From: Olsenella sp. KGMB02461
GTDB taxonomy: Bacteria; Actinomycetota; Coriobacteriia; Coriobacteriales; Atopobiaceae
Assembly: GCF_012584445.1 (NCBI RefSeq)
Contig: NZ_JABAHI010000008.1
Coordinates: forward strand, 434,001 to 498,000
Length of the DNA stretch: 64,000 nt
Direction: 5' to 3'
The notes beneath the pieces were generated by a model that saw only the letters and a program-made list of their open reading frames with translations, was not told the origin of the DNA and did no database searches. This document shows positions 1-64,000 of the stretch, in pieces. A program made the translations under genes and the position numbers. Every line of letters begins with the position of its first letter. Position 1 is the first letter of the stretch.

Positions 1-115
1 TGCGGTTGTGCAACTCCCAATTCTGCAGGAGCATTGAGCGCACTTCACCGATCTCCCGATTAATTCTGTCCACTGCTGCAGTTTCACGGCGAGCCACATT
101 TTCAGAAGACGGCAC
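1..115 (-). CDS. possible 3'-truncated (by window edge) helical protein
   Basis: The minus strand is open from a GTG at 115 to the left edge of the window. The GTG follows a purine-rich GGGGGGAGG at about 12 bases. The visible residues include a charged helix (AVDRINREIGEVRSMLLQN) that looks like real protein rather than noise. Upstream of the GTG the same frame stays open and hydrophobic to an in-frame TAG near 181, so this could also be the surviving part of a longer, broken gene. No family is recognised. The call rests on residue character alone and is weak. Confidence 0.3.
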   Translation of the reverse strand, partial: MPSSENVARRETAAVDRINREIGEVRSMLLQNWELHNR

Positions 116-764
116 AAAACGCCTATACCTCCCCCCTATGACATTTAGATACAGCAAACCTCCAATGCCATAGATAAGCTACTCATGGACAATCTTGGTA
201 ACACGGCCTAGGCCACCACCAGAACGCATGGACCATTTAACAGAGGCGATTTTTTCAGCCACAAGGACACCTAATGTATTTTTTCAATTATAGATCTTCT
301 GGAGTAGCACCTAGGACAAAGGGCTATGGTCCCTGCGACTCATGGAAATACCCTGGACTCGATGAGTTCCGGAATCCAATAAAGCCGCAATATTGCACTG
401 CCTGGATCCAAGAGCTCTATCACTGAAAGATGCCCTGCTTCATGACAAGCGCTATGAGCGCAACGTATGTAGTCCCACGCACATGCGCTCTCTCGCTAAT
501 CTATTACCTTTTCGCAAGCAGACCAAGTTGTTCCTTCAGCATGATCCTGGAGCGTCTTCAAGAGTTCCTCGGTAGTAGTGAGCTTGTGTCATTGAAGCGG
601 CTACAGGTGAACCACCGGCTACACAGCAGAGACATCAGGAGCAAATCATCGTGATTCAACCCTCGATATCATGCCGATTTGCTCCAAGGTTGCTCTTCTA
701 GAGGACGTTTTGTCTGAGCCAATACCTTGAATAGGAAACAACAGAATCTAGAAGGAGGTTGGCA
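116..764. other. non-coding or decayed stretch left of the recombinase
   Basis: No convincing gene is visible on either strand. Short open frames exist (for example around 393-575 and 430-654 on the plus strand) but lack a good ribosome-binding site and have no recognisable composition. The stretch is closer to the AT-richer accessory composition than to the core, and may hold eroded remains of an earlier mobile element. Confidence 0.4.
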
Positions 765-1382
765 ATGGATAGTACAACATATGGTTATGCTCGCGTTTCG
801 GCTAAAGATCAGTATCTCGACAGGCAGATCATCGCCCTCGAGGAATTTCCGGTGCGAAAGGACAAGATATACGCCGATAAGGCAAGCGGCAAGAATTTCG
901 ATCGCCCGGCATATAAGCAGCTGGTCTCCAAGATCAATCCAGGGGATGTGATTGTTGTTAAGAGCATTGACAGACTCGGGAGAAACTACAACGAGATACT
1001 CGAGGAGTGGCGCTTTATCACAAAGGAGAAGCAGTGCGCGATAGTGATCATCGACATGCCTCTTCTCGACACACGGGTGATATCAGGCGGATTGACCGGG
1101 GTTTTCATAGCCGACCTCGTCCTTCAGATACTCAGCTACGTTGCGCAGGTCGAACGTGATAACACCAAACAAAGGCAAGCCGAAGGCATAGCAGCGGCAA
1201 AGGCTCGAGGGGTCCGTTTCGGTAGACCCCCTAAGAAGCGGCCAAAGAATTACATGGAAGTCAAGAAAGCCTTTCTTACGGGAGTATTAACGCGAAAAGA
1301 GGCGGCGGCCAAGTTGCAGGTCGGAACAACAACGCTTTCAAAGTGGATCAAAGAAGACGGAAACCAACATGTTTACCGATAG
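765..1382 (+). CDS. small serine recombinase (resolvase/invertase family)
   Basis: The protein (205 aa) has the resolvase catalytic N-terminus YARVSAKDQ with nucleophile Ser12, the SIDRLGRN arginine segment near residues 65-72, a long E-helix (VERDNTKQRQAEGIAAAKARG) and a C-terminal helix-turn-helix (TRKEAAAKLQVGTTTLSKWI). Length and domain order match the small resolvase/DNA invertase type rather than the large serine integrases. ATG 765 is chosen over the in-frame TTG 759 because GGAGG at 754-758 sits six bases from the ATG. It probably catalyses site-specific resolution or inversion of nearby DNA. Its neighbour downstream is the peptide-maturase operon, and a strong inverted repeat covers its stop codon. 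Whether it moves the island or switches it cannot be told from sequence. Confidence 0.9.
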   Translation: MDSTTYGYARVSAKDQYLDRQIIALEEFPVRKDKIYADKASGKNFDRPAYKQLVSKINPGDVIVVKSIDRLGRNYNEILEEWRFITKEKQCAIVIIDMPLLDTRVISGGLTGVFIADLVLQILSYVAQVERDNTKQRQAEGIAAAKARGVRFGRPPKKRPKNYMEVKKAFLTGVLTRKEAAAKLQVGTTTLSKWIKEDGNQHVYR

Positions 1383-1402
1383 TCAACTTGTTGGTTTCTG
1401 TC
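1356..1402. repeat. 14-bp inverted repeat over the recombinase stop codon
   Basis: Arms 1356-1369 and 1389-1402 (GACGGAAACCAACA and TGTTGGTTTCTGTC) are complementary with one G-U pair, leaving a 19-base spacer that contains the recombinase stop. No T-run follows, so it is a poor intrinsic terminator. It could be a recombinase-binding site or an RNA hairpin at the end of the transcript. Confidence 0.6.
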
Positions 1403-1748
1403 GTTCCACCGATAAGGCATTATGCTCTATCCGATAAGTCAAACTCCCATGGGCAATCGATGCCATTCTCTACATACATAGACCCAGGTCGAGCGGCGTT
1501 GGTTGGGATGCAGATGCGACGGCTCCCGAAGCGATATTGTCCTGCTTTTGTGCGGCGATTCGGTAATAACTACACGTGTGCCTAGCTTTCAGAAGATTCT
1601 CGGCAAACGTAAAAGTAGACATTTTCGTCTATCCGAAATAAAACGGAAATGGTTAACGATCGATCTAAAAACTCTAGTTAAGGATTGTAGCAGATAATTA
1701 AGGTACTCCCTTCCGCAAATGTCTACCTTTACGGAAGGGGTGAGAAGA
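1403..1748 (+). promoter_or_regulatory. upstream region of the peptide-maturase operon
   Basis: No gene is seen between the recombinase and the radical SAM gene. The stretch holds a direct repeat CCGATAAG at 1409-1416 and 1431-1438, 22 bases apart (two helical turns), a small inverted repeat TAGAC/GTCTA at 1616-1631, and the hairpin at 1708-1739. The operon promoter must lie here unless it is read through from the recombinase, but no clear -35/-10 pair stands out. Confidence 0.4.
1708..1739 (+). promoter_or_regulatory. hairpin that would cover the ribosome-binding site of the radical SAM gene
   Basis: Arms CCCTTCCG (1708-1715) and CGGAAGGG (1732-1739) form a perfect 8-bp stem. The 3' arm is the purine-rich sequence GGAAGGGG (1733-1740) that best serves as ribosome-binding site for the GTG at 1749. 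Folding would hide it, so translation may be conditional. Confidence 0.5.
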
Positions 1749-3140
1749 GTGACTACACCATACAAAGTTTCTAAATATATCATTAGCCAGCCGCTCGATG
1801 AACATTCTATGCTGGTCTACAGCACACTCACCTCATCCCTTGTGTTATTGGAAAATGATCTGTACACAACCTATTTCGAAAACGCCTCTTTTGAAGACGA
1901 ATCCCTATGCCGACAGCTTGAAGAGATGGGCTTTTTGGCCGATGCTCAGCAGCCATCTCAGCTGTCTCAGCTATTGGACATAAGGAAGAGCGTCGTTGAG
2001 ACCGATGGCATTACGAGCATTACGATCGCACCGACGATGGAATGCAATGCAAGGTGCTATTACTGTTTCGAACGCGGCGCAAGGCGCGGGACGATGAGCC
2101 TTGAAACCGCCGATGCCCTCGTTGATTTCCTTGATAAAAACTGCCTGTCGCGAGAGTTGTATATCGCTTGGTTTGGCGGCGAGCCTCTGCTTGCTACTGA
2201 TGTGATAGACCACATAGTCGATGGTCTTCTCGATCGAGATATCTATGTCGAATCAACAATCACAACCAACGGGATACTGACCAACGAGAAACTTCTTCAG
2301 AAGTTCAAAAAGTGGAATGTCTCGCGAGTGCAGATCTCTCTTGACGGTATCGGCGATGCGTATGGAAGGATAAAGCGCTTCGAGAACATCGAGGGTGACC
2401 CTTTCGAGCTAATCGTTGGGATAATCTCGATGCTGCTCGATTCGGGGATGAGTGTCCATATCCGACTCAACTACAAGAGCACCGATGAAAGCGAAGTCAA
2501 GGAAGCTTTCGACTATTTCCACCGACGCTACGGTAGCCATGAAAACCTTTACCTGTATGGAGCGCCTCTCGACCTCCCTGAGATCAAGGGGTACTCAGAG
2601 TTCGATCGTGAAGAAGGCGACATCTTTCATAACGTGCTTCGAATGTCGCTCGATCACGGATACGAAAATGACGAGCTGAATTATCGCGACGGTGTGAACA
2701 TCTCGGAAGATTACAACGTTGCCCTTGGTGAACTTATGTTATCGCCTTTCCCCGCTTCGTGCCTCATGGCAGACAGGTGGAGGTTCGTCGTAGACGACCA
2801 AGGCATCCTGTACAAATGCCAAAAGCACCTCGGAAAGCCCAAATACTCCTGCGGTGACGTATTCGGTGGCTTGAAGGAGAACGCATATTTCAAGTACTAC
2901 GCAACCAGCGAACTTCATGACGAGTCATGCGCCGACTGCCCGATTTTCCCAATCTGCCAAGGCGGATGCAATGCGAATCGACTTCTGTACGGCGACAAAT
3001 TCGCATGCCCGCCGTCAAAGACAATCATGAAAAAGCTTGTCATGGACTACTACAGGCTTCTGTCCGACGACCATCGGGACGGAGAGGATATGGCAATCGA
3101 GATGCCACTGGAAGGAGGACAAAATGAGGATTATCTCTAA
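1749..3140 (+). CDS. radical SAM/SPASM peptide maturase
   Basis: The radical SAM core has the CX3CX2C iron-sulfur motif CNARCYYC (about residues 99-106 from GTG 1749), followed by the WFGGEPLL S-adenosylmethionine-binding segment. The C-terminal third is Cys-rich (CADCPIFPICQGGC plus further Cys at CLMADRW and KYSCGD), the SPASM pattern that binds auxiliary clusters. Such enzymes modify ribosomal peptides, typically making Cys thioether or carbon-carbon links. GTG 1749 is preferred over ATG 1719 because GGAAGGGG lies eight bases upstream, while ATG 1719 has no site at normal spacing; if ATG is used the protein is 473 aa. The start VTTPYKVSKYI also fits peptide maturases. Its last 17 bases overlap the precursor gene in another frame, a strong sign that the two work together. 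The exact bond formed is not predictable. Confidence 0.88.
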   Translation: MTTPYKVSKYIISQPLDEHSMLVYSTLTSSLVLLENDLYTTYFENASFEDESLCRQLEEMGFLADAQQPSQLSQLLDIRKSVVETDGITSITIAPTMECNARCYYCFERGARRGTMSLETADALVDFLDKNCLSRELYIAWFGGEPLLATDVIDHIVDGLLDRDIYVESTITTNGILTNEKLLQKFKKWNVSRVQISLDGIGDAYGRIKRFENIEGDPFELIVGIISMLLDSGMSVHIRLNYKSTDESEVKEAFDYFHRRYGSHENLYLYGAPLDLPEIKGYSEFDREEGDIFHNVLRMSLDHGYENDELNYRDGVNISEDYNVALGELMLSPFPASCLMADRWRFVVDDQGILYKCQKHLGKPKYSCGDVFGGLKENAYFKYYATSELHDESCADCPIFPICQGGCNANRLLYGDKFACPPSKTIMKKLVMDYYRLLSDDHRDGEDMAIEMPLEGGQNEDYL

Positions 3141-3237
3141 GGTAACGAAGGAGAACGCCCTTAAGGAGCTCAAAACCCGGGCAATGGCTTGCTCGCCACA
3201 CTCCATGTGCCCCAAGTGTCTCCGTGGACGTGGTTAG
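3124..3237 (+). CDS. ribosomal precursor peptide, Cys-rich core, LRGRG tail
   Basis: This 37-residue peptide starts at ATG 3124 behind GGAGG and overlaps the end of the radical SAM gene. It has a basic leader-like N-terminus (MRIISKVTKENALKELK) and a core holding three Cys, ACSPHSMCPKC, ending CLRGRG. A tiny Cys peptide directly after a SPASM enzyme is the usual layout of sactipeptide or ranthipeptide-type RiPP loci, so it is very likely the maturase substrate. The Leu-Arg-Gly-Arg-Gly end resembles the ubiquitin tail Leu-Arg-Leu-Arg-Gly-Gly, and an E1, E2-like protein and JAMM protease follow. That it is adenylated at its C-terminal Gly is inference. A palindrome lies seven bases after its stop. 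Confidence 0.8.
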   Translation: MRIISKVTKENALKELKTRAMACSPHSMCPKCLRGRG

Positions 3238-3243
3238 ATGCCA

Positions 3244-3267
3244 GGAAGGGCGCACGTGCGCCCTTCC
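3244..3267 (+). promoter_or_regulatory. perfect 24-bp palindrome after the precursor gene, likely attenuator or mRNA stabiliser
   Basis: GGAAGGGCGCAC is followed directly by its reverse complement, and AGATG/CATCT at 3236-3240 and 3267-3271 could lengthen the stem. There is no T-run, so full termination is unlikely. A partial terminator or 3' stabiliser here would raise precursor dosage above that of the downstream enzymes, as in many RiPP operons. The GGAAGGG word is shared with the hairpin at 1708-1739. Confidence 0.6.
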
Positions 3268-3352
3268 ATCTCAATCCTCGCTTTAAACATTTAACGCAAT
3301 CGGGGCCGCATCCGCTCCGAAACGATATCGAGCATATCCCTAAGGAGGAACG

Positions 3353-3544
3353 ATGATATACGCCCCTTATATTCGCCTCGCATCGAATGCCGATGCCGCA
3401 GCGGCAAAACGGAAAGAGATCGCGGAACGCCTTCGTAAGGGAGAAGAGGTCCGCATCACGAACTCTGGGCAGGTTGTTGAGCCGACAAATCCCGAAGCAG
3501 TCGGCGGCAAGACCCTCAAAGCCCCTGAAGGCAAGCTAGCTTAG
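3353..3544 (+). CDS. small 63-residue protein of unknown function
   Basis: The gene starts at ATG 3353 with AAGGAGG at ideal distance and lies between the precursor and the E2-like gene. The sequence predicts a short strand (IYAPYIRLA), a charged helix (residues about 13-30), a strand (EEVRITNSGQVVEP) and a flexible end. A Val-Gly-Gly occurs at about residues 50-52 with an eleven-residue tail after it. That arrangement recalls ubiquitin-like precursors trimmed by a JAMM protease, but the protein is shorter than a beta-grasp domain and no homology is recognised. It may instead be a second peptide substrate, an adaptor or a regulator. Function unknown. Confidence 0.75.
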   Translation: MIYAPYIRLASNADAAAAKRKEIAERLRKGEEVRITNSGQVVEPTNPEAVGGKTLKAPEGKLA

Positions 3545-3553
3545 GGGCGAGAA

Positions 3554-4018
3554 ATGAGCGGATTCTACTGGTATCAAAGAAACCCGCAGCTCTTCGAAGC
3601 GGAAAAGCTTGCCATGCGTGAGAACTTTCCTAACTTCACACTGGAAAGACTCGAAGACGGAAGAATTTGCTGGGTGGGCGATCTGAACCCACGCGGAGAC
3701 ACTGGTGGGGTTTGGACCCTTATGGTCGTGTACGACCATAACCACCCTCACAACAACACGTATGGAGGCTCCCTCAGGGTCTACTCGGTCAAGCCAGACC
3801 TGAACGACCTCTACAGGGCCGCAGGATCCTTGCCTCATGTGCTGCGCGATGCTAATGGCGATTTATACATGTGCACCGCCAGACCCGAGGACGTCGACTC
3901 GGGAAACGTTGCGACCTCTGCTGCGAAAGCACTCGGATGGGCTGCGAAATGGATATTCATTGTTGAAGAGTGGCTAGAAGGAGACCTTGGAGATGAAGTC
4001 TTCAAGCATACTTACTAA
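3554..4018 (+). CDS. E2-like (ubiquitin-conjugating-fold) protein
   Basis: The 154-residue protein follows the layout of prokaryotic E2-like families: an N-terminal helix, a strand meander (RICWVGDLNP, GGVWTLMVVYDHNHP, SLRVYSVKP), then a His (His95 in LPHVL) followed by a candidate catalytic Cys107 in GDLYMCTA, and C-terminal helices with Trp133 (KWIFIVEEWLEG). The His-x11-Cys spacing and the dG.L.mC pattern are what E2 proteins show around the active Cys. It lies directly before the JAMM protease and E1 genes, whose products are its expected partners. Expected role: accept an activated peptide or ubiquitin-like protein from the E1 as a thioester. The assignment is by pattern; a structure-based comparison would settle it. 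Confidence 0.68.
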   Translation: MSGFYWYQRNPQLFEAEKLAMRENFPNFTLERLEDGRICWVGDLNPRGDTGGVWTLMVVYDHNHPHNNTYGGSLRVYSVKPDLNDLYRAAGSLPHVLRDANGDLYMCTARPEDVDSGNVATSAAKALGWAAKWIFIVEEWLEGDLGDEVFKHTY

Positions 4019-4976
4019 TATCGGAAGCCGCCTAGCATCCGACAGATGCAAACCAAAGGTCGTTTTCTCGGCTCGTGCATATGCGACGTTGCTCTCGGAG
4101 GTACTGGACGAGGTTAAAACCGAAACGGGCGGTGTGCTGCTCGGTTATTGGGACAATGGTGTCTGCCAAGTGGTCGAGAGCATCGATCCCGGTCCTTCCT
4201 CGCGTTTCGAGGTCGCCTATTTCGAATACGATCAGGACTACGTCAACCATCTCATAAACAAGGTGTCGAGAATATACGATAGGCAACTGGACCTCGTAGG
4301 GTTGTGGCATCGTCATCCTGGTTCATTTGACAGGTTTTCAGCAACCGATGACGAAACAAACCTGAAGTACGCGTCTTTGAGCGATCATGGCGCTATCTCT
4401 GCGCTGGTGAACATTGACCCTCATTTCAGACTGACGGTCTATCACGCCATGGCACACCCCCTCCGTTACGAAAGAATCCCCTATGAGGTGTTGGAGCGCT
4501 GCAATGACAGCATTCAGGCACCCTATTCGAATGCCCCAAAGCGAGTGCTCCAGATTGAAAGGGCGCTAAACAAATCGTCGGCCTCCCACGAAACCAAAGG
4601 CCAACCTAATACACTTCATTCGAAATCTGTTCGTGAAGCACTGGAAGCCTTCTTAGCGAAACGTGCGACGTCAGAGATGGCCAACGTTCAAATTGGGACG
4701 GTTGAGACATGGGCAGATGAGGATTTCATCCTTCTTCTTTCTGCATTAGAGAGTGATTTGGGCGAGCTCGAGAAAAAGGGCATCGGTACTACCCTGCAGC
4801 CGGATGGATGCAGACAGCTCACCTTGGTTGCGGAAGACGGATATGGGGATTCGTCAAGAGTCATCGAGGGATTCCAAATTTTTGATGATGGGAAGATACT
4901 CTTCTTGATTGAGGGTCAGACCTACTTCTACAAACCGGGACTGCTCTCTCTGGCATGTAAGGACGCCTCGCTATGA
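3993..4976 (+). CDS. JAMM/JAB (Mov34/MPN/PAD-1) metallopeptidase with extra C-terminal domain
   Basis: A complete JAMM zinc-peptidase signature is present: Glu44 in TETGGVLLG, then WHRHPGSFDRFSATDD with His106, His108, Ser116 and Asp119 (H-x-H-x7-S-x2-D). The family cleaves isopeptide or peptide bonds after ubiquitin-like tails. ATG 3993 is chosen because AAGGAG lies nine bases upstream; a TTG at 3987 is too close to it. The gene overlaps the E2-like gene by 26 bases and the E1 by 4, so the three are translationally coupled. Residues about 215-327 form an additional domain of unknown nature. It may deconjugate a modifier, or process the 63-residue protein or the matured peptide. Confidence 0.9.
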   Translation: MKSSSILTNIGSRLASDRCKPKVVFSARAYATLLSEVLDEVKTETGGVLLGYWDNGVCQVVESIDPGPSSRFEVAYFEYDQDYVNHLINKVSRIYDRQLDLVGLWHRHPGSFDRFSATDDETNLKYASLSDHGAISALVNIDPHFRLTVYHAMAHPLRYERIPYEVLERCNDSIQAPYSNAPKRVLQIERALNKSSASHETKGQPNTLHSKSVREALEAFLAKRATSEMANVQIGTVETWADEDFILLLSALESDLGELEKKGIGTTLQPDGCRQLTLVAEDGYGDSSRVIEGFQIFDDGKILFLIEGQTYFYKPGLLSLACKDASL

Positions 4977-6130
4977 TGCTTTCCTCTGACGCCAGAAGAC
5001 AGATAAACAAGGCCCTTGTGCCCGAAGCGGTATTTGAAGATGGTTACGCCGGGGAGTTGAGGGCGAGCTTCCATGCCTCATCGGGCATTCTCAACATATA
5101 TCCATGCGATGTTCCCATAGCAGAAGAAGGCTTACTTAGGGGATGCTGTGACTTCCCGGACCGCAACTTGGAAGATGGGACGGATTACGATTTCCGCATC
5201 GTTCTTGATGAGGAATGTAAGAGGTCGGTTCTCTTCCGGGGCGAGAAGTACGAGGTGCAACCGTATGACTTGGTTCAAAACGTGTTCTCAAGGAACGGCG
5301 GCCTGATAGAGTCGGAAATAATGGCGGATAAAGCCGTGGCGATCTTTGGCTGTGGTTCTGTAGGGAGTCTGATTGCACTGGCGCTTGCACGCGTTGGAGT
5401 GGGCAACTTCCTGCTTGTCGACAATGACGTGCTTGAGTATCACAACATCTGCAGGCATCAATGTGGCATTCACGAGGTCGGTGAGTATAAGGTCGACGCA
5501 GTGAAAGCCCGAATCCTAGACATCAACCCAACAGCCCATGTGGAAGTGTGCGCAACGCTGGCAGAATACGCTCCGAAGGCGCTGTGGGATCGATGGGTCG
5601 GCGAAAAGCGAGCCTTGTGCGTCGGATGTGCGGACAACCGCGAGGCTGACGTATATGTGAATGGACTGTGCCTGTACTACTCGTCACCGTTTGTCAGCAT
5701 CGGCTTCTGGGAGAGGGCGTTTGCCGGAGAGATTTTCTACTGGCTTCCTGATTCGCAGATGACTTGCTACAAGTGCGCCCTGGGCGACGGCTCGCTTACC
5801 AGCAGAAACTCCGCTAGAAGGAGACTCTACACGACTCAAGAAAAACTAAAAGACGTCCATTTCGAGCCGGGAATCGCTGTCGATATCGATTTTGTCACAA
5901 ATATTGGGGCAAAAGTCGCCATAGACATCCTCAATATCGGCAATGACCGCTTCACGCAAAGGCTACTCCCAGAGCTCCAGCAATATACGCTTGTCTGTAA
6001 CACCAACAATCCTGCCATAGGTGGGAAGATGGCAGAGATATTTAGCTATCCATTGCAGGTGACCACTTCCTTAAAAGTCACTCCTCTACCTGGCTGCGAT
6101 TGCTGCAAAGAAGATGGAAGACATGAGTGA
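4973..6130 (+). CDS. ThiF/E1-like adenylating enzyme
   Basis: The Rossmann-type adenylation domain starts near residue 121: VAIFGCGSVGS (nucleotide loop 126-131), acidic VDNDVLEYHNICRHQ with Asp150 and the Arg finger Arg161, Lys173 in EYKVDAV and Asp221 in GCADN. Zinc is probably held by CYKC (265-268) and CDCC (375-378). A separate ~110-residue N-terminal domain precedes it. E1 enzymes of this family adenylate the C-terminal Gly of ubiquitin-like proteins, or of a short peptide as in MccB of microcin C7. The ATGA overlap with the JAMM gene and the adjacent E2-like gene indicate one conjugation or processing module. No large catalytic-Cys domain is visible, so thioester formation on the E1 itself is uncertain. 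Confidence 0.9.
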   Translation: MMLSSDARRQINKALVPEAVFEDGYAGELRASFHASSGILNIYPCDVPIAEEGLLRGCCDFPDRNLEDGTDYDFRIVLDEECKRSVLFRGEKYEVQPYDLVQNVFSRNGGLIESEIMADKAVAIFGCGSVGSLIALALARVGVGNFLLVDNDVLEYHNICRHQCGIHEVGEYKVDAVKARILDINPTAHVEVCATLAEYAPKALWDRWVGEKRALCVGCADNREADVYVNGLCLYYSSPFVSIGFWERAFAGEIFYWLPDSQMTCYKCALGDGSLTSRNSARRRLYTTQEKLKDVHFEPGIAVDIDFVTNIGAKVAIDILNIGNDRFTQRLLPELQQYTLVCNTNNPAIGGKMAEIFSYPLQVTTSLKVTPLPGCDCCKEDGRHE

Positions 6131-6365
6131 CTCATATGCATGCGAAGAGCTCCAAAGCCTCTGCGCCGAAATGGGCTATGCCCTTGTCAGCTTGAGATCC
6201 AAATGGGAACCCCTGCTGGCAGATGCTCCCGATGATCCGAAAATCCAAGAGATTGACGAAAAGTGCATGAGGCCACTGAAGATCGACTGTCTTCAACTAA
6301 TCAGATCCCTACTTAATCTCGCGAACGCACTGAACGATCCTCTCATGAGCAAGGTGGTTTCCTAA
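6114..6365 (+). CDS. small helical protein of unknown function
   Basis: The 83-residue product is predicted almost wholly helical, with two helices around residues 8-35 and 43-80 separated by a Pro/Asp-rich turn (DAPDDPKI). The first part overlaps the end of the E1 gene by 17 bases; ATG 6123 is an alternative start three codons in. Size, the two-helix layout and a position directly before an EssC-like ATPase are compatible with a WXG100-like or chaperone role, but the Trp-x-Gly motif is absent. No family recognised. Confidence 0.7.
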   Translation: MEDMSDSYACEELQSLCAEMGYALVSLRSKWEPLLADAPDDPKIQEIDEKCMRPLKIDCLQLIRSLLNLANALNDPLMSKVVS

Positions 6366-6366
6366 C

Positions 6367-9300
6367 ATGGCAGTGTTCAGTTACGAGAAGGCCCCAGAAC
6401 TAATCGGCTCGATCAATGAGCTTATCGCGCGATGCGAGGCGGAGATCAACGATGCGTTTACCTATTACGCCGGCATGCGGACAGAAGTCGAACAATCCGT
6501 GGATGAGAGCCGTCGGAGCGTCGAGACCGATTTGGGCAAACGCCAAAGCATTAGAAATGCGGGCCTGGACCAAATGCTCGCAAAATGCCATGAGTACGCC
6601 AATTATATTAAGAATCTTAACGATGAGGTCCGTCGTGACTCGAAGGCCTATCAGAAAGCCTGCGCAGAGATCGAGTGCTCAGAAATCCATCAGCCTCAGT
6701 ATTCAATAGAGACCCTCGATCAGTGCCAGCAGAAGCTTCACGAGCTGTCTGAGCAGGCCAAGTATTCACATGGACAAATTGTTAACACTTCTGGAATTGG
6801 CGGTCTTATCGGCACGGTTAGCGGTGAGTCGAAAAGGAATCACACTGCGTTGATCGATGCCTACAAAAGTAGCAAGGATGTACTCCTACGCGCGACAGCC
6901 CTTGTTGCCGACATCAAAAGAACCGAAACCGAAACGAACAGAGTATTGGCTGACTCGAAAGTCGAAGCCGCAGAAAGGGAGGGTGCCGATCTGCTGGAGC
7001 AGATTGAACGGCAGGAAAAGATCGCTATAGATACAAGCCTCGACCTTCTAAGCAGGCAGCTTGACGAGCTGATACCTTCCGCCACGATTGATGATCTGGG
7101 TGAGCTTGCCGAGCTCGCAGCTCCTGCAGCCAGCAATGTGCCCCAGGGACTATGCCAGCAACTTTTTCTGGGCAGCTATTCGTATGCGATTCATGGCTGG
7201 CCGTTTACAGATCACAGGTCAGGGATAGATCATATTCTCGAAAGCCACTTTGGTTCTTGGTATAGGTCGGGGCGTATTTACGCCCCTGCACTGTTGGACA
7301 GAGCCGAATCGTCCAGCATCATACTGTGCGGAGATGTCGAGGTAACTAATCCCGCACTCAATTGGCTCATCGTCTCTGAGCTAGAGACCAATCAGGCTCT
7401 TGACCAGACTTTCGTCTTCATAAATCCGAGCGGCGACAGAACAGTATTCGAGCCATTCCTTGCTGCCGTGAAGGAATGCCACGAGGTGTTCGGGGAGAGG
7501 GTGATAACGGAGAGCGAATCTGCATCGGCAGTCCTAGCAAAAGCCGTACGTGCAATTGACGACAGGAACCAAAGACTGCTGATCGGTTATAGGAACGTAT
7601 TCGCGTTCAACGAAGACGACAATACAGCAGAGCTACCCCTTATAACCATATGCATGTCTGCGAATCTTAAAGAGATTGCCAAACGGGATGCGGAGGCGAT
7701 AAAAAACATAGTTCGCAACGGGTCGTTCTGCGGCGTCAACATCCTGCTGGCTCTCGATGTGAATAGCTCGAATACCGACGAGGCCACTGATTTCCTGGCC
7801 GATTGCGGCAGGGCGACGATCGGGTGGCCGAACAAGGGAGAGCTCACATTCGATGTTGGCAATGACGTAGAAGTCAGATATAAGCTCGTCGATTCCAAGA
7901 GGCTGGCGTCCGATCTCTCCCGTGTTCAGGAGCAGGTCAAGAACAAGCTCTCGCAGAGCGTGAGCATCGAGTCGGTATTCCCTGCAAACACGTGGCATGA
8001 GGGCAGCACGTTACGAGGGCTCGCCATACCAATGGGCAAATCCCCCGATGGCAGCTGCGTCTCGCTTGAGTTCGGACCCGAGGTGAGCAACGGGATATCT
8101 CATTTTGGCCTAATGATAGGCGCCACTGGATCGGGCAAATCCTCCCTCCTGCATTCTCTAATCATCTCAGCCCTGTTGAAGTACGGGCCAGATGAGCTTC
8201 AGCTGTATTTACTTGATTTTAAGAGTGGTGTCGAATTCGAGCTCTACTCAAAATATAGAATTCCTCAGCTCAAACTCCTTGCCCTCGATGCCATGCAGGC
8301 ATTCGGCCTAAGTGTGCTCAAGGAGCTCATGCAACAGATGGACGAGAGAAACCGGCTGTTCAAAGACGCAGGGGTTGGCAATATCGAGGAGTATCGTATC
8401 AGCACGGACTATGCAATGCCTAGGATCCTTGTGCTCATGGATGAATTCCAAACCCTCTTCAACGAGGATCACGATAGGCGAGCCGCGAGAGAGGCGTCAG
8501 TTCTGCTGGCGGACTTTATATCCTTGGCTAGAAACTGCGGAATACACTTCCTTTTATCGACGCAGACCCTCAGCAGACTCCGTACGGGAAATTTCAGCGT
8601 AAGCCAATCGACGCTAGACGAGATGCACGTAAGAATAGGATTACAGTGCGCACTAAGCGAAACGGAGAAGATCTTCGGGGATATTTTTGGGAAGCAGGCC
8701 TACGATTTGATGGGTTCCCAAAAGGGCAGTGGCGTAATGACCGAAAACGACCTCAAGCTGCCCCCGCACGCTTTTCGAGCAATCTTTTGCGACAAAGAAG
8801 AGCGCGCTGAGCTCCTGAAGATTGTCGAGAGCCGTTATTCGGCTATCAATCTGCTCGCGAGCACACGGGTCTTCAGAAGCGACACGGTTCCCGATATCAG
8901 GGACGGGATGAAGACTCATATGGCCTCGTCCGCGAACTTGTCAAGAAGCATCCCTGTTTTTCTGGGAGAGCCAATAAGGATCGGCCCGCCGATTGTCCTC
9001 AATATCAACCGACGCATGCGCTCAACCTTGCTCATTGCAGGCAGCGATGGGAACATGCTTGACTCGTTGGTGGCAAATTACCTGTTCTCGGCCTTCTCCG
9101 CAAAAGAAAAACAAGATTCAGAAGAAGTCACGCATGCCCCATATCCAACGGTGTACCTATGTGATGGCCACGCCATAGTAGGAGAACCGGTGAGTGACCT
9201 TCTAGCTAGAGTCTGCGCGGGCAAGGACGAGAACGTCAAAATCGCAAGAACCAACGTCGAGGTGCTCCACTTCATCGACGAGCTATACAGAATAATGACG

Positions 9301-9795
9301 GAAAGGCAGAGCAGCAGAGACGCCACGTCCCAAACAATTCATTTCGTGATAAGCGAATATCAGTGGATGGATTCGTTTCTCGCCATCTATGAAAGACGAG
9401 ATAGCCAATATGACGAAGACTCTAGGGTGACACACGCTGAAGGCGATCCAGATGCGATGCTCAACGAATTGGTGAGCAGCCTTTCGCGTCCCGCTTCTGG
9501 GAACGACGTAAGAAGACTCGAAAAGCTCGAGCGTCTCATTCAGCGTGGCTATACATACGGGATCAATGTCGTCGTGGGAACCACGGACTTCGCATCTCTG
9601 CGAGAGAGGTTGTACGACCTTGTACCCAACATGCAGAACAGGATCGTCTTCTCGCTGAGCGAGGACGATGCCGAGAGGATAGTACGCGGCTCATTGGGCC
9701 TTGTGGAAACGCTCAGGCCAAACATGGCGATTTTCACTGACGGACGCGGTAGTGAGCCCGTGGTGTTCAAACCTTATCGCATTTCAACGATCTAG
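6367..9795 (+). CDS. FtsK/SpoIIIE/EssC-like ATPase, soluble form
   Basis: The 1142-residue protein begins with about 240 residues of coiled coil, followed by a nucleotide-binding-like region without a clear Walker A, then an intact FtsK/HerA domain: Walker A GATGSGKSS at 585-593 with the typical LLDFKSGVEFELY after it, and Walker B ILVLMDEF with Asp692-Glu693. A third degenerate ATPase-like part follows (LLIAGSDGN near 895; VVVGTTDF near 1070). The three-unit plan resembles EssC/EccC of type VII (ESX) secretion. Unlike those, no transmembrane helix or FHA domain is visible, so it would need a membrane partner such as the gene at 10547. It is flanked by small helical and WXG100-like genes, its expected cargo. 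Confidence 0.88.
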   Translation: MAVFSYEKAPELIGSINELIARCEAEINDAFTYYAGMRTEVEQSVDESRRSVETDLGKRQSIRNAGLDQMLAKCHEYANYIKNLNDEVRRDSKAYQKACAEIECSEIHQPQYSIETLDQCQQKLHELSEQAKYSHGQIVNTSGIGGLIGTVSGESKRNHTALIDAYKSSKDVLLRATALVADIKRTETETNRVLADSKVEAAEREGADLLEQIERQEKIAIDTSLDLLSRQLDELIPSATIDDLGELAELAAPAASNVPQGLCQQLFLGSYSYAIHGWPFTDHRSGIDHILESHFGSWYRSGRIYAPALLDRAESSSIILCGDVEVTNPALNWLIVSELETNQALDQTFVFINPSGDRTVFEPFLAAVKECHEVFGERVITESESASAVLAKAVRAIDDRNQRLLIGYRNVFAFNEDDNTAELPLITICMSANLKEIAKRDAEAIKNIVRNGSFCGVNILLALDVNSSNTDEATDFLADCGRATIGWPNKGELTFDVGNDVEVRYKLVDSKRLASDLSRVQEQVKNKLSQSVSIESVFPANTWHEGSTLRGLAIPMGKSPDGSCVSLEFGPEVSNGISHFGLMIGATGSGKSSLLHSLIISALLKYGPDELQLYLLDFKSGVEFELYSKYRIPQLKLLALDAMQAFGLSVLKELMQQMDERNRLFKDAGVGNIEEYRISTDYAMPRILVLMDEFQTLFNEDHDRRAAREASVLLADFISLARNCGIHFLLSTQTLSRLRTGNFSVSQSTLDEMHVRIGLQCALSETEKIFGDIFGKQAYDLMGSQKGSGVMTENDLKLPPHAFRAIFCDKEERAELLKIVESRYSAINLLASTRVFRSDTVPDIRDGMKTHMASSANLSRSIPVFLGEPIRIGPPIVLNINRRMRSTLLIAGSDGNMLDSLVANYLFSAFSAKEKQDSEEVTHAPYPTVYLCDGHAIVGEPVSDLLARVCAGKDENVKIARTNVEVLHFIDELYRIMTERQSSRDATSQTIHFVISEYQWMDSFLAIYERRDSQYDEDSRVTHAEGDPDAMLNELVSSLSRPASGNDVRRLEKLERLIQRGYTYGINVVVGTTDFASLRERLYDLVPNMQNRIVFSLSEDDAERIVRGSLGLVETLRPNMAIFTDGRGSEPVVFKPYRISTI

Positions 9796-9815
9796 AGAGA
9801 AAGGGACGTAACAGT

Positions 9816-10088
9816 ATGTCCAATTCAACATCAGCCGAAGCAATGACCAGGATGATTACAAGCATTACGAAAACCATTCAGGCAGAACAAGCAGTAGTCA
9901 ATTCGCTCAGGCAAGAGTACCAGGTGATCGGGCAGGAATGGAACGACGCACAATACGAGAACCTTGGTCCGGTAATTGACGATGCCGTGAGGGAGCTGAG
10001 TGGGAATCAAGCGAAACTCAGCGAATGCATAACCAAGCTACAGCTTCTCAGGGCGAAGCTCGAAGAATACCTGAACACGAGTCTGTGA
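9816..10088 (+). CDS. WXG100-like (ESAT-6-like) small helical protein
   Basis: The 90-residue protein has two long helices joined by a turn at EWNDAQYEN, with Trp near the middle followed by NDAQY instead of the classic Trp-x-Gly, and a hydrophobic heptad pattern on both helices. Size and position right after the EssC-like ATPase fit the WXG100 family of type VII substrates. GAGAAAGGGA upstream serves as ribosome-binding site. It could be secreted cargo, or a helper that delivers cargo to the ATPase. The missing Gly keeps the call tentative. Confidence 0.72.
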   Translation: MSNSTSAEAMTRMITSITKTIQAEQAVVNSLRQEYQVIGQEWNDAQYENLGPVIDDAVRELSGNQAKLSECITKLQLLRAKLEEYLNTSL

Positions 10089-10097
10089 TAGGTCACT

Positions 10098-10559
10098 ATG
10101 GCGGAATCAAGAAACATAGCTGCCGAGTTGTACGAGCTAGGAAGGGCCATATCTGACTATGGGGCAACCCTGACCCAAATCGTCACGAAGGCGTATCGGA
10201 TAGTCGAAGACATTGACGCGGAGCTCGATAGAGCCATGAAGTCCGCTGCTGACATGGCAAACGGCTGGGGACTTGACCGGGAATCGGCAGACTATCAGGT
10301 CCAGAGACAAGCCATGGCGGAATTATACAGGCAGTTAGAGGCAGCGTCCCAAAAGTACCGGGAAGCAAGGTACGAGTTTCTCTCAGCTACTTCCAATGGA
10401 GCTGGAGCACACGACTGCTTTAAGGCGCGTTCATCGTTGGAGAGGCTTGCTAGTGCGCTGGAGGCATATTTCGGAGTACAGCTCCTTGAAGATTCTGACG
10501 CAGGGAAACCTCCGTCTCAAAAGTTATATAAAAATGTTTACTCAAAATGTCGATTATAA
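10098..10559 (+). CDS. coiled-coil protein, possible ESX-type partner or substrate
   Basis: The 153-residue product is helical throughout, with heptad repeats over residues 5-60 and 65-95 and a third helix at 108-125 (CFKARSSLERLASALEAYFG). It starts nine bases after the WXG100-like gene. The N-terminal two helices have the length of a WXG100 domain, which makes an LXG- or WXG-type long substrate or chaperone possible, but no diagnostic motif is present. It ends in a basic tail that overlaps the next gene by 13 bases. No family recognised. Confidence 0.72.
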   Translation: MAESRNIAAELYELGRAISDYGATLTQIVTKAYRIVEDIDAELDRAMKSAADMANGWGLDRESADYQVQRQAMAELYRQLEAASQKYREARYEFLSATSNGAGAHDCFKARSSLERLASALEAYFGVQLLEDSDAGKPPSQKLYKNVYSKCRL

Positions 10560-11098
10560 GGGAAGATTCAGCAGAAATGTCAATTAGGATCAGCGAAGAT
10601 GGAAGCATCATCTCTTCAGAAGGGGAGATTCAACAGGGACAGAACCCCCTGATTGGGGAAGACGGAAGCATCAGGCTCGGAGAGCAGTCTGCTCCTGCCA
10701 GTCGATCGACGTACAATGGGATAAGAAGACCCCCGTCTTCACCGTTATCGAATTCGGCCGATGATCAGCAGGCAATCCCATCTTCTGAGACGAACGCCAA
10801 CACTCTGCCGTCGAGACATGTCACGTCATGCGGAAGCTCTCGGCAGGCAAGTACGATCGAATTCGAACTCCAAGTCAAAAAAGCCGAATTGGGCACGTGC
10901 GTTCGCCCTGCTCCTATCGTGGTTTGTGTGATTTTCATCCTACTTTCGATACTGCTGTCCTCCTTTTACCCGGCAATCGTCTCCGCATGTGCCGCTGTGT
11001 TCGTGGTCAAGGATCTAGTAAGAAGGAGCCAGGTTGCCGCTGAGGTGCAACATCTTGAAAGCGAGCTGAGTATGGCGCGGAGCGGAGGCACGCAATGA
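10547..11098 (+). CDS. membrane protein with acidic repeat N-terminus and two transmembrane helices
   Basis: Residues 1-120 are polar and probably disordered, with a repeated EDGSI element (SEDGSIISSEGE and GEDGSIRLGEQ). Residues about 122-155 contain two adjacent hydrophobic helices (VVCVIFILLSILLSSFY and PAIVSACAAVFVVKDLV), followed by a short charged helix. ATG 10547 overlaps the previous gene; ATG 10577 with AAGGGAAG upstream is a reasonable alternative. It is the only evident membrane protein of the operon and so the best candidate for anchoring the soluble FtsK/EssC-like ATPase. Homology unknown. Confidence 0.78.
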   Translation: MSIIREDSAEMSIRISEDGSIISSEGEIQQGQNPLIGEDGSIRLGEQSAPASRSTYNGIRRPPSSPLSNSADDQQAIPSSETNANTLPSRHVTSCGSSRQASTIEFELQVKKAELGTCVRPAPIVVCVIFILLSILLSSFYPAIVSACAAVFVVKDLVRRSQVAAEVQHLESELSMARSGGTQ

Positions 11099-12522
11099 GC
11101 GAGTTTGATTCCATATCTGTCGAACAACTTATTAAGACAGCAGAAAACTGCCTCGAGAAGAATTCTGAGGCTTATGATCCAGTCAAGGCCGCCGATTTGC
11201 TTCAAAAGGGAGCCAATCTCGGAAGTATGGCTTCTCTCGAGAAGCTTGGCGACTGCTACTTCTACGGTACGGGGAGAGACGAGGATAACAGGGCAGCTTT
11301 TGAGGCTTACACAAAGGTATTTGAAGCTACGGGCAACAGCTACAGTGCATACCAGCTCGGGCGTATGCATACGTTCGGATGGGGTGTTGAATCTAACCCC
11401 GACAAAGCGAGGGACTATTTAGAGAAGTCATGGGCCGATGGTTATGCAGCCGCAGCGGGGATTCTCGGTGTCATCTGTTTGGATCGTGCAAAACTGACGC
11501 ATGACGAGAAAGACGTCGAGGAGGGTTTGAAGTGGCTCCAAAGGGGATCAAACCAAGGAGATCCGTATAGCATCTTCCGTATGGCACTTGTTTTCTCAAT
11601 CGGTGACTGTGGCATTCGAGAAGACAAGAAGAGGGCATACGACCTTCTCATGAAGGTGCCTGACTATCCCCGTGCTCTCGGATACCTCTTAATCAGCAAT
11701 GGTCTGGACATTTGCAGCAACGACCAGTACTCCGAACTTCTCAATCGCGCCTTAGATCTCGCAGAGTCCACCAACAAAGGCATGCTGTTCAGAAGTCTCG
11801 GCAGAGTATATGAGGGTAATACACGCCTGCCCGCAGATCCGAAAAAGTCCGAAGAGTATTTCATGAGAGCATTGGATGCTGGAGATGGCTATTCGGGTTA
11901 TATCCTCGGAAACAACTATGCATATGGATGGAACGGATACCAGCGCGATGTCGACAAGGCAGAGACGATATACCTCAAAGGAGCAAATCTAGGTTCCGAG
12001 GAAGCAATGTCCTCTCTTGGCGATCTGTACAAAAAGAGAGCAGAAGTTGTTTGGCCTCGGGACCCTGAGATCATGAGACTCTCCTTTGAATGGTATGAGA
12101 AGGCATATAAAGCCGGCGGCGGGGCATCGGACGCTCTGCATGCCGGGCAGGCAGCCCTGGAAGCGCAGGATCCTTCTCTGGAAGAACGGGCTGCAGAATG
12201 CTTCAAGGTTGCCATGGAGGACGATATTCCTTGGGCGTATGTTCCGCTAGCAAAGCTCTCAATTAAAGAAGGAACCCCAACGTATTGTCCGAAGCTTGCA
12301 AGACAGGCTTTGGAGAAGGCGCGCGCTGAGGAAACCGACGATTACATGACCGGCGAAGTTGACTACCTAATTGGTTTCATGTTCGAACGAGGACTTGGCC
12401 TGCCCGCCTCAGCAAATCAGGCTGTCGAGTCTTACATCAAAGCTTCAGACAAAGGGTGCGAGGAGGCAAAAGAGGCCCTCAAGGGCTTCAGGAAGGGTCT
12501 CTTTGGATGGAAAAGGATCTAA
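11095..12522 (+). CDS. Sel1-like repeat protein (475 aa)
   Basis: The protein is built from tandem 36-residue alpha-alpha units of the Sel1/TPR type, recognisable as LGDCYFYGTGRDED, LGRMHTFGWGVESN and LGNNYAYGWNGYQRD followed by KA...Y.KA..LGS. Such solenoids act as protein-interaction scaffolds. There is no signal peptide, so it is probably cytoplasmic. It is coupled to the membrane-protein gene by an ATGA overlap. In this operon it could organise the conjugation or secretion partners; that is inference. Confidence 0.88.
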   Translation: MSEFDSISVEQLIKTAENCLEKNSEAYDPVKAADLLQKGANLGSMASLEKLGDCYFYGTGRDEDNRAAFEAYTKVFEATGNSYSAYQLGRMHTFGWGVESNPDKARDYLEKSWADGYAAAAGILGVICLDRAKLTHDEKDVEEGLKWLQRGSNQGDPYSIFRMALVFSIGDCGIREDKKRAYDLLMKVPDYPRALGYLLISNGLDICSNDQYSELLNRALDLAESTNKGMLFRSLGRVYEGNTRLPADPKKSEEYFMRALDAGDGYSGYILGNNYAYGWNGYQRDVDKAETIYLKGANLGSEEAMSSLGDLYKKRAEVVWPRDPEIMRLSFEWYEKAYKAGGGASDALHAGQAALEAQDPSLEERAAECFKVAMEDDIPWAYVPLAKLSIKEGTPTYCPKLARQALEKARAEETDDYMTGEVDYLIGFMFERGLGLPASANQAVESYIKASDKGCEEAKEALKGFRKGLFGWKRI

Positions 12523-12540
12523 TCAGAGAAGGGGATCGAT

Positions 12541-13392
12541 ATGGGAATGAGTTCTTTCGATGCGCTGCTTGAGGAAGTCGTCGCAACGATGGATATGAAG
12601 GGTCCATATGCGGCAATCGAAAAACTTGAAGCGCTGAAGGCAGAAGGTAACGTTGAAGCAACTGCTTGTCTCGGGCGGTTTTATCTCCAAGGAATTGGTG
12701 TAATTGAAGATGTTGAGACGGGCGTCGACCTTCTTGAAGAAGCAGCCAACGCCGGGTGCCCTCAAGCAGACGTTTCACTTGGAAGGCTCTTCTTATTCGG
12801 TGAGTCCCTTGTGTCACAAGACGCTTCAAAGGGGCTTCTCCACCTTGAGAAGGCCGCAAATGCCGGCCTTTCTGAAGCAATGGGGATTCTTGGCGACATC
12901 TACTTTTACGGCTACGAAGGCCTTGAGACAGATCCGGAGAAGGGTCTCGAGTGGGGTATGCGCGCTGCAAAACTGGGTGACATTACTGGGCACCTGATTT
13001 GCGGCGATGCCTATTTTTACGGAACGGCTACTGCGGAGAACATTCCGCTCGCCACCTATCATTACAGGGAAGTTCTTAACGCGGAGCCCGAAAACACCAA
13101 CGTGATGTGCAACCTCGCCGTGTGTCTTGCTGATCCGACCGACGATCAATGGGTAATGCCGACGCAAGCCGATCTGGTAGAAGCGCTCGGTTTGCTAAGC
13201 CGTGCGGTCGAGCTGGGTGATGTCAGGGCTCATTTCAACCTAGGAATCCACTACGCAAACGGCGTCGGAGTCGATCAGGATTACGACCTCGCCCACCACT
13301 ATATCGAGCTTGCTGCCAACAACGGCTACGAGCCTGCGCAAGAAGCACTTGGGTCATTCAGGCGAACCATGAGAGGCAAATGGACGCTCTAA
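12541..13392 (+). CDS. Sel1-like repeat protein (283 aa)
   Basis: A second Sel1-repeat solenoid, with units such as LGRFYLQGIGVIEDVETG, LGRLFLFGESLVS, LGDIYFYGYEG and LGIHYANGVGVDQDYD. It begins 18 bases after the 475-residue Sel1 protein, with AGAAGGGG as ribosome-binding site. The two share the family but not close sequence identity, so they look like an old duplication with separate partners. No signal peptide or membrane segment. Confidence 0.88.
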   Translation: MGMSSFDALLEEVVATMDMKGPYAAIEKLEALKAEGNVEATACLGRFYLQGIGVIEDVETGVDLLEEAANAGCPQADVSLGRLFLFGESLVSQDASKGLLHLEKAANAGLSEAMGILGDIYFYGYEGLETDPEKGLEWGMRAAKLGDITGHLICGDAYFYGTATAENIPLATYHYREVLNAEPENTNVMCNLAVCLADPTDDQWVMPTQADLVEALGLLSRAVELGDVRAHFNLGIHYANGVGVDQDYDLAHHYIELAANNGYEPAQEALGSFRRTMRGKWTL

Positions 13393-13395
13393 CTG

Positions 13396-13425
13396 GTTAT
13401 TTCCGCATGAGGCGGAGTAAATAAC
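13396..13425 (+). repeat. hairpin between the Sel1 gene and the last operon gene
   Basis: GTTATTTCCGC (13396-13406) pairs with GCGG..TAAATAAC (13412-13425) with a small bulge. No T-run follows. It probably forms an intercistronic RNA hairpin that stabilises or separates the messages for the Sel1 protein and the orphan at 13449. Confidence 0.45.
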
Positions 13426-13448
13426 ATCGTTCGAGAAAGGAAACACAA

Positions 13449-13925
13449 ATGATCAAGCTCAAAGACTTAGAACAGATGGGCAACGTCACTTTCGGAGACG
13501 CAGGCGATGTCACCCTTCAAAACATCAAGGAAGCCATAACCGACCTCGCCCAGCAAAACGGTGTACCTGTAGCTTTCTATACCGATGACGCGAAAGACGG
13601 TGGGCTTTTTGGCAATACCTACACTGCATTGGTGGCATATCATCCGGAGCATCGAAACGACTACTTCAACATGGCAATGCTCCTTACTAAGCAGGGAAAC
13701 TTCGGAACTGTTACCGTGTATGCAGCAGGCAAGTCCAAGCAGATGAATAAGTTTGCACGGTCCGAGACGGCGAGGGAAATGCGCCGGGGTCAGTCCATGT
13801 CTTACCAGATTGGCAACATGATCTCGAGCGGACTCATGAACATGGGAAAGAGCAAGCAGAAGCTTCAAGAAGAGCAGGCATATTACGAAATCATCCTGAA
13901 CGTAATCGACGCCGCCCTCAACTAG
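13449..13925 (+). CDS. orphan 158-residue protein, last gene of the operon
   Basis: No family is recognised. The predicted fold is mixed: an alpha/beta N-terminal half (LQNIKEAITDLAQQNGVPVAFYT, TYTALVAYHP, GTVTVYAAG) and a helical C-terminal half rich in Met, Gln and Lys (residues 100-158). There is no signal peptide. GAGAAAGG lies at good distance from ATG 13449. The strong terminator 65 bases downstream makes it the end of the transcript. An effector, immunity or chaperone role would be typical of the last gene in a secretion cluster, but nothing in the sequence proves that. Confidence 0.8.
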   Translation: MIKLKDLEQMGNVTFGDAGDVTLQNIKEAITDLAQQNGVPVAFYTDDAKDGGLFGNTYTALVAYHPEHRNDYFNMAMLLTKQGNFGTVTVYAAGKSKQMNKFARSETAREMRRGQSMSYQIGNMISSGLMNMGKSKQKLQEEQAYYEIILNVIDAALN

Positions 13926-13989
13926 TAAAATACGGTTCGTGTGTTACGGCTCAAGATTTTTCTGCCGGTAGGCAATAGATTGTACTAGG

Positions 13990-14034
13990 AGCTGCCCCTC
14001 GGGAGTGATTTTTCCGAAGGGCAGCTTAGTTTTC
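13990..14034 (+). terminator. intrinsic terminator closing the accessory operon
   Basis: AGCTGCCC-TCGG (13990-14003) pairs with CCGA-GGGCAGCT (14014-14026) with single-base bulges, followed by TAGTTTTC. It ends the thirteen-gene transcript. Confidence 0.85.
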
Positions 14035-14644
14035 TGGCATTATGCATTTCCCTCGGCACACTCGGCGGATGTCTCTCAGCAAATTCTTTATTATGCAGGT
14101 GACGCAGTATTGGACGAACCTTCTGGAGGTCTCTGTTACGGCCTTCCTCCGCTTCGAGCTGAGCATGCAGTATCCCCCCGCCCCACTTGTTCCATAATTC
14201 CCACCGCACTCCCCCATGCAGCAGAACCTTTTGATGTATCACGGGAATCCTATTGCGCTGGACACCTTCCCGACAGCACGACATCATAAGAACTTGTGAG
14301 AAAGGATTGAAGAAGCTGCGCCTAAGATCTCATGTCGTTTGTTGCCGTATCTTTCTCACAGGTTCAGATGCGACCGTCCGAGGGCGGGGCAACAGGAGGA
14401 CCGCCTGACCACAAACGCCTCGCTGTGCGCACCGGGGCCCTCGAGGCAACTCCTGAGGATCGATGCGGTCGGCTGTGGACATAGACCACCAATGCACCTG
14501 TCCTATTGTGCGTTACCGTGACAGGTCCGTCTCTTGACCTCACTAACTCGGTAGACTTCACTGTATTATTCACGCATCGAAACGCACTTTGGCATTATTA
14601 CCTTCTTAGTGGTCAAATCGCACTACATAGAGGCAAAGCTCGAT
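14035..14644. other. right border of the island, no gene seen
   Basis: Open frames on the minus strand between 13985 and 14290 have no start signals and an odd composition rich in His, Arg and Trp, so they are not called. An imperfect inverted repeat (14 of 15 bases) lies at 14290-14304 and 14351-14365, GAACTTGTGAGAAAG against CTTTCTCACAGGTTC, with 46 bases between. It could be an operator or a remnant of a mobile-element end. Composition shifts to the core type by about 14640. Confidence 0.45.
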
Positions 14645-15922
14645 TTAGTTATCAGAGGCCAAATCCCAGAGCGCCCCATAGACCTCGTTACCCAAGAGCC
14701 AGCCCTGCTGAGTGGGCACATAGGCGCCAGAAGCCACTTGCTTTAGCAATCCACGCTCGCACAGATCATCAATCGTTGCATCTACTGCCTCTCGCCCAAT
14801 GGCTTCATAGGCACGTTCCTGCAGTTCGCGCCCAATGCCAAAAGTAGTCCGAGCCGCAAGCATAAGATCTTCTGCCGCAGCCTCACGAGCAGTCAGCGAT
14901 TCTATCTCGAACTTCAACGCTTCCACGTCGCCGTAAGCCTCAGCGATTTCTGTGGCAGAAGAAGTGCAGCTAAGGCGCAGGCGCGCTGCGGCGGAGGCGT
15001 TTCTCGGCAGCTGGGGCATGAGCTGGCGTAGCACCTCATAGCCTGCAGCATCAACCATGGAAGCAGCAGCCACACCAAATCCCAGGTAGGGGGTGCCGTT
15101 CCAGTAGGCTAAGTTGTGCAGGCACACCTCACCGGGCCGAGAATAACTGGCAACCTCATAGCGTGAGAACCCCTGAGCCGTGAGGATGCGCTGGGCGGCG
15201 AGCATGGCATCAGCCTCGGAGTCTTCTGAGGGTTGGGCCATATGCCCCGATTCCACCGCAGCATAGAAAGGCGTTCCCTCCTCGATGATGAGGGGGTAAA
15301 TGCTCAAGTGACCCACGCCCAGCCATATCGCCTGCTCGATGGAATAGGCAAAACTTTGAGGGGTTTGACGAGGTGTAGCGCCCATGAGGTCGCAGGATAC
15401 TCGTAGGCCAGATGCCACTGAAGCCTGCAACGCCTCCCGGGCTTTTTGCCCGGTGTGTACGCGGCCAAGCACGCGAAGCTCCTCGTCGATGAACGATTGG
15501 ACGCCTAGAGAGATTCGTGTGGCTCCCCCATCGCGCAGCGCGGCGAGGTGGTCAGGAGTGAGCGACTCAGGGTTGGCCTCGCAGCTGAGCTCCCGGATAG
15601 CACCGTAACGCTGGACAGCAGCAGCAAGATTGCCCAGATCGTGGGGCGCGAGCATGGTGGGCGTGCCGCCTCCAATGTAGGCGGTGGCAAGGCTGTCAAG
15701 CAGGCCATACTCCCCCACCTGACGCACCATCGCGTGCAGGCTCCGAGCATAGTCGTGCATAAGCGGCGCCTGATGAGGCGTGGCGCAAGAGGCAAAGTCG
15801 CAATAGGCGCACTTGCGCAGGCAAAAGGGAACGTGCAGGTAGAGGGCGCCCACAGGGCCAGAAGTCCAAGAGCGCCAGAACTCCTGGGCGTCTGCGGGCA
15901 CAAGGTAGAGGGCGCTAGGCAT
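14645..15922 (-). CDS. hemW: HemW-like radical SAM protein
   Basis: The radical SAM motif CLRKCAYCDF follows YLHVPFC, the hallmark of the HemN/HemW family, then GGGTPT and a C-terminal HemN-type domain. HemW is thought to deliver heme rather than oxidise coproporphyrinogen, and the single-Cys-cluster start is of that type. ATG 15922 is chosen because it overlaps the dus stop by eight bases; longer readings run through dus. The neighbours dus and lepA make a frequent bacterial neighbourhood (lepA-hemW). Confidence 0.9.
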   Translation of the reverse strand: MPSALYLVPADAQEFWRSWTSGPVGALYLHVPFCLRKCAYCDFASCATPHQAPLMHDYARSLHAMVRQVGEYGLLDSLATAYIGGGTPTMLAPHDLGNLAAAVQRYGAIRELSCEANPESLTPDHLAALRDGGATRISLGVQSFIDEELRVLGRVHTGQKAREALQASVASGLRVSCDLMGATPRQTPQSFAYSIEQAIWLGVGHLSIYPLIIEEGTPFYAAVESGHMAQPSEDSEADAMLAAQRILTAQGFSRYEVASYSRPGEVCLHNLAYWNGTPYLGFGVAAASMVDAAGYEVLRQLMPQLPRNASAAARLRLSCTSSATEIAEAYGDVEALKFEIESLTAREAAAEDLMLAARTTFGIGRELQERAYEAIGREAVDATIDDLCERGLLKQVASGAYVPTQQGWLLGNEVYGALWDLASDN

Positions 15923-17123
15923 GGTGGGAGTGTTTCTCGGCATCAGGGGTGGCAGATGCAGCCTGAGCGAGCTGAAGCGCATCGCCTACCAGCACAGATG
16001 CGGGATCCAGCGAGTTGGCTTGAGCGACCTGGGCGATGAGGTGCAGGTAGTCAGAGACTCCCACGCAATGCATGGCGCGTTCGCGCCAAGAGGCAGCCTC
16101 GGGCATACCCTTGAGGTACCAGCCGGCCAAAGATCGGGCGCGGGCGATATGAGCGCCGGTAGCAGACAGCAGTTGCACGTGGAGGGCGAAGGCAGCCAAG
16201 CGCTGGGCGGTAGTATGAGCTGCGGGAGTGTGGCCGGCGGCAAGGGCGCGAGCATCGGCGAAGATCCAGGGATTGCCGTAAGTGCCTCGGGCGCAAAAGA
16301 CTGCCGCGGCGTCGGTGGACTCCTTGAGCTGGACCGCCTGAGCTGCGGTAAGGGCGTCGCCCGAAGCGATCACGGGAATGTCGACAGCGCGAACCACCCG
16401 GGCTATGGCGTTGGCGTCCGAGGTACCCGTATAGAACTGATTGGCATAGCGTCCGTGAACCGCCACCGAGGAGACCCCCGCCCGCTCCAACGCTTGGGCG
16501 AATGCAGGCGCCACGTAATCATGCTGCTTGCGCCCAATGCGAATTTTGGCGGTCACCGGCAGGCTGTAGTCTGAGCCCTCGCGCACCGAGCGCACGATGT
16601 CTGCAGCGCGAGCCGGGTCGTCCAGCAGCGCCGAGCCCTCCCCTTTGCGCACTACCTTGGGCACCGGGCAAGCCATATTGATGTCGATAGCCACCAACTT
16701 ATGCAGCTGGCCTTTGGATTCATAACGGTCGATAACGCGCTTGGCAGCCTCATAGAACTGCTCAGGGTCGCTGCCAAAGAGCTGGACGACGAGATCAGGC
16801 TCTGCAGGATTGGGATCCACCAGCTGCCAGGTCTTCTCGTTGGCATAGTGGATCCCTGCCACGCTCACCATCTCGCTCACGGCGCAGGCAGCGCCTCCGG
16901 CACGGGCCATAAGCCGATAGGCCTGGTCAGACACCCCCGCCATAGGCGCCATGAGATAGGGGTTGGCGGCCAAGCGCTGCTCCCAGCTTCCCTCTGCCGA
17001 GAAGGGCGCCAACGTCGCAGAAAGCCCTGCGGCGGCTGCACCCTGGGCAAGGAGCTGGGAGGTAGAAGGCTCGTCCTGGGCGAGATGGAAGTGTTTCTCG
17101 GCAGATTGAGCATGCACAGCCAC
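15915..17123 (-). CDS. dus: tRNA-dihydrouridine synthase (DusB-like)
   Basis: The FMN-binding TIM barrel shows MAPMAGVSD at the start, NMACPVPKVVRKGEGSALL with the catalytic Cys, KIRIG, VHGR and IASGDA. It reduces specific uridines in the tRNA D-loop. GTG 17123 overlaps the lepA stop as TAGTG, and the preceding lepA end offers AAGGTGGA as ribosome-binding site. A second GTG two codons later is possible. The C-terminal RNA-binding helices are complete. Confidence 0.9.
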   Translation of the reverse strand: MAVHAQSAEKHFHLAQDEPSTSQLLAQGAAAAGLSATLAPFSAEGSWEQRLAANPYLMAPMAGVSDQAYRLMARAGGAACAVSEMVSVAGIHYANEKTWQLVDPNPAEPDLVVQLFGSDPEQFYEAAKRVIDRYESKGQLHKLVAIDINMACPVPKVVRKGEGSALLDDPARAADIVRSVREGSDYSLPVTAKIRIGRKQHDYVAPAFAQALERAGVSSVAVHGRYANQFYTGTSDANAIARVVRAVDIPVIASGDALTAAQAVQLKESTDAAAVFCARGTYGNPWIFADARALAAGHTPAAHTTAQRLAAFALHVQLLSATGAHIARARSLAGWYLKGMPEAASWRERAMHCVGVSDYLHLIAQVAQANSLDPASVLVGDALQLAQAASATPDAEKHSHHA

Positions 17124-18940
17124 TATTCGTCCACCTTGAGGATGGCCAGGAAAGCCTCTTGGGGCACCTCGACACGGCCGATGGACTTCATGCGCTTCTT
17201 GCCCTCTTTTTGCTTTTCCAGCAGCTTGCGCTTGCGGGAGATGTCGCCGCCATAGCACTTGGCCAGCACGTCTTTGCGGTGCGCCTTGACGGTGGAGCGG
17301 GCGATGATCTTGTTGCCGATGGCGCCCTGGATGGGCACCTCGAACTGCTGGCGCGGGATGATCTCTTTGAGCTTGTCGCAGAGGGCGCGTGCCATGGCGT
17401 AGGCCTTGTCGCGATGGACGATGAACGAGAGGGCGTCCACGTCGTCGCCGGAGAGCAGGATGTCCAGTTTGACCAGGTCGCTGGGGCGGTACTCGGAGAA
17501 CTCGTAGTCCAACGACGCATAGCCCTTGGTGCGGCTCTTGAGCTGGTCGAAGAAGTCTAGGATGAGCTCGGCCAAAGGGATCTCGAAGTGCATCTCCACG
17601 GACTTGTCGGTGAGGTAGACCATGTCGGCCATGATGCCGCGATGTTCCACCGCCAGCTGCATCACGGCGCCGGTGTATTCGGGCGGCACGATGACCTTGG
17701 CTTTGAGGTAGGGCTCTTCGATGCGCTCGATGCGCGTGGCGTCAGGCAAGTCCTGAGGGCTGCGCACCTCGCGCATATCGCCGTCGGTGAGGTAGACGTG
17801 GTAGTCCACCGAAGGGCTCGTGGCAATAAGGTCCAGGTCGAACTCGCGCTCCAGGCGCTCCTTGATGACCTCCATGTGCAGCAAGCCCAAGAAGCCCACG
17901 CGAAAGCCAAAGCCCAGAGCCACCGAGGTCTCTGGCTCCCAGGTGAGCGACGGATCGTTCACATGGAGCTTTTCCAACGCATCGCGCAGGTCCTCGTAGT
18001 CTTTGTTGTCTATGGGAAAGATGCCGGTGTAGACCATGGGCTTGGCCTCGCGATAGCCTGGCAGCTCCTCCCTGCAGGGATTGTCACGGTAAGTGAGCGT
18101 GTCGCCTACGCGCACGGACTCTGGGTCTTTGAGGCCCGTGACCACAAAGCCCACCTCGCCCACGGTAAGCTCATCGAGCAGCACTTCAGAGGGACGCTTG
18201 ACGCCCACGCCGTCTGCCAAAAAGTCCTGACCCGTCATCATCATGGTGAGCTCGTCGCCTTTTTTGATGGAGCCGTCAAAGACGCGCACCATGGCCACCA
18301 CGCCGCGGTACTCGTCAAAGTAGGAGTCCAACACCAATGCCTTGAGCGGAGCGATGGCATCCCCTTCTGGCGGCGGGACAAGAAACACGATGGCTTCCAG
18401 CAAGTCATGGATGCCCTCGCCGGTCTTTCCCGAGACGCACACCGCATCGTCTGCAGGGATTGCCAGCTCATCCTCGATCTCCTGCTTGACCTCCTCTGGA
18501 TGAGCGCTGGGCAGGTCGATCTTGTTGATAGCCGGCACGATCTCCAGGTTGGCGTTCATGGCCAGATTGGCGTTGGACACCGTCTGAGCCTCCACACCTT
18601 GGGTGGCATCCACCACCAGCACTGCGCCTTCGCAGGCGGCCAGCGAACGGGACACCTCGTAGGTGAAGTCCACGTGGCCCGGAGTGTCGATAAGGTTGAA
18701 TTGGTAAGTCTCGCCGTCGTCCGCGTCATACATCACGCGCACGGCATTGGACTTGATGGTGATGCCGCGCTCCCGCTCGATGTCCATAGAGTCGAGCAGC
18801 TGCGACTCCATGTCGCGCTCTTCGACGGTGTTGGTCATCTCGAGGATGCGGTCTGAGATGGTGGACTTGCCATGGTCGATGTGGGCGACGATGGAGAAGT
18901 TCCTGATGTGGGAAAGGTCTGTGGTATTCATAGGTGACAT
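17123..18940 (-). CDS. lepA: elongation factor 4 (LepA GTPase)
   Basis: A full-length protein of 605 aa with the G-domain motifs [17 protein letters not shown] and NKIDLP, the translation-factor barrel, and the LepA-specific C-terminal domain ([19 protein letters not shown]). It acts on stalled or mistranslocated ribosomes. ATG 18940 is used; Met4 is an alternative. The gene diverges from rpsT and heads the lepA-dus-hemW unit. Confidence 0.97.
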
Positions 18941-19106
18941 TGTATAGCCTACCGATGGGTTCTGTGGAATGTACGCCCTCCATGGAGAGATTTCTTCATA
19001 GCTGTAGCACGGTACCCTAGCACGGGTTTCCTATGTTAGTATTTGGAAGTTGCCTCACCGTGTCTCACCGAAGAGGCCTCATAGATCGCATTGAAAGGAA
19101 TTGCAC

Positions 19107-19370
19107 GTGGCTAACATCAAGTCGCAGAAGAAGCGCATTAAGACCGCCGAGAAGGCACGCATCCGCAACAAGGCCGTCCGCTCTGAGCTGAAGACGGCTG
19201 TCAAGCACGTTCGCGAGGCTGTTGAGGCCGGCGACGCCCAGCTCGCTCAGGAGAAGTGCAACAAGGCTTGCCGTCTTCTGGACAAGGCTGCCAGCAAGGG
19301 CATCATTCACAAGAACCAGGCTGCCGAGCGCAAGAGCGGCTGTCAGAAGCTGGTGAACACCCTTAACTAA
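19107..19370 (+). CDS. rpsT: 30S ribosomal protein S20
   Basis: 87 residues with the typical basic helical sequence ANIKSQKKRIKTAEKAR and a C-terminal KSGCQKLVNTL. The start is GTG 19107 with GAAAGGA upstream; the conserved ANIKS right after it supports this over the upstream TTG. It is a single-gene unit with its own terminator, divergent from lepA. Confidence 0.96.
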   Translation: MANIKSQKKRIKTAEKARIRNKAVRSELKTAVKHVREAVEAGDAQLAQEKCNKACRLLDKAASKGIIHKNQAAERKSGCQKLVNTLN

Positions 19371-19453
19371 TTCGAGACAGTTACCTCTCTTTACTTGTAG
19401 CCTATGCTCCAGGCCTCATTCTAGGGAGTCTCTGTAATCCTTGAATCCTTGCT

Positions 19454-19490
19454 CCCCGTGGCACCAATGGGTTGCCACGGGGATTTTTTT
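19454..19490 (+). terminator. rpsT intrinsic terminator
   Basis: CCCCGTGGCA (19454-19463) and TGCCACGGGG (19473-19482) form a perfect 10-bp stem followed by ATTTTTTT. Confidence 0.92.
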
Positions 19491-19708
19491 ATCGTGCTGC
19501 ACCACAGAGATTGCCAGTTGAGGAGGGCAAGACCTTATCGGCTCACTAGACCCTCCCCTGTCTTTAGACCACGCTGCAAAAGGCGCATCCCTTCATAGGT
19601 TCGAGCGCCTAGAGAATCACCCTACATTTTTATTGATAAATTATCGATGTATCTCCATATTTATATACTCATAAGCGCAGCAAGGGTTTAGAGCATAGAG
19701 GAGCACAG

Positions 19709-19967
19709 ATGCAAAAAGAACCTTGATGGCCCTGAGTTTTACTGCGGTTTTGGCGTTGGCCGGATGTAGCTCACTCTTGGTTGCGCCAGCGCAAAACTCC
19801 TCCGACCAGATACAGAACGCAAGCGCTCGGGCGCAGGAAGCTATCTTGTTTCTGCCCTCGGGAATGATGAGAACACAGAGGATCTGAGCAATTGCCAAAA
19901 AGCCCTTGATGATGCTTTGGATGATTATGCGCGCTGGGATGGCGCCGTCCAGGCTGCACTGTACTGA
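19709..19967 (+). pseudogene. decayed lipoprotein gene
   Basis: ATG 19709 is followed by CAAAAA and then a premature TGA. One base restored in the A-run would give MQKRTLMALSFTAVLALAGC, a clear lipoprotein signal with the lipobox LAGC. The mature part runs in that frame to a TGA near 19889, but another frame then carries plausible protein (YLVSALGNDENTEDLSNCQK, then LDDYARWDGAVQAALY) to a TGA at 19965-19967. At least two frameshifts are therefore needed. It sits just upstream of an intact lipoprotein gene with a similar helical C-terminus, of which it may be a dead paralogue. Confidence 0.65.
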
Positions 19968-20009
19968 TAATTAATAACTGTACTATCGAGATACTCTTAA
20001 GGACCTCCC

Positions 20010-20624
20010 ATGAAAAAGAATATCGTCTTAGCTGTCGCCTTCACTGGCATGCTCGTTTTGGGCGGCTGCTCGCTTCAGCCCACTGGTGCTTGGCAAGGCA
20101 CCGACCTGAAAGATCAAGGCCAATCTCAGCAGGATGCAACAGAACAGGATCAAACCCCTGACCAACAGGATCAGGGTACCTCCCAGGACTCCTCCGGAAA
20201 GGAAGGTGCCACCAAGGATTATGGAGGCTATGACACCAATACCATCTCGACCAACGTCCAAAATATGTACAACACAAACCGGACGATGCTCAACCTGCTC
20301 CATGACTTTGCCTATGAAGGGGGATCGAAAGAGGAAGTGCAAGCTCAGTTTCAGCAGTTAACCAATGAGCTGGACTCCTACGCGCAGACGATGCTCTCTG
20401 TCGATGTCACCAATGCGCCCAAGGGTTTTATTGTCGCGCAGGGTTATTTGAAAGAATGCGCCGACAGCTATAAGCAGGCCGCCAGCGATCTTGCGACGGC
20501 CTTAGACCAGGAAGACTACCAAGATCCCCTTGACAACTACGACACTCATCTAAGCGAAGCTGCCTACGCCTATTACCGCTGGTATGGCGCCACAGAAGCC
20601 ACCATAGAATCCCTTAAGCAGTAA
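20010..20624 (+). CDS. lipoprotein of unknown function
   Basis: The 204-residue protein begins MKKNIVLAVAFTGMLVLGGC, a signal peptide with lipobox LGGC, so Cys20 is the likely lipidated residue. A Gln/Asp-rich linker (residues 30-65) precedes a helical domain (residues 75-204) with many Tyr and Ala. It should be anchored to the outer face of the membrane. No family is recognised. A decayed relative lies upstream and the inverted repeat element lies directly downstream. Confidence 0.82.
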   Translation: MKKNIVLAVAFTGMLVLGGCSLQPTGAWQGTDLKDQGQSQQDATEQDQTPDQQDQGTSQDSSGKEGATKDYGGYDTNTISTNVQNMYNTNRTMLNLLHDFAYEGGSKEEVQAQFQQLTNELDSYAQTMLSVDVTNAPKGFIVAQGYLKECADSYKQAASDLATALDQEDYQDPLDNYDTHLSEAAYAYYRWYGATEATIESLKQ

Positions 20625-20635
20625 GGAGGTTCGAG

Positions 20636-20859
20636 GACGCAGGGCAGATGAGGTTTGGACTGGGCGCCATTTCATGCCTACTAAGTACCACTTCGCGCCT
20701 ACTAAGTACTTAGTAGGCCGATTTTGCCCAAAATCTGCGTCATTTTTTATTTAAGTACTACATCACCCGTGCTCACAGAGTTGGTTTCATATTAAATTGT
20801 ACTTAGTAGGCGCGTGCCGGAGGAAATGTACGGAGGAAATGTACTTAGTAGGCGCGAGC
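20636..20859 (+). repeat. intergenic palindromic repeat element, copy 1
   Basis: An approximately 200-bp non-coding element built around the word GTACTTAGTAGGC and its complement. It holds the 20-bp palindrome CCTACTAAGTACTTAGTAGG near 20698-20717. An inverted copy lies at 29613-29822, nearly identical over its whole length. This copy has an extra GGAGGAAATGTAC duplication near its right end. No coding capacity. Confidence 0.85.
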
Positions 20860-20941
20860 GCTGTCGCTCTTCTGCATCTTGGCCCCGCAGATCGCCTCTT
20901 AGGCAATTTCACGTTAATCTTCGGCACAAGTGTGTCACGAC

Positions 20942-20972
20942 ACAAAAAAAGGTAGGCGGCAAAGCCGTCTAC
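20942..20972 (-). terminator. tRNA-Val terminator
   Basis: GGTAGGCGGC (20951-20960) and GCCGTCTACC form a 10-bp stem with one G-U pair. Read on the minus strand it is followed by seven T. Confidence 0.88.
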
Positions 20973-20983
20973 CTTGTGTTTTG

Positions 20984-21058
20984 TGGTGGGCGATGCTGGA
21001 TTTGAACCAGCGACCCCATCCGTGTGAAGGATGTGCTCTACCCCTGAGCCAATCGCCC
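20984..21058 (-). tRNA. tRNA-Val (anticodon CAC)
   Basis: The minus strand folds into a standard cloverleaf beginning GGGCGATTGGCTCAG, with anticodon loop TTCACAC, T-loop GGTTCAAATCC and an encoded CCA end. A terminator follows. Confidence 0.95.
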
Positions 21059-21196
21059 GTAGATGATTCTCTGCGAATCACAGGAATTCATACTACCAGA
21101 GCCTGTCATCATTGCAAGACCCCAATAGGAATTCATTTGCCGTGCATGACTCATAATGCCATGCACAACTTCACAGAGGCTTCCTATTTAGGCCTC

Positions 21197-21616
21197 CTAT
21201 TTCTTGGAAGCCTCAAAGACGCGTCGGCCAAGGATCCAGCCAGCGATGCAAACGATCAAAGGCACCACAGTAAGCACCAAGCTGGGGATGTCGGAGCCTA
21301 GAGGGCGCCCGCCAAAATCAGCCTGCACCACGATGGTGTAGATAAGCGAGACAAGCTCATAGATGCCCAGGATAGCAGCTTGAACGTTGTAGGTGTTGGC
21401 GCGAGATGGCGTATTGGCGCCGCGAACACCGGCCATGCCACAGCTGATGCCAAAGAAGCCCTGGAAGCTGTAGAGAGCTACCAACACGATGCCCTGCCAC
21501 TGCCAGCCATTCTGAGCCACGACGGTGATGCAGATGGCGTCGTATATAAAGATCAGTAGAGCCCAAAACAGAAGAATGATGCTCATGACCTTCATGAGTT
21601 TGCGATCTTGGGACAT
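21197..21616 (-). CDS. small integral membrane protein
   Basis: 139 residues with four predicted transmembrane helices (about 9-32, 39-61, 77-98 and 109-131) and short basic ends. ATG 21616 follows GGGGAGGG at suitable distance. No family recognised; the content resembles other hypothetical four-helix proteins of gut Actinomycetota. It is a single gene. Confidence 0.75.
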   Translation of the reverse strand: MSQDRKLMKVMSIILLFWALLIFIYDAICITVVAQNGWQWQGIVLVALYSFQGFFGISCGMAGVRGANTPSRANTYNVQAAILGIYELVSLIYTIVVQADFGGRPLGSDIPSLVLTVVPLIVCIAGWILGRRVFEASKK

Positions 21617-21890
21617 GACCCTCCCCTTTCAATCATTGCGCAAGTGGCAATGCATGCTTTGAGTAACAACGCTTCCTAAATAGCGCGAGCACGCACAGGA
21701 CGTGCAAGATGGGATGCCCTGGAAAGGAGAAGTCCCATCGGCAATTCACAGTTCTTACTAGTGTGCCACGTCTTTCTCGGTAGAGTGAGCAGAGTTACCG
21801 CTTCTATGAACGTTGAATGACCCTCGTCTCAACTGTTACGCAAGTTGGGCGGGATTTGCGCAGGATGTGCCCGGCATGCGGCGATCTATT

Positions 21891-22943
21891 TTACTGGAGC
21901 TCGCTGGCAAGACGCAGGACGCGCAGGCGACGATCGGTGCAGCTATAGACTACCCCTAGAAGCCCGCAGCTCAAGACGGAGCAAAAGACCTGCTCGACGC
22001 CATCGGGAGAGCCCATAAGTAGCCCGATGGAAACCAGCAGCAGCACCGAGACGCTTAGGAAGAGGCCAGCGATGCATAGGCCAACGCCAATGCGTCGACA
22101 AGATCGATCGGTGGCGCCTTTCACTGTGAGCACGGTGAGAAGTATGAAGAAGGCGCCCTGGATGGCCAAGAGGGCTCCAGTGACGATGGCAGAACCCATG
22201 ATGGTGACGAAGTTGGACATATGGGTGTCCATAGAGGTGATGCGCGCCAGATAGGTCATGGCCATGAGCAGCTCTAACGACCCCCAGATTGCCATGAGCT
22301 GGCTGTATCCGGTGATACGGCGCTGAAGGAGCACCCAACCGTCGCGGCTCAAAGAGACTGGCGCGTCTTCGTCGACGGTAGGCTCGATCACTGCATCGAT
22401 GAATGCTTCGCCCATGGAGGCGAGGCTATTCTCGGCATCGGGGTCATTGGCAGCGGCAGCGTCCTCGAGATAGGCATCGGGGGCAGTGCCATAGCGATCC
22501 ACCACCCAGCGAAGGGCGAAAACCATGAGGGCAGAGACCATAAAAACCAGCAACACCACGGCGTCGCCCTGAGAGAATGCCCAGAGGATGCCTGCGGCGG
22601 AGAGATAAAGAAGGGCGGTGGCCACTCGGCGAACGGCGGGGCGTCGGCGAGCTTTGGGGCCGCGGAGCACCGCGATACCCACCAAATAGCCACCCGCGCC
22701 CACCGCAGCAGTGAGGAGACCTAAGAATACGAGACCCGTCCACAGCGGGATGGAAAAACCCAGCACAGGGATGGCCGCATAGCCGTTGCCAGAAGCGCGG
22801 CTGGCGATGGCCGCACAGGTGAGCACGTAAGTCATGAAAAGGCACATGACCGTGTTCCAGATGATATAGGCAATGGCGCTCACTCGGACGGCGCTGGTTT
22901 GGCGCACGTTGAGAGGATCTTTAAGACGGGAAGGAAGTTCCAT
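21891..22943 (-). CDS. multi-pass membrane protein of unknown function
   Basis: About 350 residues with eight or nine hydrophobic helices, an acidic cytoplasmic loop (DAYLEDAAAANDPDAENSL) in the middle and no recognised motif. The start at 22943 (MELPSRL) has GAAAGG upstream at 12 bases; longer in-frame starts at 22991 and 23012 exist with weaker sites. It is the last of four co-directional genes beginning with dxs. Confidence 0.7.
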   Translation of the reverse strand: MELPSRLKDPLNVRQTSAVRVSAIAYIIWNTVMCLFMTYVLTCAAIASRASGNGYAAIPVLGFSIPLWTGLVFLGLLTAAVGAGGYLVGIAVLRGPKARRRPAVRRVATALLYLSAAGILWAFSQGDAVVLLVFMVSALMVFALRWVVDRYGTAPDAYLEDAAAANDPDAENSLASMGEAFIDAVIEPTVDEDAPVSLSRDGWVLLQRRITGYSQLMAIWGSLELLMAMTYLARITSMDTHMSNFVTIMGSAIVTGALLAIQGAFFILLTVLTVKGATDRSCRRIGVGLCIAGLFLSVSVLLLVSIGLLMGSPDGVEQVFCSVLSCGLLGVVYSCTDRRLRVLRLASELQ

Positions 22944-23049
22944 AGAGCGAAGGGACCTTTCTGTGAAGCGCAAGATGTCTCTAATAGGCATGCCTAGGGC
23001 AATTTGCAACAAACGCCGCCATCGATTCTAAGGGCTTTTGGACGATGGG

Positions 23050-23664
23050 CTATTGCACCAAATAAGTGTTCTTCTTATACATAGTCACCGTGGCAGTGGG
23101 GCTGTTGCCCGCATATTGGACGGCTTCCACCATGTGATAGCCAGAGGTGATCTGCGAGCCCGAGAGGGTGATGACGGTCTTGTCTTGAGGTTGCTGAGAA
23201 GCGACCACCGTGCTGCCGTCTACATAGATATAAACGGCCCGCGAAGTTGAGAAATCCTGGGTAAGCACCGTGACATCATAGTGGGCGTTGGGATCGTCTG
23301 CCGTGATTTTGAGCGGGGTGTCCTCGGAAGAGACGGAGCTGTCAGTACGCATGACAAGGGCAGAGTCGCTGTCTGGCAGGCGTCCATGGGTGATGCCGCC
23401 TAAGGTGACATGGGATTTGTCAGAGCCAAAGGCCGCGGGGCCGCCGGCGGTCACCATTGCGATGCACACTATCACCGAGACCACAATAGCGGCGCAAGCC
23501 ACCAAAATGGTGGCGGCTTTGCGCGAGAGGCGATGGGAGTCTGCCGAGGCTCGATCGGCGGCGGAGCTGGCTTTTGGAGCCGTGGCTGCTTTTGGAGCTT
23601 CAGCATCCATCTTGGAGGAGCCAGACGACGATGGTTGATGGCGCCTTGAATCGAGGTGTCCCAT
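23050..23664 (-). CDS. membrane-anchored extracellular protein of unknown function
   Basis: The 204-residue protein has a polar Ser/Ala-rich N-terminus (1-48), one transmembrane helix (about 50-72) and a beta-rich exterior domain (90-204). The orientation suggests a cytoplasmic N-terminus and an external C-terminus. AGGAGGGG lies four bases before ATG 23664. It lies between two other exported or membrane proteins in the same direction. Confidence 0.78.
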   Translation of the reverse strand: MGHLDSRRHQPSSSGSSKMDAEAPKAATAPKASSAADRASADSHRLSRKAATILVACAAIVVSVIVCIAMVTAGGPAAFGSDKSHVTLGGITHGRLPDSDSALVMRTDSSVSSEDTPLKITADDPNAHYDVTVLTQDFSTSRAVYIYVDGSTVVASQQPQDKTVITLSGSQITSGYHMVEAVQYAGNSPTATVTMYKKNTYLVQ

Positions 23665-23709
23665 AGAGCCCCTCCTAGGGTTTGAGGGGCGCTCAAGATG
23701 CCCCGCCTG

Positions 23710-24597
23710 CTACTGGTACTGGGCGAGGCAGCCGGAAAGCTTGAGATACTGGCCTTGGGCCACGTCTATCTGCTGGGCAGCGGTGACATCCAAGGTGGCA
23801 ATGGGCTGCGCGCCGGGGGCGTCGGAGTCGTAGACCGTGCATGCACCCGAGCTTTGAGTGGGGCTCACAAGGTAGGAGCCCTCAGGTGCGTCGACGCCTA
23901 TTAAGTAGGTACCCCCATCCTTAAGATCAGTGACCAGCTTCGATGTGATATCTGCGGCAGAAACAAAAGTCGCGCCATCTACCGCCAATTGCTCCCCATC
24001 AGAGAGGGTGAGCCAGCAGGTTTGGGTAAACTGATCGACCACCTCGCCATCGACCTTGAGGACGGCAGGATTGGAAGGATCTTGGCGATCTTGGGTGGCC
24101 AAGAACTTATATTGGCCGGCATTGAGGTTGGTGCCCACCGCATACTCCCCGCCCTTGTAGACGAGCGTAGTGCCTTTGGCAGCCCGAGCAGGCACATCCT
24201 CGCTTTGGGCTACAGGAGTCTTGCCCAAGGGGCTTGTGGGAGAGCCCCAGGTAAGCTTGAAGATCACCGAGCCCACAAACAAGATGGCCAGCACCACGAT
24301 GAAGGCGACAGACTGCTTCCGCGTAGGCGTGGGAAAGAGCTTGCGGCCTCCCTGGCGCGCGGCGATGCGACGTTGACGGGCCTTCTCCTCTTTCTCGGCC
24401 TTCTGACGGGCTTTGCGCTGGGCTCGAGTCTCTTTTTTGGGCTCCTCAGCTTGAGACTTGCCCTTGGCGACGGCTTTTCCCTTAGTAGCATGGGCGGCGT
24501 CTTGGGAAGCGGCCTCCTGATGGGAGGGCGTGGGTTTATCGGCAGCAGAATCTGAGGCAACCTGAGGGTTGTCCTGCGAAGAAGAGGTTGCAGTCAA
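23710..24597 (-). CDS. membrane-anchored extracellular protein of unknown function
   Basis: The likely start is TTG 24597, six bases after AAAGGA, giving 295 residues. A long polar, Lys/Glu/Ala-rich cytoplasmic segment (1-110) is followed by one transmembrane helix (SVAFIVVLAILFVGSVIF), then two similar beta-rich modules of about 75 residues each, recognisable as YAVGTNLNAGQYKFLAT and GGTYLIGVDAPEGSYLV. The repeat suggests a duplicated binding domain outside the cell. It follows dxs by 19 bases and is probably co-transcribed. Confidence 0.75.
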   Translation of the reverse strand: MTATSSSQDNPQVASDSAADKPTPSHQEAASQDAAHATKGKAVAKGKSQAEEPKKETRAQRKARQKAEKEEKARQRRIAARQGGRKLFPTPTRKQSVAFIVVLAILFVGSVIFKLTWGSPTSPLGKTPVAQSEDVPARAAKGTTLVYKGGEYAVGTNLNAGQYKFLATQDRQDPSNPAVLKVDGEVVDQFTQTCWLTLSDGEQLAVDGATFVSAADITSKLVTDLKDGGTYLIGVDAPEGSYLVSPTQSSGACTVYDSDAPGAQPIATLDVTAAQQIDVAQGQYLKLSGCLAQYQ

Positions 24598-24616
24598 GGA
24601 AGGTCCTTTCGATGAG

Positions 24617-26332
24617 TTATGAGTGCAGGGCCTCGAGGGCGTCGGCTGCAATTTGTGCGGCCGTGAGGCGTGCCTGCGAAATGCGGTCCTGGGGATCCAC
24701 TCGGTCAGCATAGGTGGACTCGAAGGCGCGCACGAGCACCCGCGTAGGGGTAGCCGCCAGCGCGCAGGCCACCTTGGCCCCATAGCCGCCGGCTATCATG
24801 CCGTCTTCGAGCGTCACGACCACCTTATGCGCTGTGAGCGTCTCTGCAAGCTGGGGCGACACGTTGGAGATCACTTGAGGGTTGATGAGCGACACCTGAA
24901 TGCCCTGAGCCTGGAGCGCCTGTGCGGCCTCTTTGGCTACCGAGAAGAACGTGCCCACGCCCACCAGCGCTACCTGGGCGCCTGGGACTACCCTGCTGGA
25001 GACGTCTCCTTGATAAGGCTCGCCACCAGGGATCTTGATAGCCACAGGGCCTTGGGTATAGTCTACCGCCCAATCCATCATGGACACGTATTCCTGGGGA
25101 TTGGCAGGCGCCAGATAGAGCATGTTGGGCAGGTTGCCTAAGAGCGACATGTCTTGAAGGCCCAGATGGGAGACGGGGCCAGACCCATAGACCGAGCCTT
25201 TGTCCACCAGAATCACCGCAGGCAGCGAGTTTACGCAGAGCTCCTGGATAAGCTGGTCGGCCGCGCGGGGCAAGAAGGTGGAGTAGATGCAGAGCACCGG
25301 TTTGGCGCCCCGCTTGGCAAGGCCCGCGCAAAAGGTGACGGCGGTTTGCTCGGCAATGCCCACGTCCACAAATTGACCAGCAGGAATAGCCTCGCGCTTG
25401 TCCTGAGTAAAACCCAGGCCAGTGGGAGTAGCCGCGCATACAGTGACTACCTGCGAGTCGCGCTCCATAAGTTTTGTGAGATGGGACACGGTGAGATCGC
25501 TCCAGCTCACGGCCTGCGTTTGCGGTTCGCCAGAAGCGGTGAGCCCGCGCACGTGGTGGTAACGCTCGGGGTCCTTCTCGGCAGCCTCAAGGCCCAAGCC
25601 CTTGGTGGTATGGATATGCACCACCACTGGATGAGTGGTGTCTTTGACCTGGTTGAAGGTATCGATGAGCGGCGCGAGGGAGTTGCCCTCCTCCACGTAG
25701 CGATAGTCCAGTCCCAAGCTTTTGAAGTAATTGTTAGCCGAGGCGCCTTGGGTTTTTCTAAGTTCTGCCAGGTTTTGGTAGAGCCCCCCATGGTTGGGGG
25801 CGATGGACATCTCGTTGTCGTTCACCACGATGACGAGGTTGCCGCCAAGCTCGGCCGCCAGATCCAGGCCCTCGAAGGCCTCCCCGCCCGAGAGCGATCC
25901 GTCGCCGATAAACGCCACTACCCTACCCGTGCCCTGTGCCAGATCTCGAGCGTGAGCGATGCCTGCAGCCAGCGATACCGAAGTAGACGTATGTCCCACA
26001 ATAAAGGGGTCGTGAACAGATTCAGCCGGGCTCGCGAAGGCCGACACATCGTCATAATGGGCCGGATCCAAGAAAGCCTCTTTGCGCCCGGTGAGCATCT
26101 TGTGGGCATAGGTTTGATGAGAGACGTCAAACACCAAGGCGTCCCGAGGCGAGTCAAACACGTAATGCAGCGCAATGGTGGCCTCTACCACGCCCAAATT
26201 GGCGCTCAGATGCTCATCTTGCGTCTTAGCTCGAGAAATCAGCGCCTGGCGAATCTCTTGGGCCAGCGCCTCAAGCTCGTCTATAGACATCGCTTTGAGG
26301 TCTGCTGGAGAATCGATGGTCTCGATGTACAT
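24617..26332 (-). CDS. dxs: 1-deoxy-D-xylulose-5-phosphate synthase, short form
   Basis: A transketolase-type thiamine diphosphate enzyme: the cofactor motif GDGSLSGGEAFEGLD ending in VVNDNEMSIAPN, the substrate-binding HTSTSVSLAAG, and a pyrimidine domain with FVDVGIAEQTAVTFCAGLA. It makes DXP from pyruvate and glyceraldehyde 3-phosphate, the first MEP-pathway step; dxr and ispG occur further along the window. At 571 residues it is shorter than the usual ~620, the loss being in internal loops. ATG 26332 has no obvious strong ribosome-binding site. Confidence 0.92.
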   Translation of the reverse strand: MYIETIDSPADLKAMSIDELEALAQEIRQALISRAKTQDEHLSANLGVVEATIALHYVFDSPRDALVFDVSHQTYAHKMLTGRKEAFLDPAHYDDVSAFASPAESVHDPFIVGHTSTSVSLAAGIAHARDLAQGTGRVVAFIGDGSLSGGEAFEGLDLAAELGGNLVIVVNDNEMSIAPNHGGLYQNLAELRKTQGASANNYFKSLGLDYRYVEEGNSLAPLIDTFNQVKDTTHPVVVHIHTTKGLGLEAAEKDPERYHHVRGLTASGEPQTQAVSWSDLTVSHLTKLMERDSQVVTVCAATPTGLGFTQDKREAIPAGQFVDVGIAEQTAVTFCAGLAKRGAKPVLCIYSTFLPRAADQLIQELCVNSLPAVILVDKGSVYGSGPVSHLGLQDMSLLGNLPNMLYLAPANPQEYVSMMDWAVDYTQGPVAIKIPGGEPYQGDVSSRVVPGAQVALVGVGTFFSVAKEAAQALQAQGIQVSLINPQVISNVSPQLAETLTAHKVVVTLEDGMIAGGYGAKVACALAATPTRVLVRAFESTYADRVDPQDRISQARLTAAQIAADALEALHS

Positions 26333-26548
26333 GCGCCGTTCCTTAAAAGTTCAATAGAGTCTATGTGTGCAGCAGCCTCTAGGGTTTGCTGCCGATAAGA
26401 ACTACACCCTCACACTCAAGGATATCCACCCTTGGGCCCTTTTGATCCATCAGGCCCACCCAGTGGCACATCCTCACTAAAAAAGGCGACTGCATGGAGA
26501 GCCTATGTCCAAGGCTTTGAGGGGCCCAGTGCCTTTGAATCTAGACAA

Positions 26549-26578
26549 TAAAAAAGGCGACGGCATTGAGCCGTCGCC
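26549..26578 (-). terminator. tRNA-Ala terminator
   Basis: GGCGACGGC (26556-26564) and GCCGTCGCC (26570-26578) form a perfect stem; on the minus strand a run of six T follows. Confidence 0.9.
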
Positions 26579-26587
26579 TGCAATGGG

Positions 26588-26663
26588 TGGTGGAGATAAG
26601 GGGGATCGAACCCCTGACCTCATGACTGCCAGTCATGCGCTCTCCCAGCTGAGCTATATCCCC
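26588..26663 (-). tRNA. tRNA-Ala (anticodon GGC), copy 1
   Basis: A standard cloverleaf starting GGGGATATAGCTCAGCTGG, with anticodon loop CTGGCAG and an encoded CCA. It is identical to the plus-strand copy at 29112-29187, including about 13 bases of 5' flank and part of the terminator. Confidence 0.96.
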
Positions 26664-26844
26664 GTGGGTTGGTGCGGAAATCACTATACCAAAGATTGGC
26701 TCAGATGCACCAAAAACTTTGGCACCCTGCCAATTGATCCCTTCTTTAGACGCTTCCTTCACAATTGGTCTTTTGGGAACCAGAAAAGAGGTTCCCGACT
26801 GCTCGTCCCGATGTTCTTGCTAAGAAGAGTTGACGCTCACTGGG

Positions 26845-27045
26845 TTAACCCCGCTGAAGCGCCCCCCCCCCCGCATTTTTTGCCATGTCCTGACGAATGA
26901 GGTCTTTGATATACCCCGCCTTGTTGGGTTGCTGGTTGACCCATGCCAGGATCTTGGCATCGGGAGGATAGAACGCCACGACGACGCGCTTCGTCTTCTC
27001 CTTGGCATACTTTGCCTTTGCTCTTTTGGAAGCCTCTGAAATCAT
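26845..27045 (-). CDS. small DNA-binding-like protein with a phase-variable-looking 3' end
   Basis: The 66-residue product starts MISEASKRAKAKYAKEKTKR and continues with VVVAFYPPDAKILAWVNQ and a helix GYIKDLIRQDMAK. A strand followed by two helices suggests a ribbon-helix-helix type of small regulator often found on mobile elements. AAGAAGG precedes ATG 27045. An 11-base G run on the coding strand (26862-26872) lies near the end, so a one-base slip changes the C-terminus from GGGALQRG to a longer GGGRFSGVNPVSVNSS. Confidence 0.65.
   Translation of the reverse strand: MISEASKRAKAKYAKEKTKRVVVAFYPPDAKILAWVNQQPNKAGYIKDLIRQDMAKNAGGGALQRG
26862..26872. repeat. 11-base C homopolymer
   Basis: Eleven consecutive C on the plus strand, within the end of the gene at 26845-27045. 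Tracts of this length slip readily during replication. Confidence 0.85.
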
Positions 27046-27391
27046 GGTTATGCCTTCTTCACTTCGATGGTGCCTATATGCCGGCGCAGACTGCTGAAGG
27101 AGCCAGCCCCGTAGTAGACGCATGAAAAAGAACAGTGCTCACTCTCACTCCTTCAAGATCCAAGCTAGAGACATCATTAGGAAGAAATACCTTAAGCTCT
27201 TGCTCTATTTGTATATGTATATCTTGCACATTTCATGATAATAGTAAATCATACAGAATATATGACTACCCCCTAATTTTCATACAGAGGGTTCATTTTG
27301 ACTACCAGTGGCATTTTTTATATTTAATTTAGTGATATTACGTCATTTCTGCTTATATGATGGCCTATATGCTCAGAGCAGCTCATGCGCA
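27046..27391. other. AT-rich intergenic stretch
   Basis: No gene is seen. The stretch is markedly AT-rich from about 27190 on (for example TATATTTAATTTAGTGATA near 27330), in contrast to the surrounding core, and probably acquired or decayed. Confidence 0.4.
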
Positions 27392-27416
27392 TAAAAAAGC
27401 GCCCCGCAGGGCGCTT
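27392..27416 (-). terminator. terminator of the broken surface-protein gene
   Basis: AAGCGCCC (27397-27404) and GGGCGCTT (27409-27416) flank a four-base loop; on the minus strand TTTTTT follows. Confidence 0.85.
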
Positions 27417-28675
27417 CATATATCATAGGAATAAGCGCCGCTTCCAGCCGCCAGCGCCTTACCTCCCACGCTCACAGTGATTCTCAACGGCAACAGGCGG
27501 CCATTGGTTGCAGTCAACGTGGTGGAGTAATCTGTCCCCTGAGTGATATAGCCAGTCCCATTATCGGCCGTGATATTGGTGAAGTTTTTTTGTAACCTTG
27601 CAGAGAATGGTGCCGTTGTTGATGATGGCGCCGTCTTTGATGACAATGCCGTTGTCGCGTATGGTCCCCTCATTGATAAGGGACACTCCTTCCGGCACGG
27701 TAAAGCGCGTGTTCTCCGGAATAGTTAGAGTCTTGCCTCTGTCGATAGTCAATTTTTTTGTCAACGTCTGATCTTTGTAGACGGTTCCAGAATTACCAAT
27801 GAAGATGATCCCACCCCATTGATTCTTCCTCGTTTGATCTCGGATGCACTGGCAAAGATAACAGCACTGCCGTTTTCCCCAGTTGAGAAGCTGCCGTGAC
27901 TGTTTGAGGAACCACCGGCGCCGATAGATGGCGCACTGCCGCCACCAGTTGCGGTCACAGTGCCACCTCGAATAACAACATCGGCGCCGTTGCCGCCATA
28001 AGGTCCTTTGGTATAGCTCTGATCCTAGCCTCCACCGCCTATACCGGTGCCGTTCTCTGCTTCTCCGACAGCGGTAACCGTTCCACCGTATATTTTGACT
28101 GTGCCCCCATGGCTGCATGAAGCGCTTCCACCTATTCCTGCACCTTCCTTTCCACCTTGGGCATAAACGATTCCACCATATAAATTGATGCTCCCACCGT
28201 TTTTATAGCGTCCCCCACCAATGCCAGGGGCAGTATTATGTGACAACCTTGCCGTAAGCGAGCCGGTGCCACCACTTTGACCGTACACCGAGAAGGTGTT
28301 ACCCTCGTTTACGCAAATGTTCTTGGTGGTCAACTGCACTCCGTCGCATAGGATAAGTTTCACATCACCCTCGACGGTTATCGTGTCGGTAATTTCGACT
28401 GAGCCGTCCGCTACGTACCAGCCGTCCTTCCAGATGGTTGCCGAAGCTGCATTGACAACGGCTGTATAGGGCTCTATCAGGGTAACTAGCTTATTGTTTT
28501 CATCAACATAGGAAATATCCGTGTGAGCCAAAAGCCTGGTATTCTCAGCCGAGGTGCTGTTATAGCTTTCGCTCATGCTCATTTCCAAAGCTTGTGCCCT
28601 GGTGCCTGCTGGCAGGATGCCTATGCAAAGGACAATGCAGATAAGCAAGAACGTCAGCCTTCTGTTCATAAGCAA
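27416..28675 (-). pseudogene. broken secreted Gly-rich repeat surface protein
   Basis: Read from ATG 28675 the gene has a signal peptide (MNRRLTFLLICIVLCIGILP, cleaved near ARA) and then right-handed-beta-helix-like repeats (GTGSLTARLSHNTAPGIGGG, GGTVKIYGGTVTA, NGTGIGGGG), as in adhesin-type proteins. A TAG at 28025-28027 interrupts the frame, which is open again after it (GGNGADVVIRGGTVTATGGG). Near 27800-27815 the frame shifts to one encoding IFIGNSGTVYKDQTLTKKLT, and at a 7-base T run near 27581-27587 it shifts again to the end TGYITQGTDYSTTLTATNG. One nonsense codon and two frameshifts make it inactive unless slippage or assembly errors are involved. Confidence 0.75.
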
Positions 28676-29064
28676 ACCCCCAGCGCATATACGTATAGGT
28701 CATACCGGGCCTTCAAAGCTTTGCGTTGCATATGGGCCGCCTCTCCTATAGGGAGACACCCTTGACTTGCTGGAAATTGTCGTTCCAAACTTTGATAATG
28801 TTCGAATTCTAATTTGTCTCTGAGTGCTTCATTAATGAAAGAGCTTTATAATTAAGAGTACCTATTTGTTAGTCAGTTTGGTTTCAGCTTTTTAAACTAT
28901 ACCTGAGTTTCTAGTTAGCACTCTCCAACTCACTTCACAAACTCTCTCGATAATGCGTTGTCTACGCATTTTTATGCCTTCTCATCCTCCAAAGCAGCTT
29001 GGTCTCTAGGAGACATTTAAACGAGGAGTTCTTATCCTCGATCCAAACAAAAGCAGATTCGGGT
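28676..29064. other. AT-rich intergenic region with a small hairpin
   Basis: No gene is seen. AATGCGT (28952-28958) and ACGCATT (28964-28970) form a 7-bp hairpin followed by TTT, possibly a weak terminator. The remainder probably carries the promoter of the surface-protein gene on the minus strand. Confidence 0.4.
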
Positions 29065-29092
29065 TTGCATGAGCGCGCGCTTCTGTTAATAT
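29065..29092 (+). promoter_or_regulatory. promoter of tRNA-Ala copy 2
   Basis: TTGCAT (29065-29070) and TAATAT (29087-29092) are separated by 16 bases and lie 20 bases before the tRNA. Confidence 0.6.
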
Positions 29093-29111
29093 AGCTCTCG
29101 CACCAACCCAC

Positions 29112-29187
29112 GGGGATATAGCTCAGCTGGGAGAGCGCATGACTGGCAGTCATGAGGTCAGGGGTTCGATCCCCCTTATCTCCACCA
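29112..29187 (+). tRNA. tRNA-Ala (anticodon GGC), copy 2
   Basis: Same sequence as the minus-strand tRNA at 26588-26663, with anticodon loop CTGGCAG and encoded CCA. The shared 5' flank GCACCAACCCAC and shared 3' flank CATTGCAGGCG show that a larger unit was copied. Confidence 0.96.
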
Positions 29188-29196
29188 CGCATTGCA

Positions 29197-29223
29197 GGCG
29201 GCGGTTTGACCGTCGCCTTTTTT
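29197..29223 (+). terminator. terminator after tRNA-Ala copy 2
   Basis: GGCGGCGGT (29197-29205) pairs with ACCGTCGCC (29209-29217), followed by six T. It lies eight bases before the next tRNA, so the two tRNAs may be transcribed partly independently. Confidence 0.8.
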
Positions 29224-29230
29224 CGTATAA

Positions 29231-29306
29231 GGGCCTATAGCACAGCGGTCAGTGCAGAGGACTCATAATCCTTTGGTCGTAGGTTCGAATCCTACTGGGC
29301 CCACCA
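29231..29306 (+). tRNA. tRNA with CAU anticodon (probably Ile2, possibly elongator Met)
   Basis: A cloverleaf beginning GGGCCTATAGCACAGCGG, with anticodon loop CTCATAA, GGTCGTAGGTTCGAATCC arm and encoded CCA. It is not an initiator, as the acceptor first pair is G-C. The identity between tRNA-Ile2 (lysidine-modified) and tRNA-Met cannot be settled by eye; the GGTCGTAGG stretch is more usual in Ile2. Confidence 0.9.
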
Positions 29307-29314
29307 CAAAATTC

Positions 29315-29355
29315 AGCCTCCTAGCTGCGGATATAGCAACTAGGGGGCTTTTCTC
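29315..29355 (+). terminator. terminator after the CAU tRNA
   Basis: AGCCTCCTAG (29315-29324) pairs with CTAGGGGGCT (29340-29349) with one G-U, followed by TTTCTCT. Confidence 0.8.
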
Positions 29356-29399
29356 TCACAAGTTCCTGGGCTTATAGGACAAAAAGCGTGCTGTGAATT

Positions 29400-29431
29400 G
29401 GGACGTTGACGCAGGTCAACGTCCCTTTTTT
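29400..29431 (+). terminator. second intrinsic terminator
   Basis: GGGACGTTGAC and GTCAACGTCCC surround the loop GCAG, followed by TTTTTT. Why it is needed 45 bases after the previous terminator is unclear; it may belong to an element bounded by 29373 and 30030. Confidence 0.8.
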
Positions 29432-29462
29432 GGGCGTTTAAATCTGGAAGGCGCATTTGAAC

Positions 29463-29627
29463 ATGGGAACCCGGACAGAAAGTGCGCTGTCCAATGCAGT
29501 GGTGCCCCAGCTAAAGGCAGCAGAACCGAGTCGTTACATCCAGGATTTGCAGGGCTCGATGAAGAAGGCGATCTGTGGGGCCTGCGGGACCAAGATGCAG
29601 AAGAGTGACAAGGCTCGCGCCTACTAA
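29463..29627 (+). CDS. possible 54-residue protein with a CxxC motif
   Basis: ATG 29463 opens a 54-codon frame starting MGTRTESALSNAVVPQLKAA and ending KKAICGACGTKMQKSDKARAY. The CGACG pair of Cys might bind zinc with no second pair visible. GGAAGG lies upstream at about 13 bases. The last codons and the stop fall in the repeat element at 29613, which suggests that the original 3' end was replaced. It may be a transposase or phage fragment. Low confidence. Confidence 0.35.
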   Translation: MGTRTESALSNAVVPQLKAAEPSRYIQDLQGSMKKAICGACGTKMQKSDKARAY

Positions 29628-29822
29628 GTACATTTCCTCCGGCACGCGCCTACTAAGTACAATTTAATATGCAACCAACTCTGTGAGCTTGGGTGATGTA
29701 GTACTTAAATAAAATAAGACGCAGATTTTGGGCGAAATCGGCCTACTAAGTACTTAGTAGGCGCGAAATGGTACTTAGTAGGCATGAAGCGGTGCCCAGT
29801 CCAAACCTCATCTGCCCTGGGT
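29613..29822 (-). repeat. intergenic palindromic repeat element, copy 2 (inverted)
   Basis: The reverse complement of the element at 20636-20859, matching along the whole length apart from scattered substitutions and one missing 13-base duplication. It contains CCTACTAAGTACTTAGTAGG near 29742-29761 and further GTACTTAGTAGGC words. Confidence 0.85.
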
Positions 29823-30166
29823 CCCCATCTCACAGGCAGGTCTACTTTTGACCTTCCATGATTTAGCCGGGGTTTTGCAGTGTGAAAGCAGCCCTGCTTT
29901 CACACTGCCCCCCTTTTGAGCGCAAAGAGTACTTGTAAACAATGAAGGTCAATTTGGTCTACAGGTTAAGGGGTGTTGGCGCAGGTCTGACGCAGGTCAA
30001 CACACCTAATCACAGCACGCTATCTGTCCAAAAAGCCAGTTCCTGCTTCTTGGTTCGAGGCCTCACTCCTCATAGCGCCACCGAGAAGCCCCTACCCTGT
30101 AAGGCAGGAGCTTCTCGGTAGCAAGAAAGCTAAAAGGCTGCGCCGGCAGGCTTGTGGGCAAAGAGT
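29823..30166. other. region between the repeat and proS, with hairpins
   Basis: No gene is seen. TCACAGCACGCT (30010-30021) is the complement of AGCGTGCTGTGA at 29385-29396, and a GTTG..CAAC hairpin with duplicated CGCAGGTC lies near 29967-30004. A further hairpin, ACCGAGAAGC (30080-30089) with GCTTCTCGGT (30110-30119), probably marks the proS transcript end on the minus strand although no T-run follows. Confidence 0.5.
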
Positions 30167-31888
30167 TTAGGCGCGCTGAGGGATCACCAGGGATGCCACA
30201 TGGGTCGCGATGTCGGCGATGGGGAGCTCGGTGCGCTCGCCAGTGGCGCGATCCTTGAGCTCGCAGACGCCGTTGGCCACCGCGCGCTTGCCAAAGATGA
30301 TCTGGTAAGGCAAGCCCAAAAGGTCGGCATCGTTGAACTTGACGCCCGGACGCTCCTTGCGATCGTCCAGCAGGGTTTGGATGCCGGCGTCTACCAGCTG
30401 GTCGCACACGCCCATGGCGGCGGGCCACACCACATCGTCGTTGATGTCGAGTGCGATCACCTCTACCTCGAAAGGCGCCACCGATACCGGCCATGCGATG
30501 CCGGAGTCGTCATGATGCTGCTCGACGATGGCAGCCAGCGTGCGACTCACGCCAATGCCGTAGCAGCCCATCTGGAAGTACTGTTCTTTGCCGTCCTTGT
30601 CCAGGAAGGTGGCGTTGAGGGCGCGGCTGTACTTGTCGCCCAGCTGGAAGATCTGGCCCATCTCGATACCGCGGGCTGCCGATAAGGGCTTCCCGCATAC
30701 CGGGCAGCCGTCCCCGGCTTGGGCGCTGGCCAAATCTTCCCAAGCGTCTGGAGTGAAGTCGCGCTCAGGACGGGCGCCAAGATAGTGGGACTCAGGCTTG
30801 TTGGCGCCCACCACCCAGTTAAGGGATTCCTTGAGGGAGATGTCGCAGATGCAGCGAATGCCCTCAGGCAGCCCCACAGGGCCAATGCAACCCTTGTAAA
30901 GGCCAAAGCTCTCCAGCTCCTCGTCGGTCATGAGGTGATATGAGCCAAAGGCGTGCTCGGCCTTGATCTCGTTGAGCTCATGATCGCCAGGGATGATGCA
31001 CACCACAGGATCGCCCTCGCCATCTACCAGCGCGATGGCCTTGCGGGTGCTCGAAGCCGGGACATCGAGGAATGCTGCCAGCTCGTCAATGGTGTGGACA
31101 TTGGGGGTGTCCAAGAGCTCCAACTCGTGGTTGTGGGTCTCCGGGCCGTCGGTGACGGTGATGAGCGCGGTGGCCGCTTCCTCATCGGCAGCATAGCCGC
31201 ATTCGCAGTAGACCAGCGACGCCTCGCCAGACTCAGAAAGGGCCATGAACTCGATGGAGCCCGAGCCGCCGATCTGGCCGGAATCCGCATCCACAGGCAC
31301 TGCCTGGATGCGGCAGCGGTCGCACACGCCGGAGTAGGCGTCGTACATCTGGTTGTAGGTGCGCTTCATGCCCTCGACGTCTGCGTCGAAGGAGTAGGCG
31401 TCCTTCATGATGAACTCGCGGCCACGCATAAGCCCAAAGCGAGGACGAAGCTCGTCGCGGAATTTATCCTGGATTTGATAGAGGTTCACCGGTAGCTGCT
31501 TGTAGCTGCGAAGCTCCCCTTTTACCAGATCGGTGATGGTCTCCTCATGGGTGGGGCCCAAAGCAAAGGCGCGCTCATGGCGATCGGAGATGCGCATAAG
31601 CTCAGGGCCATAGACATCCCAGCGCCCCGACTCTTCCCAAAGCTCTGCGGGTGTGAGGATGGGCATGAGCAGCTCTTGGGCGCCGTGGGTATCCATCTCG
31701 TCGCGCACGATGGCCTCGATCTTTTGCAGGGAGCGCCAGGCCAGCGGCAGATAGCTGTAGAGGCCGGCCGCGGTCTTGCGAATCATGCCGGCGCGAAGCA
31801 GCAAGCGATGGCTTGCCAAGTCTGCATCCGCAGGATCCTCTTTTAAAGTGGGCGCATAGAGGGCGCTCATTCGCTGAAAGGTGTTCAC
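30167..31888 (-). CDS. proS: prolyl-tRNA synthetase (bacterial, with editing insert)
   Basis: The class II synthetase starts at ATG 31888 with the motif-2 segment FRDELRPRFGLMRGREFIMKD split over residues 135-155, an INS editing domain around 225-400, and the C-terminal anticodon-binding domain. At 573 residues it is the usual bacterial length. It charges tRNA-Pro in the cytoplasm. It is the last gene of the ispG-proS end of the cluster; ispG starts 81 bases upstream. Confidence 0.96.
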   Translation of the reverse strand: MNTFQRMSALYAPTLKEDPADADLASHRLLLRAGMIRKTAAGLYSYLPLAWRSLQKIEAIVRDEMDTHGAQELLMPILTPAELWEESGRWDVYGPELMRISDRHERAFALGPTHEETITDLVKGELRSYKQLPVNLYQIQDKFRDELRPRFGLMRGREFIMKDAYSFDADVEGMKRTYNQMYDAYSGVCDRCRIQAVPVDADSGQIGGSGSIEFMALSESGEASLVYCECGYAADEEAATALITVTDGPETHNHELELLDTPNVHTIDELAAFLDVPASSTRKAIALVDGEGDPVVCIIPGDHELNEIKAEHAFGSYHLMTDEELESFGLYKGCIGPVGLPEGIRCICDISLKESLNWVVGANKPESHYLGARPERDFTPDAWEDLASAQAGDGCPVCGKPLSAARGIEMGQIFQLGDKYSRALNATFLDKDGKEQYFQMGCYGIGVSRTLAAIVEQHHDDSGIAWPVSVAPFEVEVIALDINDDVVWPAAMGVCDQLVDAGIQTLLDDRKERPGVKFNDADLLGLPYQIIFGKRAVANGVCELKDRATGERTELPIADIATHVASLVIPQRA

Positions 31889-31969
31889 AGCTTTCTCCTA
31901 TCGCGCATGACCTGCGCATCCAGCGGCTGAAGTCTATCTCCAACCGGCACTTATCCTACCCGGTAGAGC

Positions 31970-33154
31970 CTAGGATTGATCGGTGGCAGGAAAACGCGCC
32001 TCGATCTCTTCCATCAGGGCATCCACGATGCGATCTTCTGGCACCTTGCCCACCACCTCGCCGCCGGCGATGAGCAGGCCTTGGCCTCGACCTCCGGCGA
32101 TGCCTATATCGGCTGCCTTGGCTTCGCCCGGGCCATTGACCACGCAACCCATGACCGCCACCGATATGGGGGCTTTCACGCCCTTGAGACGCTCCTCTAC
32201 CTCAGAGGCCAAGCCGATAAGATCGATCTGACAACGCCCGCAGGTAGGGCAGCTCACGATCTCTGGCGACCGGCGCCTAAGGCCGAGCGCCTGGAGGATG
32301 GACCAGGCAACGCCTATCTCTTCCAGCGGGTCTGCAGTGAGCGAGACGCGAATGGTGTCCCCAATGCCCTCTGCCAAAAGCACTGACAGAGCACTGGTGT
32401 TTTTGATGGCGCCCGCTTGCAGCGTGCCTGCCTCGGTAACGCCTAGATGCAAAGGGATATGGGGCAGGACACGGGCCAGTTCGCGATTGGCTTTGATGGT
32501 GGAGGGCACCGAGTGGGTCTTGGCCGAAAGAACGATGGAGGTAAACCCGCGCTCTTCAAAGTGGCGGACAAAAGACACCGCACTCTGGATGAGCTTTTGG
32601 GGTTGAGTGAGGTCTTCACGGGCATCGATGGCAGGATCGAGCGAGCCGGCATTCACACCTATGCGAATGGGGACAGATGCACTGCCGGCTGCATCGATTA
32701 CCGCATCCACTTTGTCCCAGGAGCCAATGTTTCCAGGATTGATGCGAATGGCAGAAGCGCCACGGGTGATGGCCTCGATGGCCAGGCGGTGGTCAAAATG
32801 GATGTCTGCCACTACCGGTAGCGGACTCTGAGCGCAGATTTCGCCAAAGCCTTCTAGGGCATCTTTGGCAGGCACCGCCACACGGATAATCTCGCAGCCC
32901 GCCTCTGCCAGGGCATGGATTTGCGCCAGCGTAGCCTGGGGATCCTGGGTTTTGGTGTTGGTCATGGACTGCACCGCCACCGGCGCTCCCCCGCCCACTT
33001 GCACCCCGCCCACAAATACCGGGCGCGTGAGGTCGCGGCAGAAAGGGGCCTCTGCCGCTTGTTGAGATGCAGAAGGCTGAGGCGCGGGCTTCTCGGCAAG
33101 GGCAGGATGGGCGATGATTGCTGCCTGAGCAGGTGTGGGACGCAGGTCTTCCAC
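31970..33154 (-). CDS. ispG: 4-hydroxy-3-methylbut-2-enyl diphosphate synthase (IspG/GcpE)
   Basis: The TIM-barrel part contains VAVQSMTNTKTQD and the C-terminal part the iron-sulfur ligands SCPTCGRC and MGCVVNGPGEA. It converts methylerythritol cyclodiphosphate to HMBPP. The start is GTG 33154, behind GGAGGCTAAC, directly after the rseP stop at 33156. A 35-residue Pro/Ala-rich N-terminal extension precedes the catalytic domain. Dxr, two genes upstream, is in the same pathway. Confidence 0.94.
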   Translation of the reverse strand: MEDLRPTPAQAAIIAHPALAEKPAPQPSASQQAAEAPFCRDLTRPVFVGGVQVGGGAPVAVQSMTNTKTQDPQATLAQIHALAEAGCEIIRVAVPAKDALEGFGEICAQSPLPVVADIHFDHRLAIEAITRGASAIRINPGNIGSWDKVDAVIDAAGSASVPIRIGVNAGSLDPAIDAREDLTQPQKLIQSAVSFVRHFEERGFTSIVLSAKTHSVPSTIKANRELARVLPHIPLHLGVTEAGTLQAGAIKNTSALSVLLAEGIGDTIRVSLTADPLEEIGVAWSILQALGLRRRSPEIVSCPTCGRCQIDLIGLASEVEERLKGVKAPISVAVMGCVVNGPGEAKAADIGIAGGRGQGLLIAGGEVVGKVPEDRIVDALMEEIEARFPATDQS

Positions 33155-33155
33155 G

Positions 33156-34565
33156 TTAGCCTCCAAAGACAAAGCGGATGATGTCTTGGCGCAAGAGCAC
33201 GAAGAACAGCAGCATGAAGAGGGCGATGCCCACCATAGAGACGGTGCTTTGGACCTTGAGGGACACCGGCTTCTTGCGGATGGCCTGGATGGCCTCGATG
33301 ACGATCTTGCCACCATCCAGCGGGGGGATGGGCAAGAGGTTCATGAAGCCCAGGCTTAAAGAGACGGCAGCGGCCAAAATGGCGAAGGAAGCCAATCCTT
33401 GGCTCGCCGCTTGGCTGGCCATGACCGAGATGCCTACCACCGAGGAAGAATTCTCGATGACCTGGGAGAAGTGAGCCGGTTGGAAGAGCTGGGAGATGTA
33501 GACCGCGGTAGTGGCCACATAGTTGGCAGCGTAAGAGAGCGCCTCGCCAATGCCTAGGCGCACTTGCTGGGTTTGGGCTTGGACGCCAATGCGCTGAGTC
33601 TCAGGATCTGCCGCCACTGTCACAGAGTGCTGCTGGCCATCGTGCTCAAAGGTGATGTCCATGGAGCTTCCCTGATCGATAGCCTCCTGCAATTGGAGGG
33701 CAAAGGCTTCCCATGTGTCTGTAGGGGTGCCGTTGACAGAGACCATGCGATCCCCTGCCACAAGCCCTGCCTGTGCCGCCGGCGACCCTTCCACCACTGC
33801 GCCCAGCACAGGCTCGTTGGTAGAGATGGTCACGCCCCAAAGGGTTAGCACCAGCACCACCAGCAGCAGTCCGCATAATATATTGATGGCTACACCGCTC
33901 ACCAGCACAAAGGTGCGGCCCCAAAAGCCATGGGCCAGATAGGTATGTGCGCGCTCGTGAGCCAGAAAAGCCGCCGGATCATCGATGGGATGAGGCTCGC
34001 CTGCCTGGGTGGTGCCAGAAGCGTCAAAGTCGTGGCCCTTGTCGTAGCAGGTGAGGAGCCGAGGATCGCGGGCCAGGGTTTGGAAGAAGTCCTTCTCGGC
34101 AGCAGCGGCATCGGAGTCTTCAGAGCTGGCAGATGCTGGAAGCGTATCGTCCTGTTGAGGCTCGAAGGGCTCGATGGAACCCCAGTCTGTGAGGGTCATA
34201 AGGGCGTCGCCCGCCTCTGCGGGAGTGCAGCCCACCTCGCGGGCCACCTGAGCCACCGAGACGCGCCCATGCTTCATGACGCAGGCCAGCGCCTGAGCCA
34301 GATAGGGGCTCTCTTCGCCCTCCATGCCGCACACCATGGTGTAGCCGCCCAGCAGGATGGGGGTCACGCCATAGACGGTGCCGTAGCGCTTGGAAGCCTT
34401 GGCCAGCCTAAAACGGCAGGGCATGCCCAAGAAGAATTCCTTGACGCGGATGCCCAGGATGCGCGCAGCCAGAAAATGGCCGCCTTCATGGACAAACACC
34501 AGCACAGAAAGGAGCAGCAGGCCCCAGATGATCGCAGAGGCGGCTCCTCCCAATCCCGCTAGCAT
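33156..34565 (-). CDS. rseP: site-2-protease-type zinc metalloprotease (RseP) with an inserted winged-helix-like domain
   Basis: The membrane zinc motif VHEGGHFLAA (His26, Glu27, His30) and the C-terminal NLLPIPPLDGGK motif are intact, and a PDZ domain lies around 265-345. Four transmembrane segments are visible. Between the first segment and the PDZ domain, residues about 85-200 form an insertion absent from typical RseP; residues 91-132 (RVSVAQVAREVGCTPAEAGD core) look like a winged helix and the rest is acidic and flexible. The protein is 469 residues, slightly longer than usual. It should cleave membrane-bound regulators or leftover signal peptides. The 7-base overlap with dxr is conserved in many bacteria. 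Confidence 0.92.
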   Translation of the reverse strand: MLAGLGGAASAIIWGLLLLSVLVFVHEGGHFLAARILGIRVKEFFLGMPCRFRLAKASKRYGTVYGVTPILLGGYTMVCGMEGEESPYLAQALACVMKHGRVSVAQVAREVGCTPAEAGDALMTLTDWGSIEPFEPQQDDTLPASASSEDSDAAAAEKDFFQTLARDPRLLTCYDKGHDFDASGTTQAGEPHPIDDPAAFLAHERAHTYLAHGFWGRTFVLVSGVAINILCGLLLVVLVLTLWGVTISTNEPVLGAVVEGSPAAQAGLVAGDRMVSVNGTPTDTWEAFALQLQEAIDQGSSMDITFEHDGQQHSVTVAADPETQRIGVQAQTQQVRLGIGEALSYAANYVATTAVYISQLFQPAHFSQVIENSSSVVGISVMASQAASQGLASFAILAAAVSLSLGFMNLLPIPPLDGGKIVIEAIQAIRKKPVSLKVQSTVSMVGIALFMLLFFVLLRQDIIRFVFGG

Positions 34566-35755
34566 GAGAGACCTCCGATGACCTTGCGGGCTTGCTGGCG
34601 TGCAGCGGCGTCCACTTGCGAGATTTGCTCCAGTGAGACTACCGGCTCTACCTGGGTGGCATCCATGACGGACTCCACGACCGAGGCGATGTTGGTAAAG
34701 CTGATGACGCCATTTCTAAATGCGCTGTTAGCCACTTCGTTGGCCGCATTCATAGCACAAGGCAGCGTGCCTCCAGCATGGCCCGCCTCAAGCGCCAAAG
34801 CCAGGCAGCGAAATGCGCCAGTATCGGGCGAGCCAAAGGTAAGGGGGCCGGCATTGCGCCAATCCACGTCAGGGCAGGGCGCATCCCAGCGATCTGGATA
34901 GGAAAAGGCGTACTGAATGGCAATGCGCATGTCCGAGGGGCCCAACTGAGCGATGGTGGAGCCGTCGCAAAACTCCACCATAGAATGAATCTTTGATTGA
35001 GGATGGATAAGTACTTGGATGTCATCCACCGGCACGTCAAAGAGGTGATGGGCCTCGATGACCTCTAAGCCCTTGTTCATGAGAGTGGCCGAATCGATGG
35101 TGATCTTTGGCCCCATCGACCAGGTGGGATGGGCCAGCGTCCTCTGAGCGGTGACTTCTGCGAGCTTTTGGGCATCCCAGCCATAGAATGGACCGCCCGA
35201 GCAGGTGAGCCAGATACGGGCAAGCTCTTTAGAATAAGCGCCTTGGAGACACTGGAAGATGGCCGAGTGCTCAGAGTCTACCGGGATGAGCTTGCCGGGG
35301 GCAGCCATGGGCATGAGCAGGTCGCCGCCTGCCACCAAGGACTCTTTGTTGGCCAAAGCCACAATTTTGTGTGCCGCCAGTGCTGCATAGGCTGCATAAA
35401 TGCCGGCTTCGCCCACAACAGAGACGAGCACGCAATCCACGTCGTCGCGCTGGCATAGCTCGGTAACCCCGTCAGGCCCCGACAGCAGATCGCAGCCGGA
35501 GGGCAAGTTGTCCAGCACGCCGTCTTGTGCATGGGCGCTGTCTGCCACCGCAACAACCTGAGGATGGAACTTGCAAGATTGATCTACCAACTCTGCGGTG
35601 CGTGTGGCAGCGGAAAGGGCCACTACCTGCACTTTATCCGAATGCTGAGCACAGACATCCAGGGCCTGGGTTCCAATGGACCCGGTGCTTCCCAGGATGG
35701 CAACGCGCAGAGGCTTCTTAGGGCTCACAGGTGCGCGGTCATCGATGATATTCAC
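34559..35755 (-). CDS. dxr: 1-deoxy-D-xylulose-5-phosphate reductoisomerase
   Basis: The NADPH-binding motif VAILGSTGSIGTQALD opens the protein, and VDSEHSAIFQCLQG, SGGPF and MGPKITIDSATLMNKGLE give the metal and substrate sites. It converts DXP to MEP, the second MEP-pathway step. GTG 35755 overlaps the cdsA stop as GTGA, and the 3' end overlaps rseP. Confidence 0.97.
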   Translation of the reverse strand: MNIIDDRAPVSPKKPLRVAILGSTGSIGTQALDVCAQHSDKVQVVALSAATRTAELVDQSCKFHPQVVAVADSAHAQDGVLDNLPSGCDLLSGPDGVTELCQRDDVDCVLVSVVGEAGIYAAYAALAAHKIVALANKESLVAGGDLLMPMAAPGKLIPVDSEHSAIFQCLQGAYSKELARIWLTCSGGPFYGWDAQKLAEVTAQRTLAHPTWSMGPKITIDSATLMNKGLEVIEAHHLFDVPVDDIQVLIHPQSKIHSMVEFCDGSTIAQLGPSDMRIAIQYAFSYPDRWDAPCPDVDWRNAGPLTFGSPDTGAFRCLALALEAGHAGGTLPCAMNAANEVANSAFRNGVISFTNIASVVESVMDATQVEPVVSLEQISQVDAAARQQARKVIGGLSC

Positions 35756-36738
35756 GCGAGGCCTCCCAAACGAAGAATGAAATAAGCAGTCATTACGCCA
35801 AAAAGAATGGAATCGGTGCGATCGAGCATGCCGCCATGGCCAGGGATGAAATTGCCTGAATCTTTGACGCCTGCCGAGCGCTTGAGCCTGGACTCAAAGA
35901 GGTCGCCGATGACGCCGATGGTTCCTACACCCACACCCCCCAACAGGGCGACAGGGAGGCTCATTCCAGGCAAATGGATGACATACATAAGGAGCCATAC
36001 CCCAATGGAACCCACGATGCCGCCGGCAAAGCCTTCCCAGGTTTTGTGAGGGCTGATCTTTGGAGCCATACGATGACGGCCCCAGCGAGATCCCACGAGA
36101 TAGGCCACCGCATCGTTCATCCAGATAGAGGCGATGACGCCAAAGCAAAGCACCGCCTCGGCACTCAAGCCAAAGTAGGTGGCGCCGTCATGCATCAGGC
36201 GAATACTGGTGACCGCACTCAGCAGATAGCCCGTATAAATGGGAGCAAAGACGGTGACTGCCGCATCGGATACCGAAGCCCTCGCCGTCCACACGTACCA
36301 CACGCCCGTGGCCAACACCAACACCGAGAAGATGGCGGTGAGCGTAAGCGGCGGGAACAGCGGCGAAAGCGCGAAAGCCACTGCAGCCGCCAGACCGATA
36401 AGCTCGTTGGGCATACGGCCCATCATGCGCGACATACGGAAGAACTCCGAGCAGCAAAGCCAGGCCATTGCCGAGAAGAGCAATGCCGTGGGTATGGCGC
36501 CCCAAAAGAGGCAGATGATCACCACGATGGAGTAGAGAATGCCCGAGAGAGTGCGGGCGAGCATCTTTTCTGAAAGCCTGCGAACCTTGCTGGAGCGGGT
36601 GGCGCCCTCAAGCCTCAGAGTCTCCCGACGCTCGCGATTTTGCTCATAGCGATGAATGGCAGTATCGAGGCCTTCGGTCTTCTCGGCATCTGGAGTATCC
36701 GGCTTTGGTTGAGAATGGGAATCAGAGGGATCGATCAC
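35752..36738 (-). CDS. cdsA: phosphatidate cytidylyltransferase
   Basis: The C-terminal signature DLFESRLKRSAGVKD...PGHGGMLDRTDS (interrupted here) is the family hallmark, and eight membrane helices precede it. It makes CDP-diacylglycerol. The N-terminal 75 residues are a charged cytoplasmic extension (SDSHSQPKPDTPDAEKTEG) not usually present. GTG 36738 overlaps the uppS stop by 4 bases. Confidence 0.95.
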   Translation of the reverse strand: MIDPSDSHSQPKPDTPDAEKTEGLDTAIHRYEQNRERRETLRLEGATRSSKVRRLSEKMLARTLSGILYSIVVIICLFWGAIPTALLFSAMAWLCCSEFFRMSRMMGRMPNELIGLAAAVAFALSPLFPPLTLTAIFSVLVLATGVWYVWTARASVSDAAVTVFAPIYTGYLLSAVTSIRLMHDGATYFGLSAEAVLCFGVIASIWMNDAVAYLVGSRWGRHRMAPKISPHKTWEGFAGGIVGSIGVWLLMYVIHLPGMSLPVALLGGVGVGTIGVIGDLFESRLKRSAGVKDSGNFIPGHGGMLDRTDSILFGVMTAYFILRLGGLA

Positions 36739-37520
36739 GCCTCTTCCACTCCCCCGAAGCGCCGGTCTCGGCCCTGGAAGGATGCTATGGCGCGCAAGAG
36801 ATCCCAGCGATCGAAGTCAGGCCAGAGCACGGGCGTGATATAAAACTCTGAATAGGCTAGCTGGAACAGCAGATAGTTGGAGAGTCGCAGCTCGCCGGAG
36901 GTGCGAATGAGCAGATCCGGATCTGGAAGCCCTGTGGTATAGAGATGAGAGGCAATGGCATCCGGATCGATGGAGTTGGCATCGCGCTCGCCATTGACAA
37001 CCTCTAAGGCAAGCTCGCGGGCAGCGCGGGCAATCTCTGCACGCGAGCCGTAGTTCACCGCCAGGGCCAGCACCATGCCTGTGTGATCGCTGGTGTGGTC
37101 GAGCCCCTCTTGGAACACATCGCGAGTCTCTTGCGGCAGCGAGGTGAGGTCGCCCAAAAAGACGAGCTTGACGTTTTCCTGGTCAAAGAGCGGCAACTCG
37201 TTGATGAGCGTGGTGGCAAAGAGGTGCATGAGCATATCCACCTCTTCTTGAGGCCTATGCCAGTTCTCAGTGGAAAACGCATAGGCGCTCAGCACGTCGA
37301 CGCCCAAACGCACGCACGAGGTGATGATCTCACGCAACGCATCGACGCCTGCCATATGGCCAGCTGCGCGCTTGAGTCCTTGGTTGGTAGCCCAGCGCCC
37401 ATTGCCATCCATAATGATAGAAATATGAGCTGGCAGATGATCGAGATCGATATCTGCCAGCGAAATGTCTTGGGGAGCCCCTGCGTAGTGAAGCTCCAGC
37501 TCTTCTGCCTTAGGCTGCAC
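36735..37520 (-). CDS. uppS: isoprenyl diphosphate synthase (undecaprenyl type)
   Basis: The cis-prenyltransferase motifs are clear: IIMDGNGRWA with Asp38, GHMAGVDALREI, YAFSTENWHRP and IRTSGELRLSNYLLFQLAYSE. It makes the lipid carrier for cell-wall synthesis and draws on the MEP products of the same cluster. GTG 37520 begins two bases after the frr stop. Confidence 0.96.
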   Translation of the reverse strand: MQPKAEELELHYAGAPQDISLADIDLDHLPAHISIIMDGNGRWATNQGLKRAAGHMAGVDALREIITSCVRLGVDVLSAYAFSTENWHRPQEEVDMLMHLFATTLINELPLFDQENVKLVFLGDLTSLPQETRDVFQEGLDHTSDHTGMVLALAVNYGSRAEIARAARELALEVVNGERDANSIDPDAIASHLYTTGLPDPDLLIRTSGELRLSNYLLFQLAYSEFYITPVLWPDFDRWDLLRAIASFQGRDRRFGGVEEA

Positions 37521-37522
37521 CC

Positions 37523-38068
37523 TTAGATCTCCATGACCTCGGCTTCTTTGGTCTTAAGCAGCTCGTCGATCTTCTTGATGTAGGAATCGGTGAGCTTTTG
37601 GACGGCCGCCTGCTCGCGGCGCACATCGTCCTCAGAGTTTTCCTCGTCGCGCTCGATCTTTGCATTGGCATCGCGGCGCACATTGCGCACTGCCACACGA
37701 GCTTCCTCTGCGTAGCCCTTGCAGGCCTTAACCAGCTCGCGACGGCGCTCCTCGGTGGGAGCCGGGAAAGGCAGGCGGATGGCCACGCCGTCATTGCTGG
37801 GGTTGATGCCCAGGTCTGAATTACGAATGGCCTTCTCGATGGCATTGAGCACGGACTTATCCCAGGGTTCCACCAAAAGCATGGTGGCCTCAGGCACCTT
37901 GACGCCAGCCAGCTGGGTCACAGGGGTCTCTACGCCATAGTAGTCCACCATGATGCTATCGAGCACATGGGGGTTGGCACGGCCTGTGCGCTCTTTGGCG
38001 AAGTTGGCCTTGAGGGCATCTAGGCACTTGTCCATCTTGGACTCGGTCACAGACATAATGTCGCTCAT
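37523..38068 (-). CDS. frr: ribosome recycling factor
   Basis: 181 residues with the signature KERTGRANPHVLDSIMVDYY and a long helical hairpin. It splits post-termination ribosomes with EF-G. ATG 38068 shares a base with the pyrH stop (TAATG), so the two are coupled. Confidence 0.97.
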   Translation of the reverse strand: MSDIMSVTESKMDKCLDALKANFAKERTGRANPHVLDSIMVDYYGVETPVTQLAGVKVPEATMLLVEPWDKSVLNAIEKAIRNSDLGINPSNDGVAIRLPFPAPTEERRRELVKACKGYAEEARVAVRNVRRDANAKIERDEENSEDDVRREQAAVQKLTDSYIKKIDELLKTKEAEVMEI

Positions 38069-38826
38069 TAGAGGGTCTCCTCCCCCACCACGGTGGTTCC
38101 TACCATCTCACCCAACAGGGCCTTTTTGAAGACATGCTCGTCATCGATGTTGAAGACAATGATAGGCATATCGTTGTCTTGGCTCAAAGCGGTTGCGGTG
38201 GCATCCATCACCTTGAGGTTTTTAGCGAGCACGTCCCTATAGCTAATCTCATCGAAGCGCACGGCATCTTGATGCTTCATTGGGTCTTTGTCGTAGATGC
38301 CGTCTACCTTGGTAGCCTTCATGAGGCAATCGGCATCGATCTCGCAGGCGCGCAGGGCAGCTGCGGTATCGGTGGTGAAATAGGGATTGCCAGTACCGGC
38401 GGCAAAGATCACCACGCGGCCCTTCTCTAGATGCCTGATGGCGCGACGGCGAATGTAGGTCTCTGCCACCTCATGCATCTCGATGGCGCTCATGACGCGA
38501 GTGGTCATGCCGGCTTTCTCAAAGGCATCTTGCAAGGCCAGAGCATTCATCACTGTGGCCAGCATGCCCATATAGTCTGCCTGGGCGCGATCCATGCCGG
38601 AGGCGGCGCCGGCCATTCCGCGGAAGATGTTGCCTCCGCCTACGACTATGCCGATTTGGATGCCGTCGTCATAGATAGACTTGATCTCTTGAGCAAGGTG
38701 CTCGAGCATAGCCGGGTCGATGCCGTAGTCGCCTTGGCCCATAAGGGCCTCGCCAGAGAGTTTAAGAAGCACGCGATGGTATTTGTAGCGATCGTCTTTT
38801 TGAGTCGAAAGAGCAGTGGTATCCAC
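38068..38826 (-). CDS. pyrH: uridylate kinase
   Basis: The amino-acid-kinase fold is recognised by [21 protein letters not shown] and [17 protein letters not shown]. It phosphorylates UMP. GTG 38826 is chosen because AGGGGAG precedes it; a longer reading to 38859 adds only eleven poorly conserved residues. Confidence 0.96.
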
Positions 38827-38885
38827 AAGTAGCTCCCCTAGGTATTGGGATAGGCACATTCCGCCCTATTCTAGCCCAGATGAGA

Positions 38886-38915
38886 AAGCGGGACCGACGG
38901 ATGCCGGTCCCGCTT
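38886..38915 (-). terminator. tsf terminator
   Basis: AAGCGGGACC (38886-38895) and GGTCCCGCTT (38906-38915) form a 10-bp stem; on the minus strand TTTCTC follows. It separates rpsB-tsf from pyrH-frr. Confidence 0.8.
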
Positions 38916-38977
38916 GCTAAAACCATGGAATGAGACTCTTGAATCTAAGAGCCCAATCTAAAGAGATGCCCTACGAG

Positions 38978-39850
38978 CTACTCGCCAAAGGCAAAACGAT
39001 CGAAGGCGACGATCTCGATGGTGTCGCCCACCTCTTTGGAGGTCTTCTCTGCATATTGGCGAATGCTCATGTCGCCGTCCTTGATGAAGGCCTGCTCAGT
39101 GAGGACGTTCTCCTTGTAGTACTTATTGAGGCGGCCCTCAGCCATGCGCTCTTGGATGGCCTCAGGCTTGCCGGACTCAGCGGCCTGCTTCTTATAGATA
39201 GACATCTCATGCTCGATGGTCTCGGCAGGGACGTCCTCGATGCGGGCAGCCACGGGCTGAGCAGCAGCCACCTGCATGGCTACGTCGTGAGCGAAGGTCT
39301 TGAAAGCCTGGGTATCGAAGGTGTCAGGCTTGGTGAAGGAGAACTCCACCAGGTCGGCCAGCTTGCCGCCGTGGACATAGCCAGCCAGAGCGCCGTCAGC
39401 AATCTCGCGACGAACGATGCGGGCGATCTTCATGTTCTCGCCCATGGTGTGGATGAGCTCGGTGAGAGCGGCGTCTACCGTCTCGTTCTCGTTCATGGGT
39501 AGAGCCTTGAGAGCCTCGACGTCTGCGGGGTTCTTCTCGGCAACGACCTGGGCCAGCTGAGCCGCAAAGCCGGTGAACTTGGGGTTAGAGCCCACGAAGT
39601 CGGTCTCGCAAGAAACCTCGACCAGCGCGCCAGCGTGGCCATCGGGGGTGACATAGGCGCCCACGGTGCCCTCGTTGGTGTCGCGGCCAGCTTTCTTCAC
39701 GGCCTTGGCGATGCCCATGGTGCGCAGCACGTCTACAGCCTTCTCCAGGTCGCCCTCGGCCTCAACCAGGGCCTTCTTGCACTCCATCATGGGCGAATCA
39801 GTCATCTCGCGCAGGGTCTTAACCATCTGAGCGGTGATCTTGGTTGCCAT
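38978..39850 (-). CDS. tsf: elongation factor Ts
   Basis: 290 residues with LREMTDSPMMECKKAL and the second conserved stretch VEVSCETDFVG. It recycles EF-Tu. ATG 39850 follows AAAGAAAGGCGG. rpsB lies 177 bases upstream in the usual order. Confidence 0.97.
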   Translation of the reverse strand: MATKITAQMVKTLREMTDSPMMECKKALVEAEGDLEKAVDVLRTMGIAKAVKKAGRDTNEGTVGAYVTPDGHAGALVEVSCETDFVGSNPKFTGFAAQLAQVVAEKNPADVEALKALPMNENETVDAALTELIHTMGENMKIARIVRREIADGALAGYVHGGKLADLVEFSFTKPDTFDTQAFKTFAHDVAMQVAAAQPVAARIEDVPAETIEHEMSIYKKQAAESGKPEAIQERMAEGRLNKYYKENVLTEQAFIKDGDMSIRQYAEKTSKEVGDTIEIVAFDRFAFGE

Positions 39851-40027
39851 AGGGCAGACCGCCTTTCTTTAGGTGATAAGAAGATGCCTTATGAAGTACA
39901 TCTTCTAGGGGATATGAAGGATGCCGATGCATCCAGGGGGGGCTGCAGTCGCAGGAATCCTTATTAAGAAGACCTGCCGTGGCTGCAGCCCGCAAAGCCT
40001 GGCAGATTGCCAAGCCACACTAACGGG

Positions 40028-40885
40028 TTAGTTGCCGGCGGGAGCCTCAGCAACGTCAGGGGTGCTCACAGACTCGATGGTCTGGCCCTCGACCTCAACA
40101 GGGGCCTTGTCGGCAGAGATCTCAGGCTGCACGTCGAGGATCTGATCCTCCACAGCGTTGGTGACGGCAGGAGCAGCCATCTCCTCAGCGGTGATCTGCT
40201 CTTGGCCCTTGCCAGCCAGAATGGCGTCAGCGATGAGCTCGCACATGAGGGAGACAGAGCGGATGGCATCGTCGTTGGCGGGGATGCCGTAATCCACCAC
40301 GTCGGGATCAGAGTTGGTGTCCAGCAGGGCCACTACGGGGATCTTCAGGCGACGAGCCTCGCGGATGGCGATCTCTTCGCGCTTGGTGTCCACCACAAAG
40401 AGGGCCTGGGGCAGAGCCTTCATGTCGCGCACGCCGCCCAGGTTGCGCTGAAGCTTGTCCAGCTCCTTGTTGAGCAGGGCCTGCTCCTTCTTGGGCAGCA
40501 GGGCCATGCGGCCATCCTCGATCATGGCCTCGAGCTCCATCATACGATCGATGCGGGAGCGCATGGTGACGAAGTTGGTGAGCACACCGCCCAGCCAACG
40601 GTTGTTGATATAGGGCATACCGCAGCGCTCAGCCTGAGTAGCCACGGGCTCCTGAGCCTGCTTCTTGGTGCCCACGAAAAGGACGTTGCCGCCCTTGGAG
40701 GCCAGGTTCTTGAGGAAGGTGTAGGCCTGGTCAGCATCGATCACGGTCTGCTTGAGATCGAGGATGTAGATGCCATTGCGCTCGCCGAAGATGTAGGGTT
40801 TCATCTTGGGGTTCCAGCGGCGGGTCTGGTGACCATAGTGGCAGCCGGCGTCGAGCAGGGTCTTAATGTTAATCTTGACAGCCAT
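40028..40885 (-). CDS. rpsB: 30S ribosomal protein S2
   Basis: 285 residues; the beginning [20 protein letters not shown], the segment [12 protein letters not shown] and [20 protein letters not shown] are typical. The last ~45 residues are an acidic, Glu/Pro/Val-rich extension, common in Actinomycetota. GAAGGAG precedes ATG 40885. Confidence 0.97.
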
Positions 40886-41177
40886 TGTTCTCCTTCGGTT
40901 GTTCCTCCGCGTGACGTCATCCCCGACCCACCACTCATACCCTGGCTTAAAGGTGTGAGCACCGCGGTGGCCAAGTGGTCACGCGTGTGATGTATCGCCG
41001 TACTTTTGCACAGCAAGATCACAGTATAAGCCATCTTTTGCACCGGAGGCTCAAAACTTTCAGACCACCCACTTTTCGCAGACGCCCCACAACCATAAAG
41101 AAGCATCTGGGTGAGAGGGCTGTGTTTCTCGGCAGCTTTGAGCATCCCTGCTCGCTCAAGAATGGCTTGCGAGGTTG
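40886..41177 (-). promoter_or_regulatory. rpsB upstream region
   Basis: On the minus strand TATACT lies at 41028-41023, about 138 bases before the start codon, and is the best -10 candidate; its -35 partner is unclear. The resulting long leader could host a ribosomal-protein autoregulatory structure, which cannot be confirmed by eye. Confidence 0.35.
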
Positions 41178-42182
41178 TTAATCATTCTTGCCCGACCGAG
41201 GATTGGCCTGCTTTGCCGCCTCTTTTATGGCGTCCATGGAAAGATGCGTGTAGATCTGAGTGGTGGAGATCGATGCATGGCCCAAGAGCTCCTGGACGCT
41301 TCTGAGGTCTGCGCCGCCGTCAAGAAGCGATGTGGCAAACCCATGACGAAGCGAGTGCGGGGTAAGCGTAGGCGAAAGCCCGGCTGCCGCCACAGCGTCT
41401 TCCATGCGAAGGCGCAGGCTGTCGGCGCTCATGGGCTTGCCTCGAGAAGACAGAAAAAGCTGCGAGCTGGGTCTCTTTGCCTGCGCAGCCAAGAGAGGTC
41501 GACCTCTGTCCAGGTAGGCTTCCAACGCCTGCAATGCCCGATCATGCAGGGGCACCAGGCGTTCTTTGGACCCCTTCCCAAAGAGGCGCACCTGTCGCTG
41601 AGATCTATCGATGTCTGTCATTTTAAGGGCAGCAACCTCGGCAATTCGGGCGCCACAGGCAAACATGAGCTCTATCTGGGCAGCATCGCGAAGCCCCTCG
41701 GGTGTCGAGGTATCAATGACCGCGAGCATGGCCACAACGTCATCCACATTGGCTGCCACCGGCAGCTGCCTGTGGGTCTTGGCTCCAGCTACCGCATCCA
41801 TGGCATCGGAGCAGGAAAGCCCTTCTCGGCGAAGCCACCCGTAAAACGTTCGAAGCGACGAGAGTTTGCGTGCACGGGTGCGCTCCGCATAGCGGGCTTG
41901 CCTAAGGTTGGCCAAATAAGCCCTTGCTTGTCTGTGAGCAAGGACGGCAGGATCCACCTCTTCATGCACACACCAACGGGAGAAGGCTTCCACATCGCTC
42001 CTATAAGCCTTCACCGTTTGAGGCGACAGGTTTCTCACCAGGGAAAGATGGCGCAAGAAACCCTCGATCCAGACGGAGGGAACCGCAAAAGGGCTTTCCT
42101 GAGCATCTGGTGCTTTCGATGCCGAGAAACCCTTCCCCTTAGCCGTTGAGCTTTCGTTGTGAGATGCGCGCTTAGGATCCAT
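41178..42182 (-). CDS. xerC: tyrosine recombinase of the XerC/XerD type
   Basis: The N-terminal SAM-like domain (LSLVRNLSPQTVKAYRSDVE) and the catalytic domain with Arg in FACGARIAEVAAL, then HSLRHGFATSLL, LGHASISTTQIYTH supply the Arg, His-x-x-Arg, His and Tyr residues. It resolves chromosome dimers at dif. XerC or XerD cannot be told apart from sequence alone. It follows trmFO by 14 bases, and an N-terminal 35-residue polar extension is present. Confidence 0.88.
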   Translation of the reverse strand: MDPKRASHNESSTAKGKGFSASKAPDAQESPFAVPSVWIEGFLRHLSLVRNLSPQTVKAYRSDVEAFSRWCVHEEVDPAVLAHRQARAYLANLRQARYAERTRARKLSSLRTFYGWLRREGLSCSDAMDAVAGAKTHRQLPVAANVDDVVAMLAVIDTSTPEGLRDAAQIELMFACGARIAEVAALKMTDIDRSQRQVRLFGKGSKERLVPLHDRALQALEAYLDRGRPLLAAQAKRPSSQLFLSSRGKPMSADSLRLRMEDAVAAAGLSPTLTPHSLRHGFATSLLDGGADLRSVQELLGHASISTTQIYTHLSMDAIKEAAKQANPRSGKND

Positions 42183-42196
42183 AGGACTATATACGC

Positions 42197-43546
42197 CTAT
42201 AAGAAGAGGTCCGGCCGTGACTGGATATAGCTTTTCATATCTTTAAGGGCTCTCGCCGAGTAGGCTTGATAGCGCTCCTTCTTCTTGAGGCGGGAACCTT
42301 CCAGCGGGGGCACCAGACCAAAATTCACATGCATAGGCTGGTAATCCACGGTATTTGGGTTGGTGGCATAGGCTACCAAAGAGCCCAGCGCGCCCGTAGC
42401 GGGAAGCTCTACTTTTGGTGCTCCGGTCAAGGCGGCATAGGTGTTGAGCGCCGCCAAAAGGCCCGAAGCAATGGCCTCTGTATAGCCTTCTGTGCCACAG
42501 ATCTGACCTGCAAAACGCACCCGTGGATGAGCTGGCACTGCAAAGGTGCTATCCAGGGCTTTTGGTGAGTCAATAAAGGTATTCCTATGCATCACCCCAT
42601 AACGGTAGAACTCCGCCCGATTGAGTCCGGGGATCATCGAAAAAACCCGGCGCTGTTCAGGCCAGGTGAGGTTGGTTTGAAAGCCCACAAGATTGTAGGC
42701 AGTGCCTTCATCATTCTCTGCCCGAAGCTGGACGGCGGCCCAAGGGCGTCTTCCGGTACGTGGGTCGGTAAGCCCCACTGGCTTCAGGGCGCCAAAGCGA
42801 AGGGAATCTTGACCCGTTCGAGCCACCTCTTCTACAGGCTGGCAAGCCCTAAAGAGATCTTTTTGTTCAAAGTCTTTTTGCACTACACGTTTGGCATTCA
42901 CCAGCTCATGGATAAAGGCTTCGTATTCCTCCTGATTCATGGGGCAATTGAGATAGTCGCCTGCATCGGCTTCTCCATAGCGCGACTGGGTGAACACCAC
43001 TTCACGATCTATTGTGGATGCATCCACAATGGGAGCTGCCGCATCAAAAAACGAGAGAGCCTCGGCGGCACCAGACTCTGCCAACAGCGCTTGCACCGAA
43101 GCAAACAGGTCGTCAGAGCAGAGTGGGCCAGCTGCGATTACCACCGGGCCTTGGGGGATTTCTACAACCTCTTGGCGCACGAGCTCTATCAAGGGGTTTT
43201 CTTCCACAGCTTGGGTCGCTGCCTGGGCAAAAGCCTCGCGATCTACCGCCAATGCACCGCCAGCAGGCACTGCTGTGGCCTTTGCCAGAGGCAAGAGCTT
43301 TGAGCCCATAAGATCGAGCTCCGCCTTGAGAAGCCCTGCCGCCGAATCAACCCGGGTGGATTTAAGCGAGTTGGAGCATACAAGCTCAGCCAAATCGCCT
43401 GTGTTATGAGCAGGAGAAGTGCGCACAGGCCGCATCTCTATGAGTTTTACAGGGACCCCTCTAGCCGCCAGCGACAATGCGCATTCGCTTCCTGCAAGAC
43501 CACCGCCAACTACTGTGACTTGCTCAAATGTCTGCTGTTGATCCAT
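42197..43546 (-). CDS. trmFO: tRNA (uracil-54) methyltransferase, folate/FAD-dependent (TrmFO)
   Basis: The FAD motif VVGGGLAGSECAL opens the protein, followed by LIEMRPVRTSPAHNTGD and a C-terminal GLVPPLEGSR. It makes ribothymidine 54 using methylenetetrahydrofolate. 449 residues is usual. ATG 43546 follows a GGGGG. It lies next to xerC as in many bacteria. Confidence 0.96.
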   Translation of the reverse strand: MDQQQTFEQVTVVGGGLAGSECALSLAARGVPVKLIEMRPVRTSPAHNTGDLAELVCSNSLKSTRVDSAAGLLKAELDLMGSKLLPLAKATAVPAGGALAVDREAFAQAATQAVEENPLIELVRQEVVEIPQGPVVIAAGPLCSDDLFASVQALLAESGAAEALSFFDAAAPIVDASTIDREVVFTQSRYGEADAGDYLNCPMNQEEYEAFIHELVNAKRVVQKDFEQKDLFRACQPVEEVARTGQDSLRFGALKPVGLTDPRTGRRPWAAVQLRAENDEGTAYNLVGFQTNLTWPEQRRVFSMIPGLNRAEFYRYGVMHRNTFIDSPKALDSTFAVPAHPRVRFAGQICGTEGYTEAIASGLLAALNTYAALTGAPKVELPATGALGSLVAYATNPNTVDYQPMHVNFGLVPPLEGSRLKKKERYQAYSARALKDMKSYIQSRPDLFL

Positions 43547-43637
43547 GGAACCCCCAGTCCAAACTGCCTCTCGAAGTCATCCCATTGTAGACCGGGGCCA
43601 AGAAAGGCCAAAGATTCCTGCGATCAAGCCATAATCC

Positions 43638-44525
43638 CTAGGCGATCTTGGCAGTCTTCAACGTTTTCTCTGTAGGGGCATAGCAACCGTCAGGCAATCG
43701 AGTCACATAACCCGCCAGCTCGTAATCTCCCAGAGAAGACATGATGGCAAGCACGCGCTCGCCAAGAGAAGCCGCCAAGTCGTCGGGGCGCATGGGCTGT
43801 GCCACCAATGCCGATAAAATCCTTCCCCTATCAGGCATTTCTTGAAATATTGGATGCCTTAACTTGCCATAGCAGGTGGAGAAGAGTTGCTCTAAATCCT
43901 CTTCGTCTTGGATGATCTGAGCACCGTTTGCAATCAAGTAATTCGTACCTTTGGAATAGGGCGAGAAGATCGATCCTGGAGCGGCGCAGATGGTCTTATC
44001 AAAAGCAGCGGCTGCATCTGCAGTGGAAAAAGTCCCCGAAGGTTTGCCGGCTTCTGTCACCACCAAAAGAGGAGAAAGCGCCGCAATGAGGCGATTTCTC
44101 CTGGGAAACGCCCACTTAGTAGGGCCAGAGCCCCAAGGAGACAAAGATATCACGGCTCCTCCGCCCTCCATGGCCCTCTCGAAGACATCTTTGCTCGTTG
44201 CGGGATAGGTGCGATCGGCTCCAGTGCCGGCACAGACAATGGTTTTTCCTTTGGCATCCAAGCAAGCCCGTGCTGCTGCCACGTCAGCGCCCATGGCTCC
44301 GCCAGATACCACAGTGATGCCGCTCTCTGCAGCCAAACGCCCGGCCATAGAGGCTACGGCTATGCCATAAGGAGTGCCTCTGCGGGCGCCAATGATAGAG
44401 ACGCAGGGGCTATTGAGGATCGCGGGGTCTCCCAACCCATAGATCTTGGTTATCTCGCTGCCCTCGACCACCGTCTCCGGCCAGCGAGGATCATCTGGAG
44501 TCAGCTCAAATCTTTGAACAGCCAT
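43638..44525 (-). CDS. dprA: DNA-processing protein DprA
   Basis: A Rossmann fold with SIIGARRGTPYG, VVSGGAMGADVAAARACLD and the C-terminal winged-helix-like part. DprA loads RecA on incoming single strands during transformation. ATG 44525 lies one base after the comM stop; the longer reading to 44567 runs through comM. The N-terminal SAM domain of longer DprA proteins is missing. Its partner comM is adjacent. Confidence 0.92.
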   Translation of the reverse strand: MAVQRFELTPDDPRWPETVVEGSEITKIYGLGDPAILNSPCVSIIGARRGTPYGIAVASMAGRLAAESGITVVSGGAMGADVAAARACLDAKGKTIVCAGTGADRTYPATSKDVFERAMEGGGAVISLSPWGSGPTKWAFPRRNRLIAALSPLLVVTEAGKPSGTFSTADAAAAFDKTICAAPGSIFSPYSKGTNYLIANGAQIIQDEEDLEQLFSTCYGKLRHPIFQEMPDRGRILSALVAQPMRPDDLAASLGERVLAIMSSLGDYELAGYVTRLPDGCYAPTEKTLKTAKIA

Positions 44526-44526
44526 T

Positions 44527-46029
44527 TCACACCTCCCGAGGACGATAGAGCGCAGCCTCGGCCACATCGCCTGCCTCTACCTGTTCGCGCTCTTCGAGAT
44601 CTGCAAGCGTGCGTGCGACACGAGCGATGCGCACCACCGCACGACCGCCTAACGCAAAGGCATGAGAGATGTGCTCCAGCTGATTTTGCGCCTCTTCATC
44701 AAAGTTCAGGCCAGCTACCGCCCCCTTGGATACAGCAGCGACAAGCGCTCGCTCATCGGTGGCTTGCGCCTGGCGCCAACTGGCAAAGCTACGCGCCCTA
44801 TTCACAAGCTGGCGCATCTCGCGAGAGCTCATGCCTTCTTGACCTCGCACCATGGAAGTGGCGCTTGGCCGTGCCACATCTACCACCAAGTCAATGCGGT
44901 CCAAAAGAGGGCCGCCTATTTTGCTCTGGTATTTGCGAACCCTATCCGGCAAACAGGTACATTCATGGCCAGGATCGCCCAAGTGGCCACAAGGGCAGGG
45001 ATTTGCGGCAGCAACCAGCTGGAAGTGAGCAGGAAACCGGTAGGATCCATCGGCACGCACCAAATTGACTTCGCCATCTTCTATAGGCTGGCGAAGGGCT
45101 TGGAGTACAGGGTTTTGAAACTCAGGAAGCTCATCTAAGAACAGCACGCCGTTATGTGCCAGAGAGACCTCGCCAGGAGTGACGGGCCTGCCTCCACCAA
45201 TAAGGCCTGCCATGGAGACAGAATGATGGGGTGCCCTAAAAGGCCTTTGGCCCGCGAGGATGCGGGAAGGATCTAAACCTGCCACAGAATGCAGCACTGC
45301 AGATTCCACTCGTTCCTTCAAACTCAACTCTGGCAAGATTCCTGCAAGTCTTCGGCTAAGCATGGTTTTGCCAGCTCCCGGAGGACCAATCATCAACAAC
45401 CCATGACCTCCGGCTGCCGCGATCACACAGGCGCGCTTGGGCATTTCCTGATCAACCACATCGCTAAAGTCCTCACTATCCCCTACGCCCGCTGGAGATT
45501 TCTCTAAAATTGGCTGTCTTTGCGCGCCCGTGCCAAGGCCAGCTTTGAGCTGCGTCAACGAAGTGAGGCGTAGAGGCGGTTTTCCTAAGAAGAACTGATT
45601 GTGCGCTCCACAACAACCCACCAAGGTAAGACCTTGCTTTTTAGCTAAAGCCTCATAGGCCAACAGGCCTCGCACGGGGTTAATCTCGCCAGAGAGGCCC
45701 AACTCTCCTACAAAAAGATGCTTATCCAGCTCCCTCACAGAGATTTGGCCACTTGCTGCCAAAAGGCCCACCGCAATAGGCAAGTCTAGACCGGTCCCAG
45801 TCTTTCTAAGATCTGCAGGCGCCAGATTCACGGTGGCCAGAAGCCTAGGAATCGTAAATCCTGCAGCTCGAAATGCGCACCTTACACGAGCCCTCGCTTC
45901 AAGTACCGCCACATCAGGCATGCCTATGATATTGATACCGGGTATTCCACCAGAAAGCTCCACTTCCACCGATACCGGCAACGCCTCACAGCCATGGATC
46001 ACCCCGGCTTGCACACGTACGGCTGTCAT
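44527..46029 (-). CDS. comM: YifB/ComM-family Mg-chelatase-like AAA+ helicase
   Basis: The N-terminal Lon-protease-like domain (VEVELSGGIPGINIIGMPD) is followed by the AAA+ core with Walker A GPPGAGKTML and a GVLFLDELPEF Walker B. ComM drives branch migration in transformation. It overlaps yraN by one base and dprA is immediately downstream, forming a small DNA-uptake set. Confidence 0.94.
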   Translation of the reverse strand: MTAVRVQAGVIHGCEALPVSVEVELSGGIPGINIIGMPDVAVLEARARVRCAFRAAGFTIPRLLATVNLAPADLRKTGTGLDLPIAVGLLAASGQISVRELDKHLFVGELGLSGEINPVRGLLAYEALAKKQGLTLVGCCGAHNQFFLGKPPLRLTSLTQLKAGLGTGAQRQPILEKSPAGVGDSEDFSDVVDQEMPKRACVIAAAGGHGLLMIGPPGAGKTMLSRRLAGILPELSLKERVESAVLHSVAGLDPSRILAGQRPFRAPHHSVSMAGLIGGGRPVTPGEVSLAHNGVLFLDELPEFQNPVLQALRQPIEDGEVNLVRADGSYRFPAHFQLVAAANPCPCGHLGDPGHECTCLPDRVRKYQSKIGGPLLDRIDLVVDVARPSATSMVRGQEGMSSREMRQLVNRARSFASWRQAQATDERALVAAVSKGAVAGLNFDEEAQNQLEHISHAFALGGRAVVRIARVARTLADLEEREQVEAGDVAEAALYRPREV

Positions 46030-46523
46030 TAGCCCTCATCCCAGCTAAAGGCGCCTACCAGATGTCGCAAACGCGCCATGCGCTCCTGAATGATCACGAT
46101 GGCAATCACATCGAATCGCACCGAGCTAAACTCTGGATGCTGCCCCAAGTAAGCCAGAGCGAGCTTGTGGTAACGGGCGCGTTTATCGGCATCTACTGCC
46201 AGCTCGGGCATCACGGGATCTTTTTCCCCTAGCGCCAATCGAGTCTTTACCTCGACCAGTACGGCTTCTTGGCCATCCTCGGTGGCAACGATGTCCACCT
46301 CGCCAGACTTGATGCGCCAATTGGTTTCACAAATATCGTAGCCGCGCCTCATGAGATAGACCTGTGCCAGATGCTCACCTTCTTGACCCACTTCTTGGGC
46401 GCTGTACTGAGCCACTGGCTTTTGAGGGCGAGGGAATGTGTCCCAGGGAGGCACTGTGGCATCCTGAGCATTTGCCTTTTGACCGTCCTCTAAGAGAGCG
46501 GTCCCTTTCTGAGCTGGATTCAT
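46029..46523 (-). CDS. YraN-family (UPF0102) endonuclease-like protein
   Basis: The 164-residue protein carries the UPF0102 nuclease-like core: GEHLAQVYLMRRGYDI, WRIKSGEVDIVATE and VLVEVKTR (Asp and Glu-x-Lys of a PD-(D/E)XK fold). The first ~45 residues are a variable Gln/Pro-rich tail. Its molecular role is unsettled in general. It sits between rnhB and comM as in many genomes. Confidence 0.9.
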   Translation of the reverse strand: MNPAQKGTALLEDGQKANAQDATVPPWDTFPRPQKPVAQYSAQEVGQEGEHLAQVYLMRRGYDICETNWRIKSGEVDIVATEDGQEAVLVEVKTRLALGEKDPVMPELAVDADKRARYHKLALAYLGQHPEFSSVRFDVIAIVIIQERMARLRHLVGAFSWDEG

Positions 46524-46587
46524 AGCGTCTCCCCTAGTCGTGACCGCGGCGCCTCTTTGGCGCCGGGTTCTTAAGAGGGAGCATCTA

Positions 46588-46646
46588 TGAGACCTCTGTC
46601 AAAAATCTGTCCCGGTTCTAGCAGATTTCTGACCAAGAGGCCTCTG
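46588..46646 (-). repeat. long imperfect palindrome between rnhB and yraN
   Basis: GTCAAAAATCTG (46598-46609) pairs with CAGATTTCTGAC (46622-46633) with one mismatch, and the outer GAGACCTCT and AGAGGCCTC extend the stem. A second hairpin, CGGCGCC and GGCGCCG, follows at 46547-46565. Together they may form a terminator or antiterminator pair in the rnhB-yraN gap. Confidence 0.5.
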
Positions 46647-46764
46647 CTTGCCACTATCGAAGATATAACTATCCCCAAAGCCTTGGTCCTGCTGGTAATT
46701 CCTATCAACGACCGTATGAATACGGGATGGAGCCAAACCGGGCGCTAATATACCCCACCAGATC

Positions 46765-47523
46765 TCACAGAAAATGGCCACAAAAGGAGCGGCGGTGAAG
46801 AGGTGTGAGGCCCATCTGCTTAATGGCTTCAATGTGGTCTGCTGACCCATACCCTTTGTTATGGGCAAACCCATAACCGGGATATTGCTGGTCGTAGACC
46901 GCCATAAGAGCGTCGCGCTCAACCTTTGCCACAATGGAGGCCGCAGCAATGGCTGCCACGCGCCCGTCACCCTTTACGATGGAGGTCTCTAGGGGGTGCA
47001 CATGAACCGGATTGCCGTCGACAAGCACCGCAGCAGCCCGATCTCCATAGCCGGTAGCAGCAATTGCCCCTGCCATGGCGTCCTTGAGCGCACGGCCGAT
47101 ACCCACCTCGTCGATCACTTGAGGCTCCTTATAGACCACCGTCCAACTCAGGGCTATCTCTTTGATTTGGGAGGCAAGTTCTTCTCGGCGAGAAGAGGAG
47201 AGCTTTTTTGAGTCGTTGAGTCCTAAGAGCTGCGGCTCTGGCGGAAGCACCACTGCGCCCACGGCCAAAGGTCCTGCAAGGGGACCTCGGCCTACCTCAT
47301 CTACGCCAATAGCAGGCTCTCCAAAAGATGCTTGATACCGATAAAGGCCTGCCACCCGCTCCCGCTCTTTTATATAAGCCTCGTAGCGTTTGACGGCCCG
47401 AGTCACGGTAGCTTGCACTGATTTTCGAGGGTCGGCAATGTGGGTCTCGATAAGCTCTGGAAGTTGTTCGAGCGGCGCTGCCGCGAATACCTTTGCGATG
47501 GACGCAGCCGTCGTTTGAGCCAT
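46765..47523 (-). CDS. rnhB: ribonuclease HII
   Basis: The catalytic GVDEVGRGPLAGP motif and the second acidic segment VDGNPVHVHPLET are present in the usual order, ending with KGYGSADHIEAI. It removes ribonucleotides from DNA. ATG 47523 is chosen, preceded by GGGGGG. A 70-residue N-terminal extension with helices precedes the domain. Confidence 0.94.
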   Translation of the reverse strand: MAQTTAASIAKVFAAAPLEQLPELIETHIADPRKSVQATVTRAVKRYEAYIKERERVAGLYRYQASFGEPAIGVDEVGRGPLAGPLAVGAVVLPPEPQLLGLNDSKKLSSSRREELASQIKEIALSWTVVYKEPQVIDEVGIGRALKDAMAGAIAATGYGDRAAAVLVDGNPVHVHPLETSIVKGDGRVAAIAAASIVAKVERDALMAVYDQQYPGYGFAHNKGYGSADHIEAIKQMGLTPLHRRSFCGHFL

Positions 47524-47546
47524 CAAACCCCCCGTGAGTCTAAAAG

Positions 47547-47580
47547 AAAACGGCACCCACCTTCTGGCAGGCGCCGTTTT
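47547..47580 (-). terminator. rplS terminator
   Basis: AAAACGGC (47547-47554) and GCCGTTTT (47573-47580) with a long loop; on the minus strand TCTTTTAG follows. Confidence 0.75.
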
Positions 47581-47599
47581 GGCTTCGTAGGATAAAAGC

Positions 47600-47941
47600 T
47601 TAGCGCTTCTCGCGGATGCGAGCGGCCTTGCCCACGCGATCGCGCAGGTAGTAAAGCTTGGCGCGATGCACGTCACCGTGACGCACGACCTCGAGCTTGG
47701 CGATCTTGGGGCTGTAGAGCGGGAAAGTGCGCTCAACGCCTACGCCAAAGGAGATCTTACGAACGGTGAAGGTCTCGCGAGCGCCCTCGCCGGACATGCG
47801 GATGACATCGCCCTGGAAGACCTGAATACGCTCACGGTCGCCTTCCTTGATGCGATAGTGCACCTTGACGTTGTCGCCAGGGATGACCGTGGGGATATCC
47901 TCACGGAGCTGCTGGCGCTCGATGGCACGAATGTAGTCCAT
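47600..47941 (-). CDS. rplS: 50S ribosomal protein L19
   Basis: 113 residues starting [17 protein letters not shown] and including [20 protein letters not shown] and [17 protein letters not shown] 47941 follows AAGAGGAACC. It lies upstream of rnhB, the common order. Confidence 0.96.
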
Positions 47942-48060
47942 GGTTCCTCTTCCTAGAGGTGCCGCCGCACCTGCGAACGACACATAGCTTTGCACACGAT
48001 GGAATATAGTAGCTCTGCTTTGCATATCCTACAAGCACAAGCTTGCAATTCACGGGAGAT

Positions 48061-48100
48061 GCAAAGAAGCGGCCATTCCACTTTGGCAGAATGGCCGCTT
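48061..48100 (-). terminator. ppdK terminator
   Basis: AAGCGGCCATTC (48067-48078) and GAATGGCCGCTT (48089-48100) form a perfect 12-bp stem; on the minus strand TTCTTTGC follows. Confidence 0.88.
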
Positions 48101-48134
48101 GAAGTGCAAGAGCTCAGAGAATGCTCACTTAAGG

Positions 48135-50897
48135 CTACTTGTCCTGGTGACCCATGTTGCCTGCAGCCTTGATCTTGGCCTGGGCAGCGGTGAGGCGTGC
48201 GATGGGCACACGGTAAGGCGAGCAGGAGACGTAGTCAAGACCCAGGTCATAGTAGGTCATGATGGAGTCGGGATCGCCACCGGTCTCGCCGCAGACACCG
48301 CAGGTGATGTCGGCGTGAGCAGCGTGGCCACCGGCGACGCCCATGCCCACGAGTTTGGCCACAGCTGGATCCAAGGTCTCGAAGGGGTTGGTAGGCAGCA
48401 GCTTCTTGCGCAGGTAAGTGGGGATGAAGGCGCTCTCCACGTCGTCGCGCGAGAAACCAAAGGTGGTCTGAGTGAGGTCGTTGGTGCCAAAGGAGAAGAA
48501 GTCGGCGAACTTGCCAATCTCCTCGGCCTCAACGGCGGCACGAGGCAGCTCGATCATGGTGCCGATGGGGATCTCCAGAGACACGCCGGTCTCCTTCTCC
48601 ACCTGGGCGATGGTGTTCTCCACCTGGTGGCGCACCACGGCCAGCTCGGCAGCAGTGGAAACCAGAGGGATCATGATCTCGGGCTGAGGATCGAGGCCCT
48701 TCTGCTTGAGCTCGGCGGTGGCAGTGGCGATGGCGTGCACCTGAAGCTCGTTGAGCTCGGGATACATGATGCCCAGACGGCAGCCGCGCAGGCCCAGCAT
48801 GGGGTTGGCCTCAGCCATGGCGTCGATGCGGGCGAGGAGGGCGGTCTTCTCGGCAATGAGGGCCGGGTCGGCCTGAGCAGCCTCGAGCTTGGCGATCTCG
48901 ACGGCCAGCTCGCGAGGGCTGTCCAAGAACTCGTGCAGAGGGGGATCCAAAAGACGGATGATCATGGGGTGGCCGCTCATGGTCTCGAGCATCTGGAGGA
49001 AGTCGCCCTCCTGAGCCTCGGTCAGAGCCTTGACGGCGCGATCCTTGACATCCTTGTCCTCAGAGAGGATGTAGTCCTGGATGATCTGCTTGCGGTCGCC
49101 CAGGAACATGTGCTCGGTGCGGCAAAGGCCGATGCCCTCAGCGCCAAAGTCAAGGGACAGCTTGGCGTCGTCGGGGTTGTCGGCGTTGGCGCGCACGCCC
49201 ATGACGCGACCGGTGGTGCCGTCGAGACGGATCTCGTCGGCCCACTCCAGGATGGTTTCCAGGTCGCCGGCGAGCTCAGGCTTGACCAGCTCCACAGCGC
49301 CCAGCACTACGCGACCGGTGGTGCCGTCGATGGTGATGACATCGCCCTCGTGGAGCACCACGTTAGTACCGGAGATCTTGACCTCCTTGTTGGCGGCGTC
49401 GATCTTCAGGGCCTCAGCGCCGCAGACGCAGGGGGCGCCCATGCCACGGGCGATAACGGCGGCGTGAGAGGTCTTGCCGCCGTGAGAGGTGAGGATGCCC
49501 TCCGCGGCAACCATGCCCTTGAGGTCGTCTGGGTTGGTCTCCCAACGCACCAGAATGCAGGGGCGGCCCTGCTCGGCGAAGTCCACAGCGTCAGCGCTGG
49601 AGAAGACGACCTCGCCCACCGCGGCGCCGGGACTGGCGTTGAGGCCGGTGGCCAGCACGTCCAGCTGGGCGCTGGGGTCGATCTGCGGGTGCAGGAGCTG
49701 ATCGAGCTGCTGGGGATTCACGCGAGTGACAGCCTGCTCCTTGGTGATGTGGCCTTCCTTCTCCATCTCGATGGCGATGTGGAGGGCGGCCAGCGCGGTA
49801 CGCTTGCCCACGCGGGTCTGGAGCATCCAGAGCTTGCCGTTCTCGATGGTGAACTCGATGTCCATCATGTCGTGGTAGTGGTTCTCCAGAAGCTCAAAGA
49901 TGTCGTCCAGCTGCTTGCCGGCCTCCTCGAGACCCTCCATCTCCTTGAGCTCGGCGATGGGCTGGGTGTTGCGGATGCCCGCCACGACATCCTCGCCCTG
50001 GGCGTTTACCAAGAAGTCGCCGTAGTACTCGCGGGTGCCATCGGCAGGGTTGCGGGTGAAGGCGACGCCGGTGGCGGAGTCGTTGCCCTTGTTGCCGTAG
50101 GCCATGATCTGCACGTTGACGGCGGTGCCCAGGTCGTCGGGGATCTTGTTTTGCTGGCGATAGAGGATGGCGCGCTCGTTCATCCAAGAGCCAAAGACGG
50201 CCTCGATGGCAAGCTTGAGCTGCAGGTAGGGATCCTGGGGGAAGGTGGCGACTCCGTCTACCACGATCTCGGGGTGAGCGGCGGTATCCACGTTCTCGGA
50301 GAAGATCTTCTTGAACTGGGCCACCAGCTCCTGGAGGTCCTCAGCAGTGAGGTCGGTGTCGCTCTTGACGCCCTTGGCCAGCTTGCGCTGGGTGATGGCA
50401 TTCTCGAAGAGATCGGCGTCGACGCCCATAACCACGTTGGAGAACATCTGGATGAAGCGGCGGTAGGAGTCCCAGCCAAAGCGGGGGTTGTCGGTCTGCT
50501 CGATGATGCCCTGGACAGACTCGTCGTTGAGGCCCAGGTTGAGCACGGTGTCCATCATGCCAGGCATGGAGAAGGGAGCGCCGGAGCGCACGGATACCAA
50601 CAGGGGATCCTTGGGATCGCCCAGCTTCTTGCCCATGCGATTCTCGAGGTCCTCGCGAGCCTCGTCGATCTCTGCATAGACGCCCTCGGGCCAGGTGTTC
50701 TCATTGCCGGAATAGGCAACGCAGGTCTGGCAGGTGATGGAGAATCCTGGAGGCACAGGCAGGCCAATCTTTGCCATCTCGGCCAAGTTGGCGCCCTTGC
50801 CGCCGACCACGTAATTCATCGAGGCGTCTGCCTCAGTGATGTCGTTGCCGTTGGCATCGATGCCCCAGCGGTAGACGTGCTTATTTGGATCAGCCAT
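48135..50897 (-). CDS. ppdK: pyruvate, phosphate dikinase
   Basis: A 920-residue enzyme with the nucleotide-binding domain (GGKGANLAEM, VRSGAPFSMPGMMDTVLNLG), the central phosphohistidine segment LTSHGGKTSHAAVIARG and the C-terminal barrel ending CGVCGETGGDP. It interconverts pyruvate, ATP and phosphate with PEP, AMP and diphosphate, typical of anaerobes lacking pyruvate kinase regulation. GAAGGAGACTT precedes ATG 50897. Its regulator gene lies immediately upstream on the same strand. Confidence 0.98.
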   Translation of the reverse strand: MADPNKHVYRWGIDANGNDITEADASMNYVVGGKGANLAEMAKIGLPVPPGFSITCQTCVAYSGNENTWPEGVYAEIDEAREDLENRMGKKLGDPKDPLLVSVRSGAPFSMPGMMDTVLNLGLNDESVQGIIEQTDNPRFGWDSYRRFIQMFSNVVMGVDADLFENAITQRKLAKGVKSDTDLTAEDLQELVAQFKKIFSENVDTAAHPEIVVDGVATFPQDPYLQLKLAIEAVFGSWMNERAILYRQQNKIPDDLGTAVNVQIMAYGNKGNDSATGVAFTRNPADGTREYYGDFLVNAQGEDVVAGIRNTQPIAELKEMEGLEEAGKQLDDIFELLENHYHDMMDIEFTIENGKLWMLQTRVGKRTALAALHIAIEMEKEGHITKEQAVTRVNPQQLDQLLHPQIDPSAQLDVLATGLNASPGAAVGEVVFSSADAVDFAEQGRPCILVRWETNPDDLKGMVAAEGILTSHGGKTSHAAVIARGMGAPCVCGAEALKIDAANKEVKISGTNVVLHEGDVITIDGTTGRVVLGAVELVKPELAGDLETILEWADEIRLDGTTGRVMGVRANADNPDDAKLSLDFGAEGIGLCRTEHMFLGDRKQIIQDYILSEDKDVKDRAVKALTEAQEGDFLQMLETMSGHPMIIRLLDPPLHEFLDSPRELAVEIAKLEAAQADPALIAEKTALLARIDAMAEANPMLGLRGCRLGIMYPELNELQVHAIATATAELKQKGLDPQPEIMIPLVSTAAELAVVRHQVENTIAQVEKETGVSLEIPIGTMIELPRAAVEAEEIGKFADFFSFGTNDLTQTTFGFSRDDVESAFIPTYLRKKLLPTNPFETLDPAVAKLVGMGVAGGHAAHADITCGVCGETGGDPDSIMTYYDLGLDYVSCSPYRVPIARLTAAQAKIKAAGNMGHQDK

Positions 50898-51069
50898 AAG
50901 TCTCCTTCGATTCTTACGGACGCTTATAGCGCCCCACGGCGGCCTTCAGATTGAAGGCAGTCAACTGAACACGTTCAATAAGGTAACACTGAAATGACAG
51001 TAATCACAGAGGGAAATTCAACCCAGAATACATAATATTTTAACGGACAGCCATCCACCTGCGGCGATA

Positions 51070-51098
51070 TTGTTCGAGGTGGTCGATACTTTTAGTAT
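51070..51098 (+). promoter_or_regulatory. promoter candidate on the plus strand
   Basis: TTGTTC (51070-51075) and TAGTAT (51093-51098) with 17 bases between. It points to a structured, terminated transcript on the plus strand. Confidence 0.45.
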
Positions 51099-51104
51099 TC
51101 AGAG

Positions 51105-51217
51105 GGCTTAAATGACTGTGAAGCGGTCTAGAAACAAGATTATCAGCCGTTTTCATGAGGAATCTACGGCTGGCCTTGTGGAGGGGACACAAAAGCGCCT
51201 CAGTCCCCTCCTTTTTC
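51105..51217 (+). ncRNA. candidate small RNA between ppdK and its regulator
   Basis: Downstream of the candidate promoter lie a hairpin (CAGCCG 51144-51149 with CGGCTG 51167-51172) and a canonical terminator (GGAGGGGAC 51180-51188 with GTCCCCTCC 51203-51211, followed by TTTTT). The T-run is on the plus strand, opposite to both flanking genes, so it is not the terminator of either. A short open frame from ATG 51112 (MTVKRSRNKIISRF...) runs through the terminator and is not convincing. Confidence 0.45.
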
Positions 51218-51236
51218 AACGTATTGATTTCTCTAG

Positions 51237-52142
51237 TTATTTATTGGCAGCTTCACGAGCGGCATACTCGGCGCGGATGCGCTTGAGCTCTTCTATTTGA
51301 TTAATGATATCATTGGCGGTTTCTTCCACCGCTTTGCCGCTGGTGTTGATTATCATGCAGCCCAAGTGGCGCATGAGCTTGCGAGCCTCGGCCTGCTCGG
51401 CCACCACTTCTGCAGGATCCGCATAGGAGGCGGCGTAATCCGAGGCGCCGTCTTTAGACAGGCGCCTGGTGCGGATGGACACCAGCGTGTCGGTGGTGGA
51501 CATAAGGCCGAAGATGCGGGAGGGATCCACATTCTCCAGCTCGATGGGCGGCTCGACTCCCAACGCCAGAGGCACATTGGCCACTTTGTAACCCATGAAG
51601 GCCAAATACATGGAAAGCGGTGTTTTAGAGGTACGGGACACGCCGATAAGAACGATGTCTGCCAGATCGAGCTCTTGAGGGTTGCGGCCGTCGTCATGCT
51701 CCACGAAGAACTCCATGGACTCGATGCGGCGGAAGTAGCGATCGTCTGCCTCGTGGTTGATGCCCGGCACGCCTGCAGGCTCCTTGCCGGTAAGCGAAGA
51801 CAGGATAGCGATGCCCGGTCCCAGCAAATCTACCGAGGGGATCTCCAACCTATCGAGCTCGCGGCGCACTTCTCGGCGAAGCGATGGATCGACAATGGTA
51901 TGGAATACGGCAGTGGGATGGTTTTTGGCGTCATCGCTCAGGCTGTCGAAGTAATCGATCACCTGACGGACATGGGTGAGCTTGGGCAGGCGCTTGATAT
52001 GCACATCGCCCAGGGGGAACTGCGCAGCCGCAGCGGTCACCACAGAAGAGGCGGTCTCGCCCAAAGAATCTGAAATAACATGGATAACGGCACAATCGCG
52101 GGCGTAGTCGATGGACTCGCCCTCAAAGCTGTACTTAGGCAC
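51237..52142 (-). CDS. ppsR: pyruvate, phosphate dikinase regulatory protein (DUF299, bifunctional kinase/pyrophosphorylase)
   Basis: The protein shows HVISDSLGETASSV at the start and the P-loop-like IGVSRTSKTPLSMYLA in the middle, both diagnostic. It phosphorylates PPDK at an active-site Thr with ADP and removes the phosphate with inorganic phosphate. GTG 52142 follows AGGAGG by four bases. It is next to its target ppdK, which supports the function. Confidence 0.95.
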   Translation of the reverse strand: MPKYSFEGESIDYARDCAVIHVISDSLGETASSVVTAAAAQFPLGDVHIKRLPKLTHVRQVIDYFDSLSDDAKNHPTAVFHTIVDPSLRREVRRELDRLEIPSVDLLGPGIAILSSLTGKEPAGVPGINHEADDRYFRRIESMEFFVEHDDGRNPQELDLADIVLIGVSRTSKTPLSMYLAFMGYKVANVPLALGVEPPIELENVDPSRIFGLMSTTDTLVSIRTRRLSKDGASDYAASYADPAEVVAEQAEARKLMRHLGCMIINTSGKAVEETANDIINQIEELKRIRAEYAAREAANK

Positions 52143-52201
52143 TGAGCCTCCTGAAAGGTCGGGGTTAGGACCAAACCATTCATAGAGTCTACATTTATAG
52201 C

Positions 52202-52254
52202 AAGGCTCCCGACAACCTAAAGCTGTCAGGAGCCTTAAAAAGTTGAGTTGTCGG
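52202..52254 (-). promoter_or_regulatory. alternative hairpins upstream of the PPDK regulator gene
   Basis: AAGGCTCC.GACA (52202-52214) pairs with TGTC.GGAGCCTT (52224-52236). The segment CCGACAAC (52209-52216) can instead pair with GTTGTCGG (52247-52254). The two folds exclude each other, which is how attenuators work. No strong T-run follows the stem, so it could equally be the glyS 3' end. Confidence 0.45.
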
Positions 52255-52331
52255 CAGCCTGCCTGCAGCAAGAAGCTCCAGGTACTCCCCTCTATTTAGT
52301 ACCGAGAAGCCCTCGGCTTCCCGGGTTGGGG

Positions 52332-54413
52332 CTAACGCTTGGCCAGCTCGGAGAAGTCTGCCACGTTGGTAAAGATGGCAGCAAAGGCATTGAGGAGCTT
52401 CAGGCGGTTGGCACGGATGGCGGGGTCGTCGTCCATGACCATGACGTCCTCGAAGAAGCCGTCGATGGGACTGCGCAGCGCACCCAGGGCAGAGAGCGCT
52501 GCCGGGTAATCCCCTGCCGCCAATGCCTGAGAGACCTGCTCCTTGCCAGCAACGCAGGCATCCAGCAGACGCCGCTCGGCGTCACCCAGCATGGACTCGT
52601 CCACGTCTTCGCCCAGCTCGCGATCGGCGAGGTTGGCAGCACGGGCATAGGCAGTGGCAAGGTCCTCAAAGAGCTCTGCCTCTTGGGAGCGCGCTTGCTC
52701 CAGCGCTTGGGTGCGAGAGAAGAACTCGGCAGGATCGATGACCGACACTGCAGAGACCGCCGCGACGGTATCGGGCGAAATGCCTTGCTCTTTTGCCATG
52801 ACCGCCAAACGGCCCAGGAAGAACCCGCGCACCGCTTGGGCCACCTGGCCATGGTCAAAGTCCAGTCCCTGATTAGCGTAGCCATCCAAGGCGGCATCGA
52901 TGAGGTCTGACAGGGAGACCTGAGGGAGGTCTTCGAGCATATGAATGATGCCGATGGCGCTGCGGCGCTGAGCGAAGGGGTCGGAAGAACCGGTGGGCGG
53001 CTCGTCGATGGCGAACATGCCAGCGATGGTGTCGAGCTTATCGGCAATGGCTACAGAAGCACCAACCAGCGAAGAAGGACCCTCGTCTCCGGCGAAGCGA
53101 GGACGATAGTGCTCGGTGATGGCGGTGGCCACAGCCTCGGGCTCGCCGGCGGCAGAGGCATAGTAGCCGCCCATGACGCCCTGCTGGCTGGTGAACTCCA
53201 CCACTGCTTGAGTCACCAGGTCTGCCTTGGCCAGATGGGCGGCACGCTGGGCCCAGGCAACCTCGTCTGAAGTGCCGCCTGCCTCGGCAGCCACTACGGG
53301 TGCCAGGGCCTCCATGCGCTCGACCTTTTGGCGCAAAGTGCCCAGCTTCTCCTGGAAGGTGACCTTCTCCAGCTGAGGCAGATAGAAGTCCAAGGGATGC
53401 TTAAGGTCTTCCTCGTAGAAGAACTTGGCGTCATCCAAGCGGGCACGCACCACACGCTCGTTGCCGTCGACGATGGTCTCCGAGCAAGCAGGGTCGCCAT
53501 TGCCCACCACGATGAAGTCGCGAGTCAGGTTGCCGTCCTTATCGTAGGTGGGGAAATAGCGCTGGTGGGAGAGCATGGATTCGCAGATGATCTCGTGAGG
53601 TACGTCTAAGAACTCCTCGTCGAAGCGGCCCACCAAGACCGTGGGCCACTCGCAAAGGTTCACCACCTCGCTGAAGACCTTCTTGGGCGTGTCCACCTTA
53701 AGGCCCAAACGCTCCTCTTGCTGGGCAATACCCTCGCGGATAGCCTCCTCGCGCTCCTTTTGCGTGAGCACATAGGCGTCGCGAAGGACGTTGAGGTAAT
53801 CGCTAGGACGTGGCACCTTATGCTCGCCGGGACCCAGCACACGATGGCCGCGGGTGGTAGTGCCGCTTGCCACGTCTGCATAGGAGACTTCCAAAGGCTC
53901 TTCGCCATAGAGGGCCAAGATCCAGCGCACCGGGCGCCCATAGCGCTCATGGGTGGAGCCCCAGCGCTGGGAGCGCGGCCAATCCAGCTCGCCAATAACC
54001 TTGGAGGAAAGCGCTTCCAAAAGGGGCTTGGCGGGTTTGGCGGGGATGTCGATTTGTGCAAAGACGTATTCTTTGCCGCCCTCTTCACGCACCACAAGAT
54101 CTTCCGGAGCTACGCCTGCGCCTCGAGCGAATCCCATGGCAGCCTTGGTGGGCTTGCCCTCTGCATCGAAGGCGATGGAAGCCGCGGGGCCGCGTTTGAC
54201 AGTGGAGATGGCCTGGGTCTCTGAAGGCACATCGTGCACGATCACGGCCAGACGGCGAGGGGTGGAGTAGACCTCAGCCTCATGGGTGCCAAGGCCCGCT
54301 TGGGCCAGGCCGTCTGCAACCAATTGTCCCAGTTGCTTTTGAGCATGGTCGAGCGGGGCCGAAGGCAGCTCCTCTGAACCGATCTCAAGCAGATAATCGC
54401 TCGTGTAAGGCAT
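52332..54413 (-). CDS. glyS: glycyl-tRNA synthetase beta subunit
   Basis: 693 residues starting LLEIGSEELPSAPLD with KRGPAASIAFDAEG and HEIICESMLSHQRYFP, typical of the beta subunit, including an HD-like segment and a C-terminal anticodon-binding part. It pairs with glyQ to charge tRNA-Gly. ATG 54413 lies four bases after the glyQ stop. Confidence 0.97.
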   Translation of the reverse strand: MPYTSDYLLEIGSEELPSAPLDHAQKQLGQLVADGLAQAGLGTHEAEVYSTPRRLAVIVHDVPSETQAISTVKRGPAASIAFDAEGKPTKAAMGFARGAGVAPEDLVVREEGGKEYVFAQIDIPAKPAKPLLEALSSKVIGELDWPRSQRWGSTHERYGRPVRWILALYGEEPLEVSYADVASGTTTRGHRVLGPGEHKVPRPSDYLNVLRDAYVLTQKEREEAIREGIAQQEERLGLKVDTPKKVFSEVVNLCEWPTVLVGRFDEEFLDVPHEIICESMLSHQRYFPTYDKDGNLTRDFIVVGNGDPACSETIVDGNERVVRARLDDAKFFYEEDLKHPLDFYLPQLEKVTFQEKLGTLRQKVERMEALAPVVAAEAGGTSDEVAWAQRAAHLAKADLVTQAVVEFTSQQGVMGGYYASAAGEPEAVATAITEHYRPRFAGDEGPSSLVGASVAIADKLDTIAGMFAIDEPPTGSSDPFAQRRSAIGIIHMLEDLPQVSLSDLIDAALDGYANQGLDFDHGQVAQAVRGFFLGRLAVMAKEQGISPDTVAAVSAVSVIDPAEFFSRTQALEQARSQEAELFEDLATAYARAANLADRELGEDVDESMLGDAERRLLDACVAGKEQVSQALAAGDYPAALSALGALRSPIDGFFEDVMVMDDDPAIRANRLKLLNAFAAIFTNVADFSELAKR

Positions 54414-54416
54414 AGG

Positions 54417-55304
54417 TTATGCCACCTCCTTGGAGGCTACGCAGGCCAGATAGCACTCACAGGCAGCCTTGGCCAGGGTGCGGACGCGCAGGATGTAATT
54501 GGTGCGCTCAGTGGCCGAGAGGGCCCCACGGCTGTCCAGCAAGTTGAACGCATGGCTGCACTTGAGCACGCAATCGTAGCCCGGCAACGGCAGGTTGGCC
54601 TCAAGGCACGAGCGGCACTCCCGCTCATAGTCGTCGAACTTCTGACGCATCATCTCGACGTTGGCCACCTCGAAGTTATAGGCAGAGAACTCACGCTCGT
54701 TCTCCAGGAACACGTCGCCGTAGGTCATGGCCGAGCCATCGGGCAGATAGCTCCAGATGAGGTCGTAGACAGAGTCGACGCCCTGGGCGTACATGGCGAT
54801 GCGCTCCAGTCCATAGGTGATCTCCACAGGCACCGGATCGCACTCGATGCCGCCTACTTGCTGAAAGTAGGTGAACTGAGTGACCTCCATGCCGTTGAGC
54901 CACACTTCCCAGCCCAGGCCCCAGGCGCCAAGCGTGGGGCTCTCCCAGTCATCTTCCACGAAACGCACGTCGTGCTTGGCGGGATCAAGGCCTATGGCCT
55001 CAAGGCTTCCCAGGTAGAGCTCCTGAGCGTTCACCGGACTGGGCTTGATGAGCACCTGGAATTGGTAGTAATGCTGCATGCGGTTGGGGTTCTCGCCATA
55101 GCGGCCGTCGGCAGGGCGGCGGCAAGGCTGCGGATAGCAGCACGCCCAGGGCTTTGGCCCTAAAGAGCGCAGCAGCGTGGCGGTATGAAACGTACCAGCA
55201 CCCACCTCTGAGTCATAAGGCTGCATCACCGTGCAGCCCTGATCTGCCCAGTAATGCTCTAGAGCCAGGATCATATCCTGAAATGTTAATGCGTCACGAT
55301 TCAT
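54417..55304 (-). CDS. glyQ: glycyl-tRNA synthetase alpha subunit
   Basis: The catalytic subunit: [33 protein letters not shown] and [14 protein letters not shown]-like [17 protein letters not shown] are conserved. GGAGGAAT precedes ATG 55304. The separate alpha/beta form is usual for Bacillota and Coriobacteriia but not for most other Actinomycetota, and so helps place the organism. Confidence 0.97.
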
Positions 55305-55401
55305 GAAGGGATTCCTCCCCCTGCTTGTGCACCTACAAAGACGAGGTCCTCCTCTTTGCCCAGTGCGCCGTCATAGATGAAATGCCTTAGTTAGTCTACG
55401 C

Positions 55402-56001
55402 TCAAGAAGCCTTCCCGGGAGCGTCAGTCAACGTTCCAATATCGTTAAGAGGCCAGAAGATGAACCAGCCCCTCGAGGTAATGGCTTGACGTTTGATGGG
55501 ACCAAAATAGCGGGAATCCAACGAGTTGGTGCGGTTGTCCCCCATCATCCAGTACTCGTCTTGTCCCAGCGTGTAGGGATAGGTGATGTCTGAGGACAGA
55601 AAGTCTGCGTGGCGCTCGATGGGATTGGTGGGCTTTCCCTGGGTATAGGGTTCGTCGAGCTTGACGCCATCCACGTAGACCGCGCCGTCTTCAAGGTCGA
55701 TGGTCTGCCCAGGCGTTGCAATGACTCGCTTGATAAGGGTGGTGGAAGGATTCTCTGGATCCGAGAAGGTCACCACGTCGCCCGTCTGAGGGTCGTGAGC
55801 CAGATAGCTGATCTTCTCTCCCAAAAGCCGATCCCCCACCTGAATAGTGGAGATCATGGACTCGGTAGGCACCTCGAAGGGCTCGACGATAAACGCCCTT
55901 ACCGCCATGGCGCAGGCTACCGCCAGCGCAATGATGAAGACCCATTCCAACACCGAGCGCCAAGGGCGGTTTTGCGGGACGCCTTTTGTAGGTTCAGGCA
56001 T
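55402..56001 (-). CDS. lepB: signal peptidase I
   Basis: One N-terminal membrane helix (residues 18-38) is followed by VPTESMISTIQVGD with catalytic Ser48, IKRVIATPG with Lys91, and MMGDNRTNSLDSRYFGP. It removes signal peptides on the outer face of the membrane. ATG 56001 follows AAGGAG by six bases, directly after trmD. Confidence 0.95.
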   Translation of the reverse strand: MPEPTKGVPQNRPWRSVLEWVFIIALAVACAMAVRAFIVEPFEVPTESMISTIQVGDRLLGEKISYLAHDPQTGDVVTFSDPENPSTTLIKRVIATPGQTIDLEDGAVYVDGVKLDEPYTQGKPTNPIERHADFLSSDITYPYTLGQDEYWMMGDNRTNSLDSRYFGPIKRQAITSRGWFIFWPLNDIGTLTDAPGKAS

Positions 56002-56014
56002 AAAAGACTCCTTG

Positions 56015-56758
56015 CTACAGGTCCTGAGCAGAGCGGGCTTTGAGCTTCTGCACAAATTCCTGCTCGTCAGGGCTTAAGGCTGCGGCATCTAAAAGGTCGG
56101 GGCGCAGCAGAAACGTTCGCTCGATGGCATTGCGGCGACGCCATTGATCCACTTTAGCGTGATCGCCGGAAAGCAGCACGGCAGGCACTTCTCGGCCTTC
56201 GAAAGAGGCAGGCCTGGTGTATTGGGCGTATTCCAAAAGACCGTCCGAGAAGGACTCGGACACCGATGAGGCATCGTCGCCCAAAGCTCCAGGCAGAAGG
56301 CGCACCACCGCATCGGTCACCGCCATCGCGGCCACTTCGCCACCTGTGAGCACATAGTCGCCCAAGGAGATGCACTCGTCTGCCAGCTCATAGACGCGGT
56401 CGTCCATGCCCTCGTAGCGGCCACACACCATAAGCAGGCGATCGTAGGTAGCCAGACGCATTGCGGTAGCCTGAGTAAAAGGGGCGCCTGTAGGCGTGAA
56501 GAATATGCAGCGAGCATGGGACTGCTCTTGCGCTTGCACCGATCGCACGGCTTCGAAAAGCGGCTCAGGCTTCATAAGCATGCCAGGACCGCCCCCAAAG
56601 GGCGCATCGTCTACGGTTCTATGGCGGTCATGAGTCCAGTCGCGCAGGTCATGGGCGCGAAACTCAAAAATATGGCGAGCCTGGGCGCGCCCCAATATGG
56701 AAGCCTCCATATAGGGGCCAAAGACCTCAGGGATGACCGATATAGCTTCGATGATCAT
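56015..56758 (-). CDS. trmD: tRNA (guanine-37-N1) methyltransferase
   Basis: The trefoil-knot motifs CGRYEGMDDR and SLGDYVLTGGE are intact. It methylates G37 to prevent frameshifting. ATG 56758 overlaps the rimM stop by four bases, in the usual rpsP-khpA-rimM-trmD order. Confidence 0.97.
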   Translation of the reverse strand: MIIEAISVIPEVFGPYMEASILGRAQARHIFEFRAHDLRDWTHDRHRTVDDAPFGGGPGMLMKPEPLFEAVRSVQAQEQSHARCIFFTPTGAPFTQATAMRLATYDRLLMVCGRYEGMDDRVYELADECISLGDYVLTGGEVAAMAVTDAVVRLLPGALGDDASSVSESFSDGLLEYAQYTRPASFEGREVPAVLLSGDHAKVDQWRRRNAIERTFLLRPDLLDAAALSPDEQEFVQKLKARSAQDL

Positions 56759-57267
56759 CTGGAAGCCTCCACCAAGCCCGAGGGAAGATCCATAGTGATG
56801 AGGCCCTCGTCTACCTGCACCAAAAACTCTGGCACTGCCGGCACCAACACCGTGCCGTAGGGCCCTTGGATCTCCCAGACGTCCTGGGCAGGGCTGCTCA
56901 TGACCGCGCTGATGGCGCCCAAGTCCCCCAGAGACACATCGGCTACCTTGAGCCCCACCAGGGCTTGGGGGTCATGAAGCAGCAGATCGCCAGGGAGATC
57001 TGCTTCGCGAGCCAACAGGTAGCGGCCGGCGACCTTCTCGGCAGCGGAAAGATCGTCTATCCCAGATAGGCGCACTTGTTGGCCACGAGGGCCGTCCTTG
57101 GTAGAGCGCACTTCTACCTGGCGGGGCCCGCGCAGGGTGGGCGGCACGATCCAGAGGGTCATACCGGGTTGTAAAAGAAGGGGAAGGCCGTCCACCGGAC
57201 AGCAGACGACCTCCCCTTTGGCTCCGCGGGGCTTGTCCACGGAGGCTATGATGCGATAGCGATCCAT
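56755..57267 (-). CDS. rimM: ribosome maturation factor RimM
   Basis: An N-terminal beta-barrel with SVDKPRGAKGEVVC and a C-terminal PRC-barrel domain (EIQGPYGTVLVPAVPEF). It helps assemble the 30S head with S19. The khpA stop lies two bases upstream. Confidence 0.92.
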   Translation of the reverse strand: MDRYRIIASVDKPRGAKGEVVCCPVDGLPLLLQPGMTLWIVPPTLRGPRQVEVRSTKDGPRGQQVRLSGIDDLSAAEKVAGRYLLAREADLPGDLLLHDPQALVGLKVADVSLGDLGAISAVMSSPAQDVWEIQGPYGTVLVPAVPEFLVQVDEGLITMDLPSGLVEASR

Positions 57268-57269
57268 GC

Positions 57270-57557
57270 CTAACCTAGCACGTCAACCTCGACAGAAGTG
57301 CCCAGGCGCGAACCCAAGGCACGAGCCAAGGTGCGAATGGCTTTAATGGTGCGACCACGCCTGCCGATGATCTTGCCGGCGTCTTCTTGGGCGCAGCTCA
57401 CCTCGATGAGGGTGCCGTCCATAGAATCCGTGACGTCCAAGGACACGGCGTCGATGTCATCTACCAGGCCACAGACGATGAGCTCTACCAGGTCGCAGAC
57501 CTGATCAGAAGGCAGTTCCTGAGGAATGGCCTCCACCTGAGAGGTCTCCTGAGCCAT
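57270..57557 (-). CDS. khpA: KH-domain RNA-binding protein (KhpA/YlqC)
   Basis: A single KH domain with the RNA-binding loop GKIIGRRGRTIKAIRTLA. In Gram-positives KhpA pairs with KhpB to affect cell-division and sRNA mRNAs. ATG 57557 is one base past the rpsP stop; ATG 57569 four codons earlier is an alternative. Confidence 0.93.
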   Translation of the reverse strand: MAQETSQVEAIPQELPSDQVCDLVELIVCGLVDDIDAVSLDVTDSMDGTLIEVSCAQEDAGKIIGRRGRTIKAIRTLARALGSRLGTSVEVDVLG

Positions 57558-57558
57558 G

Positions 57559-57903
57559 TTACTCGGCATCCTCAGCAGCGGCAGCAGCTTCCTCAGCAGC
57601 CACGCGATCCTTCTCCTGCTGCTTCTTAGACTTCTTCTGAGGCTTCACGGGAGCAGGCTTGTCGCCCTCGCGAGCGATGTCGATGAGGTGAGACACAGAA
57701 TCACTGGGCTTGGCGCCCTTGGCCATCCAAGCATCGATCTTCTCGAGGTCGAGATCGATCACATGGGGATGGGTGAGGGGGTTGTAGACGCCCACCTGCT
57801 CGATGAAGCGGCCATCACGGGGCATGCGCTCATCAGCGACGACTACACGGTAGAACGGACGCTTCTTGGCGCCGTGACGGGCCAGACGAATCTTGACTGC
57901 CAA
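57559..57903 (-). CDS. rpsP: 30S ribosomal protein S16
   Basis: The conserved [18 protein letters not shown] begins immediately after TTG 57903, which is preceded by GGAGGAG; no ATG is available in frame nearby. [12 protein letters not shown] and [17 protein letters not shown] follow. A Lys/Ala/Glu-rich tail of 35 residues extends it beyond the usual length. A TTG start for an abundant ribosomal protein is uncommon. Confidence 0.96.
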
Positions 57904-58311
57904 TGGAAACTCCTCCAGACGAATGCACCCCAAGACCTTCCTTAAGGCGCAGACAACACACAAGCATGGTCAATCATAGCGCAATGAGGGCACCTAGGCT
58001 ACGAAAGGGCAGCAAAGGCACAGAGAGAGCGCCATAACTCTCACACTATAAGCCTCTCTCCTTGCTCTGAGAAGCCAGGAGTTTCATACCCAAGGACCCT
58101 CCATAGGTTGCAGTCCTGAAGATTTGGCCCCTGGCTGCCCAAGAGGCCTGCTGCCACACAAAAGGGCACGCTTACCGACCTTTTTATGGTATTTGAAAAA
58201 AATCTCCCGCGAGACTGTCTTGATTTCAGATTTCGTGTACATCCTTGAAACCACAAGACAGTACCCACGTCTGCCTGCACGCCTGCGCGCGTCTTGCCAA
58301 AAGGAGGATCT
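57904..58311. promoter_or_regulatory. divergent intergenic region between rpsP and the response regulator
   Basis: No gene is seen. On the plus-strand side an inverted repeat ACTGTCTTG (58214-58222) and CAAGACAGT (58254-58262) lies 50-98 bases before the regulator start, a possible operator. On the minus-strand side a TTATAGTG near 58045-58052 could be the rpsP -10. Confidence 0.4.
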
Positions 58312-58986
58312 ATGAACATCTTGGTTGTGGAAGACGAGAAAAACCTCAACGACGCCATGTGCCACATTTTGAATGAGGATGGCTATCACACCAAGGCCGC
58401 CTATGACGGCAAAACCGGCTATGAGCTGGCTCGCACCGATGAGTACGACGTCATCATCTTGGACGTCATGCTGCCTGCCATGGACGGTTTTGAGGTGGTC
58501 CACCAGCTGCGCCGCGACGGCAATGCCACCCCGGTGATCATCGTCACCGCCAAGACCTCTACCACCGATAAGATCGAGGGCCTAGACTGCGGCGCCGACG
58601 ACTATATGACCAAGCCCATCGACACCGATGAGCTTTTGGCGCGCATCCGCGCCATCTCACGCCGCAAGGGCGAGGTGCCCATCGACGAGATGAAGTTTGG
58701 CGACCTCACCTTGGACCTGCACACCCACGACCTTTGCTGCGGCGGCCGAGAAGTGCACCTCTCCCAAAAGGAGTACGAGGTCATGCGCATGCTTATGAGC
58801 TCCACCGGCCGCGTGATCTCCAAACACGACCTTCTCACCTCCATCTGGGGCACCGAGGGCGACACCTCCGAGAACTCGGCCGAGGCCTACATCTCGTTCC
58901 TGCGCAAGAAGCTCTCTCACCTGAACTCCGAGGTCCAGATCACCACGCTTCGCATGCTGGGCTATCGCTTGGAGGAGCTGGGATAA
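58312..58986 (+). CDS. OmpR/PhoB-type response regulator
   Basis: Receiver domain with acidic pocket VVEDEKN, phosphorylation site Asp51 (VIILDVMLP) and TKPID lysine, followed by a winged-helix output domain (KEYEVMRMLMSSTGRVISKH). AAGGAGG precedes ATG 58312. A strong terminator separates it from the kinase gene, so the two may be expressed separately even though they are adjacent. Confidence 0.96.
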   Translation: MNILVVEDEKNLNDAMCHILNEDGYHTKAAYDGKTGYELARTDEYDVIILDVMLPAMDGFEVVHQLRRDGNATPVIIVTAKTSTTDKIEGLDCGADDYMTKPIDTDELLARIRAISRRKGEVPIDEMKFGDLTLDLHTHDLCCGGREVHLSQKEYEVMRMLMSSTGRVISKHDLLTSIWGTEGDTSENSAEAYISFLRKKLSHLNSEVQITTLRMLGYRLEELG

Positions 58987-59024
58987 GCGCACCTTAGGCA
59001 ACCTTTAGCGACAATAGACGCATC

Positions 59025-59058
59025 ACGTCGCCCAGGCCTTTCCTGGGCGACGTTTTTT
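59025..59058 (+). terminator. response-regulator terminator
   Basis: ACGTCGCCCAGG (59025-59036) and CCTGGGCGACGT (59042-59053) with a 5-base loop, followed by six T. Confidence 0.93.
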
Positions 59059-59131
59059 AGCCTGCCTTGAGCTAAGTGAGGCGCCGCTGAGCGTTACCAT
59101 AAGAGCGACTGGAAAGGAGTGGGTATCGCCC

Positions 59132-60388
59132 ATGCTCAAATCGCTACAGCGCAACTTCCTCATTCTTACTATGACGCTTTTGGCCATTGTGCTTTTTGGC
59201 GCCTACGCCTTCAGCTACACCATGACGCAGCAGCAGCTCAGCCGCTTTGTGACCGCCTCGCTCGACCGCGTGCTCGACACCACCACCCCCACCCGCCCCT
59301 ACATAGGCGTGCTCACCGCTTCTTCTGACGGCTCCGACCAGCATTCCTATGGCCAGATGGCCGTGTTTTGGGTGGATATCGATAGCTCCGGCAAATATTC
59401 CAGCAACGACACTGCCGCCATCATTGGCCCCCGTGCGCTCTCGGCTGTGCTCAATGTGGCCCGAGACTCCACCGAGGACATGGGATACCTGCCCGATTAC
59501 GACATCGTATGGAAGCGTGGGGCGCTCCCCCACGGCACCCGCATCGTCATCGCCAACACCACTGGCGTTGGCGCAGCCTCCTCTGCCCAGCTCAACGTCA
59601 ACATCATGGTGGGTCTGGGAGCCTTGGCGGTGCTTGCAGTGATCATGTGGCGCATCTCCTGTTGGATCGTGCGGCCGGTGCAGCTCTCTTGGCAGGCCCA
59701 GCGCCAGTTCACCGCCGACGCCTCCCATGAGCTCAAGACCCCTCTCGCGGTCATTTTGGCCAACAGCCGCATCCTCAAAGGCGATCTGCCCAAGATCCCC
59801 GAAGAAGACCATCGCTGGATCCTTTCCACAGACACAGAGGCCGAGCGTATGCGCGGTCTTGTCATCAACCTCCTTGAACTGTCCCGCGCCGACGAGAACC
59901 ACTTCACCGGCGGATCCATCTACAGGCATGAGGATATGGACCTTTCTGAGCTGGTAGAAGGCATGACCATGCAGTTCGACGTAGTGGCTTTCGAGTCCGG
60001 CTGCATGATCGACGAGCACATAGACCCCGATATCCATGTGATTGGCGACGCCCAAGAGACCGAGAAGGTCGTCAAGATCCTGCTAGACAATGCGGTAAAG
60101 TACTCCCACAAAGGCAACTCGGTAGATGTGACGGTGGCAAAGGATGGCTCGCGAAACCGCGCTCGGGTCTCGGTGCGCAACTTTGGCGAAGCGCTCGACC
60201 CCAACGACGTTGCCCATATCTTTGACCGCTTCTTCCGTACCGATAAAGCCCGCAGCCGCTCCACCGGCGGTTATGGACTAGGTCTCCCCATCGCCAAGGC
60301 CATCATCGAAGGCCAGGGCGGAACCATCAAATGCGAAAGCTCAGCCGAGGGGGGCACGGTCTTCTCGTTTACCCTGCCTCTCGCTTGA
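59132..60388 (+). CDS. sensor histidine kinase
   Basis: Two membrane helices (about 9-31 and 157-180) enclose a ~125-residue external sensor region, followed by a DHp domain with ASHELKTPLAVI (His199) and an ATPase domain with the N, G1 (GEALDPNDVAHIFDRF region) and G2 (GGYGLGLPIAKAI) boxes. It is the likely partner of the regulator just upstream. The signal is unknown. GAAAGGAG lies 12 bases before ATG 59132. Confidence 0.95.
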   Translation: MLKSLQRNFLILTMTLLAIVLFGAYAFSYTMTQQQLSRFVTASLDRVLDTTTPTRPYIGVLTASSDGSDQHSYGQMAVFWVDIDSSGKYSSNDTAAIIGPRALSAVLNVARDSTEDMGYLPDYDIVWKRGALPHGTRIVIANTTGVGAASSAQLNVNIMVGLGALAVLAVIMWRISCWIVRPVQLSWQAQRQFTADASHELKTPLAVILANSRILKGDLPKIPEEDHRWILSTDTEAERMRGLVINLLELSRADENHFTGGSIYRHEDMDLSELVEGMTMQFDVVAFESGCMIDEHIDPDIHVIGDAQETEKVVKILLDNAVKYSHKGNSVDVTVAKDGSRNRARVSVRNFGEALDPNDVAHIFDRFFRTDKARSRSTGGYGLGLPIAKAIIEGQGGTIKCESSAEGGTVFSFTLPLA

Positions 60389-60401
60389 GAAGGAGGCGCC
60401 C

Positions 60402-61799
60402 ATGGTCTTTGACGAGTCCTCAAGCTCTACCTTTGACCACGACTTCGCCTCCCTGGCAGCCGCCCAAGAGCTACCCCGGTTCGCCTGGCGAGGCCCTGCC
60501 ATTGGCCTGTTGGACTTGGATGCCTTCTTTGCCTCGGTGGAACAGCTGGACCACCCTCAATGGCGCGACAAGCCGGTCATTGTGGGCGGCGATTCGAACA
60601 GGCGCGGCGTGGTATCTACCGCCAGCTACGAGGCACGCGCCTTTGGAGTGCACTCGGCCATGGCCAGCGCTCAAGCTGAGCGCCTATGCCCCCAGGCCAT
60701 TTGGACCCCGGGGCGCCACGGGCGCTACCGGGAAGTGAGCCGTCAGGTGATGGCCCTCATCGAAGCCGAGACTCCCCTGGTGGAGCAGGTCTCTGTGGAC
60801 GAGGCGTTCTTCGACATCACCCCTGGCCGCTATTCCAACGAACATCCGATGGCCATCGCTCGGCGCATTCAGGAAGCAGTGGCAGCCTTGGGCGTCACCT
60901 GCTCCATTGGCCTTGGAACCACAAAGTCGGTAGCCAAGATCGCCTCGGAGCGCGAGAAGCCCCGAGGCCTCACCTGCGTGCCTCCGGGCACCGAGCATCT
61001 CTTTTTGGATCCCCTTCCCGTGCGCGCGCTCTCTGGCGTGGGCGCTGCTACCGAGAAAACCCTCCATTCCGAGGGGATCTTCACCTTAGGGCAGCTCGCC
61101 CGTGCCAACACAGACATGCTGCGCCGCCTTTTGGGGGTCCAAGGGCCTATGCTACAAGCACGGGCCCAAGGCACCGAGGTGAGCCCTGTGGTGCCCCCAG
61201 ATCGTAAGGAGCCTGCCAAATCGGTGAGCAACGAGCGCACCTTCGCCACAGACCTCCATAGCGCCAAAGACGTAGAAGCTGCAGTGCGCTCGGTGGCCTC
61301 CATGGTGGGCAGCCGATTGCGCACGGCGCATCTGGCAGGCTCTGAGGTCACGCTCAAGCTCAAGTTTGATTTTGGCCAGGGGCGCACCGCCCAAAAGCGG
61401 CTGGCCTGTTGCACCGATGACGAGGCGGTCTTTGGCGCCGCCGCCATCGAGCTGCTTCACGAGTCCTGGCATCCCGGCATCGCGGTGCGGCTTGTGGGGG
61501 TGGGCGTTTCTCGGTTTGGAGAGATCCCTGCACCTGAAGCCCAACCGTCCCTCTTTGATGTGGCGAGCCTGGAGGGCGCGTCCTTATCGGCAGCCCAGAA
61601 GTCTGAAGCTGCGTCCAAGATAGAGGCTGCAGAGACCCGGGCCCAAGATATGGAGGCACAGCGAAAGCTCCATGTGGCAGCGGATTCCATCAGGCAGCGC
61701 TTTGGGGATGACGCCATCGCCTATGGACGCGACCTGCGCCTGAGGGAGCAGACGGTCAAAGGGACAGACCCTCGTCCTCAAGACGAAGGTCTGCTATAG
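60402..61799 (+). CDS. dinB: DNA polymerase IV (Y family)
   Basis: Palm motifs LLDLDAFFASVEQ and VSVDEAFFDITPG, the YEARAFGVHSAMAS finger and the helix-hairpin-helix ALSGVGAATEKTL are present. QPSLFD near residue 394 is a sliding-clamp-binding motif. A C-terminal ~70-residue extension follows it. AGAAGGAGG precedes ATG 60402, 13 bases after the kinase stop. Confidence 0.95.
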   Translation: MVFDESSSSTFDHDFASLAAAQELPRFAWRGPAIGLLDLDAFFASVEQLDHPQWRDKPVIVGGDSNRRGVVSTASYEARAFGVHSAMASAQAERLCPQAIWTPGRHGRYREVSRQVMALIEAETPLVEQVSVDEAFFDITPGRYSNEHPMAIARRIQEAVAALGVTCSIGLGTTKSVAKIASEREKPRGLTCVPPGTEHLFLDPLPVRALSGVGAATEKTLHSEGIFTLGQLARANTDMLRRLLGVQGPMLQARAQGTEVSPVVPPDRKEPAKSVSNERTFATDLHSAKDVEAAVRSVASMVGSRLRTAHLAGSEVTLKLKFDFGQGRTAQKRLACCTDDEAVFGAAAIELLHESWHPGIAVRLVGVGVSRFGEIPAPEAQPSLFDVASLEGASLSAAQKSEAASKIEAAETRAQDMEAQRKLHVAADSIRQRFGDDAIAYGRDLRLREQTVKGTDPRPQDEGLL

Positions 61800-61890
61800 A
61801 TTCGCTCTATTGATACTCATACCTTCTCGGCAGCAGGCTGAGCGAGGCGAATGGCCTTAAGACGCCGGAATGCGCAGGGCTGTGCCGCTT

Positions 61891-62289
61891 CTAAAACTGG
61901 ACCTGAGGCGCGTCGCCCCAGAGCTTTTCCAGGCGATAGTAGTCGCGCAGGTCCTGCTGGAAGATGTGGACAATGACCGCGCCGTAATCCAGCAAGATCC
62001 AGTGGCCAGACTCGCGGCCCTCGATGGAGAAGGGCTTCTCGGAGAGCTGGGCAGACACCTGGTCTTTGACCTCCTCCAGCACCGCCTGGGTTTGCGGGTT
62101 GGAGGCAGTGGTGCAAATGACCAGATAATCGCTCATGTCGGAGAGCTCGGTGACATCCAAGACCACTATGTCTTGGGCCTTCTTGCTGTCGGCGGCGCGG
62201 GCGGCCGCCTGGGCCACCGAGAGCGCCTCGACCGCTCCGCCATAGGCGGCCTCGTAACGAGGGGCCTGATCGTTGGAAGAATCGCTCAT
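61891..62289 (-). CDS. rsfS: ribosomal silencing factor RsfS
   Basis: 132 residues containing DIVVLDVTELSDMSDYLVIC and SGHWILLDYGAVIVHIF, the family core. It blocks subunit joining by binding L14. ATG 62289 overlaps the yqeK stop by four bases. Confidence 0.96.
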   Translation of the reverse strand: MSDSSNDQAPRYEAAYGGAVEALSVAQAAARAADSKKAQDIVVLDVTELSDMSDYLVICTTASNPQTQAVLEEVKDQVSAQLSEKPFSIEGRESGHWILLDYGAVIVHIFQQDLRDYYRLEKLWGDAPQVQF

Positions 62290-62984
62290 TTAGACTCCTT
62301 CGACGCCTGGATGAGGGCGTTGTAGATATCCACGGTACCCGGCCAGAGGTAGCGCCGAGTAGCAATAACGTAAACCATGCCGTCGCAAAAGCTGGTGAGA
62401 TAAAGCTCTGTCAAGCTTGCCTTTCCCACCAGGCAACGCTGGGCGTCCAGCGGGCCCTTGGAGCCCCTGAGAGGCTCGATGCCGTCGGCCACGAAGAGCA
62501 CTTGAGAAAGGGGGCTGGGATCTTTGGCGCCCGTGGTGTGGCACGCAATGGCATCAAGGGTCTCCTGATCGAGCCAGGGGTAGCGATCCGGAAGACGCCG
62601 AGCCGCCAGCACTCCATGAATCAGAGGCTTGACTTTATGAAGGTCTACCCCAAAGTCGATCTGGGCCTCGCTGGCCTCCTCGGCCAACTTGTCGTCTGTC
62701 TGAACCTTCTCCCAGTCATGAAGTATGCCGGCCACCCGCGCCTTGTAGGGATCTGCCCCATAGAGTTGCGCCAGCGCCTCTGCCGTGTGCCCCACAGAAA
62801 GCGAATGGGCCAGGCGCCTAGGCTTTGAGGCCATATGCTCGGACAAGTCTGCCTCGAGTTGGGCCACCCGGGCTTGCTGGGCTTCATCAAGCCGAGAAGG
62901 GGCTGCCACCAGCGCTTGGAAGTAATCCAGCGTCCCCGGCTCTTCACAAGCGTGCTGGGTCTCTTTGGAATGATTCGTGGTCAA
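62286..62984 (-). CDS. yqeK: YqeK-type HD-domain hydrolase
   Basis: The HD-domain metal residues are His60 (RRLAHSLSVGH), His89-Asp90 (GILHDWEK) and a later His in ACHTTG. YqeK proteins cleave diadenosine tetraphosphate. It lies between nadD and rsfS, the common order. The 55-residue N-terminal extension is variable. Confidence 0.93.
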   Translation of the reverse strand: MTTNHSKETQHACEEPGTLDYFQALVAAPSRLDEAQQARVAQLEADLSEHMASKPRRLAHSLSVGHTAEALAQLYGADPYKARVAGILHDWEKVQTDDKLAEEASEAQIDFGVDLHKVKPLIHGVLAARRLPDRYPWLDQETLDAIACHTTGAKDPSPLSQVLFVADGIEPLRGSKGPLDAQRCLVGKASLTELYLTSFCDGMVYVIATRRYLWPGTVDIYNALIQASKESK

Positions 62985-62993
62985 TGGGGCTCC

Positions 62994-63827
62994 TTACCTC
63001 TCCTGGACAGGGGAGCTTTCCGGTAAGACCGTAAGATCTAGAGGGGATTGAGGCAAGATGGCAGAGATCTTTTGGCTTGGCATGGTCTCGCCGGTGACTT
63101 GTTCCCAACCATAGAGGTGGTGCTTGCGAATGTAGCCGCATACGGTGTCAGGGGTCAGATAGCGAAGCGACTGGCCGGCGGCGCAACGACGGCGCAGGTA
63201 AGAGGAGCTTATGGCCAGAGCCGGCACCTCTAGATAGATCACCTGAAAGTCGATGGGCGACTCGTTGATAGCCTGTCGTGCGCGATCCAGGTCGTAGCCG
63301 GGCCGAGTGGCGCCCACCAATGTGGCCAACGAGGCAATGCGCGCTGCATCGTGCCAGTGGACGATGTCCACCACCGCATCGGCGCCGGTGATGAAGAAGA
63401 GCTCCACTGAGGAGGGGTAAGCCGCAGCGATCTGAGCCAGCGTATCTGCGGTATAGGTGATGCCTGGACGCTCGATCTCCAAGCGCGAGGCCACAAAACG
63501 GGGGTTGTCTGCAGTAGCCAGAAGGGTCATGGCAAAGCGGTCCTCAGGACTCGAGACCCTCCGATCTTGCTTGAAGGCAGGAGACCCCGCCGCCATGAAG
63601 ATCACTACGTCGAGCTCCAGGTCTTCTGCCGCCTGCTCTGCGGCTACCAGGTGTCCGTAGTGAATAGGGTCGAAGGTGCCGCCCATGATGCCCACACGAC
63701 AGGGATCCCCCTCTTTATATGGCAGCGCAGGAAGATCGATGCCGTTGAGATCCACCGGTTTTGGAACGCCAGCGGCCTCCTTGGCAGAAGCCACCAGATA
63801 AGCGGGAGTTGAGGAAGGTGCGGTCAT
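62994..63827 (-). CDS. nadD: nicotinate-nucleotide adenylyltransferase
   Basis: Nucleotidyltransferase motif [14 protein letters not shown] (residues 47-60) and the C-terminal ISSSYLRRR signature are present. It makes deamido-NAD. A 44-residue N-terminal tail and a 35-residue C-terminal tail are longer than in most NadD. ATG 63827 overlaps the proA stop by four bases. Confidence 0.95.
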
Positions 63828-64000
63828 GGGCGCACCTGGCCGGCGCCTCGCAGCAGGTACTTGGTGGTGGTGAGTGCCGAGGCGCCCATTGGCCCTCTCA
63901 CGCCAATCTTTTGGGTGGAGATGCCGATCTCTGTACCCAGCCCAAACATGCCGCCGTCGGTGAAGCGCGTAGAGGCGTTCACATACACGCAAGCCGCATC
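63824..64000 (-). CDS. proA: glutamate-5-semialdehyde dehydrogenase, 3' end only
   Basis: The last 58 codons are in the window: [37 protein letters not shown] and TTTKYLLRG, typical of ProA. The enzyme reduces gamma-glutamyl phosphate in proline synthesis. The gene continues beyond the right edge. Confidence 0.93.

What the first reader, a model, noticed from the sequence alone, without database searches (positions are those of the whole stretch)
6367..11098. ESX-like set without the usual membrane parts
The EssC-like ATPase has three ATPase-like units but no transmembrane helix and no FHA domain, and genes for EsaA, EssA, EssB or EccB/D/E-like proteins are absent. Only the 183-residue two-helix protein is membrane-bound. 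Either the export pore is minimal or supplied elsewhere, or the ATPase does another job, such as pulling modified proteins apart.
Basis: partly seen in the sequence, partly recalled or inferred. Interest (0 to 1): 0.7.

Follow-up and report, generated by a model that had tools for sequence, protein, structure and literature searches.

The report
Tiny-tag conjugation island with soluble ESX-like motor
A mobile gene island of gut bacteria carries a cytosolic relative of the type VII secretion motor, no secretion pore, and a complete ubiquitin-style tagging kit whose tag appears to be an unusually small, unannotated 63-residue protein ending in alanine.

Summary
The 1142-residue ATPase (6367-9795) has three FtsK/EccC-like units with only the middle one intact, no membrane helix and no FHA domain. 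No EssA, EssB, EccB, YukD/EccD-type or true EsaA gene was found in the 99.9% complete genome. This ATPase type was noted in 2012 as "mobile versions of T7SS", so that part is not new.

A CBASS-type E2, JAB protease and E1 (3554-6130) are preceded in 13 of 13 loci by an unannotated small ORF (window 3353-3544, 63 aa) with a conserved helix, a short hairpin and a C-terminal P-x-G-x-L-A. It is under strong purifying selection, occurs only beside this E2, once carries a Zn-finger extension, and in one genome related triple repeats are fused to the E2. I read it as the conjugated tag.

The operon also encodes WXG-like partners, and relatives carry polymorphic papain-fold toxin domains at the 153-aa gene's position. 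It sits on a 15.6-kb acquired island.

Most likely it is an intracellular conflict or regulation system in which tag conjugation controls clients handled by a soluble motor, not a secretion system. Conjugation, substrates and outcome are inferred, not shown.

The parts
3353..3544 (+). p63: 63-aa candidate modifier (helix DAAAAKRKEIAERLRKGE, hairpin VRITNSGQVV, C-terminus APEGKLA-stop); RBS AAGGAGG
   Evidence: Just upstream of the E2 gene in 13/13 loci with a free-standing copy; dN/dS far below 1, last 10 codons vary only synonymously in 7 loci; strong profile hits in 7 of 397 genomes of the order, all with a strong E2 hit
3554..4018 (+). E2-like conjugating enzyme (154 aa), predicted catalytic Cys107
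   Evidence: PADLOC CBASS E2 9e-14; AF2 model best matched by Serratia CBASS E2 8yjy, Z 9.1; Cys107 invariant 14/14
3993..4976 (+). JAB/JAMM metalloprotease (isopeptidase) with an extra C-terminal region; alternative start 3987
   Evidence: Prok-JAB 9e-8; H106, H108, S116, D119 and the ETGG motif invariant 11/11
4973..6130 (+). E1/ThiF-type activating enzyme (385 aa)
   Evidence: ThiF 5e-27; CBASS E1-E2 models down to 4e-30; alignment
6114..6365 (+). p83: small helical protein between E1 and ATPase, weakly conserved in sequence, conserved in position
   Evidence: tblastn/blastp to L061/L063/L055; similar-sized genes at this place in L052-L054, L058; no family
6367..9795 (+). Soluble EccC/EssC-like ATPase: coiled-coil hairpin + pseudo-ATPase + active ATPase (GATGSGKSS; LVLMDEF) + pseudo-ATPase
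9816..10088 (+). p90: WXG100-like helical protein with EWND in place of WXG
   Evidence: Weak WXG100 (0.05; TIGR03930 0.01); conserved next to the ATPase in other loci, and in L038 without E1/E2
10098..10559 (+). p153: helical protein at the variable effector position; no toxin domain recognised in this copy
   Evidence: Same position in L052 carries PF15644 Gln-deamidase papain-fold toxin (6e-10), in L054 a PF15644 ORF (1e-4); small candidate immunity ORFs follow
10547..11098 (+). p183: membrane protein with N-terminal DGSI hairpin motifs and a C-terminal hydrophobic hairpin
11095..12522 (+). Sel1-type repeat protein 1 (family assigned by inspection)
   Evidence: Homologues follow p183 in L052-L054, L061, L063
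12541..13392 (+). Sel1-type repeat protein 2 (family assigned by inspection)
   Evidence: 54% identical in L061 and L063
13449..13925 (+). p158: conserved protein of unknown fold
   Evidence: 68-70% in L061/L063; 44% in L039 with another ATPase set
1719..3140 (+). Radical SAM/SPASM protein, accessory
   Evidence: Radical_SAM 1e-16; present in L063 (57%) after p158 and in L039; not found in the other E1/E2 loci
759..1382 (+). Serine recombinase/DNA invertase, probable mobility gene
   Evidence: phrog_125 1e-52; 63% homologue just upstream of p63 in L061
1..14473 (.). Acquired island (begins about 1.18 kb left of the window; 15.65 kb in all)
   Evidence: 94-96% colinearity with same-genus G028 stops at the left junction and resumes at window 14474; GC 0.51 against 0.62/0.57 in the flanks

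Best explanation
This is a mobile, intracellular conjugation-and-motor system, not a secretion system. E1 (4973-6130) adenylates the C-terminal alanine of p63 and hands p63 to Cys107 of the E2, which attaches it to one or more clients. Candidate clients are the operon's own helical effector partner (p153 position), p90 or p183, or an invader's protein. JAB matures p63 precursors and removes the tag. The soluble EccC-like motor, with only its middle ATPase active and a coiled-coil hairpin in place of the membrane stalk, binds the WXG-like partners and/or tagged clients and remodels or releases them, switching the effector on or off. Shown here: gene content, folds, catalytic residues, co-inheritance of p63 with the E2, selection on its C-terminus, absence of the searched type VII core genes, and a recently acquired island. 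Inferred: that p63 is conjugated, what it is attached to, what the motor does, and that the output is defence or conflict.
For: E2 fold and CBASS-family assignment of p154; intact JAMM site; E1 of the CBASS E1-E2 group. p63 just upstream of E2 in 13/13 loci, always with the same Ala end, under purifying selection, strong hits only in genomes that have the E2. L054 carries a Zn-finger extension after GKLA. G134 has three tandem repeats, each ending VVAA, fused to its E2, as expected of a processed poly-tag precursor. In CBASS the homologous E1-E2 conjugates a non-ubiquitin-fold protein through C-terminal Gly or Ala, and the JAB enzyme Cap3 cleaves at that C-terminus (PMC10097602). Soluble three-unit ATPase. 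No T7SS core genes. Polymorphic toxin domains at the p153 position in relatives.
Against: No conjugate has been seen. G144/G146 keep p63-E2-JAB-E1 plus a membrane protein but lack the ATPase, while G133 has the ATPase with a kinase module and G083 a related one with an Hsp70 module, and no E1/E2 in the regions read; so the ATPase is not obligatorily tied to the tag. The p63 to G134-repeat similarity is modest for the window sequence (0.8-1.8% of shuffles reach it; 0-0.2% for the L055 p63). The window's own p153 shows no toxin domain. p63 has no structural evidence.
Confidence: 0.55

Rival explanations
1. A stripped-down type VII-like exporter: the EccC-like ATPase docks to the membrane through p183 and exports p90 and the p153-class effector; E1/E2/JAB only regulates it.
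For: EccC/EssC homology over all three units; WXG-like p90; effectors with papain-fold toxin domains and small candidate immunity ORFs, as in LXG toxin loci; p183 is a membrane protein.
Against: No FHA/TM stalk and no EssA/EssB/EccB/YukD gene genome-wide; p183 is small and variable; described T7SSa-j all have a membrane-bound ATPase (PMC11217815); the same ATPase class is reported from Gram-negative lineages (PMC3482391).
Confidence: 0.2
2. p63 is a ribosomally made peptide product (or its precursor) processed by E1, JAB and the radical SAM enzyme rather than a protein tag.
For: A SPASM radical SAM protein resembling RiPP maturases lies next to p63; E1-like enzymes act in some peptide pathways (general knowledge).
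Against: The radical SAM gene was found only in the window, L063 and the E1/E2-less L039; p63 is not Cys-rich; an E2 with invariant Cys and a poly-repeat-E2 fusion have no obvious role in such a pathway.
Confidence: 0.1
3. p63 is a small regulatory subunit or antitoxin-like peptide whose C-terminus is a docking motif, and the E1/E2/JAB modifies another protein of the operon.
For: CBASS precedent where the conjugated protein is a full enzyme, not a separate tag (PMC10097602); DGTI-type hairpin motif shared by p63 and the operon's membrane proteins.
Against: Invariant extreme C-terminal Ala, the GKLA-Zn finger precursor and the tandem-repeat-E2 fusion are what a processed tag would show; the C-termini of the other operon proteins are variable by inspection.
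Confidence: 0.15

Closest known systems
Type II CBASS E1-E2 (Cap2) / JAB (Cap3) conjugation cassette
   Same: E1, E2 and JAB are detectably homologous, E2 fold best match is a CBASS E2; substrate C-terminus is a single Gly/Ala without a ubiquitin fold (PMC10097602).
   Different: E1 and E2 are separate genes; no CD-NTase in the locus; a dedicated 60-78 aa protein takes the place of the CD-NTase; linked to a FtsK/EccC-like motor and WXG-like proteins.
[quoted passage not shown] 2012, table footnote, PMC3482391)
   Same: Same ATPase architecture with a WXG-like protein.
   Different: Listed there from other phyla; that footnote mentions no E1/E2/JAB, p63 or coiled coil.
T7SSa-T7SSj (PMC11217815), including T7SSd of Olsenella
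   Same: EccC/EssC-type ATPase plus small helical protein; toxin-bearing candidate substrates.
   Different: All known ones have a membrane-bound ATPase with four predicted NTPase domains and most a non-conjugated YukD-type ubiquitin fold; here neither.
Pup-proteasome (Mpa/ARC) tagging (general knowledge)
   Same: A roughly 60-residue helical tag and an ATPase with an N-terminal coiled coil: a functional parallel only.
   Different: Ligation by E1/E2 instead of PafA, removal by JAB instead of Dop, C-terminal LA instead of GGE/GGQ, FtsK-class instead of AAA ATPase.
Ubl-E2 fusions with E1, RING E3 and JAB in FtsH-ternary conflict systems (Kaur et al. 2020, PMC7159879)
   Same: Tag fused to E2 and presumed JAB release, as in G134; conflict context.
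   Different: Those have a Ubl with EAD1 and caspase-like effectors, and no EccC-like ATPase is described with them.

Membership tests
Type VII secretion system (T7SSa-j) | Membrane-bound EccC/EssC ATPase | tested here: not met
   No hydrophobic segment over threshold in 11 homologues; coiled-coil N-terminus
Type VII secretion system (T7SSa-j) | EssA/EssB/EsaA or EccB/EccD-type membrane partners | tested here: not met
   No hits genome-wide for EssA, EssB, EccB, YukD/EccD ubiquitin domain; EsaA hits are YhgE/Pip. EccE not searched
Type VII secretion system (T7SSa-j) | WXG100 protein | tested here: inconclusive
   p90 has W-[N/D]-D; WXG100 E 0.05, below cut-off
Type VII secretion system (T7SSa-j) | ATPase-dependent export of substrates | not testable with these tools
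   Needs a secretion assay
CBASS type II | E1, E2 and JAB of the Cap2/Cap3 kind | tested here: met
   PADLOC E2 9e-14, E1-E2 4e-30, JAB 3e-12; fold
CBASS type II | CD-NTase (cyclase) in the operon | tested here: not met
   No operon protein scanned matches a cyclase model; the only Cyclase hit is a 0.06 match of the E2 itself
CBASS type II | Conjugated protein ends in Gly or Ala | tested here: inconclusive
   Every p63 copy ends in Ala or has it at the predicted processing point, but that p63 is the conjugated protein was not tested
Ubiquitin-like (beta-grasp) modifier | Beta-grasp fold | tested here: inconclusive
   p63 matches no Pfam/NCBIfam model significantly; short, with alanine-rich helix plus one hairpin by inspection; no structure predicted
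Pup-type tagging | C-terminal GGE/GGQ tag | tested here: not met
   C-terminus is GKLA
Pup-type tagging | PafA/Dop ligase | not tested
   Genome not searched for PafA; none in the operon

The most novel reading that the evidence does not exclude
A new class of protein tag: a 60-78 residue, non-ubiquitin-fold mini-modifier with a C-terminal alanine, served by its own E1, E2 and JAB, made in one lineage as a tandem poly-tag fused to the E2, and coupled on mobile islands to a soluble EccC-like motor that acts on tagged clients.
Probability: 0.5. Interest if true: 0.87.

Novelty: new variant of a known kind. Interest (0 to 1): 0.72.

Why it matters
If p63 is conjugated, bacteria use CBASS-type E1/E2/JAB enzymes with a dedicated tag smaller than ubiquitin and apparently without its fold. 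That would show that the enzymes, not the ubiquitin fold, are the conserved core. It would also give the soluble EccC-like 'mobile T7SS' ATPases, noted in 2012, a testable job inside the cell, and explain why they lack a pore.

Tried and rejected
A borrowed type VII pore: no core genes. EsaA candidates at C12:104-107 kb: YhgE/Pip proteins. E2 by Pfam: no significant hit in any of 14 members; assigned only by PADLOC and fold. PDB sequence search with the E2 profile gave no significant match. p63 to any family: none. Phage and plasmid collections hold no E2 homologue at E 1e-3. A 57-aa ORF before an E2 gene in Mesorhizobium looks similar by eye, but the profile comparison is not significant (E 0.13, probability 0.5%). 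tRNA-linked integration: no tRNA at the junctions. The weak match in G339 (L069) lies in a large unrelated-looking frame and was not pursued. VIA lists barely test the coiled coil of the ATPase; its fold relations were not examined separately.
Full report
Observation. The ATPase at 6367-9795 matches FtsK/SpoIIIE (2e-25) and EccCa (1e-29). An AlphaFold2 model built on 11 sequences (pLDDT 79.7) shows a long N-terminal coiled-coil hairpin (9-251) followed by three ATPase-like units. The three-unit region aligns with EccC 4nh0 (730 residues, Z 25) and EssC 4lya (Z 26), the middle unit with FtsK (Z 29). The Walker A/B and surrounding residues of the middle unit are conserved across the 11 sequences; the other units are degenerate. 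No homologue has a hydrophobic segment above the Kyte-Doolittle threshold, whereas the cell's FtsK translocase has four. The genome (2.19 Mb, 99.9% complete) has only one other FtsK-class hit, the DNA translocase.

Absence of the pore. EssB, YukD, EccB and EssA families give no hit in the own genome. Two EsaA N-terminal hits are YhgE/Pip proteins, which score far better to TIGR03061/62. The only WXG100 signal is p90, below cut-off. Of eight other genomes that carry the ATPase or the conjugation cassette, seven show only their own copy, or none, plus an FtsK-sized relative at 1e-6; G229 has one further 1108-aa relative that I did not classify. EccE was not searched.

Upstream on the same strand, and partly overlapping, lie an E2, a JAB protease and an E1. 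The E2 is invisible to Pfam, but matches PADLOC CBASS E2 models (9e-14). Its AF2 model (pLDDT 76) is best matched by the Serratia CBASS E2 (Z 9.1, 131 residues), with TSG101-UEV and UFC1 folds close behind. Cys107 is invariant in 14 of 14. The JAB HxH...S..D signature is invariant in 11 of 11. E1 belongs with CBASS E1-E2 proteins (4e-30).

The candidate tag. Nine bases before the E2 gene lies p63 (3353-3544). The region just upstream of the E2 was read in the window and 13 homologous loci from Coriobacteriia, Clostridia, Blautia and Holdemania bins, two IMG/VR contigs and G134. In all but G134, that is 13 loci counting the window, a free-standing p63 is present, with an alanine-rich basic helix, a short hairpin and a C-terminal P-x-G-x-L-A, one copy with an extra Ala. 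Between window and L063 dN/dS is about 0.05; most other pairs are saturated at synonymous sites (pS 0.66-1.07, pN 0.02-0.22). The last ten residues TLKAPEGKLA are identical in seven loci while the codons differ at most positions. In 397 genomes of the order strong p63 hits (E < 1e-28) fall only in seven genomes, all with a strong E2 hit; the model was trained on these loci, so the informative part is the lack of strong hits elsewhere. In L054 the frame runs on after GKLA into a DnaJ-like Zn-finger, as a precursor would. In G134 three repeats, each ending QVVAA, are fused to the E2 (R2 and R3 about 70% identical). Similarity of these repeats to p63 is weak for the window copy (0.8-1.8% of shuffles reach it) and better for L055 (0-0.2%). 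The CBASS precedent is direct: Cap2 conjugates cGAS through a C-terminal Gly or Ala although cGAS has no ubiquitin fold, and Cap3 cleaves at that C-terminus (PMC10097602).

Effector side. p153 sits where relatives carry longer proteins. In L052 the C-terminal part is a papain-fold glutamine deamidase toxin domain (PF15644, 6e-10). In L054 a separate ORF carries PF15644 (1e-4). In L053 the C-terminal part resembles a papain/C39-like peptidase by eye only. Small candidate immunity ORFs follow. This looks like a polymorphic effector slot next to a WXG-like partner. The window copy shows no recognisable toxin domain. Gene calls in the loci come from a home-made codon-usage script and are approximate.

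Modularity. G133 (L038) couples the same ATPase-p90 pair to a kinase, a vWA-like and a PP2C-like gene (the last two read by eye). G083 (L039) couples a related ATPase to an Hsp70 and a J-domain/TPR protein plus p158 and radical SAM. G144/G146 have p63-E2-JAB-E1 and a membrane protein but no such ATPase. So there are two separable modules, a tag cassette and a soluble EccC-like motor set, joined in the window and in nine other loci.

Mobility. Compared with same-genus G028 (flanks 94-96% identical) a 15.65-kb block (1.18 kb left of the window to 14473) replaces a 3.4-kb block, with GC 0.51 against 0.62 and 0.57 in the flanks. A serine recombinase lies in it, and a 63% homologue lies just before p63 in the viral-collection contig L061.

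Mechanism. Shown: components, catalytic residues, linkage, selection, solubility of the motor by sequence, absence of the searched type VII genes. Inferred: E1 charges p63, E2 transfers it, JAB matures and removes it, and the motor remodels tagged or WXG-bound clients so that the effector is held or released, probably as a defence or conflict response. The coiled coil could be the receptor, by analogy with Pup and Mpa (general knowledge), but this was not tested. I give 0.55 to this overall reading and about 0.7 to p63 being conjugated at all.

Known versus new. The ATPase class was noted in 2012 as 'mobile versions of T7SS' in a table footnote (PMC3482391), and ten T7SS subtypes are described, all with membrane ATPases (PMC11217815). 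I found no report of the combination with E1/E2/JAB, nor of p63, in the open-access library searched; subscription papers and preprints were not available.

Noticed in passing
L068:12164-13315 (minus strand): Three tandem p63-like repeats, each ending VVAA, fused to the N-terminus of the E2 in G134; its neighbours include a 997-aa AAA protein and no EccC-like ATPase.
   Followed up: partly
L054:1907-2260: p63 continues in frame after GKLA into a DnaJ-type zinc-finger extension: possible natural tag precursor for JAB.
   Followed up: partly
window 10547-11098; L052:9121-9648; L055:18357-19654; L057:5054-5953; L058:18642-19076: The membrane proteins of these operons carry N-terminal hairpin motifs (KVTVGPDGTIH) resembling the p63 hairpin; as a class they outrank other proteins with a p63-trained matrix (p 3e-6, but the sequences are related).
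   Followed up: partly
L056/L057 (G144, G146): Minimal version: p63-E2-JAB-E1 plus a DGTIHV membrane protein and no ATPase of this kind in the genome beyond an FtsK-sized one.
   Followed up: yes
L038, L039, L003: Related soluble ATPase plus helical-protein sets coupled to kinase/vWA/PP2C (G133, Caballeronia plasmid) or to Hsp70 and a J-domain protein (G083) instead of E1/E2.
   Followed up: partly
L095:5775-6337: Mesorhizobium plasmid: a 57-aa ORF (helix, VPIQILPNGEIR hairpin, ending LGGEY) directly before an E2 gene and near a ThiF gene, with a patatin downstream; may be another short tag, similarity to p63 not significant.
   Followed up: partly
window 3353-3400: The N-terminus of p63 homologues often repeats the C-terminal pattern (VP-x-G-x-x-A-A), as if copies once lay in tandem.
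   Followed up: no
L086:16952-17848: At the left end of the island, a 298-aa ORF that by eye resembles a small endonuclease-like protein; not searched.
   Followed up: no
L061, L085: The system lies in an IMG/VR contig next to phage-like genes and a DNA methyltransferase-like gene (by eye); possibly prophage cargo.
   Followed up: no
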